Assembly: GCA_002257045.1 (NCBI GenBank)
Contig: NCHD01000014.1
Span: forward strand, 1 to 46,406
Origin: Hydrogenophilales bacterium 16-61-112
GTDB taxonomy: Bacteria; Pseudomonadota; Gammaproteobacteria; Burkholderiales; Thiobacillaceae
Length of the DNA: 46,406 nucleotides
Reading direction: 5' to 3'
The position numbers were made by a program, and so were the translations under genes. Shown piece by piece: positions 1 to 46,406 of this stretch. Below the pieces are notes generated by a model. That model searched no databases, was not told the origin of the DNA, and saw nothing but the letters and a program-made list of their open reading frames with translations. The stretch's first letter is position 1. The number at the start of each line of letters is the position of its first letter.

Positions 1-239
1 TCCACCAGGCCCGCCCGGGCCAGCTTGTCCAGCAGGTTGCTCGCCGTCGAGACATGGATCGACAGCGCCTGCCCCAATTGCGTCACGGTGATGTCCGGCG
101 TGGCGGCGATGGTCGCCAGCATCCAGACCTGCGCGCCGCCGATTCCACAGGCCGCCTCCAGTGCGCGTGAGTGTTGCCTCACGGCGCCGATGATCAGGCG
201 GAATTTCTGCAGGGTGTCGAGCACAAGCGGCAATGTCAT
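1..239 (-). CDS. MarR-family transcriptional regulator, C-terminus beyond left edge
   Basis: Reading leftward from an ATG at 239 gives an open frame of about 79 residues that runs off the window. The translation begins MTLPLVLDTLQKFRLIIGAV and continues with a helix-rich segment and a helix-turn-helix-like stretch (ITVTQLGQALSIHVSTASNLLDKL cut into ITVTQLGQAL and SIHVSTASNLLDKL, residues about 50-73). This is the pattern of a MarR winged helix: a dimerisation helix, then the recognition helices. The wing and the last helix lie outside the window. It diverges from the sucrose operon across a 278-bp AT-rich gap, so it could control that operon, but nothing seen proves it. Family call is fairly good; ligand and targets are unknown. 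Confidence 0.65.
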   Translation of the reverse strand, partial: MTLPLVLDTLQKFRLIIGAVRQHSRALEAACGIGGAQVWMLATIAATPDITVTQLGQALSIHVSTASNLLDKLARAGLV

Positions 240-517
240 GAATTAAGCGGCAAGGGGGAAAAGAGGGGGGCGGGGCGCCGGCCACATCGTAATGGGTGGC
301 CCTGTAAACCGCTTAATGTTATTTTGTAAAAATGTTTTATCAAATACTATTTTTAAGGAAAGCTGTTTTTTGCACGATCCGGCACCTTGTCGACCCTGGA
401 GAAAAGCCATGCCTATCAAGCCAACCAGCGGATTATTTGCAGTGCTGAACGGGTGCGGGGAACGTCTTGACCAGGCCGCAGCGGGCACGGGGCAATCATC
501 GGCGGAGCGCGGCAGGC
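240..517. promoter_or_regulatory. AT-rich divergent intergenic region
   Basis: This gap separates the MarR-type gene from the fructokinase gene, which point away from each other. Bases about 310-365 are much richer in A and T than the surroundings, as expected for promoters. I see no convincing paired -35 and -10 hexamers. A 38-codon open frame at 409-525 with a GGAG upstream of its ATG overlaps the fructokinase start and could be a leader peptide or chance. Confidence 0.35.
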
Positions 518-1522
518 ATGTTTGAGCACAACGCCCACGCCCAGCCGCATGGCTTGTCCGATAGCCGGCCCAGCACCCCGATCCTGCTGTTTGGAGAGGT
601 GCTGATGGACTGTTTCCCGGAGCGCGAAGTGCAGGGCGGCGCGCCGCTGAATGTTGCGTATCACCTGCAGGGTCTAGGCGGCGGGGTGGGGGTGGTTCCG
701 GTCCTGGTCACCCGTATCGGCAAGGACGCGCATGGCCATCACCTGCTGGGCGCAATGCAGGCGGCTGGTTTGCCGATCGACGGCGTGCAGCTCGATTGCC
801 TGCACCCCACCGGCACGGTGCGCATCGAGTTGACGGAGTCAGGGCACCACTTCGAGATTCCGCCCGGCCAGGCCTGGGATTTCATTCACGCCGACATGGC
901 CCGGCTGGTGGGCCTGTCCAGCCGGCCGTCGTGGCTGTATTTCGGCACCTTGGCGCAACGCGCCGTGCCGCGCCCGCTCGCCCGTCCGGCTGCGCATCCG
1001 GCCTTGCGCTCGTTGTTGCAGACCACGCATGCCAAGGGCTTTCTCGACCTCAATCTGCGTGACCCCTGGGTGCGCAAGGACGTGCTGCGCTGGTCGCTGG
1101 GCAAGGCGGACGTCGTCAAGATGAACGAGGAAGAGTTGTTGCGCGTCACTCACATGATGGGCTTGGGCGGCGCGTCGCAAACCGTGCTCGGCAAGCGCCT
1201 GCTGCACGCTTTCGGCATCCGCCAGCTGCTTGTCACCGAGGGCAAGGACGGCGCCTGGCTGTTGCAGAACGACGGCACGTATCACCACACCGGACCGTCG
1301 GCACCGCTGCCCGGCCTGGTCGACAGCGTGGGCGCGGGCGATGGTTTTGCCGCGGTTTTTTTGCTTGGCCTGACCCGCGGCTGGCCGCTGGAACAGGCCC
1401 TGCAACGCGCCCATCAGTTTGCCGGCGAGGTCTGCCGCCTGCGTGGCGCGATTCCGGACCATGACGATTTTTACCAGCCGTTCATCGCGGCCTGGCAGCT
1501 TGCAGGGGAGGTCGCAGCATGA
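518..1522 (+). CDS. PfkB-family sugar kinase, probable fructokinase
   Basis: The product (334 residues from the ATG at 518) is a ribokinase/PfkB-fold kinase, probably phosphorylating fructose to fructose 6-phosphate with ATP in the cytoplasm. It shows the N-terminal substrate motif GGAPLNVAYHLQGLGG and the C-terminal signature DSVGAGDGFAAVF, where D275 is the expected catalytic base. The frame is open further upstream to about 467; I prefer 518 because a GGAG lies 11 bases upstream and the conserved PILLFGEVLMD core begins about 18 residues later. The stop overlaps the next ATG by four bases, so translation is probably coupled to sucrose-phosphate synthase. Its place beside sucrose synthesis and amylosucrase argues for fructose released from sucrose as substrate. 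Other hexoses cannot be excluded from sequence. Confidence 0.85.
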   Translation: MFEHNAHAQPHGLSDSRPSTPILLFGEVLMDCFPEREVQGGAPLNVAYHLQGLGGGVGVVPVLVTRIGKDAHGHHLLGAMQAAGLPIDGVQLDCLHPTGTVRIELTESGHHFEIPPGQAWDFIHADMARLVGLSSRPSWLYFGTLAQRAVPRPLARPAAHPALRSLLQTTHAKGFLDLNLRDPWVRKDVLRWSLGKADVVKMNEEELLRVTHMMGLGGASQTVLGKRLLHAFGIRQLLVTEGKDGAWLLQNDGTYHHTGPSAPLPGLVDSVGAGDGFAAVFLLGLTRGWPLEQALQRAHQFAGEVCRLRGAIPDHDDFYQPFIAAWQLAGEVAA

Positions 1523-3678
1523 AACCGCTTTATATCGTGATGGTGAGCGTGCACGGCCTGAGCGTGCACGGCCTGATTCGCGGCCGCGACCTGGAACTCG
1601 GCCGCGATGCCGACACCGGCGGACAGACGCTGTACGCAGTGGAACTGGCGCGCGCGCTGGCGGAACTGCCCGCGGTGGCGCGGGTGGATTTGATGACCCG
1701 GCGCGTGGTCGACCCGCTGATCGATGCGGGTTATGCCGAAGCCATCGAGGCGCTCGGGTCCAAGGCGCGCATCGTCCGCATCGATGCGGGGCCGGAGGGC
1801 TACATCCGCAAGGAAGAACTGTGGGATCACCTCGATTCATTTGCCGACAATGCGCTGGCGTTTTTGCGTGCCGAAGGCCTCAACCCGGACATCGTCCACA
1901 GCCACTATGCCGATGCCGGCTACGTCGTCACCCGGCTTGCCAGCCTGCTCGGCGTGCCGCAGGTCCATACCGGACATTCGCTGGGCCGGGTCAAGCGTCG
2001 CCGCCTGATCGCCTCCGGCGTCAAGCGCGACGTCATCGAGGCGCGCTACCACATGGCGCGACGGGTGGAAGCCGAGGAGCTGACGCTCGGCTCGGCCTCG
2101 CTGGTGATCGCCTCGACGGCCAACGAGATCGAGGAGCAGTACGGCCTGTACGACCACTATCAGCCGGAGCAGATGCGGGTGATTCCGCCCGGCACCGACC
2201 TCAAGCGCTTCATGCCGCCGGATGGCAGCGAACAGCACGCACCGATGGCAGCCGAGGTGGCGCGCTTTCTCAGCGATCCGGCCAAACCGATGATCCTGGC
2301 GGTGTCGCGCCCCGACGAACGCAAGAACATCGCCACCCTGGTGCAGGCCTATGGCGAATCGGCCGAGCTCCAGGCGCTGGCCAACCTGGTGGTGGTGGCC
2401 GGCAACCGCGACGACATCCGCGACCTCGACAGCGGCGCGCAAACGGTGCTGGCCGACCTGTTGCTGGATATCGACCGCTACGATCTCTACGGCAAGGTGG
2501 CCTATCCCAAGCATCACCGGCGCGACGAAGTGCCGGTGCTATACCGGCTGGCGGCGGCTTCGGGCGGCGTGTTCGTCAACCCGGCGCTGACCGAGCCTTT
2601 TGGCCTGACCCTGATTGAGGCGGCGGCCAGCGGCCTGCCCATCGTCGCCACCTCGGACGGCGGGCCGCAGGACATCATCGGCAACTGCCGCAACGGCTAC
2701 CTGATCGACCCGCTCAGTCCGGACGACATGGCCGCCGCGCTGCTGAAGGTGCTGCAGGACAAGGACAACTGGGCGCGGCTGGCGCAGCAGGGGCTGCGCG
2801 GCGTGGAGCAGCATTACGCCTGGCCGGCGCATGCCTCGAGCTATTTGGCCGCAGTTCGGCCGCTGCTGGAAGACCGCCGCCCGGTGCGCCAGACGCCGGC
2901 GCGCCGCCCCATGCTGTATCACGACCGCGCACTGTTCACCGACCTCGACCAGAACCTGCTGGGCGACCCGGCGTCGCTGGGCGAATTCGTCAGGGTGGTG
3001 CGCGAACACCGCACCTGCGCCAGCTTTGGCGTCGCCACCGGACGTTCCCTGGAATCCGCGCTCAAGGTCATGCGCCGTTCCGGTATCCCGATGCCGGACG
3101 TGCTGATCACCAGCCTTGGCGCGGCGATCCATTTCGCGCCGGAATACGCCATGGATCTGGCCTGGACACGGCATATCGACCACTTGTGGACGCCGGCTGC
3201 GGTGCGCGCCATCCTCGACGAACTGCCGGGCCTGAAGCGCCAGCCCAAATCCGAGCAGAGCCGTTTCAAGATCAGCTACTACATCGATCCCCAGGTCGCG
3301 CCGTCGCTGGAGGAAATCAATCGCCTGCTGCATCAGGGCGACCAGACCGTCAACGCCACGCTGTCCTTCGGCCAGTTTCTCGATGTGCTGCCGGTTCGCG
3401 CGTCCAAGGGCTTTGCAGTGCGCTGGTTCGCCGACCAGTGGGGGGTGCCGCTGGAGCATATTCTGGCGGCGGGTGGCTCCGGCTCAGACGAGGACATGAT
3501 GCGCGGCAACACCCTGGCGGTTGTGGTCGCCAATCGCCACAACGACGAGCTGCGCGCGCTGGCCGAGGTGGAGCGGATCTACTTTGCGCAGGCCGGCTTT
3601 GCGCGGGGCATTCTGGAGGGCATCGAGCACTACGATTTTTATGGCAGCTGCCGGGTGCCGCAGCGGGAGGCGACCTGA
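1519..3678 (+). CDS. Sucrose-phosphate synthase, bidomain type
   Basis: This 719-residue enzyme joins UDP- or ADP-glucose to fructose 6-phosphate to give sucrose 6-phosphate. Residues about 1-455 form a GT-B glycosyltransferase (family GT4) with the HGLIRG...ELGRDADTGGQT N-terminal loop and the EPFGLTLIE motif, where E359 and E367 are the usual E-x7-E pair. Residues about 465-719 form a HAD phosphatase-like domain beginning TDLDQNLLG (D475, D477) and containing GGSGSDEDMM. Such a C-terminal domain is typical of cyanobacterial and proteobacterial bidomain enzymes and may or may not be catalytic. The length agrees with that type. An odd feature is a tandem 15-bp duplication that repeats SVHGL in the substrate loop. 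It overlaps fructokinase by four bases and directly abuts the phosphatase gene. Confidence 0.92.
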   Translation: MKPLYIVMVSVHGLSVHGLIRGRDLELGRDADTGGQTLYAVELARALAELPAVARVDLMTRRVVDPLIDAGYAEAIEALGSKARIVRIDAGPEGYIRKEELWDHLDSFADNALAFLRAEGLNPDIVHSHYADAGYVVTRLASLLGVPQVHTGHSLGRVKRRRLIASGVKRDVIEARYHMARRVEAEELTLGSASLVIASTANEIEEQYGLYDHYQPEQMRVIPPGTDLKRFMPPDGSEQHAPMAAEVARFLSDPAKPMILAVSRPDERKNIATLVQAYGESAELQALANLVVVAGNRDDIRDLDSGAQTVLADLLLDIDRYDLYGKVAYPKHHRRDEVPVLYRLAAASGGVFVNPALTEPFGLTLIEAAASGLPIVATSDGGPQDIIGNCRNGYLIDPLSPDDMAAALLKVLQDKDNWARLAQQGLRGVEQHYAWPAHASSYLAAVRPLLEDRRPVRQTPARRPMLYHDRALFTDLDQNLLGDPASLGEFVRVVREHRTCASFGVATGRSLESALKVMRRSGIPMPDVLITSLGAAIHFAPEYAMDLAWTRHIDHLWTPAAVRAILDELPGLKRQPKSEQSRFKISYYIDPQVAPSLEEINRLLHQGDQTVNATLSFGQFLDVLPVRASKGFAVRWFADQWGVPLEHILAAGGSGSDEDMMRGNTLAVVVANRHNDELRALAEVERIYFAQAGFARGILEGIEHYDFYGSCRVPQREAT
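1546..1575 (+). repeat. Perfect 15-bp tandem duplication inside sucrose-phosphate synthase
   Basis: The 15 bases AGCGTGCACGGCCTG occur twice back to back (1546-1560 and 1561-1575). The repeat is in frame and adds five residues, giving SVHGLSVHGLIRG where the family normally has a single SVHGLIRG or ISVHGLIRG. Perfect identity suggests a recent slippage event. Confidence 0.95.
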
Positions 3679-4545
3679 ATGGACGCACCCATGCTGCTCG
3701 CCACCGACCTCGACCGCACCCTGCTGCCCAATGGCAGCCAGCCTGAATCGCCGCTGGCACGGCAGCGCTTTCGCCATCTGGCCGCGCATCCGAACGTGCG
3801 GCTGGTTTACGTCACCGGGCGCCACCGGCAGCTGGTGGAAGCAGCGATGGCGGAGTACGACCTGCCGCAGCCCGATTTCGTCATTGCCGACGTCGGCACC
3901 AGCCTGTATGAAATCCAGGCCGATGACTGGCGACCGTTGCGTGACTGGCAGCAGGCCATCGCGCTCGACTGGGGCGACAGCAGCCATGCCGACCTGGCAG
4001 CGGCGGTGGGAGAGATGGCCGGCCTGTGCCTGCAGGAACCTGTCAAGCAGAGCGTCTTCAAACTCAGTTACTACGCTCCGCCCTTGACCGACCCCGCCGA
4101 ACTGCTGGGTCGCGTCCGGCAGCGCATCGAAGCCCGCGACGCCCATGTCAACCTGGTGTGGAGCATCGACGAGACCACGGCCACCGGCCTGCTGGACGTG
4201 CTGCCTGCTACCGCCAGCAAGCACCATGCCCTGGAATTCCTGCGTGCGCGGCTGGGCATCGCGCGGGATCGCACCGTGTTCGCCGGTGACAGCGGCAACG
4301 ACATGGAAGTGCTGGTCAGCGGCCTGCCCGCCGTGCTGGTGGCCAATGCGCAGGCATCGGTGCGCGCCGAAGCCCTGGCGCACGCGGATCCTGCCCGGTT
4401 GTATCTCGCACGCGGCGGCCTGTTCGGCATGAATGGCAACTACAGCGCCGGGATCCTTGAAGGCGTGGTCCATTTCATTCCCGAAGCGCGCGGCTGGCTG
4501 CAAGCAGCCGACGCCGCGCCGCTTGGTCTGCCGGACCCGGCCTGA
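3679..4545 (+). CDS. Sucrose-phosphate phosphatase
   Basis: The 288-residue product is a HAD-superfamily (type IIB) phosphatase that would hydrolyse sucrose 6-phosphate to sucrose. The nucleophile motif is DLDRTLLP (D10, D12), followed by VTGRHRQ (motif II), DVGTSLYE, and the Mg-binding motif AGDSGNDMEVL near the C-terminus. The length suits the family. Its ATG follows the stop of sucrose-phosphate synthase with no gap, and amylosucrase begins 19 bases downstream, so the four genes are surely one operon. The order kinase, synthase, phosphatase, amylosucrase supports a sucrose-specific function rather than a generic HAD hydrolase. Confidence 0.9.
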   Translation: MDAPMLLATDLDRTLLPNGSQPESPLARQRFRHLAAHPNVRLVYVTGRHRQLVEAAMAEYDLPQPDFVIADVGTSLYEIQADDWRPLRDWQQAIALDWGDSSHADLAAAVGEMAGLCLQEPVKQSVFKLSYYAPPLTDPAELLGRVRQRIEARDAHVNLVWSIDETTATGLLDVLPATASKHHALEFLRARLGIARDRTVFAGDSGNDMEVLVSGLPAVLVANAQASVRAEALAHADPARLYLARGGLFGMNGNYSAGILEGVVHFIPEARGWLQAADAAPLGLPDPA

Positions 4546-4564
4546 ACCGCAGCGGAGAACCCTC

Positions 4565-6517
4565 ATGTACGAACAAGCCTCCCACGCCCTGCTGAACGAA
4601 ATTCTGCTCAAGCTGAAACCCGAAATTGGTAACCATCGCCTGCGGCATTTCTATACCCGGCTCGGGGCCAATTTCTACGCCATCCATTCGCTGTTCAAGT
4701 TGCTTTACGGGGAGCGTCCCGACTTCAGGGATCAGATGGTGAGCCTGGTTGAGACGCTCGCGCAGCGCTACATCGAGCGCGCGCCGGCCCTGCGCAAATC
4801 GGACCTGGCGCGGGAGCGCGACTACAACTGGTTCCTCAGCCAGAAGTGGGTCGGCATGGCACTGTATTGCGACCGTTTCGCCGACAACCTGCAGGGCCTG
4901 CACGACAACCTGCCGTATCTGCAGGAACTGGGCATCAACCTGCTGCATGTGATGCCGATACTTGACTGCCCGCCGGACAAGCGCGACGGCGGTTACGCGG
5001 TGCGCGACTTCTACCGCGTCGACCCGCGTTTCGGCACCCTGCAGGATATCGAGGCGCTGGCCGCCACGCTGAAGCGGCGCGACATGCTGCTGGTGCTCGA
5101 CGTGGTGGTCAATCACACCTCGGACGACCACGACTGGGCGCAGCGCGCGCGCCAGGGCGACACGCACTACCAGGACTACTACTACGTCTTCGACGACCGC
5201 GAGATCCCCGACATCTACGAGGAAACCCTGCCGGAAATCTTTCCCGCCCACGCGCCCGGCAACTTCACCTGGGATGCGGCAATGGGCAAGTGGGTGATGA
5301 CCGTGTTCAACACCTACCAGTGGGACCTGAACTACCGCAATCCGGCGGTGCTGATCGAGATGATCGACATCATCCTGTTCTGGGCGAACCGCGGCGCAGA
5401 CATCCTGCGCCTCGACGCAGTGGCGTTTCTGTGGAAAAAAATGGGCAGCGTCAGCCAGAACGAGCGCGAGGCGCACCTGCTGCTGCAGTTGATGAAGGAC
5501 TGCTGCCAGGTGACCGCGCCGGGCGTGCTGTTCATCGCCGAGGCCATCGTCGCGCCGAGCGAGATTTCCAAGTACTTCGGCGAGGACGCGATTAACGCCA
5601 AGGAGTGCGAGATCGCCTACAACGCCACGCTGATGGCGCTGCTGTGGGATGCAGTGGCGACGAAGAACGCAGCCTTGCTCAATCAGGGCATCAAGAATCT
5701 ACCGGCCAAGCTGGAACGGGCGACCTGGCTCAACTATGTGCGCTGCCACGACGACATCGGGCTGGGCTTCGCCGACAGCGATATCCGCCTGGCGGGCTAC
5801 GAGCCGGCTCTGCACCGGCGCTTCATCCTGGATTACTTCACCGGCCGCTTTCCAGGTTCGCCCGCGCGCGGCCTGCCGTTTGGCGAGAACCCGAAAACCG
5901 GCGATGCACGCATCTCCGGATCGCTCGCCTCGCTGGTCGGGCTGGAATCCGCGCTGGAAAGCGGCGATGAAACGGCCATCGACGCCGCGATCAGGAGCAT
6001 CGTGCTGCTGCACAGCGTGATCCTCTCGTTCGGCGGCCTGCCGCTGCTGTACTACGGCGATGCGATCGGCACGCTGAACAGCCTGGAATATCTGGCCGAC
6101 CTCACCCAGGCAGCCGACAACCGCTGGATGAACCGGTCGTACTTCGACTGGAACAAGGCTAAAAAGCGGCATGAGCCGGGAACGGTCGAACAGCGCATCT
6201 TCGACAGCCTGAAAAAAATGATCGCCTTGCGCAAGGAAATCACGGCATTCGCGGATTTCGACAATCGCCAGTTGCTGGCAGCGGACAACCCCAACCTGCT
6301 GGTTTTTTCCCGCAGCGATCCGCAACAGAGCCGCATCCGGGTACTGGTCATCGTCAATTTCAACGGCATGGCGCAGACGCTGCCTACCGAGGTCTTGCGC
6401 ATGCAAGGTTTTGTTCAGCCCGAAACGATGAAAGACCTCTGCACCGGCTTGCACGTCCCGGTCGATAACGATGCACTTATCCTGCCGGCGCTGTCATGCC
6501 AGTGGCTGGTCGATTAA
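4565..6517 (+). CDS. Amylosucrase (GH13 family)
   Basis: This 650-residue glycoside hydrolase-like transferase would move glucose from sucrose onto an alpha-1,4-glucan and release fructose, or hydrolyse sucrose. The N-terminal helical region is followed by the (beta/alpha)8 barrel with VVNHTSDDHDW, the nucleophile in ILRLDAVAFLWK (D284), the acid/base in FIAEAIV (E326), and the stabilising aspartate in VRCHDDIG (D396). All three catalytic residues agree with the Neisseria enzyme as I remember it. The frame is open upstream to 4433, but the ATG at 4565 is preceded by GGAGAACC and fits the usual N-terminus (YEQASHALLNEILLKL). Sucrose hydrolase is the main alternative. The enzyme closes a loop with the fructokinase two genes upstream. 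Confidence 0.92.
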   Translation: MYEQASHALLNEILLKLKPEIGNHRLRHFYTRLGANFYAIHSLFKLLYGERPDFRDQMVSLVETLAQRYIERAPALRKSDLARERDYNWFLSQKWVGMALYCDRFADNLQGLHDNLPYLQELGINLLHVMPILDCPPDKRDGGYAVRDFYRVDPRFGTLQDIEALAATLKRRDMLLVLDVVVNHTSDDHDWAQRARQGDTHYQDYYYVFDDREIPDIYEETLPEIFPAHAPGNFTWDAAMGKWVMTVFNTYQWDLNYRNPAVLIEMIDIILFWANRGADILRLDAVAFLWKKMGSVSQNEREAHLLLQLMKDCCQVTAPGVLFIAEAIVAPSEISKYFGEDAINAKECEIAYNATLMALLWDAVATKNAALLNQGIKNLPAKLERATWLNYVRCHDDIGLGFADSDIRLAGYEPALHRRFILDYFTGRFPGSPARGLPFGENPKTGDARISGSLASLVGLESALESGDETAIDAAIRSIVLLHSVILSFGGLPLLYYGDAIGTLNSLEYLADLTQAADNRWMNRSYFDWNKAKKRHEPGTVEQRIFDSLKKMIALRKEITAFADFDNRQLLAADNPNLLVFSRSDPQQSRIRVLVIVNFNGMAQTLPTEVLRMQGFVQPETMKDLCTGLHVPVDNDALILPALSCQWLVD

Positions 6518-6551
6518 TGGCGAACGACAACAGAAATCCCAGGAGGTAACC

Positions 6552-7445
6552 ATGGATATGGCTGCATTATTTGTAAATGAACTGGGTGCCTGGAGAGGGC
6601 TGTCGCAGACGCTGTTGCGCATCGTCCTCATCCTCGTCATTGCGTGGGTCATGCTGGCCCTGTCGCGCAGGACGATCCCCATACTGCGCAAGCAGTTGCA
6701 GAAGCACACCCACGACCCCGATCAGCACAAGCGGCTGGAAACACTGGGCCGTGTCTTGCGCTACATCGCTGCGGTGGTCATCAGCCTGGTCACTGTCATG
6801 CTGGTGCTATCGGAACTCGGCATTTCCATCGCCCCCATTCTGGCGTCAGCTGGCATCGTCGGCCTGGCCATCGGCTTTGGCGCGCAGAGCCTGGTTAAGG
6901 ATTATTTCAGCGGCTTGTTCCTGCTGCTGGAAAACCAGGTACATCAAGGCGACGTGGTGGAAGTGGCGGGGCTGGGCGGCCTGGTGGAAGAAGTCACGCT
7001 GCGCTACATCCGCCTGCGCGATTACGAAGGCAACGTGCATTTCATCCCCAATGGCAGCATCACCACGGTCACCAACCGCAGCCGTGGCTACGCCTACGCC
7101 GTGCTCGACATCGGCATCGCCTATCGCGAAAACATCGAGGCCGTGTTTGATGTCATCCATCAGGTCGCCAGCGAAATCCGCGCCGATGAAACCCTCGGTC
7201 CGCTGATTCTGGACGAGGTCGACTTGGCCGGCGTCGACGCTTGGGCCGACTCGGCCGTGACGGTCCGCTTCCGCATCAAGGTGCTGCCGCTGCAGCAGTG
7301 GACGGTGAAGCGCGCCTTTCTGCTGCGGCTCAAAAACGAATTCGACCGCCTCGGCATCGAGATCCCGTTCCCGCATCTCACGCTCTATCCCGGCCAGGCC
7401 CGGGACGGCAGCGCGCCGCCGCTTTACCTGGCGATGCAGAAATAG
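6552..7445 (+). CDS. MscS-family mechanosensitive ion channel
   Basis: This 297-residue inner-membrane protein resembles small-conductance mechanosensitive channels that open under membrane tension and release solutes on osmotic downshock. The first hydrophobic segment lies at about residues 17-35, others at about 70-110, and the pore-lining helix reads AGIVGLAIGFGAQSLVKDYFSG. The cytoplasmic beta domain follows (VHQGDVVEVAGLGGLVEEV). A full AGGAGG ribosome site at 6541-6546 fixes the ATG at 6552. It lies 34 bases after amylosucrase in the same direction, so it may be co-transcribed. A channel next to sucrose synthesis is consistent with sucrose acting partly as a compatible solute, which is inference. 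Confidence 0.88.
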   Translation: MDMAALFVNELGAWRGLSQTLLRIVLILVIAWVMLALSRRTIPILRKQLQKHTHDPDQHKRLETLGRVLRYIAAVVISLVTVMLVLSELGISIAPILASAGIVGLAIGFGAQSLVKDYFSGLFLLLENQVHQGDVVEVAGLGGLVEEVTLRYIRLRDYEGNVHFIPNGSITTVTNRSRGYAYAVLDIGIAYRENIEAVFDVIHQVASEIRADETLGPLILDEVDLAGVDAWADSAVTVRFRIKVLPLQQWTVKRAFLLRLKNEFDRLGIEIPFPHLTLYPGQARDGSAPPLYLAMQK

Positions 7446-7579
7446 CCCGCAACGCGTGACGCAGCCTGCGTCGGTGCGGAAGGCATGACCGGACTGCGAG
7501 TGTTATCCGCAATGTTTGCGGCCTATAGCGAGCAGGGTGGAGGGATTCCAGTTACCGGTTCAAACCGAAAGTGGATGCA

Positions 7580-8071
7580 ATGAATATTCTTGGCGCAGTG
7601 ATTGGGTTGGTTTTGGTGTTGCTTGCGGTGTTTAGCCTGGTGAACTGGCCGTTGTTCAGCGCGCCTGCCTCCCTGTTCTTCATCGTGTTCGGCATCCAGG
7701 GATTGCTCGGCGTGATCCTGCTCGGTGTCGTGCTGGTTCTGGTGGGCTGGTTTCTGCTCTAGGCCCTGACTCTGCGGACGATCATGCTGATCGAGTCGCG
7801 GCGCTTCAGCCAGAAACTGCAGGCCCAGCGCAAGCTGGTGGAAGCCGCCTAAGCCTCGCGCCTCAGCGAACTGCGCACCCAGGTCGAGCAGGAGTTCGCC
7901 GCGGTGCGCGCCACGGTCGGCGAGCTGGGCGGGCAGGTGGCGCAAAACGCGCGGTCGATGAAGCAGTCGCGCGGCCAGGCCGCCAACGGCTTGGCCGCGC
8001 TGCTGGGGGACATGGACGACAAGATCGATCGCGTGCTGGCGCGGAATGGTGGCCGAAACGGCTCGCTATGA
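7580..8071 (+). pseudogene. Small membrane protein with cytoplasmic coiled coil (LapA-like), broken by two in-frame stops
   Basis: From the ATG at 7580 a 60-residue stretch with two hydrophobic helices (NILGAVIGLVLVLLAVFSLV and GIQGLLGVILLGVVLVLVGW) ends at a TAG (7760-7762). The same frame continues with ALTLRTIMLIESRRFSQKL, an amphipathic helix rich in K, R and Q, to a TAA (7850-7852). It then reads ASRLSELRTQVEQEFAAV and a further coiled-coil-like region up to TGA at 8069-8071. Intact small proteobacterial proteins with this layout (two membrane helices, then a charged coiled coil) are familiar to me as LapA-domain-like. The continuity of frame and composition across both stops argues for one decayed gene of about 163 codons. 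Sequencing error or readthrough are alternatives. Confidence 0.65.
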
Positions 8072-8130
8072 GGTCTGCGGCCAGTCGGTCGATGCTCACA
8101 GGGCCGCAACACTCAAGTGATTGAAACGGT

Positions 8131-9483
8131 TTATTTTTCGACTGACGGCGGGACGCTGTCGGGCCGTACCCGATCGAGATAATTGCTTGCCAGCGCCTTG
8201 TACAGGGGGCGCGGGCAAATCATGCGTGAGACGGCCGTCGCGAGCAGGGTGGCCAGCATCAGCGGCACCACCATGTCGTGGTTGTCGGTCATTTCCATCA
8301 CGATGACGAATGCGGTGATGGGAGCCTGCACCACGCCGGCAAAATAGGCCGCCATGCCGATCACCACCAGCGCGCCGGGGTCGGCCTGCGACACCAGGCT
8401 GGCCACCGTCTGGCCGATGCCTGCGCCGGCCGACAGGCTGGGGGCGAACAGTCCGCCGGGGATGCCGCTGATGAACGACACGAAGGTCGCGAGCATTTTC
8501 CACAGGCCATATCCAGCGGCCACCTCGCCCGTGCCTTCGAGCAACTGCCTGGCTTCTTCATAGCCGCTGCCGTAAACGGCGCTGCCGGAGGCCAGCCCGA
8601 TCAGCGCGAGAACAAAGCCGCACACGGCGGCAAAGCGCACCGGATAGGTCCGCATGAACACGCCCGCCCGACCCGGCAGGCCGTGGCTCGAAAAAGCCAG
8701 CAGCAGCCGGCTGAATCCGCCGCCCAGCACGCCGCCCGCAAGACCGCACAACAGCACGCCGAGCCAGCCGGACGAACCGCTGATCGCGCTATGGGTGGTG
8801 CCGAAATAGGTGTAGTCGCCCTGCACATAGACCGCTGCCAGACCGGCGATGATCACGGCAGTCAGCAGCGTGCCGCTGGAACGTTCCTCGAAGGAGCGCG
8901 CCATTTCCTCGATGGCGAACACGATGCCCGCCAGCGGGGTGTTGAACGCGGCCGCCACGCCGGCGCCGCCGCCGGCGACGATCAGGCCGCGCTCCATCAA
9001 ATGGCGCGGAAAGCGGATCAGCCAGCGCAGGTTGTAGAGCAGGGCCGCGCCCACCTGTACCGTCGGGCCTTCGCGCCCCACGCTGGCGCCGCCCGCCAGG
9101 CCCACGCAGGTCAGCAGCATCTTGGCCGCTGCCAGGCGCAGCGACAGCACGCGGTCGCGCACCGGGCCATCGGGCATGCGGATGGCGGCGATGGTCTGCG
9201 GGATGCCGCTGCCCTCCGCTCCCTTGAAATAGCGCTGGGTTAGCGCGGCCACCGTCGCCAGCGTCAAGGGCGTGATCAGCAGCGGCAGCCAGGGCGATAC
9301 GGCCAGCGCATGGCTGAAGAGTTCGTGGGCGTAATCGCTGGCGAGCGCAAAAGCCGTTGCGGCCAGCCCGACCCCGACCGCGCCGCCCCAGAACAGCATG
9401 TGGCGCAGCCACAAGCGGGCCGAGAGCAGGCCGACGCGGTGACGTTTCTGAACGTAGGGGAGTCGGGGGCGCGGCCAGTTCAT
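8131..9483 (-). CDS. ClC-family chloride/proton antiporter
   Basis: The 450-residue product is a ClC transporter of the inner membrane with about ten to twelve hydrophobic helices. The anion-selectivity motif GSGIP is at residues 91-95, the gating glutamate is E138 in GREGPTVQ, and NTPLAGIVFAIEEM supplies E193, which aligns with the internal proton glutamate of the E. coli exchanger. Presence of both glutamates favours a chloride/proton antiporter over a channel. There is no C-terminal CBS pair. The ATG at 9483 is the only good start. It is transcribed divergently from acetate kinase and convergently with the upstream pseudogene. Such exchangers often help in acid stress, which could suit acetate production next door. 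Confidence 0.9.
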   Translation of the reverse strand: MNWPRPRLPYVQKRHRVGLLSARLWLRHMLFWGGAVGVGLAATAFALASDYAHELFSHALAVSPWLPLLITPLTLATVAALTQRYFKGAEGSGIPQTIAAIRMPDGPVRDRVLSLRLAAAKMLLTCVGLAGGASVGREGPTVQVGAALLYNLRWLIRFPRHLMERGLIVAGGGAGVAAAFNTPLAGIVFAIEEMARSFEERSSGTLLTAVIIAGLAAVYVQGDYTYFGTTHSAISGSSGWLGVLLCGLAGGVLGGGFSRLLLAFSSHGLPGRAGVFMRTYPVRFAAVCGFVLALIGLASGSAVYGSGYEEARQLLEGTGEVAAGYGLWKMLATFVSFISGIPGGLFAPSLSAGAGIGQTVASLVSQADPGALVVIGMAAYFAGVVQAPITAFVIVMEMTDNHDMVVPLMLATLLATAVSRMICPRPLYKALASNYLDRVRPDSVPPSVEK

Positions 9484-9698
9484 GGTCGAATCCTAACGGC
9501 TTGGGCACCTGCTTGTCACAGAGTCGATGCGTGCGTTCGGATTTGCGGGGCGTGCGTTCGGTCGTGGGAGGTTGCAGCGGCTGAATGTGAAATTTTGCCC
9601 GAACCGCGATCGAACCGTAGCCGACACGCAGAGGGATGCGGCTGCGCAGACTAAGATGCATGGATCGACTTTCTGCCATCGCCTGCCTCCGTACTTTT
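9484..9698. promoter_or_regulatory. Divergent intergenic region with a 12-bp direct repeat
   Basis: This gap lies between the ClC gene and acetate kinase. GCGTGCGTTCGG occurs twice (9529-9540 and 9550-9561), 21 bp apart start to start, which places both copies on the same helix face. That spacing is compatible with an operator but is not proof. No clear Shine-Dalgarno precedes the acetate kinase ATG at 9699. Confidence 0.3.
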
Positions 9699-10880
9699 AT
9701 GGATACTGCACTGCTGACCGTAAACGCCGGTTCGTCCAGCCTCAAGTTCGCCCTCTATCGGGCGGACGCCGCACCGGCCCGCGACGCGCAGGTGCGCGGC
9801 AGCATCGATGCGATCGGCCAGCGTGGGCGTTTTCGGCTGCACGAAGCCGCCGCTGGTTCGAGCGAACACGAGGTGTCAGCGGCCAGTCATGAACAGGCGC
9901 TCACGCTGCTGCTCGACTGGCTGGCGGCGCGCCATCCCGGCCTGATCCTGCGTGCGGCGGGCCATCGCGTGGTCCATGGCGGCGCCGAATTCCGCCAGCC
10001 GGTGCGCATCGACGATCAGGTTGTGGCGGCGCTGGACAAGCTGATACCCCTGAGCCCGCTGCATCAGCCACACAATCTGGCAGGCATCCGCGCGCTGGCG
10101 CGGCTGCGTCCGGAGCTGCCGCAGGTTGCCTGCTTCGACACCGCGTTTCATCACACCCTGCCGCCGCTGGCGCGAAATTTTGCCCTGCCGCGCGACATGA
10201 GCGCACGCGGCATCCGCCGCTACGGTTTTCACGGCCTGTCCTACGAGTACATCGCGCATGTGTTGCCGGAGCATCTGGGCGACGCAGCCGAGGGCCGCGT
10301 CGTGGTCGCGCATCTGGGCCACGGCGCGAGTCTGTGCGCGATGCGGCAACGGCGCAGCGTGGAAACTTCGATGGGCTTCACGCCGCTCGACGGCATTCCG
10401 ATGGGCAGCCGCGCGGGCGCGCTCGACCCCGGCGTGCTGCTTTATCTGTTGCGCGAGGAGGGCATGAGCGTGGCGCAGCTGGACGAGCTGCTGCACCAGC
10501 GCTGCGGCCTGCTCGGCGTGTCCGGCATCAGCGGCGACGTGCAAACCCTGCTGGCGAGCGCGCATCCGCACGCCGCCGAGGCGCTGGACCTGTTCGCCTA
10601 CCGCACCAGCCAGGCGATTGCCGCCCACGCGGTTGCGCTGGGGGGGCTCGACGCGCTGGTGTTCACCGCCGGCATCGGCGGGCACGCGGCGCCGGTGCGT
10701 GCCGCCATCTGCCAGCACCTCGCCTGGCTCGGGCTGCATCTGGACGCTGCAGCCAACGCCAGCCACGGCCCGCGCATCAGCCAGGCTGACAGCCCGATCG
10801 CCGCCTGGGTGATCCCGACCGATGAGGAATATGTGATCGCCCGCCACGCCTGGGCACTGACCGCAACACCTGCCCTGTAA
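9699..10880 (+). CDS. ackA: Acetate kinase
   Basis: The 393-residue enzyme interconverts acetyl phosphate and ADP with acetate and ATP. It shows the N-terminal phosphate-binding VNAGSSSLKF, GHRVVHGG, ACFDTAFHHTLPP, RYGFHGLSYEY, VAHLGHGASLCA, SMGFTPLDGIPMGSRAGALDP and TDEEYVIA. Several normally invariant positions differ from the textbook form: HLGNG is HLGHG and MGTRSGDIDP is MGSRAGALDP, as expected for a divergent branch. The frame is open upstream to 9636 with another ATG at 9660; I chose 9699 because the conserved core begins six residues later. It sits 56 bases before phosphoketolase, whose product acetyl phosphate is its substrate, so it very likely works in ATP generation. Confidence 0.9.
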   Translation: MDTALLTVNAGSSSLKFALYRADAAPARDAQVRGSIDAIGQRGRFRLHEAAAGSSEHEVSAASHEQALTLLLDWLAARHPGLILRAAGHRVVHGGAEFRQPVRIDDQVVAALDKLIPLSPLHQPHNLAGIRALARLRPELPQVACFDTAFHHTLPPLARNFALPRDMSARGIRRYGFHGLSYEYIAHVLPEHLGDAAEGRVVVAHLGHGASLCAMRQRRSVETSMGFTPLDGIPMGSRAGALDPGVLLYLLREEGMSVAQLDELLHQRCGLLGVSGISGDVQTLLASAHPHAAEALDLFAYRTSQAIAAHAVALGGLDALVFTAGIGGHAAPVRAAICQHLAWLGLHLDAAANASHGPRISQADSPIAAWVIPTDEEYVIARHAWALTATPAL

Positions 10881-10936
10881 CCTTGCTGGCCGACAATGGA
10901 AGCTGATGCAGCCCCGACACGCATGAAAGGACCCCC

Positions 10937-13321
10937 ATGAACGCACCTGGCCCCGCCACCCCGGCCGCACCGGGGACTGACGAACTGCAGCGCATCAACG
11001 CCTACTGGCGCGCCTGCAACTATCTGGCAGCGGGCATGATTTTCCTGCGCGACAACCCGCTGCTGCGCGAACCCTTGAAGCCGGAACACATCAAGCAGCG
11101 TCTGCTGGGTCACTGGGGCGCCAGTCCGGGCCTGAGCTTTGCGTGGGTGCATCTCAACCGCCTGATCCGGCTATATGACCTCGACGCGATTTTTCTCGCC
11201 GGTCCCGGCCATGGCGCGCCCGGCATCCTCGCGCCGGCGTATCTGGAAGGCGTCTACAGCGAGGTCTACCCCAACAAGGGCGAAGACGAGGAGGGCATGC
11301 GCCAGTTCTTCAAGGAATTTTCCTTTCCCGGCGGCATCGGCAGCCACTGCACGCCGGAAACGCCCGGCTCGATCCACGAAGGCGGCGAGTTGGGTTACAG
11401 CATTGCGCATGCCTTTGGCGCGGCGTTCGATAACCCCGATCTGCTGGTGACGGTGATGGTGGGCGACGGCGAGGCAGAAACCGGGCCGCTGGCCACCTCG
11501 TGGCATTCCAACAAGTTTCTCAACCCCATCCGCGACGGTGCGGTGCTGCCCATCCTTCATCTCAACGGCTACAAGATCAACAACCCGACGATCCTGGCGC
11601 GCATTTCGCACGACGAGCTGGACAACCTGTTCAGGGGCTACGGCTGGACGCCTTACTTTGTCGAAGGCTCTGACCCCCTGACCATGCATGCCGCGATGGC
11701 CGCGGTGCTGGAGCAGTGCGTGCTGGAGATCCGCCGCATCCAGAATGAGGCGCGCGCCAGCGGCATTCCGGGACGACCGCGCTGGCCGATGATCGTGCTG
11801 CGCTCGCCCAAGGGCTGGACCGGCCCCGCCGAGGTCGACGGCAAAAAAGTGGAAGGTTTCTGGCGCGCGCATCAGGTGCCGATTGCCGACGTGCGCAACA
11901 ACCCGGCGCATCTGCAGCAGCTCGAGGCCTGGCTGCACAGTTACAGGCCAGATGAACTGTTCGACGCGGCGGGCCGCCTGTGTCCCGAACTGAAGGCGCT
12001 GGCGCCCGATGGCAACCGTCGCATGAGCGCCAACCCGCATGCCAACGGCGGCCTGCTGCGGCGCGCGCTGCGCATGCCGGACTTCCGCGACTACGCCGCC
12101 GAACTGCCCGGCCCCGGCAAGATCACGGCAGAAAACACCCGCCCGCTGGGCAAGCTGCTGCGCGACGTGATGGCCGATAACATGCACAACTTCCGCGTGT
12201 TCGGCCCGGACGAAAATGCGTCCAACAAGCTTGACAATCTGTACGAGGTCACCAAGAAGACCTGGCTCGCCGACATCTACCCGGAAGACGCCGGCGGCAG
12301 CGAGCTGTCGTCCGACGGCCGGGTGATGGAGATGCTGTCCGAGCACACGCTGGAAGGCTGGCTGGAAGGCTATCTGCTGACCGGCCGGCACGGCTTTTTC
12401 TCGACCTATGAAGCCTTCGTCCATATCATCGACTCGATGTTCAACCAGCATGCCAAATGGCTGGCGATGTCGGCCAAGGTGCCGTGGCGGGCGCCGGTGT
12501 CGTCGCTCAATCTGCTGATCACCTCGACCGTCTGGCGCCAGGATCACAACGGCTTCACCCATCAGGATCCGGGGTTTCTCGACGTGGTGGTGAACAAGAG
12601 CCCGGCTGTGACCCGCATCTACCTGCCGCCGGACGTCAATACACTGCTGGTGACGTCTGCGCATTGCCTGGAAAGCACCGACCTCATCAACGTCATCGTC
12701 TGCGACAAGCAGAAGCATCTGCAGTATCTGGACATGGACGCGGCAATCACGCACTGCACCAAGGGCATCGGCATCTGGGAATGGGCCAGCAACGACGATG
12801 GGGCGGAACCCGACGTGGTGATGGCCAGCGCCGGCGACATTCCCACCAAGGAAGCGCTGGCGGCGACGGTGCTGCTGCGCGAGCACTTCCCCGATCTGAA
12901 GCTGCGCTTCATCAACGTGGTCGATCTGTACAAGCTGACCCCGGCCAGCGAACACCCGCACGGACTCAGCGACAAGGATTTCGACAGCCTGTTCACGCTC
13001 GACAAGCCGGTGATCTTCAACTTCCACGGCTATCCCTGGCTGATTCATCGCCTGGCCTATCGCCGCCACAACCACGACAACCTGCACGTGCGCGGCTACA
13101 AGGAAAAGGGCAGCATCAACACCCCGCTCGAGCTGGCGATCCAGAACGAAATCGACCGCTTCAGCCTCGCCATCGACGTCATCGACCGTGTGCCCGCCCT
13201 GCGCGTGGTGGGCGCCCACGTCAAGGAAAAGCTGCGAGACCGGCAGATCGAGTGCCGCAATTACGCCTATGAAAACGGCGTCGATCTACCCGAGGCGGAT
13301 GCCTGGGCGTGGCCTTACTGA
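10937..13321 (+). CDS. xfp: Xylulose 5-phosphate/fructose 6-phosphate phosphoketolase
   Basis: This 794-residue thiamine-diphosphate enzyme cleaves xylulose 5-phosphate or fructose 6-phosphate with phosphate to give acetyl phosphate plus glyceraldehyde 3-phosphate or erythrose 4-phosphate. Both signatures of the family are visible: EGGELGY and [19 protein letters not shown] in the N-terminal half. GPGHGAPGI lies before them. The length is normal. An ATG with AAAGGACCCCC upstream supports the start. It follows acetate kinase and overlaps glycogen phosphorylase by 23 bases, so the three genes probably form one transcript. Together they turn stored glucan into acetate and ATP without the lower half of glycolysis, or in autotrophs trim the pentose phosphate pool. 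Confidence 0.95.
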
Positions 13322-15821
13322 CGCATTGCGAACTGGAAAGGCGACCCTGTCCGAATATGCCGAACGCTCCCTGCATACCCGCACCGCGCGCTCGGTCGAT
13401 GCCTTGCGCCGCTCGTTTACCGACAACCTCTACTACCTCACCGGGCGTTCGTTCGAGAAGGCAGCCCCCCACGACTTTTACATGGCGCTGGCCTACACCG
13501 TGCGTGATCGCATGCTGGAGCGCTACATCCTCACCAGCGAGCGCTACCGGCAGAACAGCAACCGGATGGTCTGCTATTTTTCGGCAGAGTTTTTGCTGGG
13601 GCCGCATCTGGGCAACAACATTCTCAATCTGGGCCTGCACGACAACCTTGACGAAGCCTTGCGCGAACTGGGGCTGGATCTGGAAACCCTGCTGCAGCAG
13701 GAACAGGAGCCGGGGCTGGGCAATGGCGGCCTGGGTCGGCTCGCCGCGTGTTATCTGGATTCGCTGGCCACGCTGGAAATCCCGGCGGTGGGTTACGGCA
13801 TCCGTTACGAGTTCGGCCTGTTCGACCAGCACATCAAGGATGGCTGGCAGGTGGAAGTGACCGATGCCTGGCTGCGCGACGGCAACCCCTGGGAATTGCT
13901 GAACCGGCACCAGCGCTATCCGGTCAAGCTGGGCGGCCATACCGAAACCTACCGCGACCGGCAGGATCGTTTGCGGGTTCGGTGGACGTCCGACTGCACG
14001 GTTTACGGCGTGGCCTACGACACGCCGATCCTTGGCTACGGCGTCAACACCGTCAACCTGCTGCGGCTGTGGAAATCGGAGGCGCACGATTCCTTTGATT
14101 TTCAGGCGTTCAATCTCGGCCATTACTACGGCGCCGTCGAAGCCATGGTGGTGGCCGAAAACCTGACCAAGGTGCTGTACCCCAACGATGACCCCGAGGT
14201 GGGCAAGGAACTGCGCCTCAAGCAGCAGTATTTCTTCGTGTCGTGTTCGCTGCAGGATATGGTGCGGATCACCCTGCGCGATCTGGGCGACCTGTCACGT
14301 TTTGCCGAAAAGTATGTCGCCCAGCTCAACGACACCCATCCGGCTATTGCCGTGGCCGAGCTGATGCGCCTGCTGGTCGACGAACACGGCTTCCCATGGG
14401 AACAGGCGTGGGATACCACCCGCGCGAGCTTCGCCTACACCAACCACACGCTGTTGCCGGAGGCGCTGGAGACCTGGCCGGTGGAGATGTTCCGGCGCAT
14501 CCTGCCGCGCCACCTCGAAATCGTTTACGAGATCAACCGCCGTTTTCTCGACGAAGTACGCATGCGCTTTCTTGACGATGCGGCACGCATCGAGCGCATG
14601 TCGCTGATCGCCGAGGGGCCGGTTCATCGGGTACGCATGGCGCATCTTGCAGCCGTCGGCAGCTTTTCCATTAATGGCGTGGCAGCCTTGCACACAGAGC
14701 TGTTGAAGACCACGGTCCTGCGCGACTTTCACGCGTTGTGGCCGGAAAAATTCAGCAACAAGACCAATGGCGTCACGCCGCGCCGCTTCATGGCGCTGGC
14801 CAATCCGCCGTTGACCCGGCTGATCGGAGACACCCTCGACAGGGACTGGCTGCGCAATCTGGAATGGCTGCACCAGTTGGAACCCTGGGCAGACGATGCG
14901 GCGTTCCGGACGCGCTGGGCCGAGGTCAAGCTGACAGCCAAACAGCAGCTGGCCCGTTACATAAAGGACTCGCTCAACATCGAGCTTGACCCTGCCTCGC
15001 TGTTCGACATCCAGGCCAAGCGCATCCACGAATACAAACGCCAGCATCTCAACCTGCTGCACATCATCAGTCGCTACGTGCGCCTGAAAAGCAGCCCGAA
15101 TGCCGACGCCACGCCGCGCACCTTCATCTTTAGCGGCAAGGCTGCGCCCAGTTACCGGATGGCCAAACTGATCGTCAAGCTGATTCATGCCGTGGCTGAC
15201 GTGGTGAACCGCGACCCGCAGGTCAACCCGCTGATGAAAGTGGTATTCATCCCCGATTTCAATGTCAAGAATGCCCAGCGCATCTATCCGGCTGCCGACC
15301 TGTCGGAGCAGATTTCCACCGCCGGCAAGGAAGCCTCGGGTACCGGAAACATGAAATTCTCGATGAACGGCGCGCTCACCATCGGCACGCTGGACGGCGC
15401 CAACGTCGAGATACGCGACGCGGTGGGAGAAGACAATTTTTTCCTGTTCGGGCTGACGGCCGAACAGGTGCAGCTGCGGTTGAGCGACGGCTATGCGCCA
15501 GGGCAGGTCATCGCGGCCGATCCCGAACTGCGGCACGCGCTTGACCTGATCAACTCCGGCCTGTTTTCGCATGGCGACCTGCAGTTGTTTGCGCCGCTCA
15601 CGCGCACACTGCGCGAACAGGACCCGTATCTGGTCTGCGCCGACTACCGCGCGTATGTGGATTGCCAGGACACGGTCGACGGCCTGTATCGCAACAGCGA
15701 GCAGTGGACCCGCAAATCCATCCTCAACGTGGCGCGCATCGGCCGGTTTTCATCCGACCGCGCCATCCATGAATATGCCGAGGACATCTGGCACGTTCGG
15801 GCCGTGCCCGTCAAAGGCTGA
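13299..15821 (+). CDS. glgP: Glycogen/alpha-glucan phosphorylase
   Basis: The roughly 840-residue product is a GT35 phosphorylase that releases glucose 1-phosphate from alpha-1,4-glucan. The N-terminal half has [33 protein letters not shown] and [14 protein letters not shown]; the pyridoxal-phosphate site is [13 protein letters not shown] with the Schiff-base lysine at about K686. The start is not certain: the ATG at 13299 lies inside the phosphoketolase gene, while a TTG at 13326 just after its stop is an alternative that would cost nine residues. Either way coupling to phosphoketolase is tight. The enzyme supplies hexose phosphate to the pathway just upstream and can degrade the polymer made by amylosucrase. 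Confidence 0.93.
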
Positions 15822-15831
15822 AGCCTCGGCG

Positions 15832-16194
15832 CTACCTGCGCCGGGTCGATGGCGTCGCGGCGTGCGGGCCGGCCAGCAGATCGTCGGTGAGCCCCTGCAT
15901 GAAGCCGACGTGCCGGGCTTCGGCCTGCTGGAACGCAAGGATCAGCTGTTCCGCCGCTGCGGTCAGGCGGCTGCCCGCGGGGTCGCTTTGCACCAGCGGG
16001 GTCGACCAGGCGCTGTTCATTGCATCCACCGCGTCCCACGCTGACTTGTAGCTCATCTTCATCGCCTTGGCGGCTTTGGAAATGGATCCGGTTTCACGGA
16101 TACGCTGCAGCAGTTCGATGCGGCCGCGGCCGAGGAAGTTTTTGCCGTCGAGCGTGAGCCAGAAACGGCCGTCGACTTTGAGGTGGGAATGCAT
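15832..16194 (-). CDS. ModE-type winged-helix DNA-binding protein without a molybdate-binding domain
   Basis: The 120-residue product begins MHSHLKVDGRFWLTLDGKNF and contains GRGRIELLQRIRETGSISKAAKAMKMSYKSAWDAVDAMN split here for length; the segment GSISKAAKAMKMSYKSAWDA matches the helix-turn-helix of ModE N-terminal domains. The usual glycine-rich wing is shortened to SDPAGSRLTAAAEQL. The molybdate-binding MOP repeats of full ModE are absent, so the protein is only the DNA-binding part, as in many stand-alone family members. It converges on glycogen phosphorylase with 10 bases between stops and diverges from the DUF302 gene. Frame is open upstream to 16263; the ATG at 16194 matches the family start. 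Target and ligand are unknown. Confidence 0.7.
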   Translation of the reverse strand: MHSHLKVDGRFWLTLDGKNFLGRGRIELLQRIRETGSISKAAKAMKMSYKSAWDAVDAMNSAWSTPLVQSDPAGSRLTAAAEQLILAFQQAEARHVGFMQGLTDDLLAGPHAATPSTRRR

Positions 16195-16274
16195 CGGCCG
16201 AGTGTAGCAAACGCAGCTTGCGTGTCTGCGCGTATATGGCCGAAAATCAGGCCTCCTGTCCACGAAAGAGCGCC

Positions 16275-16733
16275 ATGAAAAAAATTATCACTGCGTGCGT
16301 CCTGTTCGGCCTGTCGATGCCTGCGCTGGCGACCGACGCGTATTCCGTTCTGTTCAAAACCCAGGGCGACTTTTCGTTCGTGCGCGACTCGGTGCAGTCC
16401 GCGATCGAAGGCAAGGGGCTGGTGATCAATCACACCAACCTGATCGCCGGCATGCTGGAGCGCACTGGCAAGGATCTGGGTGCGACCAAACAGGTGTATA
16501 CGAATGGCGAGCAGTTCGAGTTTTGCAGCGCGACGATTTCGCGCGCCATGATGGAAGCCGACCCGCATGCGATCACGATGTGTCCCTACATCGTGTCGGT
16601 GTATACGATACCCGGCGACGCCAACGTGTATGTCGCTTACCGCAAGCCCGGCCCCACGCACAACCCGGCGCTGAAAAAGGCGCTGGATCAGGTTGAAACG
16701 CTGCTGTCCGAGATCATTGAAGAAGTGCTGTAA
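16275..16733 (+). CDS. Exported DUF302 family protein
   Basis: The 152-residue protein has a typical Sec signal (MKKIITACVLFGLSMPALAT, probable cleavage after ALA) and then a compact alpha/beta domain. SVQSAIEGKGLVINHTNLI and the later segments around FEFCSATISRAMM and MCPYIVSVYTIP resemble DUF302 proteins, small domains of unknown function common in sulfur- and metal-oxidising proteobacteria. Two cysteines (in EFCSAT and TMCPYI) could pair in the periplasm. The ATG at 16275 is preceded by GAAAGAGCG. It is divergent from the ModE-like gene with an 80-bp gap and converges on nnrS. Function cannot be assigned. Confidence 0.7.
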   Translation: MKKIITACVLFGLSMPALATDAYSVLFKTQGDFSFVRDSVQSAIEGKGLVINHTNLIAGMLERTGKDLGATKQVYTNGEQFEFCSATISRAMMEADPHAITMCPYIVSVYTIPGDANVYVAYRKPGPTHNPALKKALDQVETLLSEIIEEVL

Positions 16734-16757
16734 GGCGTTTTACCCGCAACCGGCCAT

Positions 16758-17954
16758 TCAGCCCGGTTTGCCGTCCACCCTGGGGCGCAGCAGCATGACT
16801 GCGTAGAGCGCCACAAACAGGCCGAACGCCAGCATCCACAGGAAGCCGGCGACCACGGTGCCGGCCAGGTAATCGGCTGGAACCAGCAGCGGCAGCGCGA
16901 TGCGGCTCAACGCTGCGCAGTTGACCGCCATGAAAGCCAGCGTCATCAGCGGAGCGGGTTCCAGCGTGCGGCCAGTGTGTCCGAGCGAAACCCGCGCCAT
17001 CATGCCCAGCGTCAACGCGCCGATGGCGCCCGCCGTGAAGGCGTGCAGCGCGCTGCTGGCCGACACGTTCAGGCCGATCGCAGTCAGCGCCATGAGGGCG
17101 AAGCCAAGCACGATCCAGGCATAACCCAGGTGCAAGATCCACAACAAGGGCACCGACCACAGCTTGCCGGTGTACCAGCCTGCCAGCCGCACGCCATGCA
17201 TGAGCGCAGCGACCGCGGCGAACAGCGCGGTGACCGGAGAAACCGGTGCCACCAGTGCTGCGGCCAGGGCGCCGAGGGTGGCGACCGGCAGCAGGCGTTC
17301 GAGCAGCGGCCAGCGGCGGGCACGGCTGCCGAGCTTGTTGTCGGTAAAGCTGGGAATTACCCGTCCGCCCATCACCATCATCATCGCCACCACCGCATAG
17401 ACCGCTAGATGCAGCCCGATGCGCGCCGTGCCGCTGGTCCAGCCCAGCGCATCGGCATGCACCAGTGCATTGGCGCAGGCGAGCGCCAGCAGCATGAGGG
17501 GGAAGGGATAGTTGTGGAACTGTTTGGCCTTGAGGATGGGCACGGCCAGCACCGCCGCCAGAACCGGCAGGAAAGCCAGATCGAGCAGCGCCACCAGACC
17601 GACCGGCAGACCCGGAATCAGGAAGCCAAGCCGTCCCGTCAGCCACAGCACAAACAGCGCTGCCAGCGGTGTACCGGAAGGCATGCGCAGGCCGGTCCAG
17701 TTTTGCGTGGCGGTGAGCAGGAAACCGGCGATGACCGCCACGGCGAAACCGAACACCATTTCATGGCCGTGCCAGAGGGCGGGCGGCAGTTCGGCGGGAA
17801 CCAGGCTGCCGTGCAGCACCGCCATCCACACCCCCATCAGCAGCAGCGATAACAGGCCGGCGGCCAGGAAAAACGGGCGGAAGCCCAGCGCGAAGGGTGC
17901 CCAGCCGGTGACGGGCGGGCGGGTGTGCAGGTCTTTGATGGGCAGGATGGCCAT
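16758..17954 (-). CDS. nnrS: NnrS family membrane protein
   Basis: This 398-residue inner-membrane protein has about twelve hydrophobic helices and starts with the family pattern WAPFALGFRPFFLAAGLLSL and LWHGHEMVFGFAVAVIAGFL. NnrS proteins are haem- and copper-containing and protect denitrifiers against nitric oxide and related nitrosative stress; that role is established for the family in general. The conserved histidines of HGHEMVFG are the likely metal ligands. It is the last gene of the minus-strand nar block, 33 bases after the DsrC-like gene, so it is probably co-expressed with nitrate reductase, whose use leads to NO. Full length and apparently intact. Confidence 0.88.
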   Translation of the reverse strand: MAILPIKDLHTRPPVTGWAPFALGFRPFFLAAGLLSLLLMGVWMAVLHGSLVPAELPPALWHGHEMVFGFAVAVIAGFLLTATQNWTGLRMPSGTPLAALFVLWLTGRLGFLIPGLPVGLVALLDLAFLPVLAAVLAVPILKAKQFHNYPFPLMLLALACANALVHADALGWTSGTARIGLHLAVYAVVAMMMVMGGRVIPSFTDNKLGSRARRWPLLERLLPVATLGALAAALVAPVSPVTALFAAVAALMHGVRLAGWYTGKLWSVPLLWILHLGYAWIVLGFALMALTAIGLNVSASSALHAFTAGAIGALTLGMMARVSLGHTGRTLEPAPLMTLAFMAVNCAALSRIALPLLVPADYLAGTVVAGFLWMLAFGLFVALYAVMLLRPRVDGKPG

Positions 17955-17987
17955 GGTTGTTCCGATGCGTGAGGGTTCGAGGCGGGT

Positions 17988-18305
17988 TCAGCCCGTGCTC
18001 CAGGCGCGCGGCCGCCGCATGCCGGCGATCTTGCAGGCCTGTTTCACGTAGCCGTAGGGATAGAGCAGGAACAGCTTTTTCTGCGCGTCCTTGCCGTAGT
18101 GCCCGGCCAGGTGCTTGATGACGAAGCGGGCATCGGCGATGACCTGATGTTCCTCGAAATAGTCGCGCATGAAATGGATCGTGTCCCAGTGGTCGTCGGT
18201 GAGCGGGATGTTTTCCTCCTCGGCGAGGGCGCGCGCCACGTCCTCGTTCCAGTCACCGGGCTCGATCAAATAGCCTTCGGTGTCGCGTTCGGGCAGGGTG
18301 CTCAT
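17988..18305 (-). CDS. DsrC/TusE-family protein with only the inner cysteine
   Basis: The 105-residue protein has the family pattern RDTEGYLIEPGDW, LTDDHWDTIHFMRDYFEEH and the C-terminal KQACKIAG. Classical DsrC carries two redox cysteines on its flexible C-terminal arm, 11 residues apart, and shuttles sulfur as a trisulfide. Here the inner one is present (C91) but the penultimate one is replaced by tryptophan (W102), and the tail ends AWSTG. TusE proteins show the opposite: they keep the terminal cysteine. Sulfur transfer by the normal mechanism is therefore unlikely, and a regulatory or binding role is more plausible (inference). The ATG at 18305 has AGGAGAATCCG upstream. It sits between the SQR-like flavoprotein and nnrS in the nar block. 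Confidence 0.82.
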   Translation of the reverse strand: MSTLPERDTEGYLIEPGDWNEDVARALAEEENIPLTDDHWDTIHFMRDYFEEHQVIADARFVIKHLAGHYGKDAQKKLFLLYPYGYVKQACKIAGMRRPRAWSTG

Positions 18306-18356
18306 CGGATTCTCCTGAGTGGCGGGGGGGCTCGTATTCTGACAGGCGGGCGTGGC

Positions 18357-19895
18357 TCAGGTGCCGCCGCCGTGGAATTCGACGCCGGGCTGGCGTTCCG
18401 GCAGGTCGGCCACCAGCAGTTCGCGGCGGGCGAGCGCCATCGCCTCGACCTCGTCGCCACCCAGGCAGGATTTGGCGTCGGAGACTGCGGCGGCCAGCAA
18501 CTCGGCAGCCAGGACGGCGGGTTCGCGCCCCACCGATTGGGCGAGCGCACGCAGTTCGAGGCAGGGGTCTTGCTGCAGGTGGATTTCCAGCGGCTTGCCG
18601 CTACCCGCAAGCGTCTGGGGCCGGCTTTGCCCTGTCAGCACCTGGTTCATCACGCCGGCGACGTGGGAGACGATCGAAGCGATCTGGCCCGCCGGCTGCT
18701 GCCGGATCTTGTTGATGAAATATTTCTCGAAATCGATTTTTGCCTGGTGCACCCAGCGGCCCTGGCGCATCCAGTTGATGTCGCGCAGCGGCACCTGCGG
18801 CTCGGACAGATACGCTGCGCCGTCGCGGCCCATGTCGTTGAGCCATTTGGCGCGCTGCGGCACGTGGCTCGTCAGCGGCGCATCGTGGATCAGCGCGAGA
18901 ATGTTCTGCACCACGATTTCGCCGGCTTTCGAGATCGAATACACCGAGTCGGGCGCGCCCACCGGCACCGGCGTCTTGTCCACGGGCGGTTGCGCCACGC
19001 AGGCGCCGAGCGCGAATACGTTGGGGTAGTCGGGATTGCGCAGATATTCGTCGACCACGACCAGCCCGCGCGCGTCGACCAGTCCGCTTGCGCTGCGCAC
19101 GCCGGGTACGCCGCCGAACGCCGGCCAGAACATCGAATAGGCGAAGGGCAGGGTGTGGGTCTGCTTGTCGTTGCCAGCGGCGTCGAGCTCGGTGATGTGG
19201 AGCGTGTCCTTGTCGATGCGGGTCGTGCGCGCATTGCAGATAGCGCTGATTTTGGTGTCGACCAGCGCGGCGGTCACCGCGCCGCGGCTGGCGCCTTCGC
19301 CGCCGAGTCCGAGGTGGCCGGGCCAGGGTTCGGGCGTCACCAGGGTGATGCTCACCCGCTCGCGGATGTTGCGCCGCTTGAGGTCGGCATCGATCAGAAA
19401 CGCATACTCGTAAAGCGGCCCCAGCACGCTGGCGCCCGGCGCCGCGCCGATCACGATGGGACCGGGGCGGCGCACGAATTCGCGGTAGGCCGCGAGCGCC
19501 TGATCGGCCTGATCGATATGAATGACCGACTGGGTATGCTCGGCAAGGCCGGGAATCGCGTCGGACTGGCCGACCACTCCGGTGGCGATCAGCAGGATGT
19601 CGTAGAACAGCGTATCGCCGTTGTCCAGATCGACCTGGATCATGTCGGGCTGGATGCGTCTGACTGCGCTGTGGATGAACTTGATGCCGCGCGATTCGAG
19701 ATAGGGGCCGATCGGAAAGGCGATATCGGACCGCTCGCGCCAGCCCATCGCGATCCAGGGGTTCGACGGTACGAAGTGGAAGTAGGGCTTGTCCGACACC
19801 ACCGTCACTTCGTCGTGCGGGCCCAGCTTGGCTTTCAGTGCGTAGGCCGCGGATACGCCTGCGATGCCGGCGCCCAGGATGACAACATGCGTCAT
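18357..19895 (-). CDS. SQR-like FAD-dependent oxidoreductase with a C-terminal extension
   Basis: This 512-residue flavoprotein starts with the dinucleotide fold VVILGAGIAGVSAAYAL (residues 4-20) and contains YFHFVPSNPWIAMGW, LLIATG at 101-106 and PVPVGAPDSVYSISKAGEIVVQNI in pieces near 309-332, all typical of the sulfide:quinone oxidoreductase branch. The position that usually holds a redox cysteine in S-x-C-H-x-D is I125 (SVIHID), and the region before the last FAD motif (GLVDARG, near 273) also lacks the cysteine seen in relatives; C299 is kept. Sulfide oxidation by the standard mechanism is thus doubtful. Residues from about 401 form an extra 110-residue tail of unknown function. The ATG at 19895 is supported by AGGAGACTG. 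It lies 26 bases after narI. Confidence 0.75.
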   Translation of the reverse strand: MTHVVILGAGIAGVSAAYALKAKLGPHDEVTVVSDKPYFHFVPSNPWIAMGWRERSDIAFPIGPYLESRGIKFIHSAVRRIQPDMIQVDLDNGDTLFYDILLIATGVVGQSDAIPGLAEHTQSVIHIDQADQALAAYREFVRRPGPIVIGAAPGASVLGPLYEYAFLIDADLKRRNIRERVSITLVTPEPWPGHLGLGGEGASRGAVTAALVDTKISAICNARTTRIDKDTLHITELDAAGNDKQTHTLPFAYSMFWPAFGGVPGVRSASGLVDARGLVVVDEYLRNPDYPNVFALGACVAQPPVDKTPVPVGAPDSVYSISKAGEIVVQNILALIHDAPLTSHVPQRAKWLNDMGRDGAAYLSEPQVPLRDINWMRQGRWVHQAKIDFEKYFINKIRQQPAGQIASIVSHVAGVMNQVLTGQSRPQTLAGSGKPLEIHLQQDPCLELRALAQSVGREPAVLAAELLAAAVSDAKSCLGGDEVEAMALARRELLVADLPERQPGVEFHGGGT

Positions 19896-19921
19896 TTCAG
19901 TCTCCTTGATTGATTTTGAAG

Positions 19922-20605
19922 TCATCCGCGCGGACGCACCAGCTGCCAGGTGCGCACCAGATAGGTCGTGGCGGCAAAACCGCTCCACACATGTACCAGC
20001 CGGGTGAACGGGAAGATGAGAAAGATCGTCATGCCAAGCAACAGATGGGTCTTGAAGATCCAGCCCGCACCTTCCAGCAGCTCGACCGCGCCGCCGCGAA
20101 AAGTGACGATGCGCTGCCCCCACTCGGCCAGGCGAATCATCATGCTGCCGTCCAGATGTTGCGCCGACAGCGGGATGGTCGCCAGGCCCAGCACCAGCTG
20201 CAGCCACAGCAGCAGCAGGATCACGATGTCGCTGGTTTTGGAGGTGACGCGGATGCGCGGCTCGGTCAGGCGGCGGTGCAGCAGCAGCGTAATGCCGATG
20301 AAGGCCAGCACGCCCGCCGTGCCGCCCGAGACCATGGCCAGAATCTGCTTGGCACCGGCGCTCATGAAGGGCTCATAGATGAAGTGCGGCGTCAGCATGC
20401 CGACGAAGTGGCCGAAGAACAGGAACAGCACGCCGATGTGGAACAGGTTGCTGCCCAATCGCAGCTGGCCGCGTCGCAACAGCTGCGACGAGTCGCTCTT
20501 CCATGTGTATTGCTCACGGTCGAAGCGGATCAGGCTGCCGAGAAAAAAGACAGACAGGGCGATGTACGGATAAATACCGAACAGGAAATGTTGCGAGTAG
20601 GACAT
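19922..20605 (-). CDS. narI: Respiratory nitrate reductase gamma subunit
   Basis: The 227-residue cytochrome b subunit anchors NarGH to the membrane, oxidises quinol on the periplasmic side and passes electrons inward. Five hydrophobic helices are visible. The four haem-ligating histidines fall at H56 and H66 (NLFHIGVLFLFFGH) and H187 and H205 (KTHLLLG, RLVHVWS), the same numbers as in E. coli as I recall them. The ATG at 20605 follows GGAGGAGCCAATC. It is intact. It lies 24 bases from narJ. Because narG in the same cluster is broken, this subunit may have no active partner unless a second copy exists elsewhere. Confidence 0.95.
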   Translation of the reverse strand: MSYSQHFLFGIYPYIALSVFFLGSLIRFDREQYTWKSDSSQLLRRGQLRLGSNLFHIGVLFLFFGHFVGMLTPHFIYEPFMSAGAKQILAMVSGGTAGVLAFIGITLLLHRRLTEPRIRVTSKTSDIVILLLLWLQLVLGLATIPLSAQHLDGSMMIRLAEWGQRIVTFRGGAVELLEGAGWIFKTHLLLGMTIFLIFPFTRLVHVWSGFAATTYLVRTWQLVRPRG

Positions 20606-20629
20606 GATTGGCTCCTCCAGAAGAATGCG

Positions 20630-21286
20630 TCAGGCAGCCGCCTGGCGGTGCGGTTTCGGCATCTGCACCACCGATACCTGCGGGCCCGGGTTCATCAGGG
20701 GTTCGACACCGTCCGCCGACGGGCCGAACAGTTCCATCGCCTCGTCCATGTCGCGCACCGGCGGTTCGGCCAGTTCCAGCGCGGCCACTGGCGACAAGGC
20801 TTCCAGCAGCTGGAACGCGGTGGCGTAGGGGCTGCCGTTGGCGTCGAGCTTGCGGCCGATGGTAGCGAGCACGTGCACGGCGTCGCCCAGCAGTTCGAGC
20901 GCTTCGCCGGCCGGCAGCAGCGAGAGGAATTCCAGAAACAGTGGTACGTAGTCCGGCAACTCGGAGGCGCTGGCGTCGAAGTCGTACTTCCAGTATTCGC
21001 TCAGCAGGTCAATCATCGCCGAGCCGCGGTCGCGCGATTCACCGTGAATGTGCTCGAACAGGTGCAGCGAATGCGAGGGGTTGCGGTCGAAGGTGGCGAC
21101 GTAGTTTTCCTGCAACTCGATAAGCGTCGATTCGCGCAGCAGGGCGAACAGCGGCGCCAGTTTGGTGTGCGCTTCGCCGTTGATGTCGGCCTCGGTCGCC
21201 AGCGCGGCTTCCAGTTCGGGCAGGGCCGCCAGCCAGTCGGATTCGGGGTAGGTCAGCAGGATCGATAGGACTTTAAAGGTTTTCAT
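20630..21286 (-). CDS. narJ: Nitrate reductase molybdenum cofactor assembly chaperone
   Basis: The 218-residue cytoplasmic chaperone belongs to the NarJ/TorD all-helical family that holds apo-NarGH until the molybdenum cofactor and the haems are in place. It begins MKTFKVLSILLTYPESDWLA and contains NYVATFDRNPSHSLHLFEHIHGESRDRG in parts, with the family core LFEHIHGESRDRG and YVPLFLEFLS. The ATG at 21286 has AAGGAGCCCCCATC upstream. It is 12 bases after narH. Apparently intact. Confidence 0.93.
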   Translation of the reverse strand: MKTFKVLSILLTYPESDWLAALPELEAALATEADINGEAHTKLAPLFALLRESTLIELQENYVATFDRNPSHSLHLFEHIHGESRDRGSAMIDLLSEYWKYDFDASASELPDYVPLFLEFLSLLPAGEALELLGDAVHVLATIGRKLDANGSPYATAFQLLEALSPVAALELAEPPVRDMDEAMELFGPSADGVEPLMNPGPQVSVVQMPKPHRQAAA

Positions 21287-21298
21287 GATGGGGGCTCC

Positions 21299-22846
21299 TT
21301 AACCGGTTTTCTTCTTGGCGTGCAGTTGCGACAGATCGACCGGCACCGAATTTTTGCGGTTGCCGAACAGCGTGGTCTTGGGCGATACGCCGTCCGAGCA
21401 GCCGTTGCCGAAGGTGAAGCCGCAGCTCGATTTCTCCTCGAAGGTGTTAAGCGCTTCTTCGCGATGTCCGGACGGAATGACGAAACGGTCTTCGTAGTTG
21501 GCGATCGCGAGGTAGCGGTACATCTCGTCGGCCTGCGCGGAGGTCAGCCCCACCTGGTCGAGCGCGGCGGTGTTGGGGATGCCTTCTACCGATTTGCCGC
21601 GCATATAGGCGCGCATCGCCAGCAGGCGGTCGAGCGCGGTGATTACCGGTTGCTCCTTGCCGCCGGTGAGCAGGTTGGCGAGGTAGGTGATGGGGATGCG
21701 CAGCGACTTGGTGTCGGGGATGATGCCGTTCATGCCCATCTGGCCAGATTCTGCCGCAGCCTGGATCGGCGAGAGCGGGGGCACATACCACACCATCGGC
21801 AGCGTGCGGTATTCCGGGTGCAGCGGGAAGGCGATCTTCCAGTCGATGGCCATCTTGTACACCGGCGATTTCACTGCCGCTTCGAGCCAGGCTTCCGGGA
21901 TGCCTTCGGCGCGCGCGGCGGCGATGACTGCGGGATCGTTGGGGTCGAGGAAAATCTTCAGCTGCGCTTCGTAGAGCTCCTTCTCGTCGGTGACGCTGGC
22001 GGCTTCTTCGATGCGGTCGGCGTCGTACAGGATCACGCCGAGGTAGCGGATGCGGCCGACGCAGGATTCCGAGCACACGGTCGGCTGGCCCGCCTCGATG
22101 CGCGGATAGCAGAAGATGCACTTCTCGGCCTTGCCGCTCTTCCAGTTGAAATAGATCTTCTTGTAGGGGCAGCCGGAGATGCACATGCGCCAGCCGCGGC
22201 ACTTGTCCTGGTCGACCAGGACGATGCCGTCTTCCTCGCGCTTGTAGATTGAGCCGGATGGGCAGGAGGCGACGCAGGTAGGGTTAAGACAGTGCTCGCA
22301 CAGCCGTGGCAGATACATCAGGAAGGTGTTTTCGAACGTCGAGTGCATTTCCTTCTGCACGTTGTCGAAGTTCTTGTCGCGGCTGCGCGAGGCAAACTCG
22401 CCGCCGAGGTCGTCTTCCCAGTTCGGACCCCAGTTGATCTTGTCCATCTTCTTGCCGGTGATGGCGGAGATCGGCCGTGCGGTCGGCGGCGTCTGCGACA
22501 GCGGCGCCTTCTGCAGATGTTGGTAATCGTAGGTGAACGGCTCGTAGTAGTCGTCGATTTCCGGCATGTTGGGGTTGCTGAAAATATTGGCGAGGATTTT
22601 CAGCTTGCTGCCCTGACGCGGTTCGAGCTTGCCGTCGCCCTTGAGCTTCCAGCCGCCGTTCCAGATGTCCTGGTTTTCCCACTGCTTGGGATAGCCGATG
22701 CCGGGCTTCGACTCGACGTTGTTGAACCAGGCGTATTCCATGCCTTCGCGCGAGGTCCACACGTTCTTGCAGGTGATCGAGCAGGTATGGCAGCCGATGC
22801 ACTTGTCGAGGTTCAGCACCATCGCAATTTGCGCACGTACTTTCAT
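21299..22846 (-). CDS. narH: Respiratory nitrate reductase beta subunit
   Basis: The 515-residue iron-sulfur subunit transfers electrons between NarI haems and NarG. Four cysteine clusters are visible: the first is C16-x2-C19-x2-C22-x3-C26 (DKCIGCHTCSITCKN), then LCEHCLNPTCVASCPSG, DKCRGWRMCISGCPYKK and KCIFCYPRIEAGQPTVCSESC read in parts. The tryptophan in CRGWRMC replaces a cysteine and marks the [3Fe-4S] site, as is normal for NarH. Length and motifs are those of the E. coli subunit. Its ATG overlaps the narG stop by four bases (ATGA), so it depends on translation reaching the end of narG, which the frameshift in narG should prevent or reduce. Confidence 0.96.
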   Translation of the reverse strand: MKVRAQIAMVLNLDKCIGCHTCSITCKNVWTSREGMEYAWFNNVESKPGIGYPKQWENQDIWNGGWKLKGDGKLEPRQGSKLKILANIFSNPNMPEIDDYYEPFTYDYQHLQKAPLSQTPPTARPISAITGKKMDKINWGPNWEDDLGGEFASRSRDKNFDNVQKEMHSTFENTFLMYLPRLCEHCLNPTCVASCPSGSIYKREEDGIVLVDQDKCRGWRMCISGCPYKKIYFNWKSGKAEKCIFCYPRIEAGQPTVCSESCVGRIRYLGVILYDADRIEEAASVTDEKELYEAQLKIFLDPNDPAVIAAARAEGIPEAWLEAAVKSPVYKMAIDWKIAFPLHPEYRTLPMVWYVPPLSPIQAAAESGQMGMNGIIPDTKSLRIPITYLANLLTGGKEQPVITALDRLLAMRAYMRGKSVEGIPNTAALDQVGLTSAQADEMYRYLAIANYEDRFVIPSGHREEALNTFEEKSSCGFTFGNGCSDGVSPKTTLFGNRKNSVPVDLSQLHAKKKTG

Positions 22847-25800
22847 GTTGTTACTCCTTGGTTACGTTGCTCGACCAGCGGGCCTTCCATCCAGTCGACC
22901 TTCTTCATCTTGCGCACGATCACGTATTCGTCGCGGTTGGAGCCGACCGTGCCGTAGTAGTTGAAGCCGTAGGCCAGCTGCGCGTAGCCGCCGATCATGT
23001 GCGTGGGCTTGGTGATGGTGCGCGTCACCGAGTTGTGGATGCCGCCGCGGAAGCCGCTCACCTCCGCGCCGGGCACGTTGATGATCTTTTCCTGCGCGTG
23101 ATACATCAGGCACATGCCCTTGGGCACACGCTGGCTGACCACGACGCGCGCGGTCAGCGTGCCGTTGACGTTGAACACCTCGACCCAGTCGTTGTCGACC
23201 AGCCCGGCTTGCTTGGCTTCGATCTCGGACACCCAGACGTGGGGGCCGCCGCGCGACAAGGTCAGCATGCGCAGGTTGTCGGTGTAGGTGCTGTGGATGC
23301 CCCACTTCTGGTGCGGGGTAATCCAGTTGAGCACCAGTTCGTGGTTGCCGTTGGGCGTCTTGCCCAGCATCGGCGCAATCGTCTTGGTGTCGACCGGCGG
23401 CTTGTAGACGCACAGGCCCTCGCCGAAATCCAGCATCCACTGGTGATCCTGGTAGAACTGCTGGCGGCCGGTCAGGGTGCGCCATGGGATCAGCTCGTGC
23501 ACGTTGGTGTAGCCGGCGTTGTAGGACACGTGCTCGGATTCCAGACCCGACCAGGTCGGCGAGGAAATGATCTTGCGCGGCTGCGCCACGACGTCGCGGA
23601 AGCGGATCTTGTCGTCCTCGCGCGGAAGCGCCAGATGGGTGTGATCGCGACCGGTGATTTTCGACAGCGCTTTCCAGGCTTTTACCGCCACCTGGCCGTT
23701 GGTTTCCGGCGCCAGCATCAGGATGACTTCGCAGGCGTCGATGGCCGACTCGATCCGGGGCAACCCCTTGGCGACGCCTTCCTCGGTGACGGTGTAATTA
23801 AGCTCAGCCAGCTGCTGCACCTCGTCTTCCGTGTTCCAGCTGATGCCCTTGCCGCCGTTGCCGATCTTGGTCAACAAGGGGCCGAGCGCGGTGAACTTCT
23901 TGTAGGTATCGCCGTAATCGCGCGTCACCACCGTCATGCTCGGCATGGTCTTGCCCGGGATGGCGTCGACCTCGCCTTTTTTCCAGTCGCGCACCGCCAT
24001 GCTTTGGCCCAGCTCGGACGGGGTGTCGTGCATCAGTGGCGTCATCACCAGGTCTTTCTGGGTGCCCAGATGGATGGCTGCGATTTCGGAGAACTTCTTC
24101 GCGATGGTCTTGTAGATATCCCAGTCAGACTTCGACTCCCACAGCGGCTGCACCGCCTCGCTCAAGGGATGGATGAAGGGGTGCATATCCGAGGTGTTGA
24201 GGTCGTCCTTCTCGTACCAGGTGGACGACGGCAGCACGATGTCGGAATACAGGCACGTGGTCGACATGCGGAAGTCGAGCGTCACCAGCAGGTCGAGCTT
24301 GCCTTCGGCGCCCTTGTCATGCCACACCACCTCCTTCGGCTTGGCCTCGCCGAGCTCGCCAAGGTCCGGCCCAAGCACCGCGTTCTGGGTACCAAGCAGG
24401 TACTTAAGGAAATACTCGTGGCCCTTGCCAGACGACCCCAGCAGGTTGGAGCGCCAGACGAACATGTTGCGCGGGAAGTTCTTCGGATTGTCAGGATCTT
24501 CGCAGGCGAACTTGATTGCGCCGCTCTTGATCTGCTCGACCGCATATTTGATGGGGTCGATACCGGCGGCGTCGGCCGCTTTGGTGATCTCCAGCGGATT
24601 GACATCCAGTTGCGGGGCGGATGGCAGCCAGCCCATGCGCTCGGCGCGTACGTTGAAGTCGATCAGCCGGTAATCGCCCAGATCCTTGTTGGCGGTAGGC
24701 GAGAGGATCTCGGATGCCGCCAGCTTCTCGTGGCGCCACTGGCTGGTGTGGGCGTAGAAGTAAGAAGTGGAGTTCATCTGGCGTGATGGACGATGCCAGT
24801 CGAGACCGAACGCCAGCGGCGCCCAGCCGGTCTGCGGCCGCAGTTTTTCCTGGCCGACGTAATGTGCCCAGCCGCCGCCCGACTGACCGATACAGCCGCA
24901 CATCATCAGCAAGTTGATGATGCCGCGGTAGATCATGTCGTTGTGATACCAGTGGTTCAGCGCCGCGCCGAGGATGACCATGGATTTGCCGTGGGTCTTG
25001 TCGGCGTTGTCGGCAAACTCGCGCGCCACCGTGATGATGTCGGCGCGTGGCACGCCGCAATGCTTCTCGGCCCAGGCCGGGGTGTAGGGCACATTGTCGT
25101 CGTAGCTGGTGGGAAGGTTCGGCCCGCCGAGGCCGCGGTCGACGCCGTAGTTAGCCAGGGTCAGGTCGTAGACGGTGGCGATGCGCACGTCGCGGCCGCC
25201 GACGCTGATGATCTTGACCGGCATGTTGCGGGCGAGCAGGTCATCCTGGTCACCACCGAAGTAGGGGAACGCCACTTCGACGATTTCATCCTCATTTCCC
25301 AGCAGGGTGAGCTGCGGCTTCACGTCCTTGCCGGAATAGCCGTCGCGCATTTCCAGGTTCCACGCACCCGACTGCCCCCACCTGAATCCGATCGACCCGT
25401 TGGGCGCGACCAGATAGCCGGTATTTTCGTCGTACACCACCGTTTTCCACTCGGGGTTGTTGTCCTGTCCCATGTTGCCGGTGAGATCGGAAGCACGCAG
25501 GTAACGGTCGGCGATCAGCTTGCCGTCATGCTCTTTCAGCATCACCAGCATGGGATGGTCGTTGTACTGGCGGCAGTAGGTATCGAAATACTCGCTGCGA
25601 TTCTTGTTGTGGAATTCGGACAGGATGACGTGGCCCATCGCCAGCGCCAGCGCGGCATCGGTGCCCTGTTTGGGGGCCAGCCAGATGTCGCCGAACTTGA
25701 CCATTTCGCCGTAGTCGCTGGATACCGCGACGGTCTTGGTGCCCTTGTAGCGCACCTCGGTGTAGAAGTGGGCGTCGGGCGTGCGGGTCTGCGGCACGTT

Positions 25801-26507
25801 GGAGCCCCACACCATCAGATAAGTCGAGTTGTACCAGTCGGCCGATTCCGGCACGTCGGTCTGCTCGCCCCACCGCCGCCGATCAGCGACATGTAGCGGC
25901 TGCCTGCGGCATAGCTCACCATCGACATCGCCGGGATCGGCGAGAAACCGTAGATGCGGTCGGGGCCGAATTCCTTGATGGTGAAGACGTTGGCGGCGGC
26001 GATCATTTCCGTCACCTCGTCCCACTTGGCTCGCACGAAGCCGCCCTGGCCGCGAATCGACTTGTAGCGCCTGGCCTTCTCGGGATTCTGGCTGATCGAC
26101 TTCCAGGCATCCACCGGGTCCATCGACTTCCTCGCCTCGCGCCACATTTCCATCAGGCGGCCGCGAATCAGCGGGTATTTCACGCGCTGCGCCGAATACA
26201 CGTACCAGGAATAGCTGGCGCCGCGTGGACAGCCGCGCGGTTCGTGGTTGGGCAGATCGGCGCGGGTACGCGGGTAATCGGTCTGCTGGATTTCCCAGGT
26301 AATCAGGCCGTTCTTGACGAAGATTTTCCAGCTGCACGAGCCGGTGCAGTTCACCCCGTGGGTGGACCGCACCACCTTGTCGTGCTGCCAGCGGCTGCGG
26401 TAGGCATTCTCCCAGCTGCGATCTTCGTTGCTGACGGCGCCGTGGCCATCTGAAAATTCGGAGACGGTCTTCTTGAAGAAGGTCAATCTATCGAGGAAGT
26501 GACTCAT
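22843..26507 (-). pseudogene. narG: Respiratory nitrate reductase alpha subunit, disrupted by an internal deletion and frameshift
   Basis: The intact enzyme is the cytoplasmic molybdoprotein that reduces nitrate to nitrite. From the ATG at 26507 the frame matches NarG through FS0 ligands H50, C54, C58 and C93 to MSMVSYAAGSRYMSLIGG (ending at 25875). After two leftover bases the family sequence resumes in a different frame as WGEQTDVPESADWYNS at 25872 and continues to a normal C-terminus (VGSNRDEYVIVRKMKKVDWM). Relative to E. coli, 19 residues between GG and WGEQ are missing, about 55 bp net. The lost part includes YDWYCDLPPASP, whose aspartate (Asp222, mature numbering) ligates molybdenum. 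As written, translation ends at 25815 after about 230 residues. The 55-bp length is not a typical homopolymer error, but an assembly fault is possible. Confidence 0.9.
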
Positions 26508-26606
26508 TTGTTGCTCCTTACAGTCGCTCATGATGAGCGGTTAGCAGTGAACGGTGAGCGGTGGGTGGGATTGCGGTTTTTCCGCTCCCTGCTCACCGCT
26601 TTCCGC
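26508..26606 (-). repeat. Short G-rich repeats and inverted repeat between narK2 and narG
   Basis: The spacer between narK2 and narG contains repeated GTGAGCGGT-like units. CGGTGAGC at 26552-26559 and GCTCACCG at 26591-26598 are exact reverse complements, 31 bases apart, so the transcript could fold here. No T-run follows the stem on the minus strand, so it is more likely a processing, stability or repeat element than a terminator. Confidence 0.45.
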
Positions 26607-28217
26607 TTACGGGTTTTTAATTTCCGAACCTTTGCGCAGGTAGAACCACCAGTTCAGCACCAGGCAGACGGCGTAGAAAATGGCGAAGCCGTACATGGCG
26701 TATTCCGGGGTGCCGGCCTTGATCTGGCCCTTGATCACTTCGGGAGCGATGAAGGAGCCGTAGGCGGCGACCGCCGAGGTCCAGCCCAGCACCGGGCCGG
26801 CCTGCACGCGGTCGAAGATCACGCCGACGGTGCGGAAGGTGGAACCGTTGCCGATGCCGGTGGCGGCGAACAGCACCACGAACACCACCAGGAACTGGGT
26901 GAAGAACACCTCGGGCGTGGCCGAGTGGTAGGCCTGCATCATGATCCAGCCGGCGTAGACGGAAGCCGCGACCATCACCGCCGAAATGATCTGGGTGACG
27001 ATGGAGCCGCCGACCTTGTCGGAAATCCAGCCGCCCACCGGACGGATCAGCGCGCCGACGAAGGGGCCGATCCAGGCATAGGTCAGCGCGGAGGGTGCAT
27101 TAGGATTCTTGGCGTGCTCCCACACTCCGGTGGCAGCATTGAGCGCGTGGGTGTCGCCGAAGATCACCGTAATCGACAGCGGCAGTGCCATCGAAAAGCC
27201 GATGAAGGAACCGAAAGTGACCAGATAGAGGGCCGTCATCGACCAGGTGTGCTTGTTGCTGAAAATGGCGAACTGCTTGCTGATGTTCTCCTTCATCGCA
27301 CCGAAGGCAGCCAGCTTCATGATGATCAGCGTGCTGACGATGATGAGCGGCATCGCCAGCCACATGTTGAGCACGCCAAGGCCAGTGGGCGCCGGCAGGT
27401 AGAGGTAGAGGCCGCCGATGGCCGGAACGAAGGCCAGGGTATAGAGCCAGGTGACCTTGATGAAGGCGAGCAGGGTGCCGCCGATATCGGGTGAAACCGG
27501 CAGCAGGTTGTTCATACCGAACCAGGCGATGATGGCCAGCGGAACCAGCGACAGCACCCAGGTAAAGCCGGCGTTCTGAATGAAGGTGGGGGTGCCGGCG
27601 AGGATCTTGCCGAGAATCCAGCCGCTGTCTTTCACCAGGGTCATGGGTTCGCCGCCGAGGGTGCCGAACACGCTGACTGTCATTACCAGCGGGATGAGAA
27701 TCTGCATGGTAGTGACGCCGAAGTTGCCCAAGCCCGCATTGATCCCCAGCGCGGTGCCCTGCAGGCGCTTGGGAAAGAAGGTGCTGATGTTGGACATGGA
27801 GCTGGCGAAGTTGCCGCCGCCGACGCCCGACCACAGCGCCATCAGCTGAAACGTCCACAACGGCCAGTCCTGATGTTGCAGGACGATGCCGGTGCCGATG
27901 GCGGGTGCCAGCAGCATGGCGGTGGTGAGGAAGATGACGTTGCGCCCGCCGGCCAGCCGGATGAAGAAGGACGACGGAATCCGCATGGTTGCCCCGGCCA
28001 GGCCGGAAATCGCAGTCAGCGTGAACAGCTCATCCTTGCTGAATGGAAACCCCAGATTGGACATCTGCACCGTGATGATTCCCCACATCAGCCACACGGC
28101 AAAGCCGCACAGCAGAGCCGGAACCGAAATCCACAGATTGCGGTAGGCAATCTTTTTGCCGGTCGATTCCCAGAATTGTGGGTCCTCCGGGTTCCATTCC
28201 TTGACGTTGGTAGGCAT
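26607..28217 (-). CDS. narK: Nitrate/nitrite transporter of the NarK type (second copy)
   Basis: The 536-residue major facilitator protein has twelve or more hydrophobic helices and the nitrate-signature regions GGGNFASSMSNISTFFP and GLGNFGVTTMQ. The family exchanges nitrate for nitrite or symports nitrate with protons. It is longer than its upstream neighbour because of a longer N-terminus and larger loops, as in the NarK2-like half of two-gene narK1-narK2 systems; those pairs usually combine a nitrate/proton symporter and a nitrate/nitrite antiporter. The ATG at 28217 has AAGGGGAATAAGCC upstream. It is 58 bases downstream of narK1 and 99 bases before narG. Intact. Confidence 0.92.
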   Translation of the reverse strand: MPTNVKEWNPEDPQFWESTGKKIAYRNLWISVPALLCGFAVWLMWGIITVQMSNLGFPFSKDELFTLTAISGLAGATMRIPSSFFIRLAGGRNVIFLTTAMLLAPAIGTGIVLQHQDWPLWTFQLMALWSGVGGGNFASSMSNISTFFPKRLQGTALGINAGLGNFGVTTMQILIPLVMTVSVFGTLGGEPMTLVKDSGWILGKILAGTPTFIQNAGFTWVLSLVPLAIIAWFGMNNLLPVSPDIGGTLLAFIKVTWLYTLAFVPAIGGLYLYLPAPTGLGVLNMWLAMPLIIVSTLIIMKLAAFGAMKENISKQFAIFSNKHTWSMTALYLVTFGSFIGFSMALPLSITVIFGDTHALNAATGVWEHAKNPNAPSALTYAWIGPFVGALIRPVGGWISDKVGGSIVTQIISAVMVAASVYAGWIMMQAYHSATPEVFFTQFLVVFVVLFAATGIGNGSTFRTVGVIFDRVQAGPVLGWTSAVAAYGSFIAPEVIKGQIKAGTPEYAMYGFAIFYAVCLVLNWWFYLRKGSEIKNP

Positions 28218-28275
28218 GGCTTATTCCCCTTATTAATTAACCAACTGAACCGTGCATCGCCCGGCCCAGGCTTTA

Positions 28276-29541
28276 CTACTCCATCCGGTCTGCAACCTGC
28301 ACCCGCTTCAGTTCGCGTTCTGCATCCATTGGGCGCACTTCAGACCAGTACATCCACATCAGCGATACCCACACCACGCCGAACATCAGCATGAAGGCCG
28401 ATGAACGTATCCCGGTCAGATCCACCAGCGCCCCGAACAGGATCGGCATCAGGAAGCCGCCCAGCCCGCCGGCCAGCCCGACCACGCCGGAAATCACGCC
28501 GATGTTGTCGGGATAATCGTCTGAGATGTATTTGAAGACCGAGGCTTTGCCAATGGCGAACACCACGCCGAGGCTGAACAGGATGATGGTGAACAGCGTC
28601 GCATTGAGGCCGAAATGGAAGGTGAACGGGCCATTGATGGTCTGGACGGTGATGTCGCTTTGCGGGTAGGACAGGAAAAACAGGCAGACCAGCGAGATCC
28701 ACAACACCCACCAGGTCATGGTGTGGGCGCCGAATTTATCGGAGAAATAGCCGCCGACTGCCCGCAACATGCCACCGGGAATGCTGAAGGCGGCAGCCAG
28801 CAAGGCGGCGGACTTGAGGTCGAAACCGTATTCGCTGATGTAGTACTTGGTCATCCACAGCGCCAGCGCCACATAGCCGCCGAACACGATCGAGTAGTAC
28901 TGGCTGTAGCGCCACACCTTCGGGTCCTTGAAAGCGGCCAGCTGCTCGCGGAGGGTGACGTGCTTGCCCACCTTGTGCACGGGATCGCTGTAGGTGAAGA
29001 ACCAGAACACGATGGCGGTCACCAGCATCAGCACTGCGAACACTTTCGGCACCATGGTCCAGCCGTAGCCGATCACGATGATGGGCGCGAGCAGCTTGGT
29101 GACGGCCGCCCCGGTGTTGCCGGCGCCGAATATCCCCATCGCCAGACCCTGACGCTCGCGGGGAAACCAGCGGGCGCTATAGGCAATACCGACAGTGAAA
29201 GAGCCACCTGCCATGCCGACGAACAGTCCGGTCAGGAGGAAATGCCAGAATTGTGTTGCCCATGAGAGCATCCAGATCGGGACGACGGTGGAAAGCATCA
29301 GGATGAAGAACACGATGCGTCCGCCGAATTTGTCGGTCCACATCCCCAGCGGAACGCGGATCAGGGAACCGGTCAGCACCGGCGTGGCAATCAGGATGCC
29401 AAACTCGGTCTCGTTCAATCCCAGCTGCTGCTTGATGGGCACGCCGATGACGGCGAACATCATCCAGATCATGAAACACACGGTGAACGCCAGTGTGCTC
29501 ATGATGACGACCGACCATGCCTTGTAATGCTGGGTTGCCAT
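28276..29541 (-). CDS. narK: Nitrate transporter of the NarK type (first copy)
   Basis: The 421-residue major facilitator protein has twelve hydrophobic segments and starts MATQHYKAWSVVIMSTLAF. Motifs include RVPLGMWTDKFGGR between helices 2 and 3, and GIFGAGNTGAAVTKLLAP, the nitrate-signature region. Relative to the following gene it is shorter and resembles the NarK1-like nitrate/proton symporter branch. The frame is open upstream to 29628, but GGAGGGATC directly before the ATG at 29541 fixes that start. It is the first gene of the long nar block, with a perfect NarL 7-2-7 site centred about 118 bases upstream of the start codon. Confidence 0.92.
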   Translation of the reverse strand: MATQHYKAWSVVIMSTLAFTVCFMIWMMFAVIGVPIKQQLGLNETEFGILIATPVLTGSLIRVPLGMWTDKFGGRIVFFILMLSTVVPIWMLSWATQFWHFLLTGLFVGMAGGSFTVGIAYSARWFPRERQGLAMGIFGAGNTGAAVTKLLAPIIVIGYGWTMVPKVFAVLMLVTAIVFWFFTYSDPVHKVGKHVTLREQLAAFKDPKVWRYSQYYSIVFGGYVALALWMTKYYISEYGFDLKSAALLAAAFSIPGGMLRAVGGYFSDKFGAHTMTWWVLWISLVCLFFLSYPQSDITVQTINGPFTFHFGLNATLFTIILFSLGVVFAIGKASVFKYISDDYPDNIGVISGVVGLAGGLGGFLMPILFGALVDLTGIRSSAFMLMFGVVWVSLMWMYWSEVRPMDAERELKRVQVADRME

Positions 29542-29933
29542 GATCCCTCCAACCAGTAAGTTTAAGATGTGCATATCCGAATAACTGGTTGCACTGTATG
29601 CCTTTGCATGGATATAGAAAGCCCACAAAACAAGGATGGTTGGCCTGATCTACCTCTAAATGGGTAGAGGTGTTACCCCGCTACTGCTTTGTTTCTTAAT
29701 CGAATTTACGAACGGTGGCATGGCTGGGCATTCAGAATTGGCGCGTTGGGGGTAACCCCACCTCGCCGTCAGGAGGCCATGCGGTGCGTGGTATATTTCA
29801 GCCGTGCTGATGATGCGTGTGATGCGTGCCCGACTTTTAGTGACCCACACTCATGCAAATAATGGCGACAGTCAGATTATCGGCACCCTATTACCGAGGC
29901 CAACATGCGTGCCTCAACACACTGGAGAAATCA
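29542..29933. promoter_or_regulatory. Divergent regulatory region between narK1 and the cytochrome c gene
   Basis: This 392-bp gap serves two divergent genes. It holds a perfect NarL 7-2-7 site at 29651-29666. A second structure is a pair of related inverted segments: GAGGTG plus TTACCCC at 29667-29679, and GGGGTAA plus CACCTC at 29749-29764, in opposite orientation and about 80 bp apart. I see no TTGAT-N4-ATCAA Fnr box and no clear -35/-10 pair on either strand. Confidence 0.5.
29651..29666. promoter_or_regulatory. NarL/NarP 7-2-7 binding site
   Basis: TACCTCT-AA-ATGGGTA fits the published heptamer TACYYMT and its inverse AKRRGTA at all 14 positions with the required two-base spacer. By base counting a perfect site should occur by chance about 0.01 times in a window of this size at equal base frequencies. 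A narX-narL pair is encoded in the same window. The site is 110-125 bases upstream of narK1 and about 270 upstream of the cytochrome c start. Confidence 0.7.
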
Positions 29934-30365
29934 ATGAAGGCAACATCAATCATTCTGGCCGTTTCGTTTGCAGCGTTGCTGAGCGCTTGCGGTAAACAAG
30001 AGAGCGCTGCACCCCAAGCCGGTGCCCCGGCGGCCGTGCCCGAGGCGGCTGCCCCGGCGCCGGCCATGGCAGAAAAGCATGTAGAGGCTGAGCAAAAACA
30101 TGATGGCGAGAACGCGCTGGGCAAGAAAGTCTTCGGTAATGTCTGCTCGATGTGTCATGCAGTGGGCGCGGCCGGTGCGCCGAAGCCCGGTGATAAAGCC
30201 GACTGGGGTCCGCGAATCGCGCAAGGCAAGGACATGCTCTACAAGCATGCGTTGGAAGGATTCACGGGGGCAAAAGGCTTGATGCCTGCACGTGGCGGCT
30301 CCACCACCCTGAGCGATGAAGACGTCAAGGCGGCAGTGGACTTTATGGTTGACAAGTCGACATAA
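29934..30365 (+). CDS. Lipoprotein class I cytochrome c
   Basis: The 143-residue precursor has a lipoprotein signal ending LLSAC (lipid cysteine C19), an Ala/Pro-rich linker to about residue 45, and one haem c domain. The haem site is C71-S-M-C74-H75 and the likely sixth ligand is M117 in GLMPARGG. This is the pattern of cytochrome c5-like electron carriers, tethered to a membrane and facing the periplasm. GGAGA precedes the ATG at 29934. It is divergent from the nar block and shares its NarL site, and it converges on the nos operon, so it may carry electrons to nitrite, NO or N2O reductases; the partner is not known. A strong terminator follows. Confidence 0.87.
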   Translation: MKATSIILAVSFAALLSACGKQESAAPQAGAPAAVPEAAAPAPAMAEKHVEAEQKHDGENALGKKVFGNVCSMCHAVGAAGAPKPGDKADWGPRIAQGKDMLYKHALEGFTGAKGLMPARGGSTTLSDEDVKAAVDFMVDKST

Positions 30366-30401
30366 ATGCCTTGGACACCCTGTTGCAGGGCACCTGATCG
30401 T

Positions 30402-30437
30402 AAAACGGGGGAGATCAGCATCTCCCCCGTTTTTTTA
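30402..30437. terminator. Bidirectional rho-independent terminator
   Basis: The stem CGGGGGAGAT (30406-30415) pairs with ATCTCCCCCG (30420-30429) around the loop CAGC and is followed by seven T residues on the plus strand. On the minus strand the stem is followed by TTTT. It lies between the convergent cytochrome c gene and the last nos-operon gene and probably ends both. Confidence 0.92.
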
Positions 30438-30469
30438 TTGTCGAATCCGGCTAACTGACCCGCGTGATC

Positions 30470-31075
30470 TCAGGGGTGGTGATGCGTGTTGCGGTTCATC
30501 GACTGGATCAGTTCAGGCGTGACTTGTTTATATACCAGCACCTTACCCCCCCGGTTGCGGGCAAAATCGTCAGCCGATTTGCGCGTGGAAAAGGCTGGCA
30601 AGTCGGCATCACGCATCGGTCCCAAGGCAGAGGAGCCCTGCACAAAAAATGTGTGATGCGCTTCGATCCATTGCCCGGTTTCAAAGTCCGTGGCATAGCT
30701 GACGGCAATGTCTGCCGGGGCGTAGAGTTTGTTGGTGCGATCGGTCCTATGCAGGAAGGCGAACAGGTCAATCGGTGAATCAAAGAAATGGGAAGCACCG
30801 TCCCGGAAAACGGTTTGCGCAGCCCAATGCGGGGCACGCGCTGGATACATGCCGCATACCGGGCAACGCGCATCGGCTGGAATCGATTTTGGTACGAGCA
30901 TCGCCAGGCCCGATGAGGGATCATAGGGCGTTGCAGGGGCAACGATGCACAGTTCATTCGTGATCGATTCGGCGTTGTGGTTTGCCTGCTTGCCAGGGGG
31001 CAGGAGCGGGTAGGCAGCAATTGCAACCGCAGTCGCGGCACCCGCCAGCAAGATCAGCTTTGCGGGCAGACGCAT
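30470..31075 (-). CDS. NosL-like copper protein, second copy, with CPVCGM motif
   Basis: The 201-residue protein has one N-terminal membrane helix (LILLAGAATAVAIAAYPLL) in place of a lipobox, then a NosL-like domain with C71-P-V-C74-G-M76, FFDSPIDLFAFLH, YATDFETGQWIEAHHTFFVQGSSALGPM in parts, and KSADDFARNRGGKVLVYKQVTPELI in parts. NosL delivers copper to N2O reductase in the periplasm. It ends with a HHH run that could also bind metal. It is the last gene of the nos operon, overlaps the DUF6516-like gene by one base, and differs from the first NosL copy in motif and anchor. A distinct role in copper loading is inference. Confidence 0.8.
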   Translation of the reverse strand: MRLPAKLILLAGAATAVAIAAYPLLPPGKQANHNAESITNELCIVAPATPYDPSSGLAMLVPKSIPADARCPVCGMYPARAPHWAAQTVFRDGASHFFDSPIDLFAFLHRTDRTNKLYAPADIAVSYATDFETGQWIEAHHTFFVQGSSALGPMRDADLPAFSTRKSADDFARNRGGKVLVYKQVTPELIQSMNRNTHHHP

Positions 31076-31440
31076 CAGGCGCTGTCCCTGACTTCAAGCA
31101 TGGGGTTGTCAAGCAAGGCACGGATCAGCTTTCGCAGATTGTCTTCCGGAGACGCATCGGGACGGGTGATCGGATCCGCCATGATGCGGCCGCCCGCATC
31201 GTGAAAGTGGTTAGGGAAGCTTGCCAAACCCTGGTGCAGCGGGGCGGTATCGATGCCCGATTCGGCATCGCCATAGACCCAGCGCAGCGAATAGGCATCG
31301 GGCGCGGCATAGCGAACGTCCAGCGTGACGCCATTTTTCAGACGGACGATCATGGCATCCTGCGTCTGTTCGACCGGGGAATCGAGGTCATCTGCAAAAA
31401 TCGCATCAATTATTGCGCCGAGTTCAAGATGAAGGCTCAT
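31075..31440 (-). CDS. Small DUF6516-like protein in the nos operon
   Basis: This 121-residue soluble protein resembles DUF6516 (the TumE-like group): a short helical start, a beta-rich middle (AMIVRLKNGVTLDVRYAAPDA), AYSLRWVYGD, the histidine-rich SFPNHFHD (FPNHFH at 75-80, compare FPHHKH in that family) and a C-terminal helix (NLRKLIRALL). Some family members are toxins of toxin-antitoxin pairs. No export signal is visible. It overlaps its upstream neighbour by four bases and the second NosL gene by one base, so it is translated as part of the nos operon. The resemblance is from memory of the motif, not an alignment, and the function here is unknown. Confidence 0.5.
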   Translation of the reverse strand: MSLHLELGAIIDAIFADDLDSPVEQTQDAMIVRLKNGVTLDVRYAAPDAYSLRWVYGDAESGIDTAPLHQGLASFPNHFHDAGGRIMADPITRPDASPEDNLRKLIRALLDNPMLEVRDSA

Positions 31441-31709
31441 GTCCGATTGGCCTCTTTCAGTCGCTCAACAAGCGTTGTGCGGACTATTTCACGGGTATCG
31501 GCAAGAATTCTGGCTGCCAGGTAGTGCTCATAGGCGGGATGCTCAGTCACTTCGCCGGCCTGGATTTGCTGCAGCAGTACTGCCTCATTTTCAGCGCCAT
31601 GGTGTTTGAGAATGGCGTTATGGTTTTCCCGCAGTTCATAGGCCAGTCGGGACAACTGTTCGATTTCTGTGGCAGTCTCGAACGCGACGTGTTCAAAAAA
31701 TTCGTCCAT
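31437..31709 (-). CDS. Small helical protein of unknown function in the nos operon
   Basis: I do not recognise this 90-residue protein. It is predicted to be all helical, with acidic and charged stretches (FEHVAFETATEIEQLSRLAY, LRENHNAIL, VLLQQIQAGEVTEH and ILADTREIVRTTLVERL) and no cysteine, membrane helix or signal. Its ATG lies five bases after the NosL stop, with AGGAG within the end of nosL as the ribosome site, and its stop overlaps the DUF6516-like start by four bases. The tight packing implies matched expression with that gene. An antitoxin or adaptor is possible; no helix-turn-helix is visible. Confidence 0.6.
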   Translation of the reverse strand: MDEFFEHVAFETATEIEQLSRLAYELRENHNAILKHHGAENEAVLLQQIQAGEVTEHPAYEHYLAARILADTREIVRTTLVERLKEANRT

Positions 31710-31714
31710 GATAA

Positions 31715-32236
31715 TTACATGCTCCTGTCGTGGAGGGCGCTACCATCAAGCACTACCAAGTCGGGTGTGATGTCAGCGAAACGATAGATCTTTCCGCCAT
31801 ACTCGGCAGCAAATTTGGTTGCGTCTGCTTCCTGGGCGAAGCTGGCGATCGTCGGCCCCATGGAGCCAAGCCGCTTGCTGCCGTGGACGTAATAGGCCGT
31901 CTTCGCGTCGATCCAGTGATCGCGAGGATCGTCCCAGTTGGCGCGGCCCATGTCCTGCACGAAAATGCCGCGCACGGCCCTGACCTGTTCGGGATTGAGA
32001 AACATGTGAAACATTTCCACCGTGTCGCAGAAGAATTCCGGCTCGGCCTGCCCGGCATAATGGATCTGGGCCTTGGGACCGGGATAGTCGGCGAGCAGCA
32101 TGCCATCCAGGCTGCAGGATGTGCCCTTGTTGACCATCAGCGGGGACACTGCGGTTTCGGTCCCGGATTTTCCACAGCCCGCGAGCGCGGTGACAGCCAG
32201 GGTGGCAAAAATTAACGTACGTTGTGCAAGCTTCAT
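31715..32236 (-). CDS. nosL: NosL copper chaperone lipoprotein
   Basis: The 173-residue outer- or inner-membrane lipoprotein has a lipobox ALAGC (C21) and a NosL domain with C41-S-L-D44-G-M46, ADYPGPKAQI, FFCDTVEMFHMFL and GSMGPTIASFAQEADATKFA. NosL supplies copper to NosZ. The usual C-x-x-C-G-M is C-x-x-D-G-M here. The frame is open upstream to 32512, but the ATG at 32236 overlaps the nosY stop by four bases and begins the signal peptide. It sits in the standard place after nosDFY. A second nosL-like gene three genes downstream has the complementary CPVCGM motif. Confidence 0.92.
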   Translation of the reverse strand: MKLAQRTLIFATLAVTALAGCGKSGTETAVSPLMVNKGTSCSLDGMLLADYPGPKAQIHYAGQAEPEFFCDTVEMFHMFLNPEQVRAVRGIFVQDMGRANWDDPRDHWIDAKTAYYVHGSKRLGSMGPTIASFAQEADATKFAAEYGGKIYRFADITPDLVVLDGSALHDRSM

Positions 32237-33048
32237 TTGCGAAATCTCCAGGTGGCAATTCCCAATGGCGCGGCAATCCAGGCAAGCATCACCAGGCCCA
32301 GCAGCCAGGGATGGGCCAATGCGGGTGGGAAAACAGTTGTCAGTCCGTACAAAGTGCGAACTTCGTTCAGGGAAAAAATGTTCAGAATGCGGAACACGTC
32401 GGCGGGATTGGCCAGTAGCAGATAGGGGAAAATCTCGCTGCCCCACTCCCCCCCCGTGGCGACCAGCGCGCCGAGCAGCAGCAGGTCGAACACCAGCACA
32501 AAGAAAAACCACATGGCGATTGCAAGTCCCGATGCGCGGGTGCGGTCGGTGGCGAACACCGACAACATCACCGCCAGGCTCAGGAAAGCGCAGCCCAGCA
32601 ACACTGAACTCAGCATGAAGCCGAAGTAATGAAGCAGGGCGTTGAAATCGAGCTGTGCCGACAGCACGATCGCCACCAGGCCAAATCCGGCCACGGTGGA
32701 AAAAGTCAGCGCGGCAGCAAGCCCGAAGTATTTTCCCAGCAACAGTTCCAGTCGGGTAATGGGCATCGACAGCAACAGATCGAGGGAGCCACGTTCGCGT
32801 TCGCCAACGATGGCATCAAAACCCAGAATCAGGGCAATCAACGGGATCAGGTAAATGACGAGGCTCACCAGGCTGGCAATGGTGACGTCGATGGAGTGAA
32901 AGCCGACGGAGCCCTGTTGCGCCGCGCCGAAGTAGGCGATGACCAGTGCAAAGGCGGTGAATACCAGCGCCACGGCCAGAACCCAGCGGTTGCGGATACG
33001 GTCCCAGAATTCCTTGCTGGCGATGGTGATGATTTGTGCAATTTCCAT
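32233..33048 (-). CDS. nosY: NosY, ABC-type membrane permease for N2O reductase maturation
   Basis: The 271-residue inner-membrane protein has six hydrophobic helices and the family pattern GFDAIVGERERGSLDLLLSMPITRLELLLGK read in parts. NosY pairs with the ATPase NosF and the periplasmic NosD to help build the copper-sulfur CuZ centre in NosZ. It lies nine bases after nosF and overlaps nosL by four, so it is part of the nosRDFYL unit. Length is normal. ATG at 33048. Confidence 0.93.
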   Translation of the reverse strand: MEIAQIITIASKEFWDRIRNRWVLAVALVFTAFALVIAYFGAAQQGSVGFHSIDVTIASLVSLVIYLIPLIALILGFDAIVGERERGSLDLLLSMPITRLELLLGKYFGLAAALTFSTVAGFGLVAIVLSAQLDFNALLHYFGFMLSSVLLGCAFLSLAVMLSVFATDRTRASGLAIAMWFFFVLVFDLLLLGALVATGGEWGSEIFPYLLLANPADVFRILNIFSLNEVRTLYGLTTVFPPALAHPWLLGLVMLAWIAAPLGIATWRFRK

Positions 33049-33057
33049 GCTCGCCCC

Positions 33058-33981
33058 TTAATCCGAAAAGCCGAAGAACACGTCTTCGAGCGAAGGTTCG
33101 CGCACGGTCAGGTCGCGCACGCGGCCATTCAGCGTGGCCAGCGCTGCGATCACGGCCATTTTGGCTTCGCGCTGACACTGCACGGTCACATGATCATCGT
33201 GCGCTTCGATTGCCCCCACCGGCAGGTGGCCCAGGGCGGCGCGCACGGCTGCGAAATCCTCCTGTGCAACGCGCACGGTGAACCACAGCGGCAGATCCAT
33301 CTGTTCGCGCAAGGCCTGCACCGTTCCACTGGCCTGTATTTTGCCGGCGGTCAGGATCGCCAGTCGATCCACCCGTTCCTGGATCTCGGCGAGGATGTGG
33401 GAGGTGATCACCATCGTCACGCCTTCGCTTCGGAGTTGCCGCAGGATCGCGTAGAAGCTGCGAATCGCCTCCGGGTCGAGGCCGGAAGTCGGCTCGTCAA
33501 GGAACAGAATGCGCGGATTGCCGAGCAGCGCCTGGGCAAAGCCGAGACGTTGGCGCATGCCCTTGGAGTATTCGCGCACCCGTCGCTTGGCCGCCGGCGC
33601 CAGGCCGACACGTTCGAGCGCCGGACCGCTTTCGGCAGGTGACACGCCTTTCAGGCGCGAGAAGAATTGCAGCGTTTCAAGTCCGGTGAGGTTGTCGTAG
33701 AGCACGACATTTTCAGGCAGATAACCGATGGTGCGCCGCACGGCGCGAAAATTTCCGCCCGTGACCTGCGCGCCGTCGATACGGATTTCGCCCGCAGTGG
33801 TGGGAATCAGGCCGAGCATCATCTTGAACAGGGTGCTCTTGCCAGCGCCGTTGTGGCCGATGAGGCCGAACAGTTCACCGGCGTGAATGTCGAGGTCGAC
33901 ACCATCGACCGCATGAATCGACCCGTAGTGCTTGTGCACACCGCGCGCGACGATGACCGCAGCCCTCGTTTCAGTTTGCAT
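33058..33981 (-). CDS. nosF: NosF, ABC-type ATPase for N2O reductase maturation
   Basis: The 307-residue ATPase has Walker A GHNGAGKST, a Q-loop region (YLPENVVLYD), the signature YSKGMRQRL, Walker B ILFLDEPTSGLD and the switch histidine in ITSHILAE. It powers the NosDFY complex. The frame is open upstream to 34122; the ATG at 33981 gives a start typical of the family and overlaps the nosD stop by 11 bases. The C-terminal 80 residues form the usual accessory domain of NosF-type ATPases. Confidence 0.95.
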   Translation of the reverse strand: MQTETRAAVIVARGVHKHYGSIHAVDGVDLDIHAGELFGLIGHNGAGKSTLFKMMLGLIPTTAGEIRIDGAQVTGGNFRAVRRTIGYLPENVVLYDNLTGLETLQFFSRLKGVSPAESGPALERVGLAPAAKRRVREYSKGMRQRLGFAQALLGNPRILFLDEPTSGLDPEAIRSFYAILRQLRSEGVTMVITSHILAEIQERVDRLAILTAGKIQASGTVQALREQMDLPLWFTVRVAQEDFAAVRAALGHLPVGAIEAHDDHVTVQCQREAKMAVIAALATLNGRVRDLTVREPSLEDVFFGFSD

Positions 33982-35257
33982 AGTGGAAATATCGGCCACG
34001 CCATTGGCTCCAGTCAGATGTATGCGGTTGCATCCGGGGTTTAGGGTCGACGACGCTTGGCGCGCGCAGCAGCGGGAACTGCTGGCTAACCAGCCGCAGT
34101 GTCTGCACCGCCGGGCTTGCAAGCAGCAGCTTCATCATCGGGTGTCGCCAGGATAGACGGTCTACGAGGTCGTTGGCCTCGTATTGCACGTCACCGACGC
34201 CGTCACCGTTGCGGTCCCAACCCACATAATTGCTCCAGTAGTTGCCCCCGCTCGCACCCCACACCACGTCCTTGCTGGCCACGTACTTGATCTGGGTACG
34301 ATTCGAAATGAAGTCATTGCCTGAGACCTGGTTGTTGACCGATCCCGCCGCCAGATGTACCCCAATGGTGTTGTCCACTATCAGGTTATTGCGCAGGATG
34401 TTGTATTCGGCGTCGTAGATAAAGAAACCGCGGTCATTGCCTGCGACAATATTGCCCTCGATGACCGAGTCCTGGATAGTGCGCAGCATGATGCCATGAT
34501 CCGAATTGCCCCATGCGCGGTTATTGCGAACCACCAGGTTGCGCACTTCCATCAGCGCCAGACCACCACGGTTGTGGTACGAGTCGTTGCCTTCCCACAC
34601 GCTGTAATTAGTGTTCATGTAGTGGGTGCCGTAGCGGGCATGGTGGATACGATTGTTGCGGAACACTGAATGGTGCGATACGTCGACGTAGATGCCGTCG
34701 CGCACGAAACTGATATTGTTGCCGACGATTTGCGCGTCTTTGGAGTTATAGAGCTGGATGCCGTTGCCGCGCCGGGGAGAAGAGTAATCGCGCTTGCCCG
34801 TAATGACATTGTTGCGGATCTCAACGGTTTTGACCGTCTCGATATAGATACCGAATAAATTGTAGGTCAGGTCGCAGTTGCGCACCGTTGCACGATTTGC
34901 CCCTGGCTTGATGAAAATGCCGGCATTCTTGTCGATCAGTTCATCGCCCGAATCGCGCACGATCAGTCCATCAATCACAACATCCTCGGCAGTGATCCGG
35001 ATCGTGTCACCTTTGAATCCGCCGCTTACGGTGGGTCGATCAATTCCTTTGAGTGTCAAAGGTTTGTCGATCACCAGCTGCTCCCGGTAGAGGCCTCTTT
35101 CCACCCGGATCACGTCGCCGGGCGAGGCCTGCTTGATTGCCGCTGCGATGGATTGCCCCGCTCGCACCGTCAGTTCGGCGGCCACCCCGTTACTCGCTGC
35201 CAGCAAACAGAAGAGTGCAGCAATCAGCGAAAATTGCCGATCTGCTAATACAGCCAT
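33971..35257 (-). CDS. nosD: NosD, periplasmic right-handed beta-helix protein
   Basis: The 428-residue protein has a signal peptide (FSLIAALFCLLAASNGVAA) and a long array of parallel beta-helix repeats of the type I-x-x-N-x-I (for example NCDLTYNLFGIYIE, NNVITG, GNNISFVRDGIYVD, GNIVAGNDRGFFIYD), a carbohydrate-binding-like fold. NosD works with NosFY in CuZ assembly. GNYWSNYVGWDRNGDGVGD near the C-terminus is conserved in the family. The ATG at 35257 overlaps the nosR stop by 13 bases; the frame is open well upstream inside nosR, but the signal peptide fixes this start. Confidence 0.95.
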   Translation of the reverse strand: MAVLADRQFSLIAALFCLLAASNGVAAELTVRAGQSIAAAIKQASPGDVIRVERGLYREQLVIDKPLTLKGIDRPTVSGGFKGDTIRITAEDVVIDGLIVRDSGDELIDKNAGIFIKPGANRATVRNCDLTYNLFGIYIETVKTVEIRNNVITGKRDYSSPRRGNGIQLYNSKDAQIVGNNISFVRDGIYVDVSHHSVFRNNRIHHARYGTHYMNTNYSVWEGNDSYHNRGGLALMEVRNLVVRNNRAWGNSDHGIMLRTIQDSVIEGNIVAGNDRGFFIYDAEYNILRNNLIVDNTIGVHLAAGSVNNQVSGNDFISNRTQIKYVASKDVVWGASGGNYWSNYVGWDRNGDGVGDVQYEANDLVDRLSWRHPMMKLLLASPAVQTLRLVSQQFPLLRAPSVVDPKPRMQPHTSDWSQWRGRYFHYAN

Positions 35258-37854
35258 TGCAACGCTGGCAGGCCTTGCAGGAAGTCCAGTACCCCCGAGC
35301 CTTTCATGATCAGGAACAAAGCAGCGGCGATCAGCAGGTTTTTGAATGCCACGTAAGATGCCATGTCGGCCCATGAAGCAGGGCGCAAGTTTCGACCCCA
35401 CCATGGGCCGTCCTTGACGTAGGGTTTGCAGCGCATGCGTACCACCATTTCGTACACGCTCCAGGCCAGCCACCAGCCCAGAATGATGCCAGGGCCGATG
35501 CTGCCGGCCGCACCGAGCACCCACACCCAAGTCACCAGTACGGTCAGGGCGAATGTGGAGGCCTGTAGCAGAATCGGCTGCTGGAATACCTTGCGACTCC
35601 AGGGGAATATGTGATCGAAGAATTCCTGTCCGATGAAGGCGGGCAGGCTTAGTCGCGCCGCAGCAGCAGGCGCAGCAGTCACCGGGATGATGGGAATGAA
35701 GTAGCCATCCGAACCGATTGCAGTCAGCGGCTCCCCGGCTTTGGTGCGGCGCTTGCGTTCCTGCGCCAGCGGAGGGCAGGCGTGGTCGTCGTAATACAGC
35801 ACCTGGCAGTCCAGACACAGCAGGCATTCGCGCTGATCGATGCGGCCGGAATCGTCGATGGCCTGGGACCCGCAGCCCACCTGGCACGCTGCGCAAGGTC
35901 CACACTCCTTCTTGCGCTTGAGCCCCCACCAGCGGAAAGTGGAGGGGACCGCAAGCGCTGCGCCGAGCGGGCAGAGATACTTGCAGAAGGGGCGCTCGAA
36001 GAAAGCTGAAGCAACCAGCAAGACGGTCCAGAACGTCACGAAAGGCCAGGAGCGGTTCCACACCCCGACCAGGAAGGTGGTTTTGAACGGTTCAATTTCG
36101 GCGAGCTTTTCGGCCAGTCCGATGGAATAGAAGGACACCGCGAGCAAAATCGCAAAGACGCCGTACTTGATCCATTTCAGGCGGTCATGCCAGTTTTGCG
36201 GCAGCAGATGGCGCTGATAGCGCTTGAGGCCCAATTTTCCGGCCACATGGTAGACCAGCTCGGCGAGCGAGCCGTAGGGGCACATCCAGCCGCAGAACAT
36301 CCCACGTCCCCAGAAGAACACCGAGATGATGATGAAAATCCAGAACAGGAAGACGAACGGATCGGACAGGAACAATTCCCAGCGCCACTCAAACAGGATG
36401 GCGTGGAACCAGGTCAGCACCTGCGTGATGGACGGCACCGCCAGCAGGTAAAACCCGACAAATCCAATCGACGTCATCCACAGCAAATATTTGGGGATGT
36501 CCTTCCAGCGCTTGTCTTTCATCGTTGAGCGCCGCACCAGCGTGTCGCGCAACGCGTAAACCGTTCCCGCTGCGGTGAGCCAGAGCAGAAACAGGATGAC
36601 CTCTATCCTGCGTGTTTTCCATACCGTCACCCAGGTCGCTTCCGGTTCGACGATTTCCGGGCGGCCGCCTTCCAGATAGCGGCCGGGTAGCCAGTATTCC
36701 TGGTCAAAGTTGACAAAGGTCTTGGCGCGGGTTTGCCGATCCATCTTGTTGGCCAGAAACACCAGATTCCAGGGATAGGCCGCGCTGAAAGTGGGCGAGC
36801 GGATGATGAAGATGGCCGACTCCCGGTAAGCGGGCGCACCGGCTGCCTTGATGTCATACAGGTTTAGATAATCCAGATCGCGGAAGGTGAAGGTATCGAG
36901 GCCCTGGGCCACCTGCACCCGGTCATAAATCCCGCCGCGCACAAAGCCCGAGCCCTTGAACGATTCAACACCGCTGGCGATGATGAAAATGGCATGTTCG
37001 TTGGGCTTGAGCCGGGACATCAGGCTTTCGTAAACTGCGTCACCGAGTACGCTGCGTCCGACTGCCGGTGCGTTGAGGTAGCCAAAATGCATATCGATGT
37101 AGGGCAGGTCGGACCGGGGCATCCCGACCGCCTCGGTGCTGACCTTGATCCCCTGGATGCTGCCTTCCTTGGCCAGTTCATCCCAATCGAGTTTGCCTTC
37201 GACCGGCCGGAACTTCGCCTGCGGCAGAATGGTGGGTTTGATGATGCCTACCTGTTTTGCAACGGCCAGACCGCTGCGCAGAATGACCTGGTTTTCGGCA
37301 ATCACGGTCACCGTGGCCCCGGTGATGGCGTCCAGGCCGATCACGCCCTGATCCGGCCGGCCGGCGCCCACTTCGATCTTGGAACCCACAAACTTGCCGA
37401 GATACTGTTTGACGAACTTGGTCAGCTCCAATTCCGGGATTCCCAACAGCAGGATCGGCTCGGAGTGCCGCAGCACCCGGACACCGGTGACGATACCCTT
37501 GGTATCCATGCCAATCAGGGTCACGACAGGTTTGCCTGAGTAGGCGGGGATGTCGACGATGTCAGTGGACAGAAATACGTAACCGAGCAGCGTGCGATCG
37601 TCTTTCCCGCCATGGTCGCTTTTCTTGCGCTGGTAGGCCTCGACATAAGCTGGCTTGCCCATGCGGTGTGAAAAGCTGTCGGCGCCTGGCAGCACATCCT
37701 TGCACGGGACGTACGCGCAGAGGTCCGGATCGGTGGACAACTGTGCGGGCAGCGGCGCCTCATAACTTCCACTTCCGCCGGCGGCCAGTCCCCACGCGCA
37801 GAATAGGTAAAACCCCGCCAGGAAGCGGGTGAAAAAACCGGGAAGACACGTCAT
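35245..37854 (-). CDS. nosR: NosR, membrane flavin and iron-sulfur protein of N2O reduction
   Basis: The 869-residue protein has an N-terminal signal/membrane helix, a periplasmic FMN-binding domain with the flavinylation motif DAITGATVT near residue 180, several membrane helices from about 430, and cytoplasmic polyferredoxin motifs: FCGWMCPYGSLAEL (about 520), FCKYLCPLGAAL (about 625) and CGPCAACQVGCGSQ plus CLLCLDCQVLYYDD (about 650-690). NosR is required for nosZ expression or electron supply to NosZ. I use the ATG at 37854 because it starts a clear signal sequence; the frame stays open to 37971. It is separated from nosZ by a terminator, and followed without gaps by nosD. Confidence 0.93.
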   Translation of the reverse strand: MTCLPGFFTRFLAGFYLFCAWGLAAGGSGSYEAPLPAQLSTDPDLCAYVPCKDVLPGADSFSHRMGKPAYVEAYQRKKSDHGGKDDRTLLGYVFLSTDIVDIPAYSGKPVVTLIGMDTKGIVTGVRVLRHSEPILLLGIPELELTKFVKQYLGKFVGSKIEVGAGRPDQGVIGLDAITGATVTVIAENQVILRSGLAVAKQVGIIKPTILPQAKFRPVEGKLDWDELAKEGSIQGIKVSTEAVGMPRSDLPYIDMHFGYLNAPAVGRSVLGDAVYESLMSRLKPNEHAIFIIASGVESFKGSGFVRGGIYDRVQVAQGLDTFTFRDLDYLNLYDIKAAGAPAYRESAIFIIRSPTFSAAYPWNLVFLANKMDRQTRAKTFVNFDQEYWLPGRYLEGGRPEIVEPEATWVTVWKTRRIEVILFLLWLTAAGTVYALRDTLVRRSTMKDKRWKDIPKYLLWMTSIGFVGFYLLAVPSITQVLTWFHAILFEWRWELFLSDPFVFLFWIFIIISVFFWGRGMFCGWMCPYGSLAELVYHVAGKLGLKRYQRHLLPQNWHDRLKWIKYGVFAILLAVSFYSIGLAEKLAEIEPFKTTFLVGVWNRSWPFVTFWTVLLVASAFFERPFCKYLCPLGAALAVPSTFRWWGLKRKKECGPCAACQVGCGSQAIDDSGRIDQRECLLCLDCQVLYYDDHACPPLAQERKRRTKAGEPLTAIGSDGYFIPIIPVTAAPAAAARLSLPAFIGQEFFDHIFPWSRKVFQQPILLQASTFALTVLVTWVWVLGAAGSIGPGIILGWWLAWSVYEMVVRMRCKPYVKDGPWWGRNLRPASWADMASYVAFKNLLIAAALFLIMKGSGVLDFLQGLPALQWLY

Positions 37855-37998
37855 GAAAGAATCCGAAAGCCTCGATACACCCGCTCGTAACACGCTCAAA
37901 AAAGGCAGCGTCCTTGCGGACGCTGATTGATTACCCGGAGTTTCTCGTGAGTGTGCTGTAGCAATACCCATTCCCTACTCGGGGAAAGGCATCATTTC
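37855..37998 (-). promoter_or_regulatory. nosZ-nosR intergenic region
   Basis: These 144 bases hold the nosZ terminator and must hold any separate nosR promoter. A single NarL heptamer TACCCAT occurs at 37975-37981, but isolated heptamers are expected by chance dozens of times in this window. No clear -35/-10 pair and no Shine-Dalgarno in front of nosR are seen. Confidence 0.3.
37900..37925 (-). terminator. Rho-independent terminator after nosZ
   Basis: On the minus strand CAGCGTCC pairs with GGACGCTG (37918-37925 with 37906-37913) around a GCAA tetraloop, a stable GNRA loop, followed by CC and six T residues. It lies about 75 bases after the nosZ stop, so most nosZ transcripts should end before nosR. 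Confidence 0.9.
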
Positions 37999-39942
37999 TC
38001 ACGCCTCGACAATCATGCGGCTACGCATTTCTAGGTGCAATGCATGACAGAAGTTGGTGCAGTAACACCAGTAGACGCCTGGTTTGTCGACCGTGAACGT
38101 GACCGACTTGGTTTCCAGTGGATTGACGATGAACTGGATGTCATATTTTGGAATGGCGAAGCCATGGGTCAGGTCTTCCACCTTGTCATGGTTGGTCAGG
38201 ATGATGGTCACTTCATCGCCCTTCTTGAGCTTGAATTCCCGCAGACTGAAGGCCGGCGCCTGGCTGATGAGCTTGACGGTCACCTTTTTCCCATTGCGGA
38301 AAACGCCTGAATCCTTGGGATCCTTCACCGCCAGCGGGAACTCGTCGAGGTTATAGACCTGACGCGTCTTGATGATGTCACGGCGGACGATAATCGAATC
38401 GTGCGGCTCCGAGTACACCGAGTGGTCGGCCACCAGCTTCATCTTGTCGCCGCTGATGTCGATCAACTGCGCGGTCTCGGCATGGAGCGGACCCACGGGC
38501 AGAAAACGGTCCTTGGAGAACTTGTTGTCCGAAAGGAAGAAGTGGCCATCTGCTTCCTTCGTTTCGCCCATCGAGGTGAAGCCATGACCTGGCTGATAAT
38601 GCACGTCGATACGGTCCAGTACCACCTTGGCATTCTTGTCGCCCTTGAACGCCTTGATCGCTGCTTCCACGTTCCACTTCACGATCTGGCTATCGAGGAA
38701 CAGCGTGGTGTAAGCATTGCCCTTGTTGTCGTACCCGGTATGCAGCGGTCCGAGGCCGATCTCGGGTTCGGCGACCACCGCATCGCGAGGCTTGGCCAGT
38801 TCGCCGTCAAACCATTTCAGTACCAGGGCGTGTTCGATCACCGAAGCCGTCGGCGAAAGCTTGCCGGCACAGGCATAGTATTTTCCGTCCGGGCTGATGT
38901 TCACACCGTGCGGGTTCTTCGGGATGGGCACATAGCAGGTCAGCGCGGTTTTCGGATCCTGGTTGGAAGCTCTCCTGCCATCCACTACCGGCACTTTTGA
39001 GCTGCCGATGGTGCTCACCTTGCCGGCCTTCACGGCTTCTTCAATGCGGGCCACATTGAAGAACAGGCAGGCATCCATTTCCGCTGACATAGTGTCTTCG
39101 TAATGAATGCCCATCTCGGTGTTGTACTGGTTGGTTGCCGCCAGCTTGCCGTCGTAGGAACTCGCCACCAGGTCGCAGTTTCCGTCGATCAACACCTGCC
39201 AGCGCACGTCCATGGTGTTGGAATCGACACACGTGAACAGCGACTTGTACTTGCTGCCGTCTTCCATGTCGCGCCCATCGTTGGGCAGCGGTATCGAGAA
39301 CTCGGAGCCACAGAACACGCGGGTGGTGTGATTGATGTTGGGGTCAACCGGATCGCGTTTGTCAGGAAAGGTGCCATGAAAGCCCTGGATGTTAGGCAGT
39401 TCGATGATCTTGTCGCATTCCATGGTGTCCATGCGGACACGCGCCAGACGGCTATGGATCTTGTCGTTCACGAACATGTATTTGCCATCGTAGGTGCCGT
39501 CGGCATAGGTCTGGTGCACGTGGTGCGTATCACCGGTGGTGTATTTCGGCGTGCCGTTGGGCTTGGTGCCGAGGATGGCCTTGGATTCGTTGGTTACGCC
39601 CCAGCCTACCAGGGCATCCATGTTGAAGACAGGGATGCGCTTCAGCTCGCGGCCGGACGGCAGGCCGTAGATGCGTACCTCGCCCGAATGGCCGCCACTG
39701 GAAAATGAGTAATATTCATCGAGTTTGCCAGGCGGCACCTCGTACTTGCTGGAGCCGGTCGCCTCTGCGCTGGTGGTCGGAGCACCGGCGCCAGCGGTGG
39801 GGGCCGATTCCTTCTTGTTGCAGGCTGACAGGCCCACTGAAAGTCCTACACCGGAAAGACTCACCAGTGCGGTGGTGCCCAGAAATTTTCGGCGATTCAG
39901 ATCCGGCTGGGTGTCGAGTGTTTTGATGTCGTCCTGTGTCAT
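37999..39942 (-). CDS. nosZ: Nitrous oxide reductase
   Basis: The 647-residue precursor reduces N2O to N2 in the periplasm. It has a Tat signal (NRRKFLGTTALVSLSGVGL), a seven-bladed propeller carrying the CuZ histidines (for example GDTHHVHQTY and the DKIHSR region), and a C-terminal cupredoxin domain with the CuA site C628-x3-C632-x3-H636-x2-M639. A Tat signal and an adjacent nosR mark clade I. Length is normal and the frame is intact. The ATG at 39942 follows AGGGAGCCAGGCAATC. It is transcribed alone up to the terminator at 37900-37925. Upstream it faces narX across a region with a NarL-like site, so nitrate control is likely. Confidence 0.97.
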   Translation of the reverse strand: MTQDDIKTLDTQPDLNRRKFLGTTALVSLSGVGLSVGLSACNKKESAPTAGAGAPTTSAEATGSSKYEVPPGKLDEYYSFSSGGHSGEVRIYGLPSGRELKRIPVFNMDALVGWGVTNESKAILGTKPNGTPKYTTGDTHHVHQTYADGTYDGKYMFVNDKIHSRLARVRMDTMECDKIIELPNIQGFHGTFPDKRDPVDPNINHTTRVFCGSEFSIPLPNDGRDMEDGSKYKSLFTCVDSNTMDVRWQVLIDGNCDLVASSYDGKLAATNQYNTEMGIHYEDTMSAEMDACLFFNVARIEEAVKAGKVSTIGSSKVPVVDGRRASNQDPKTALTCYVPIPKNPHGVNISPDGKYYACAGKLSPTASVIEHALVLKWFDGELAKPRDAVVAEPEIGLGPLHTGYDNKGNAYTTLFLDSQIVKWNVEAAIKAFKGDKNAKVVLDRIDVHYQPGHGFTSMGETKEADGHFFLSDNKFSKDRFLPVGPLHAETAQLIDISGDKMKLVADHSVYSEPHDSIIVRRDIIKTRQVYNLDEFPLAVKDPKDSGVFRNGKKVTVKLISQAPAFSLREFKLKKGDEVTIILTNHDKVEDLTHGFAIPKYDIQFIVNPLETKSVTFTVDKPGVYWCYCTNFCHALHLEMRSRMIVEA

Positions 39943-39966
39943 GATTGCCTGGCTCCCTATATCAAG

Positions 39967-40018
39967 TTAACGGCTATCTATCGATTCGTAGATAGATAGC
40001 TGCTATCCGAATCGTTAA
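39967..40018 (-). promoter_or_regulatory. Large nested dyad in the nosZ leader
   Basis: GCTATCTATC (39973-39982) and GATAGATAGC (39991-40000) are exact reverse complements around an eight-base loop. Outside them TTAACG (39967-39972) pairs with CGTTAA (40013-40018), with an unpaired bulge of 12 bases on one side. It begins 25 bases upstream of the nosZ start codon. It could be an operator or an RNA stem in the leader. Confidence 0.6.
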
Positions 40019-40234
40019 AAAATGGCGGGGATGGATCTGCCCGCTACTGCGTCAATATGTCGCATCCGAAGATTAGCAAATATAAAGATAGGCAAGTCTA
40101 TTTATTTGGGCGGGGCTTGATGGCAAATTCCCGTGTACCCATCGGTCCTTGCTGCAGAGCAATGGGGGAGGCAAGCGTTAACTATATGTTTAATGAAGAA
40201 TAAAATTGAACGGGGCGATTTTGCGCAGGGCTTA

Positions 40235-40250
40235 TACCTCTTTGGAGGTA
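40235..40250. promoter_or_regulatory. Probable NarL 7-2-7 site between nosZ and narX
   Basis: TACCTCT-TT-GGAGGTA matches the NarL heptamer pair at 13 of 14 positions (only the first base of the second half differs) with the correct spacer. The outer six bases on each side are exact inverse repeats (TACCTC and GAGGTA). It lies about 182-197 bases upstream of narX and about 300 bases upstream of nosZ. Confidence 0.6.
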
Positions 40251-40431
40251 CAACTTAATATCAGACTGCCGACGCCGCCTGGCGCAGCGGTAAACATGAA
40301 CTTGAACGCTGTTTTGGCCCATATGCGCTGCTGCGTATATAGGTCGGCGTATTGGCTCGGTATCTGAAGCTGGAGAAAGTTTAATTCCCATTAAACAACA
40401 GATATAAGCACCTACTGCATGGAGAAAACGA

Positions 40432-42360
40432 GTGATCCGACTGCTGGGGAATAAACTGCAAAACTCGCTGCTGCTGCGCCTGGGCGGCATGTTTGTCGCC
40501 ATCACCGTGCTGGCGGTGGCCAGCATGTCCACGTCATGGATGGTGGCGGAAACCACCCAGGGCAGCGGCCAGGCGATCAACGTGGCCGGTAGCCTGCGGA
40601 TGCAGAGCTGGCGCATGGCTTCAATTTACCAGCGTCTCCAGAAAAACGAGGTTCCCGAACTCCGGGCAAGCCTGCAACAGGCGATTATCCGGTTTGAACG
40701 CGATCTGAAATCCGACCTCATCCTGGCCGTCCTGCCGGACGATGAAACCGCTTCCCTCAAGCAGGTTTACCGGCAGGTCGTCAGCAGCTGGCATACGCAA
40801 ATCAAATCCGGCCTGGTCGATCCGCCAGCCGCGTCCGCCACGACGGTTGCAGACCCGGCTGTGCTGGATCAAATCCCCGCCTTCGTCGCCCGTATCAATG
40901 ACCTGGTCAAACAGATCGAGGATGCCGCCGAAGCCAAAATCCTGGTCATGCGCGTCATCCTCGGCGCGGCGGTCGTTGCCACGCTGCTCGTGGTGATTCT
41001 GTCCATTTATCTGGTCAACCACATCCTGGTCCACCCGCTGCGCGGCCTGCTGGATCTCGCCGACCAGATCGGTCAGGGTAATCTGGCAATACGCACCGAC
41101 CTGACGGGAGAAGATGAAATCGGACGGCTGGGACAGGCTTTCAACCATATGGCGGAAGACCTCTCCAAGCTGTACCAGAATCTAGAAACGCGGGTGGAGG
41201 AGAAGACCGCCGAACTGACCATCGCCAACCGTTCGCTGGAGCTGCTTTATCACTCGATCGCGCGGCTGTATAACGGCCCGGTGGCGCCGGACACCTACGC
41301 CATCTTGCTGAAGGACCTGGAAAATGTGCTGGGCATCGGCCACGGACAGGCTTGCCTGGTCGAGGCCGGAGCGTCGCACGCACGGGTCATTGCGACGACG
41401 CTGGAGCCCGCGCACGGCGACATCGATGTGTGCGGGTTCTTGAGTTGCGCCGAATGTCTGGCCAACCCGACTCTGGCCGTGCATGCCCTTGATAATGGCC
41501 GTCGCGTGCTGTCGCTGCCGCTGCAGGATACCGAGCACCATTACGGCGTGCTGCAACTGGAGATGCCGCCCGGAAAGGAACTGGCGCTCTGGCAGACCCA
41601 GTTGCTGGAGGCGCTGTCGCGCCATATCGGCATTGCCATCGGCACCGCGCGGCGGGCCGAGCAAAGCCGCCGGCTGTCGCTGCTGGAAGAGCGTGCGGCG
41701 CTGGCGCGCGAACTGCACGACTCGCTGGCGCAGTCGCTGGCCTACATGAAAATCCAGGTCAGCCGCCTCAAGCCGCTGTTGCCGCCGCCCGACCCGGCGC
41801 AGATCCACCCAGGGTCGGTCGGCGCGGCCAGCGAAGTGCTGGCCGAACTGCGCGAAGGCCTCAACAGCGCCTATCGCCAGCTGCGCGAACTGCTCACCAC
41901 CTTCCGCCTGCGCATCGAGGGCGAGGGACTGGCGGCTGCGCTGAACAAGACCGTGGCAGAATTCGCCGGCCGGGGCGATATCCCCATCGCGCTTGAGGCC
42001 CATCTGGCGGGTTGTACGCTCAGCCCCAACGAGGAAATCCATGCCCTGCAGATCGTCCGCGAGGCGCTGTCCAACGTACTTAACCACGCTCAGGCCAAGC
42101 AGGCCGAGGTCAAGCTGCTGTGCAACAGCGACGGCTCGGTGTCGGCCACCATTACTGACGATGGCATCGGCGTGCGGCAAAGCGCGGGCGTGCATCATTA
42201 CGGCATGACCATCATGGACGAGCGGGCCAAACATCTGGGCGGCCAGTTGAGCGTCGAAAACCTGCCTGCATTGGGCACCCGCGTAACCCTGCACTTCATG
42301 CCGGCCAGCCGGCGCGAGGCCGTCATTCCGATTCACCCTGTACAGCTCCACGACGCATGA
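40432..42360 (+). CDS. narX: Nitrate/nitrite sensor histidine kinase
   Basis: The 642-residue kinase starts at a GTG (40432) with GGAG eight bases upstream. It has an N-terminal membrane helix (LLLRLGGMFVAITVLAVASM), a periplasmic four-helix sensor with the P-box GQAINVAGSLRMQSWRM (about 46-62) that binds nitrate, a second membrane helix near 185-205, a HAMP domain, a GAF-like region (about 270-410), and a HisKA_3 dimerisation domain with the phosphorylated H429 (LARELHDSLAQSL) and a C-terminal ATPase domain (DDGIG). It phosphorylates NarL, with which it overlaps by four bases (ATGA). Its position next to nosZ suggests nitrate control of N2O reduction and of the nar block. Confidence 0.93.
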   Translation: MIRLLGNKLQNSLLLRLGGMFVAITVLAVASMSTSWMVAETTQGSGQAINVAGSLRMQSWRMASIYQRLQKNEVPELRASLQQAIIRFERDLKSDLILAVLPDDETASLKQVYRQVVSSWHTQIKSGLVDPPAASATTVADPAVLDQIPAFVARINDLVKQIEDAAEAKILVMRVILGAAVVATLLVVILSIYLVNHILVHPLRGLLDLADQIGQGNLAIRTDLTGEDEIGRLGQAFNHMAEDLSKLYQNLETRVEEKTAELTIANRSLELLYHSIARLYNGPVAPDTYAILLKDLENVLGIGHGQACLVEAGASHARVIATTLEPAHGDIDVCGFLSCAECLANPTLAVHALDNGRRVLSLPLQDTEHHYGVLQLEMPPGKELALWQTQLLEALSRHIGIAIGTARRAEQSRRLSLLEERAALARELHDSLAQSLAYMKIQVSRLKPLLPPPDPAQIHPGSVGAASEVLAELREGLNSAYRQLRELLTTFRLRIEGEGLAAALNKTVAEFAGRGDIPIALEAHLAGCTLSPNEEIHALQIVREALSNVLNHAQAKQAEVKLLCNSDGSVSATITDDGIGVRQSAGVHHYGMTIMDERAKHLGGQLSVENLPALGTRVTLHFMPASRREAVIPIHPVQLHDA

Positions 42361-43016
42361 ACCCACTCGAACCCCAGAGCCTCCTGATCATCGACGACCA
42401 TCCGCTGTTTCGCAAAGGGGTGATCCAGCTGATCCAGGCCACGCCCGAATTCCGCCTGGTGGGCGAGGCTCCCAGCGGCAAGGACGGCATGGCGCTCGCG
42501 CGCAGCCTGCTCCCCGACATGATCCTGCTCGACCTCAACATGAAGGACATGAGCGGGATCGAAGTGCTGAAAACGCTGAAGGACGAGGGGCTCGATGCGC
42601 GCATCATCATGCTGACCGTGTCCGATCACGCCGACGACCTGATGGCCGCGCTGCAGACCGGCGCCGACGGCTACCTGCTGAAGGACATGGAGCCGGAAGA
42701 CCTGATGCAGCAACTGGTCGAGGCGGCGCACGGCAAGGTCACCATCAGCGAACGCCTGACGCAATTGCTGGTGGCGTCGCTGCGCGAAAAAAACCGTCCC
42801 CCGAGCCTGGCCGAAGCCGGGCTGACCGAGCAGGAAAACCGCATCCTAGAACACCTGATCGACGGTAAGAGCAACAAGCTGATCGCCCGTGACATGAACA
42901 TCGCCGAAGGCACGGTAAAAGTTCACGTCAAGCACCTTTTGAAGAAACTCAACCTGCGCTCGCGCGTGGAAGCGGCGGTATGGGCGGATCGCTGCCGCCG
43001 TCAGAACAAGACCTGA
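42357..43016 (+). CDS. narL: Nitrate/nitrite response regulator
   Basis: The 219-residue regulator has a receiver domain with acidic pair D13-D14, phosphoacceptor D59 (ILLDLNM; the same number as E. coli NarL) and the conserved lysine in GYLLKDMEPEDL. A GerE/LuxR-type helix-turn-helix occupies the C-terminus (LTEQENRILEHLIDG and NIAEGTVKVHVKHLLKKL). It should bind TACYYMT heptamers; the two 7-2-7 sites in this window are obvious candidates. It overlaps narX by four bases and is probably co-transcribed. Length and motifs are normal. Confidence 0.94.
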   Translation: MNPLEPQSLLIIDDHPLFRKGVIQLIQATPEFRLVGEAPSGKDGMALARSLLPDMILLDLNMKDMSGIEVLKTLKDEGLDARIIMLTVSDHADDLMAALQTGADGYLLKDMEPEDLMQQLVEAAHGKVTISERLTQLLVASLREKNRPPSLAEAGLTEQENRILEHLIDGKSNKLIARDMNIAEGTVKVHVKHLLKKLNLRSRVEAAVWADRCRRQNKT

Positions 43017-43084
43017 ATGCCGGCAGTGGTCGGCATGCTCCCGGGCTAAAATGCCGCCATGATTCCTCGTTCCTGTTCCTCCTC

Positions 43085-43459
43085 ATGACCGCTTTCATTG
43101 CAGTCGGCATTGGCGCGGCGCTCGGCGCCTGGTTGCGCTGGGGGCTGGGCCTGTGGCTCAACCCGATGTTTCCGGGCCTGCCGCTGGGCACCCTGGCCGC
43201 CAACCTGACCGGTGGCTATTTCATCGGCCTGGTCATCGCCTGGTTTGCCGAACACCCAGGCGTGCCGCCCGAGGCGCGCCTGTTCCTGATTACCGGCCTG
43301 CTCGGCGGACTGACCACCTTTTCCACCTTTTCCGCCGAAGTTGTCAGCGCGCTGATGCGCGGTCTCTGGGTCACCGGCGGCCTGATCGCCTTCACCCACA
43401 TGACCGGCTCATTCCTTGCGACCGGGATGGGTTTTTACAGCATGAGACTATTTAAATGA
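43085..43459 (+). CDS. crcB: CrcB-type fluoride ion channel
   Basis: The 124-residue membrane protein has four hydrophobic helices and the Fluc motifs GAALGAWLRWGLG, GTLAANLTGGYFIGL, GLLGGLTTFSTFSAEVV and a final helix. Fluc channels expel fluoride as antiparallel dimers. The frame is open upstream to 42980 but the ATG at 43085 matches the family. Its stop overlaps the DUF190 gene by four bases. The gap to narL is 68 bases. I looked for a fluoride riboswitch in that gap and did not see one. Confidence 0.9.
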   Translation: MTAFIAVGIGAALGAWLRWGLGLWLNPMFPGLPLGTLAANLTGGYFIGLVIAWFAEHPGVPPEARLFLITGLLGGLTTFSTFSAEVVSALMRGLWVTGGLIAFTHMTGSFLATGMGFYSMRLFK

Positions 43460-43767
43460 ACGTTGTGTGCCTGCAAATTTTTGTCACCGAAGCCAGCCGG
43501 CATAACGGCAAGCTCACCTATGAATGGCTGTTCGATACCGCCCAGGCCATCGGCATGGGCGGCGGTTCCGCGTTCCAGGCCATTGCCGGCCTAGGCCGGC
43601 ATGGTCGCCACGATGCCGGTTTTTTCGAGCTGGCCGGACAGATGCCTGTCGTAGTCGAGTTTTTTGTCGAACCGGCCATCGCCGATCGCCTGCTGCAGGA
43701 AATCGGTGCGGCCGGCCTGAAACTGGTCTACACCCGGATGCCCGCCGAAATCGGCATCACGGGCTGA
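43456..43767 (+). CDS. DUF190 family protein
   Basis: The 103-residue protein matches DUF190 (NVVCLQIFVTEASRHNGKL, then TAQAIGMGGGSAFQAIAGLG, and LPVVVEFFVEPA-like MPVVVEFFVEP). DUF190 proteins are often encoded next to crcB and may form a PII-like fold; a link to fluoride export is known only from genome context. The start overlaps the crcB stop by four bases (ATGA). No signal or membrane segment is visible. Confidence 0.85.
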   Translation: MNVVCLQIFVTEASRHNGKLTYEWLFDTAQAIGMGGGSAFQAIAGLGRHGRHDAGFFELAGQMPVVVEFFVEPAIADRLLQEIGAAGLKLVYTRMPAEIGITG

Positions 43768-43784
43768 CTTCTGACAGCTGAATC

Positions 43785-44534
43785 GTGCTCGACCAACTGA
43801 TCCTGTTCGTCGCCTCGCTGGCGGCGAATTTTTTTTCGGCCCTGTCGGGTGGCGGCGCTGGGTTGATCCAGTTCCCCATGCTGATTTTTCTGGGCCTGAG
43901 TTTCGGTACCGCGCTCGCCACCCACAAGATCGCCAGCGTCGCGCTGGGTCTCGGTGCCACGTTGCGGCACCTCAAGGAATCGCATCTCGAACGCCGCTTC
44001 TCGCTGATCATCCTTGGCGCCGGGCTGCCCGGCGTGGTGCTGGGCGCGCTCACCATCCTGCACATACCCGAACGCGCCGCTACCCTGGCGCTTGGCGTGC
44101 TGACGCTGGGGCTGGGGCTGTATTCGGTGTTCAAGCCCCGGCTCGGCATGGACCATGCCCCGCAAAACCAGCAGGGCAGGGCGTTGATCGGCGGCATGGC
44201 CGGGCTGTTCGTGGTTGGTTTTCTCAACGGCTCGATCACCAGCGGCACCGGCCTGTTTCTCACCATCTGGCTGATCCGCTATTTCGGCCTCGACTACACC
44301 CGCGCCGTCGCCTACACGCTGATCCTGTGCGGTCTGGTGTGGAATGGTACCGGTGCGCTGGTGCTCGGCGTCATCGGCACCGTGGCGTGGGGCTGGATGC
44401 CTGCGCTGCTGGCCGGCTCGATCATCGGCGGCTACCTCGGCAGCCACCTGGCGATCAAGAAGGGCAACCTGTGGATCAAGCGCGCGTTTGAAATCGTCAC
44501 CATCCTGATCGGCCTGAAGCTGGTCTTTGGCTAG
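43785..44534 (+). CDS. TauE/SafE family sulfite/anion permease
   Basis: The 249-residue inner-membrane protein has seven to eight hydrophobic helices and the two-fold repeat of TauE/SafE permeases (FFSALSGGGAGLIQFPML in the first half, GFLNGSITSGTGLFLTIWLI in the second). Members export sulfite, sulfoacetate or related anions; substrate is not readable from sequence. It starts at GTG 43785, 17 bases after DUF190, so may share its transcript. Its TAG stop overlaps the stop of the convergent GGDEF gene in a CTAG tetranucleotide. Confidence 0.85.
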   Translation: MLDQLILFVASLAANFFSALSGGGAGLIQFPMLIFLGLSFGTALATHKIASVALGLGATLRHLKESHLERRFSLIILGAGLPGVVLGALTILHIPERAATLALGVLTLGLGLYSVFKPRLGMDHAPQNQQGRALIGGMAGLFVVGFLNGSITSGTGLFLTIWLIRYFGLDYTRAVAYTLILCGLVWNGTGALVLGVIGTVAWGWMPALLAGSIIGGYLGSHLAIKKGNLWIKRAFEIVTILIGLKLVFG

Positions 44535-46129
44535 TCGTCGCTGAGGTGAATCCGATTGCGGCCGCCGAGCTTGGCTTTATATAGAGCCTGGTCGGCGGCC
44601 TTGATCAGTGCGTCCCCGCTTTGGGCCAGCGGATAGGTGGCGATGCCGGCGCTGACGGTGGTCAGAAAGTGACTGTCGCCATGCGGGTGATGGATTTGCG
44701 AGAAGTCGTGGCGGATGCGTTCCATGATGGAAAACGCCTGTTCCTCATCGGCATGGGGCAGGCCGATGAGGAACTCTTCGCCGCCGTAGCGGCAGATCAT
44801 GTCGTGCTTGCGCAGGCGCTGCTTGAGCAGCCACGACAGGCTGCGGATGACCTGGTCTCCGGTGGGGTGGCCGTAGCGGTCGTTGACCTGCTTGAAATGG
44901 TCGATGTCCAGCATCACCACGGACAGGAACCCGCCCTCGTGCACGATGCCGGACAACAGGACTTCCAGCATGTTTTTGCCGCTGGAGTGGTTGAGCAGGC
45001 CGGTCAGGCTGTCGTGGTACATCGAGCGCCGCAATGCGCGGTAACGCTCGATCTTGCTCTTGACGATGGTGTTGAGGAACACCGGGTTGAATGGCTTGGT
45101 GAGGAAGTGATCGCCGCCCAGCCGCATGGCGTCGACCTGCAGCGCGACGTTGGTTTCGCCCGACAGATAGACGATCGGGATGCTGAGAAATTCGCAGTGC
45201 TGGCGGATGATGCGCGCGACTTCGACGCCGGTGCAGTTGGGCATGTACATGTCCATCAGGATCAGGTCCGGATTGAACTGCTTGAGTGCGTTGAGGGTTT
45301 CGCGCGGGTCGTTGACGATGTGCGATTCGATCTGGATTTCGGCCAGGCTGCGATGGATGAGGTGGCTGGCCGTCTTGGAGTCCTCAACGATCAGCACGCG
45401 GTAGGCTTCCTGATCGTGGCGCTCGTTCAGCTCCATGATGTGCTCGACGATGGCGTGCGTGGGTCGGCCCTTGAGCAGGCAGCTGTCGCTGCCGCTCTTG
45501 AGCGCCTGCTGCAATTGTCCAAAGTCGGATTCGACCTCGAGGCAGATCAGCTGCCCCATCGCAAACTGTTGCCGCAGCGCCTGGATGCGTTCGTGCCATT
45601 CGGCCTCGGGCAGGCTGCTCATGTCGAGCAGCAGCAACGGCGGTGTATCAGCGTTGTCCGCCATGGGTTGATCCCAGGTGCTGAATTCGGTCGTCATGCC
45701 GAAATAGCCCAGTTGCAGCAGCAGGTCGGCCCAGGCGTCCGGATCGTCCCCGATCAGCCAGGCCTGGACGCTGCGCATGCTCTGCGGCGCGATGACGACA
45801 GGGTCGCGGGTCAGGGTTTCGAGACTGTTGTGGGCACGCGCGGCGGTCAGCCGGGCCAGTTCGTTGATGCGTGCGTTCAGGTCATCCTGGTCTGCTTGCG
45901 GCAAAGGGTGCGTGACATCCTGCGCAAAGTGCGCAAGCGAAACCTGTTCAAGCTGGTGACTGGCGTGATGCAGTGCGGCGATGCCCTTGTCGATCAGGAA
46001 TTCGGTAAAACTGTTGATTGAGATCGCCAGTTCGACGAAGTTTTCTACATTGGGAGTCGCCAGGTAACGCTGCCAGGTATCGGTCAGGACCTTGTTTTTT
46101 TGCAGCAGCGCTTCGGGCGAACAGAGCAT
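44531..46129 (-). CDS. Diguanylate cyclase with two receiver-like domains
   Basis: The 532-residue protein has an N-terminal helical region, a degenerate receiver-like segment (about 120-235; LLLLDMSSLP, no full acidic pair), an intact receiver domain (about 243-360; acidic D250, phosphoacceptor D293, lysine K345) and a GGDEF domain (about 370-530). The active-site motif is GGEEF at 449-453, and an inhibitory RxxD site (R440-K-H-D443) lies five residues before it. It should make cyclic di-GMP when phosphorylated and be product-inhibited. It starts at ATG 46129. No histidine kinase gene is adjacent, so the input is unknown. Role in surface or biofilm control is inference. Confidence 0.92.
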   Translation of the reverse strand: MLCSPEALLQKNKVLTDTWQRYLATPNVENFVELAISINSFTEFLIDKGIAALHHASHQLEQVSLAHFAQDVTHPLPQADQDDLNARINELARLTAARAHNSLETLTRDPVVIAPQSMRSVQAWLIGDDPDAWADLLLQLGYFGMTTEFSTWDQPMADNADTPPLLLLDMSSLPEAEWHERIQALRQQFAMGQLICLEVESDFGQLQQALKSGSDSCLLKGRPTHAIVEHIMELNERHDQEAYRVLIVEDSKTASHLIHRSLAEIQIESHIVNDPRETLNALKQFNPDLILMDMYMPNCTGVEVARIIRQHCEFLSIPIVYLSGETNVALQVDAMRLGGDHFLTKPFNPVFLNTIVKSKIERYRALRRSMYHDSLTGLLNHSSGKNMLEVLLSGIVHEGGFLSVVMLDIDHFKQVNDRYGHPTGDQVIRSLSWLLKQRLRKHDMICRYGGEEFLIGLPHADEEQAFSIMERIRHDFSQIHHPHGDSHFLTTVSAGIATYPLAQSGDALIKAADQALYKAKLGGRNRIHLSDD

Positions 46130-46164
46130 TTGGATTCCATGCCCTTGGGTTCGAGTGGGCAGTT

Positions 46165-46179
46165 ATAAAACTGTTTTAT
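46165..46179. promoter_or_regulatory. AT-rich palindrome upstream of the diguanylate cyclase gene
   Basis: ATAAAA and TTTTAT flank a three-base centre (CTG) 36-50 bases upstream of the diguanylate cyclase start codon. Position and composition suit an operator or promoter element. There is no matched -35/-10 pair that I trust. Confidence 0.3.
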
Positions 46180-46311
46180 GAGTTTGGCGCGTTTGACATT
46201 ATAAACAGTACTGCATGCGGCGTGAACGCAATTCAGGCGGCGAACGCCTTCAATGGCCACGTTGGCGGCCTGTGCTGTGATATCTTCAAAGCTGGTTTGG
46301 GAGGTTCAAGC

Positions 46312-46406
46312 GTGTTCAAAAAACAGTGGCCGGCGTTTGTGCTGGCATTCGTATTGCCGCTCGTGGCGGTGTTCTGGTGGTGGGGCGGGTTCAGTCCGGT
46401 GAGCGT
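46312..46406 (+). CDS. N-terminus of an unidentified membrane-anchored or exported protein
   Basis: A GTG at 46312 preceded by GGGAGG eight bases upstream opens a frame to the right edge: MFKKQWPAFVLAFVLPLVAVFWWWGGFSPV in pieces, that is two lysines, one hydrophobic helix and a Trp-rich end. This is a signal anchor or signal peptide. The rest lies outside the window. Small exported ligand-binding proteins with such starts exist in related bacteria, but the family cannot be named here. Confidence 0.5.
   Translation, partial: MFKKQWPAFVLAFVLPLVAVFWWWGGFSPVS

Follow-up and report, generated by a model that had tools for sequence, protein, structure and literature searches.

The closest described counterparts of the gene pair reported here are the TumE-TumA toxin-antitoxin systems (DUF6516, PF20126; PMC10584680). 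As far as the accessible part of that paper goes, one TumE acts as an inhibitor of protein synthesis; RNase activity is put forward there and termed unproven. The pair lies in a nitrous oxide reductase (nos) cluster of Hydrogenophilales bacterium 16-61-112 (order Burkholderiales in GTDB), within the 46,406 nucleotides of contig NCHD01000014.1 that were analysed (hereafter the window). It resembles TumE-TumA in its motif, in its near or overlapping genes and in having the TumE-type gene second, which is the majority order in the same part of that paper. It is unlike TumE-TumA in that it always follows nosL in the carriers found, in that DN of the motif has become DT and HH usually NH, and in that its partner has no demonstrable kinship to TumA; moreover, in three genomes the two genes are fused and histidine-free, and a toxin role is putative.

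Nearer still is a TumE subtype with the motif RWDNxPH...FPHHxH, found on cyanobacterial plasmids (L097, L109-L112) and at two loci of one genome, G448 (L099, L108). Its profile is the closest to that of the nos-linked protein, its gene order is the same, and it too has a short upstream partner that does not resemble a helix-turn-helix (HTH) protein. However, homology between the two kinds of partner is not significant, and the subtype occurs among restriction, PIN, exonuclease and helicase genes, not nos genes. At L099 (1027-1764), by eye, such a pair sits between hsdM- and hsdS-like genes of type I restriction.

Two precedents come from the nos clusters themselves. Like the pair, nosX (apbE-type) and other optional accessories are present in some nos clusters only, according to the available text of PMC7660919; NosX, however, is described there as a Tat-exported protein of about 30 kDa and a proposed flavin transferase, whereas the pair is small and toxin-related. 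The CusF-like family NOV5WD8W, encoded beside nosZ, is likewise an uncharacterised family tied to nosZ by context, but it is a proposed copper chaperone by fold, and its description in the accessible part of PMC10849945, with a different fold, sets it apart from the nos pair. Although the TumE superfamily is established, a pair of this type with a fixed place in the nos cluster appears to be new, in that I found no description of one in the open-licence literature searched, among the matches listed. I argue below that the pair is probably an unstudied part of the nitrous oxide breakdown machinery.

Results

The cluster is encoded on the minus strand in the order nosZ-nosR-nosD-nosF-nosY-nosL-partner-TumE-like-nosL2. 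The upstream genes, nosZ to nosY, occupy 32233..39942; NosZ matches TIGR04244 with 1014 bits at 38005-39903, and nosY, nosF, nosD and nosR were assigned by eye and from cross-matches among the loci. The first copy of nosL (31715..32236; Pfam NosL, E 3.1e-51) lies directly upstream of the partner gene; its start codon was set at 32236 by choice, the Pfam match spanning 31715-32227. From the end of its stop codon at 31715, a 5-bp gap leads to the partner gene (31437..31709, 90 aa), which overlaps the TumE-like gene (31075..31440, 121 aa) by 4 bp (ATGA), and this in turn overlaps a second NosL-like gene, nosL2 (30470..31075; Pfam NosL, E 1e-22), by 1 bp (TGATG). A first-pass annotation of these letters had listed both frames (90 and 121 codons), the gap and the two overlaps, and all are confirmed in the sequence. 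This spacing suggests that the pair is co-transcribed and translated together with nosL. No sigma-70-like promoter was found in 30300-32600, as expected if the pair relies on the operon. A terminator-like hairpin of 14 pairs (30402-30433), between nosL2 and a convergent cytochrome-like gene (29853-30365, plus strand), is a plausible end of the unit. The nosL2 product is a divergent NosL, with CPVCGM where the first copy has CSLDGM and, by eye, without the LAGC-type lipobox of that copy. FNR-like sites were not used: with two mismatches allowed the window has 18, where 10.4 are expected, and one of 100 shuffles is as high.

The only Pfam match of the 121-residue protein is TumE (PF20126), at 20.3 bits against a cut-off of 23.4. 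Despite this sub-cut-off score, the DUF6516/TumE relationship proposed in the first-pass annotation holds, with the nos-linked genes of four relatives (G063, G069, G070 and G090) scoring 23.5-28.4 bits, over the cut-off, and with a profile match to the subtype introduced above. An alignment of nos-linked TumE-like proteins (A1) matches TumE at E <= 1 in all 26 rows (best 1.9e-6). Compared by hhalign with that subtype (A3; seven rows, R-[WY]-D-[NS]-x-x-H ... P-H-H-x-H), it aligns in the region of the motif, over 53 columns, with a probability of 94.6 (E 7e-8). It does not match the commoner TumE type in these genomes (A6; DNExGKGDHxH, from an alignment of 11 of the 19 loci), whose neighbour (A5) looks, by eye, like an HTH protein; between A3 and A6, too, similarity is only weak (27.0%, E 6.8e-4). 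By these profile comparisons the 121-residue protein is a member of the TumE superfamily. The TumE cut-off was passed in 17 genomes of a 100-genome sample of the order; in the window genome, the nos-linked gene is the sole TumE match.

The shared motif, D64-T-A-P-L-H69 ... F-P-N-H78-F-H80, falls within residues 64-81 (31198..31251, minus strand). Across the two-gene rows of A1, both IDTAPxH and [FY]P[NH]HxH are invariant (26/26 each), the variable position of the latter being N in 24 rows and H in two. Two Thiobacillus loci (L014, L018) read FPHHFH, and L124, from genome G640, reads FPHHYH, instead of FPNHFH, a form that resembles the toxin. The histidine cluster picked out in the first-pass annotation lies in this motif, and its interpretation as a metal site is weakened: the histidines belong to a toxin-superfamily motif, as the A3 match indicates, so that metal binding or a copper site is not the first inference, and a metal-chaperone reading is less likely for this reason, though not discarded. 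An AlphaFold2 model of the protein, built from five input sequences, reached a pLDDT of only 65, too poor to confirm the fold, and at that quality it matched no PDB fold at E <= 0.001 (the published fold is alpha+beta with a seven-stranded sheet).

The partner is modelled with more confidence (pLDDT 90.1) as three helices (residues 10-36, 42-50 and 56-89), and its invariant residues over 26 aligned rows include G52, E56, H57, P58, Y60 and Y63. The profile search suggested in the first-pass annotation placed one protein of the pair in the TumE superfamily and the other in no family: the partner reached no Pfam, NCBIfam or PADLOC cut-off, and PADLOC found nothing for the pair. Against the PDB the best sequence match had E 0.23, searches with profiles gave none at E <= 1, and the partner model matched no fold at E <= 0.001. 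The C-terminal domain of MukF (PF17193) matches 17 of the 26 partner rows at E <= 1; kinship was rejected, at 22.1 bits against a cut-off of 27. Two TumA-type sets gave hhalign probabilities of 0.7% (helical, E 0.087) and 1.1% (HTH-like), though with 9 and 11 rows these sets are small enough for remote kinship to be missed. With larger sets, the match to helical TumA became a 14-column alignment in another register, for which 6 of 150 column shuffles scored as high (one with an outlying 134), and it was rejected. Partner and helical TumA do have a by-eye pattern in common, a short helix, a G and a Y or W eleven residues on, which sets the register of the 0.7% alignment and is not significant; kinship between them is suggestive by eye, no further. 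The absence of an HTH, remarked on in the first-pass annotation, stands, but it is less odd than it seemed, as A3-subtype TumE loci also have short upstream partners unlike the HTH type (by eye), two of them annotated 'antitoxin TumA'.

The pair or a fused form of it was identified in 40 distinct genomes (21 of Thiobacillus, 10 others of the order and 9 outside it), and in 40/40 the next recognised gene upstream is nosL. Four further loci from a nearest-locus search, not counted among the 40, also have nosL upstream; three of these are named Thiobacillus and the other comes from a proteobacterial bin, which places the window in a Thiobacillus draft genome. The integration of the pair in the nos operon, claimed in the first-pass annotation from its junctions, is supported. 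These genomes came from several searches. The partner was found in 18 of 60 relatives (window genome included), all within the 36 Thiobacillus, and the TumE-like protein in 10 of 300 genomes of the order. With the A1 profile, 5 of 369 genomes were positive in the class, of which four do not belong to the order; 299 genomes of the phylum yielded one, the window itself; and the order to which G544 belongs contributed 7 of 12, two previously counted. Of five additional Thiobacillus genomes four were positive, one previously counted. A partner profile, finally, matched 14 of 300 genomes of the order and added G257 and G269 (both fusions), G206 and G042. The G042 match, 47 residues within an 802-codon frame (E 6.4e-4), was discarded as chance. 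In G206, which has a TAT-type NosZ, the partner-like gene (L073 7823-8107; E 7.5e-11) lies off the nos contig, and next to it no gene was recognisable as TumE-like.

None of the genome samples yielded a TumE-like copy outside nos; 72,556 plasmids contained no close relative of the pair, and 50,697 phage records none of the TumE-like protein. A consensus-like query against plasmids drew 12 weak matches (E about 1 for the best), among them a DUF6516-annotated record that led to the matching subtype A3.

The arrangement of the genes varies little. The gap between nosL and the partner is at most 17 bp in the 33 tabulated rows, except for 173 bp (G480) and 361 bp (G229), and the spacing between partner and TumE-like gene runs from -20 to +5 bp in 30/30 two-gene rows, with open frames in all 30. 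Among the Thiobacillus rows, nosL2 comes next in 17 of 19 (one of the other two ends early at a contig end), versus 2 of 11 for the other two-gene rows.

The pair co-occurs with NosZ. TIGR04244 exceeded its cut-off in 19 of 40 Thiobacillus genomes; many of the 21 negatives are incomplete drafts. The pair is present in 19/19 genomes with NosZ versus 2/21 without a detected NosZ, and the contigs of the two exceptions (G034 and G965) stop inside nosL and nosD, before the position of nosZ. In the order sample, a full-score TAT-type NosZ occurs in 28 of 300 genomes, of which 11 have the pair or a fusion and 17 neither; G229, which brings the carriers to twelve, has its NosZ truncated at a contig end. 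Counting whole and truncated TAT-type NosZ together, 12/30 genomes carry the pair or a fusion versus 0/270 others. Fisher tests give 1e-13 for this comparison and 1.6e-9 for that within Thiobacillus, values that are descriptive only, given the relatedness of the genomes and the common operon of the genes. In 20 further genomes of the order, a NosZ-like match of 282-402 bits falls below the cut-off, and the pair is present in 0/20; I take these matches to be probably of the Sec type. Conservation with the nos genes, on which the first-pass annotation had made its reading depend, is thus found for both nosL and nosZ.

As 17 of the 28 NosZ genomes have neither pair nor fusion, the pair is dispensable for N2O reduction in general. 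Sixteen of these 17 pair-less clusters were fetched and eight were read downstream of nosL, where (gene names by eye, nosL excepted) an ApbE-like gene, a second nosL, a MurB-like gene, a membrane protein or a long gap is found. A family of about 290 residues lies downstream of nosL in three pair-less clusters.

In three genomes (G229, G257 and G269) both genes form one open reading frame of 201-208 codons beside nosL. G269 has two nos clusters (L071, L072), with the fused pair in both. A single origin of the fusions is not claimed, as they join the tree on long branches. In all three genomes the PxH ... FPNHxH segment is deleted or replaced and the histidines are gone. Fusion supports a physical complex of the partner with the TumE-like protein. 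By itself it is no argument against a toxin-antitoxin role, because the published TumE set, in the part of PMC10584680 available, includes a subcluster in which TumE is joined to a putative antitoxin domain; loss of the motif is such an argument, since it makes the motif dispensable there and speaks against a simple addiction module.

Purifying selection acts on both genes: compared with six other Thiobacillus loci, dN/dS is 0.08-0.16 for the partner and 0.14-0.42 for the TumE-like gene. Low dN/dS and conservation across genera indicate that the reading frames are more than chance. Distances of the TumE-like protein correlate with those of NosY over 29 genomes (r 0.77, 0/2000 permutations as high). 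Within the 18 Thiobacillus rows, however, r falls to 0.13 (202/2000), and among the 11 others to 0.38 (129/2000); for the partner the values are r 0.37 (1/2000) in Thiobacillus and r 0.34 (67/2000) in the others. With the TumE-like signal absent in the Thiobacillus subgroup and weak in the others, this mirror-tree comparison was not used as evidence of co-evolution. Genome G640 (L124) is placed outside the order; its row falls within those of Thiobacillus, its NosY is 87% identical, and on this basis it probably acquired the whole nos cluster, pair included, by horizontal transfer.

Discussion

What might a toxin-like pair do in a nitrous oxide reductase cluster? The first-pass annotation had offered two alternatives, a toxin-like pair that stabilises the cluster and a family co-opted for maturation of the reductase, and the nos-only linkage, the co-occurrence with nosZ and the motif-less fusions make co-option the better of the two. 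I therefore favour the view that a TumE-type toxin-antitoxin-type pair has been domesticated as a nos accessory, whatever the mechanism, and regard this as somewhat probable. Several observations run against it: the D/H motif is invariant in the 26 two-gene rows, as an active toxin would require; fusion by itself would also suit a toxin-antitoxin system; distances of the TumE-like protein do not follow those of NosY within Thiobacillus and do so only weakly elsewhere; 17 of the 28 order genomes with full-score NosZ do without the pair; and the model of the TumE-like protein is poor.

The working unit would be a complex of the TumE-like protein with its partner, and the natural fusions and the lack, by eye, of a signal peptide make it very likely that this complex is cytoplasmic. 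In most lineages, the TumE-like subunit with its D/H motif would bind or cut RNA under the control of the partner, and this activity would tune either how the nos genes are expressed or how translation proceeds while N2O is respired; in the fused minority lineage only a binding role could remain. The RNA-level mechanism is a guess, which I put forward as possible and would sooner bet against than for. The wider proposal is that a translation-targeting toxin fold was recruited to nitrous oxide reductase production, where the cytoplasmic complex would link N2O respiration with the use of nos mRNA or with the NosDFY-dependent assembly of CuZ and would act in some lineages as a single non-catalytic protein; this falls just short of an even prospect. 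According to the available text of PMC7660919, NosZ is folded in the cytoplasm and exported by TAT before receiving copper, the lipoprotein NosL binds copper, and CuZ requires NosDFY, an inner-membrane transporter. Direct hand-over of copper by the pair is unlikely, because it has no export signal by eye and NosZ gets its copper after export. The site of action would most likely be the cytoplasm, either on RNA or at the inner face of NosDFY.

The strongest alternative to the RNA route keeps domestication but works at the level of protein: a binding complex inactive on RNA would engage NosDFY from the cytoplasm, or the NosZ precursor ahead of its export, and aid assembly of CuZ. The RNA and protein routes together make up all the weight given above to a domesticated accessory. 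The fixed place of the pair beside nosL and nosDFY fits such a maturation factor, as do the three motif-less fusions that are still in nos clusters and, again from the accessible part of PMC7660919, the facts that NosDFY spans the inner membrane and that NosZ folds in the cytoplasm before export. However, a pure scaffold would not need the motif that all two-gene rows retain, a sulfur carrier is hard to reconcile with window proteins that contain no cysteine, and in the order sample most genomes with NosZ lack the pair, fused or not. On balance a protein-level maturation factor is doubtful.

A classic toxin-antitoxin system, in which the partner neutralises the TumE-like protein, an active translation toxin, and the nos cluster is guarded against loss, would explain why motif, gene order and overlap have been retained, and in the part of PMC10584680 available six gammaproteobacterial TumE proteins are toxic in E. 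coli and are neutralised by their partners. Yet a module of this kind would not be expected to be confined to nos in every genome sample and to lack close matches among the plasmid and phage records, nor to be without a recognisable sigma-70-like promoter of its own or to lose its motif in three fusions. The cluster with the pair is also absent in 19 of 40 Thiobacillus genomes (many of them incomplete) and so may well be lost. I consider a guardian role unlikely, slightly more so than the maturation factor. That the pair is an inactive or neutral remnant hitchhiking in some nos clusters would suit its absence from many NosZ clusters and its likely travel with the whole cluster in G640, but is very improbable given purifying selection on both genes, uninterrupted frames in every two-gene row, the invariant motif and presence in every Thiobacillus genome with NosZ.

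If the pair is indeed a domesticated accessory, it would be an unrecognised component beside nosRDFYL and nosX, in Thiobacillus and several other proteobacteria, and would clearly exemplify the domestication of a TumE-type module for a metabolic role. A test is feasible in a cultured species, because Thiobacillus denitrificans strain RG carries the pair (L003).
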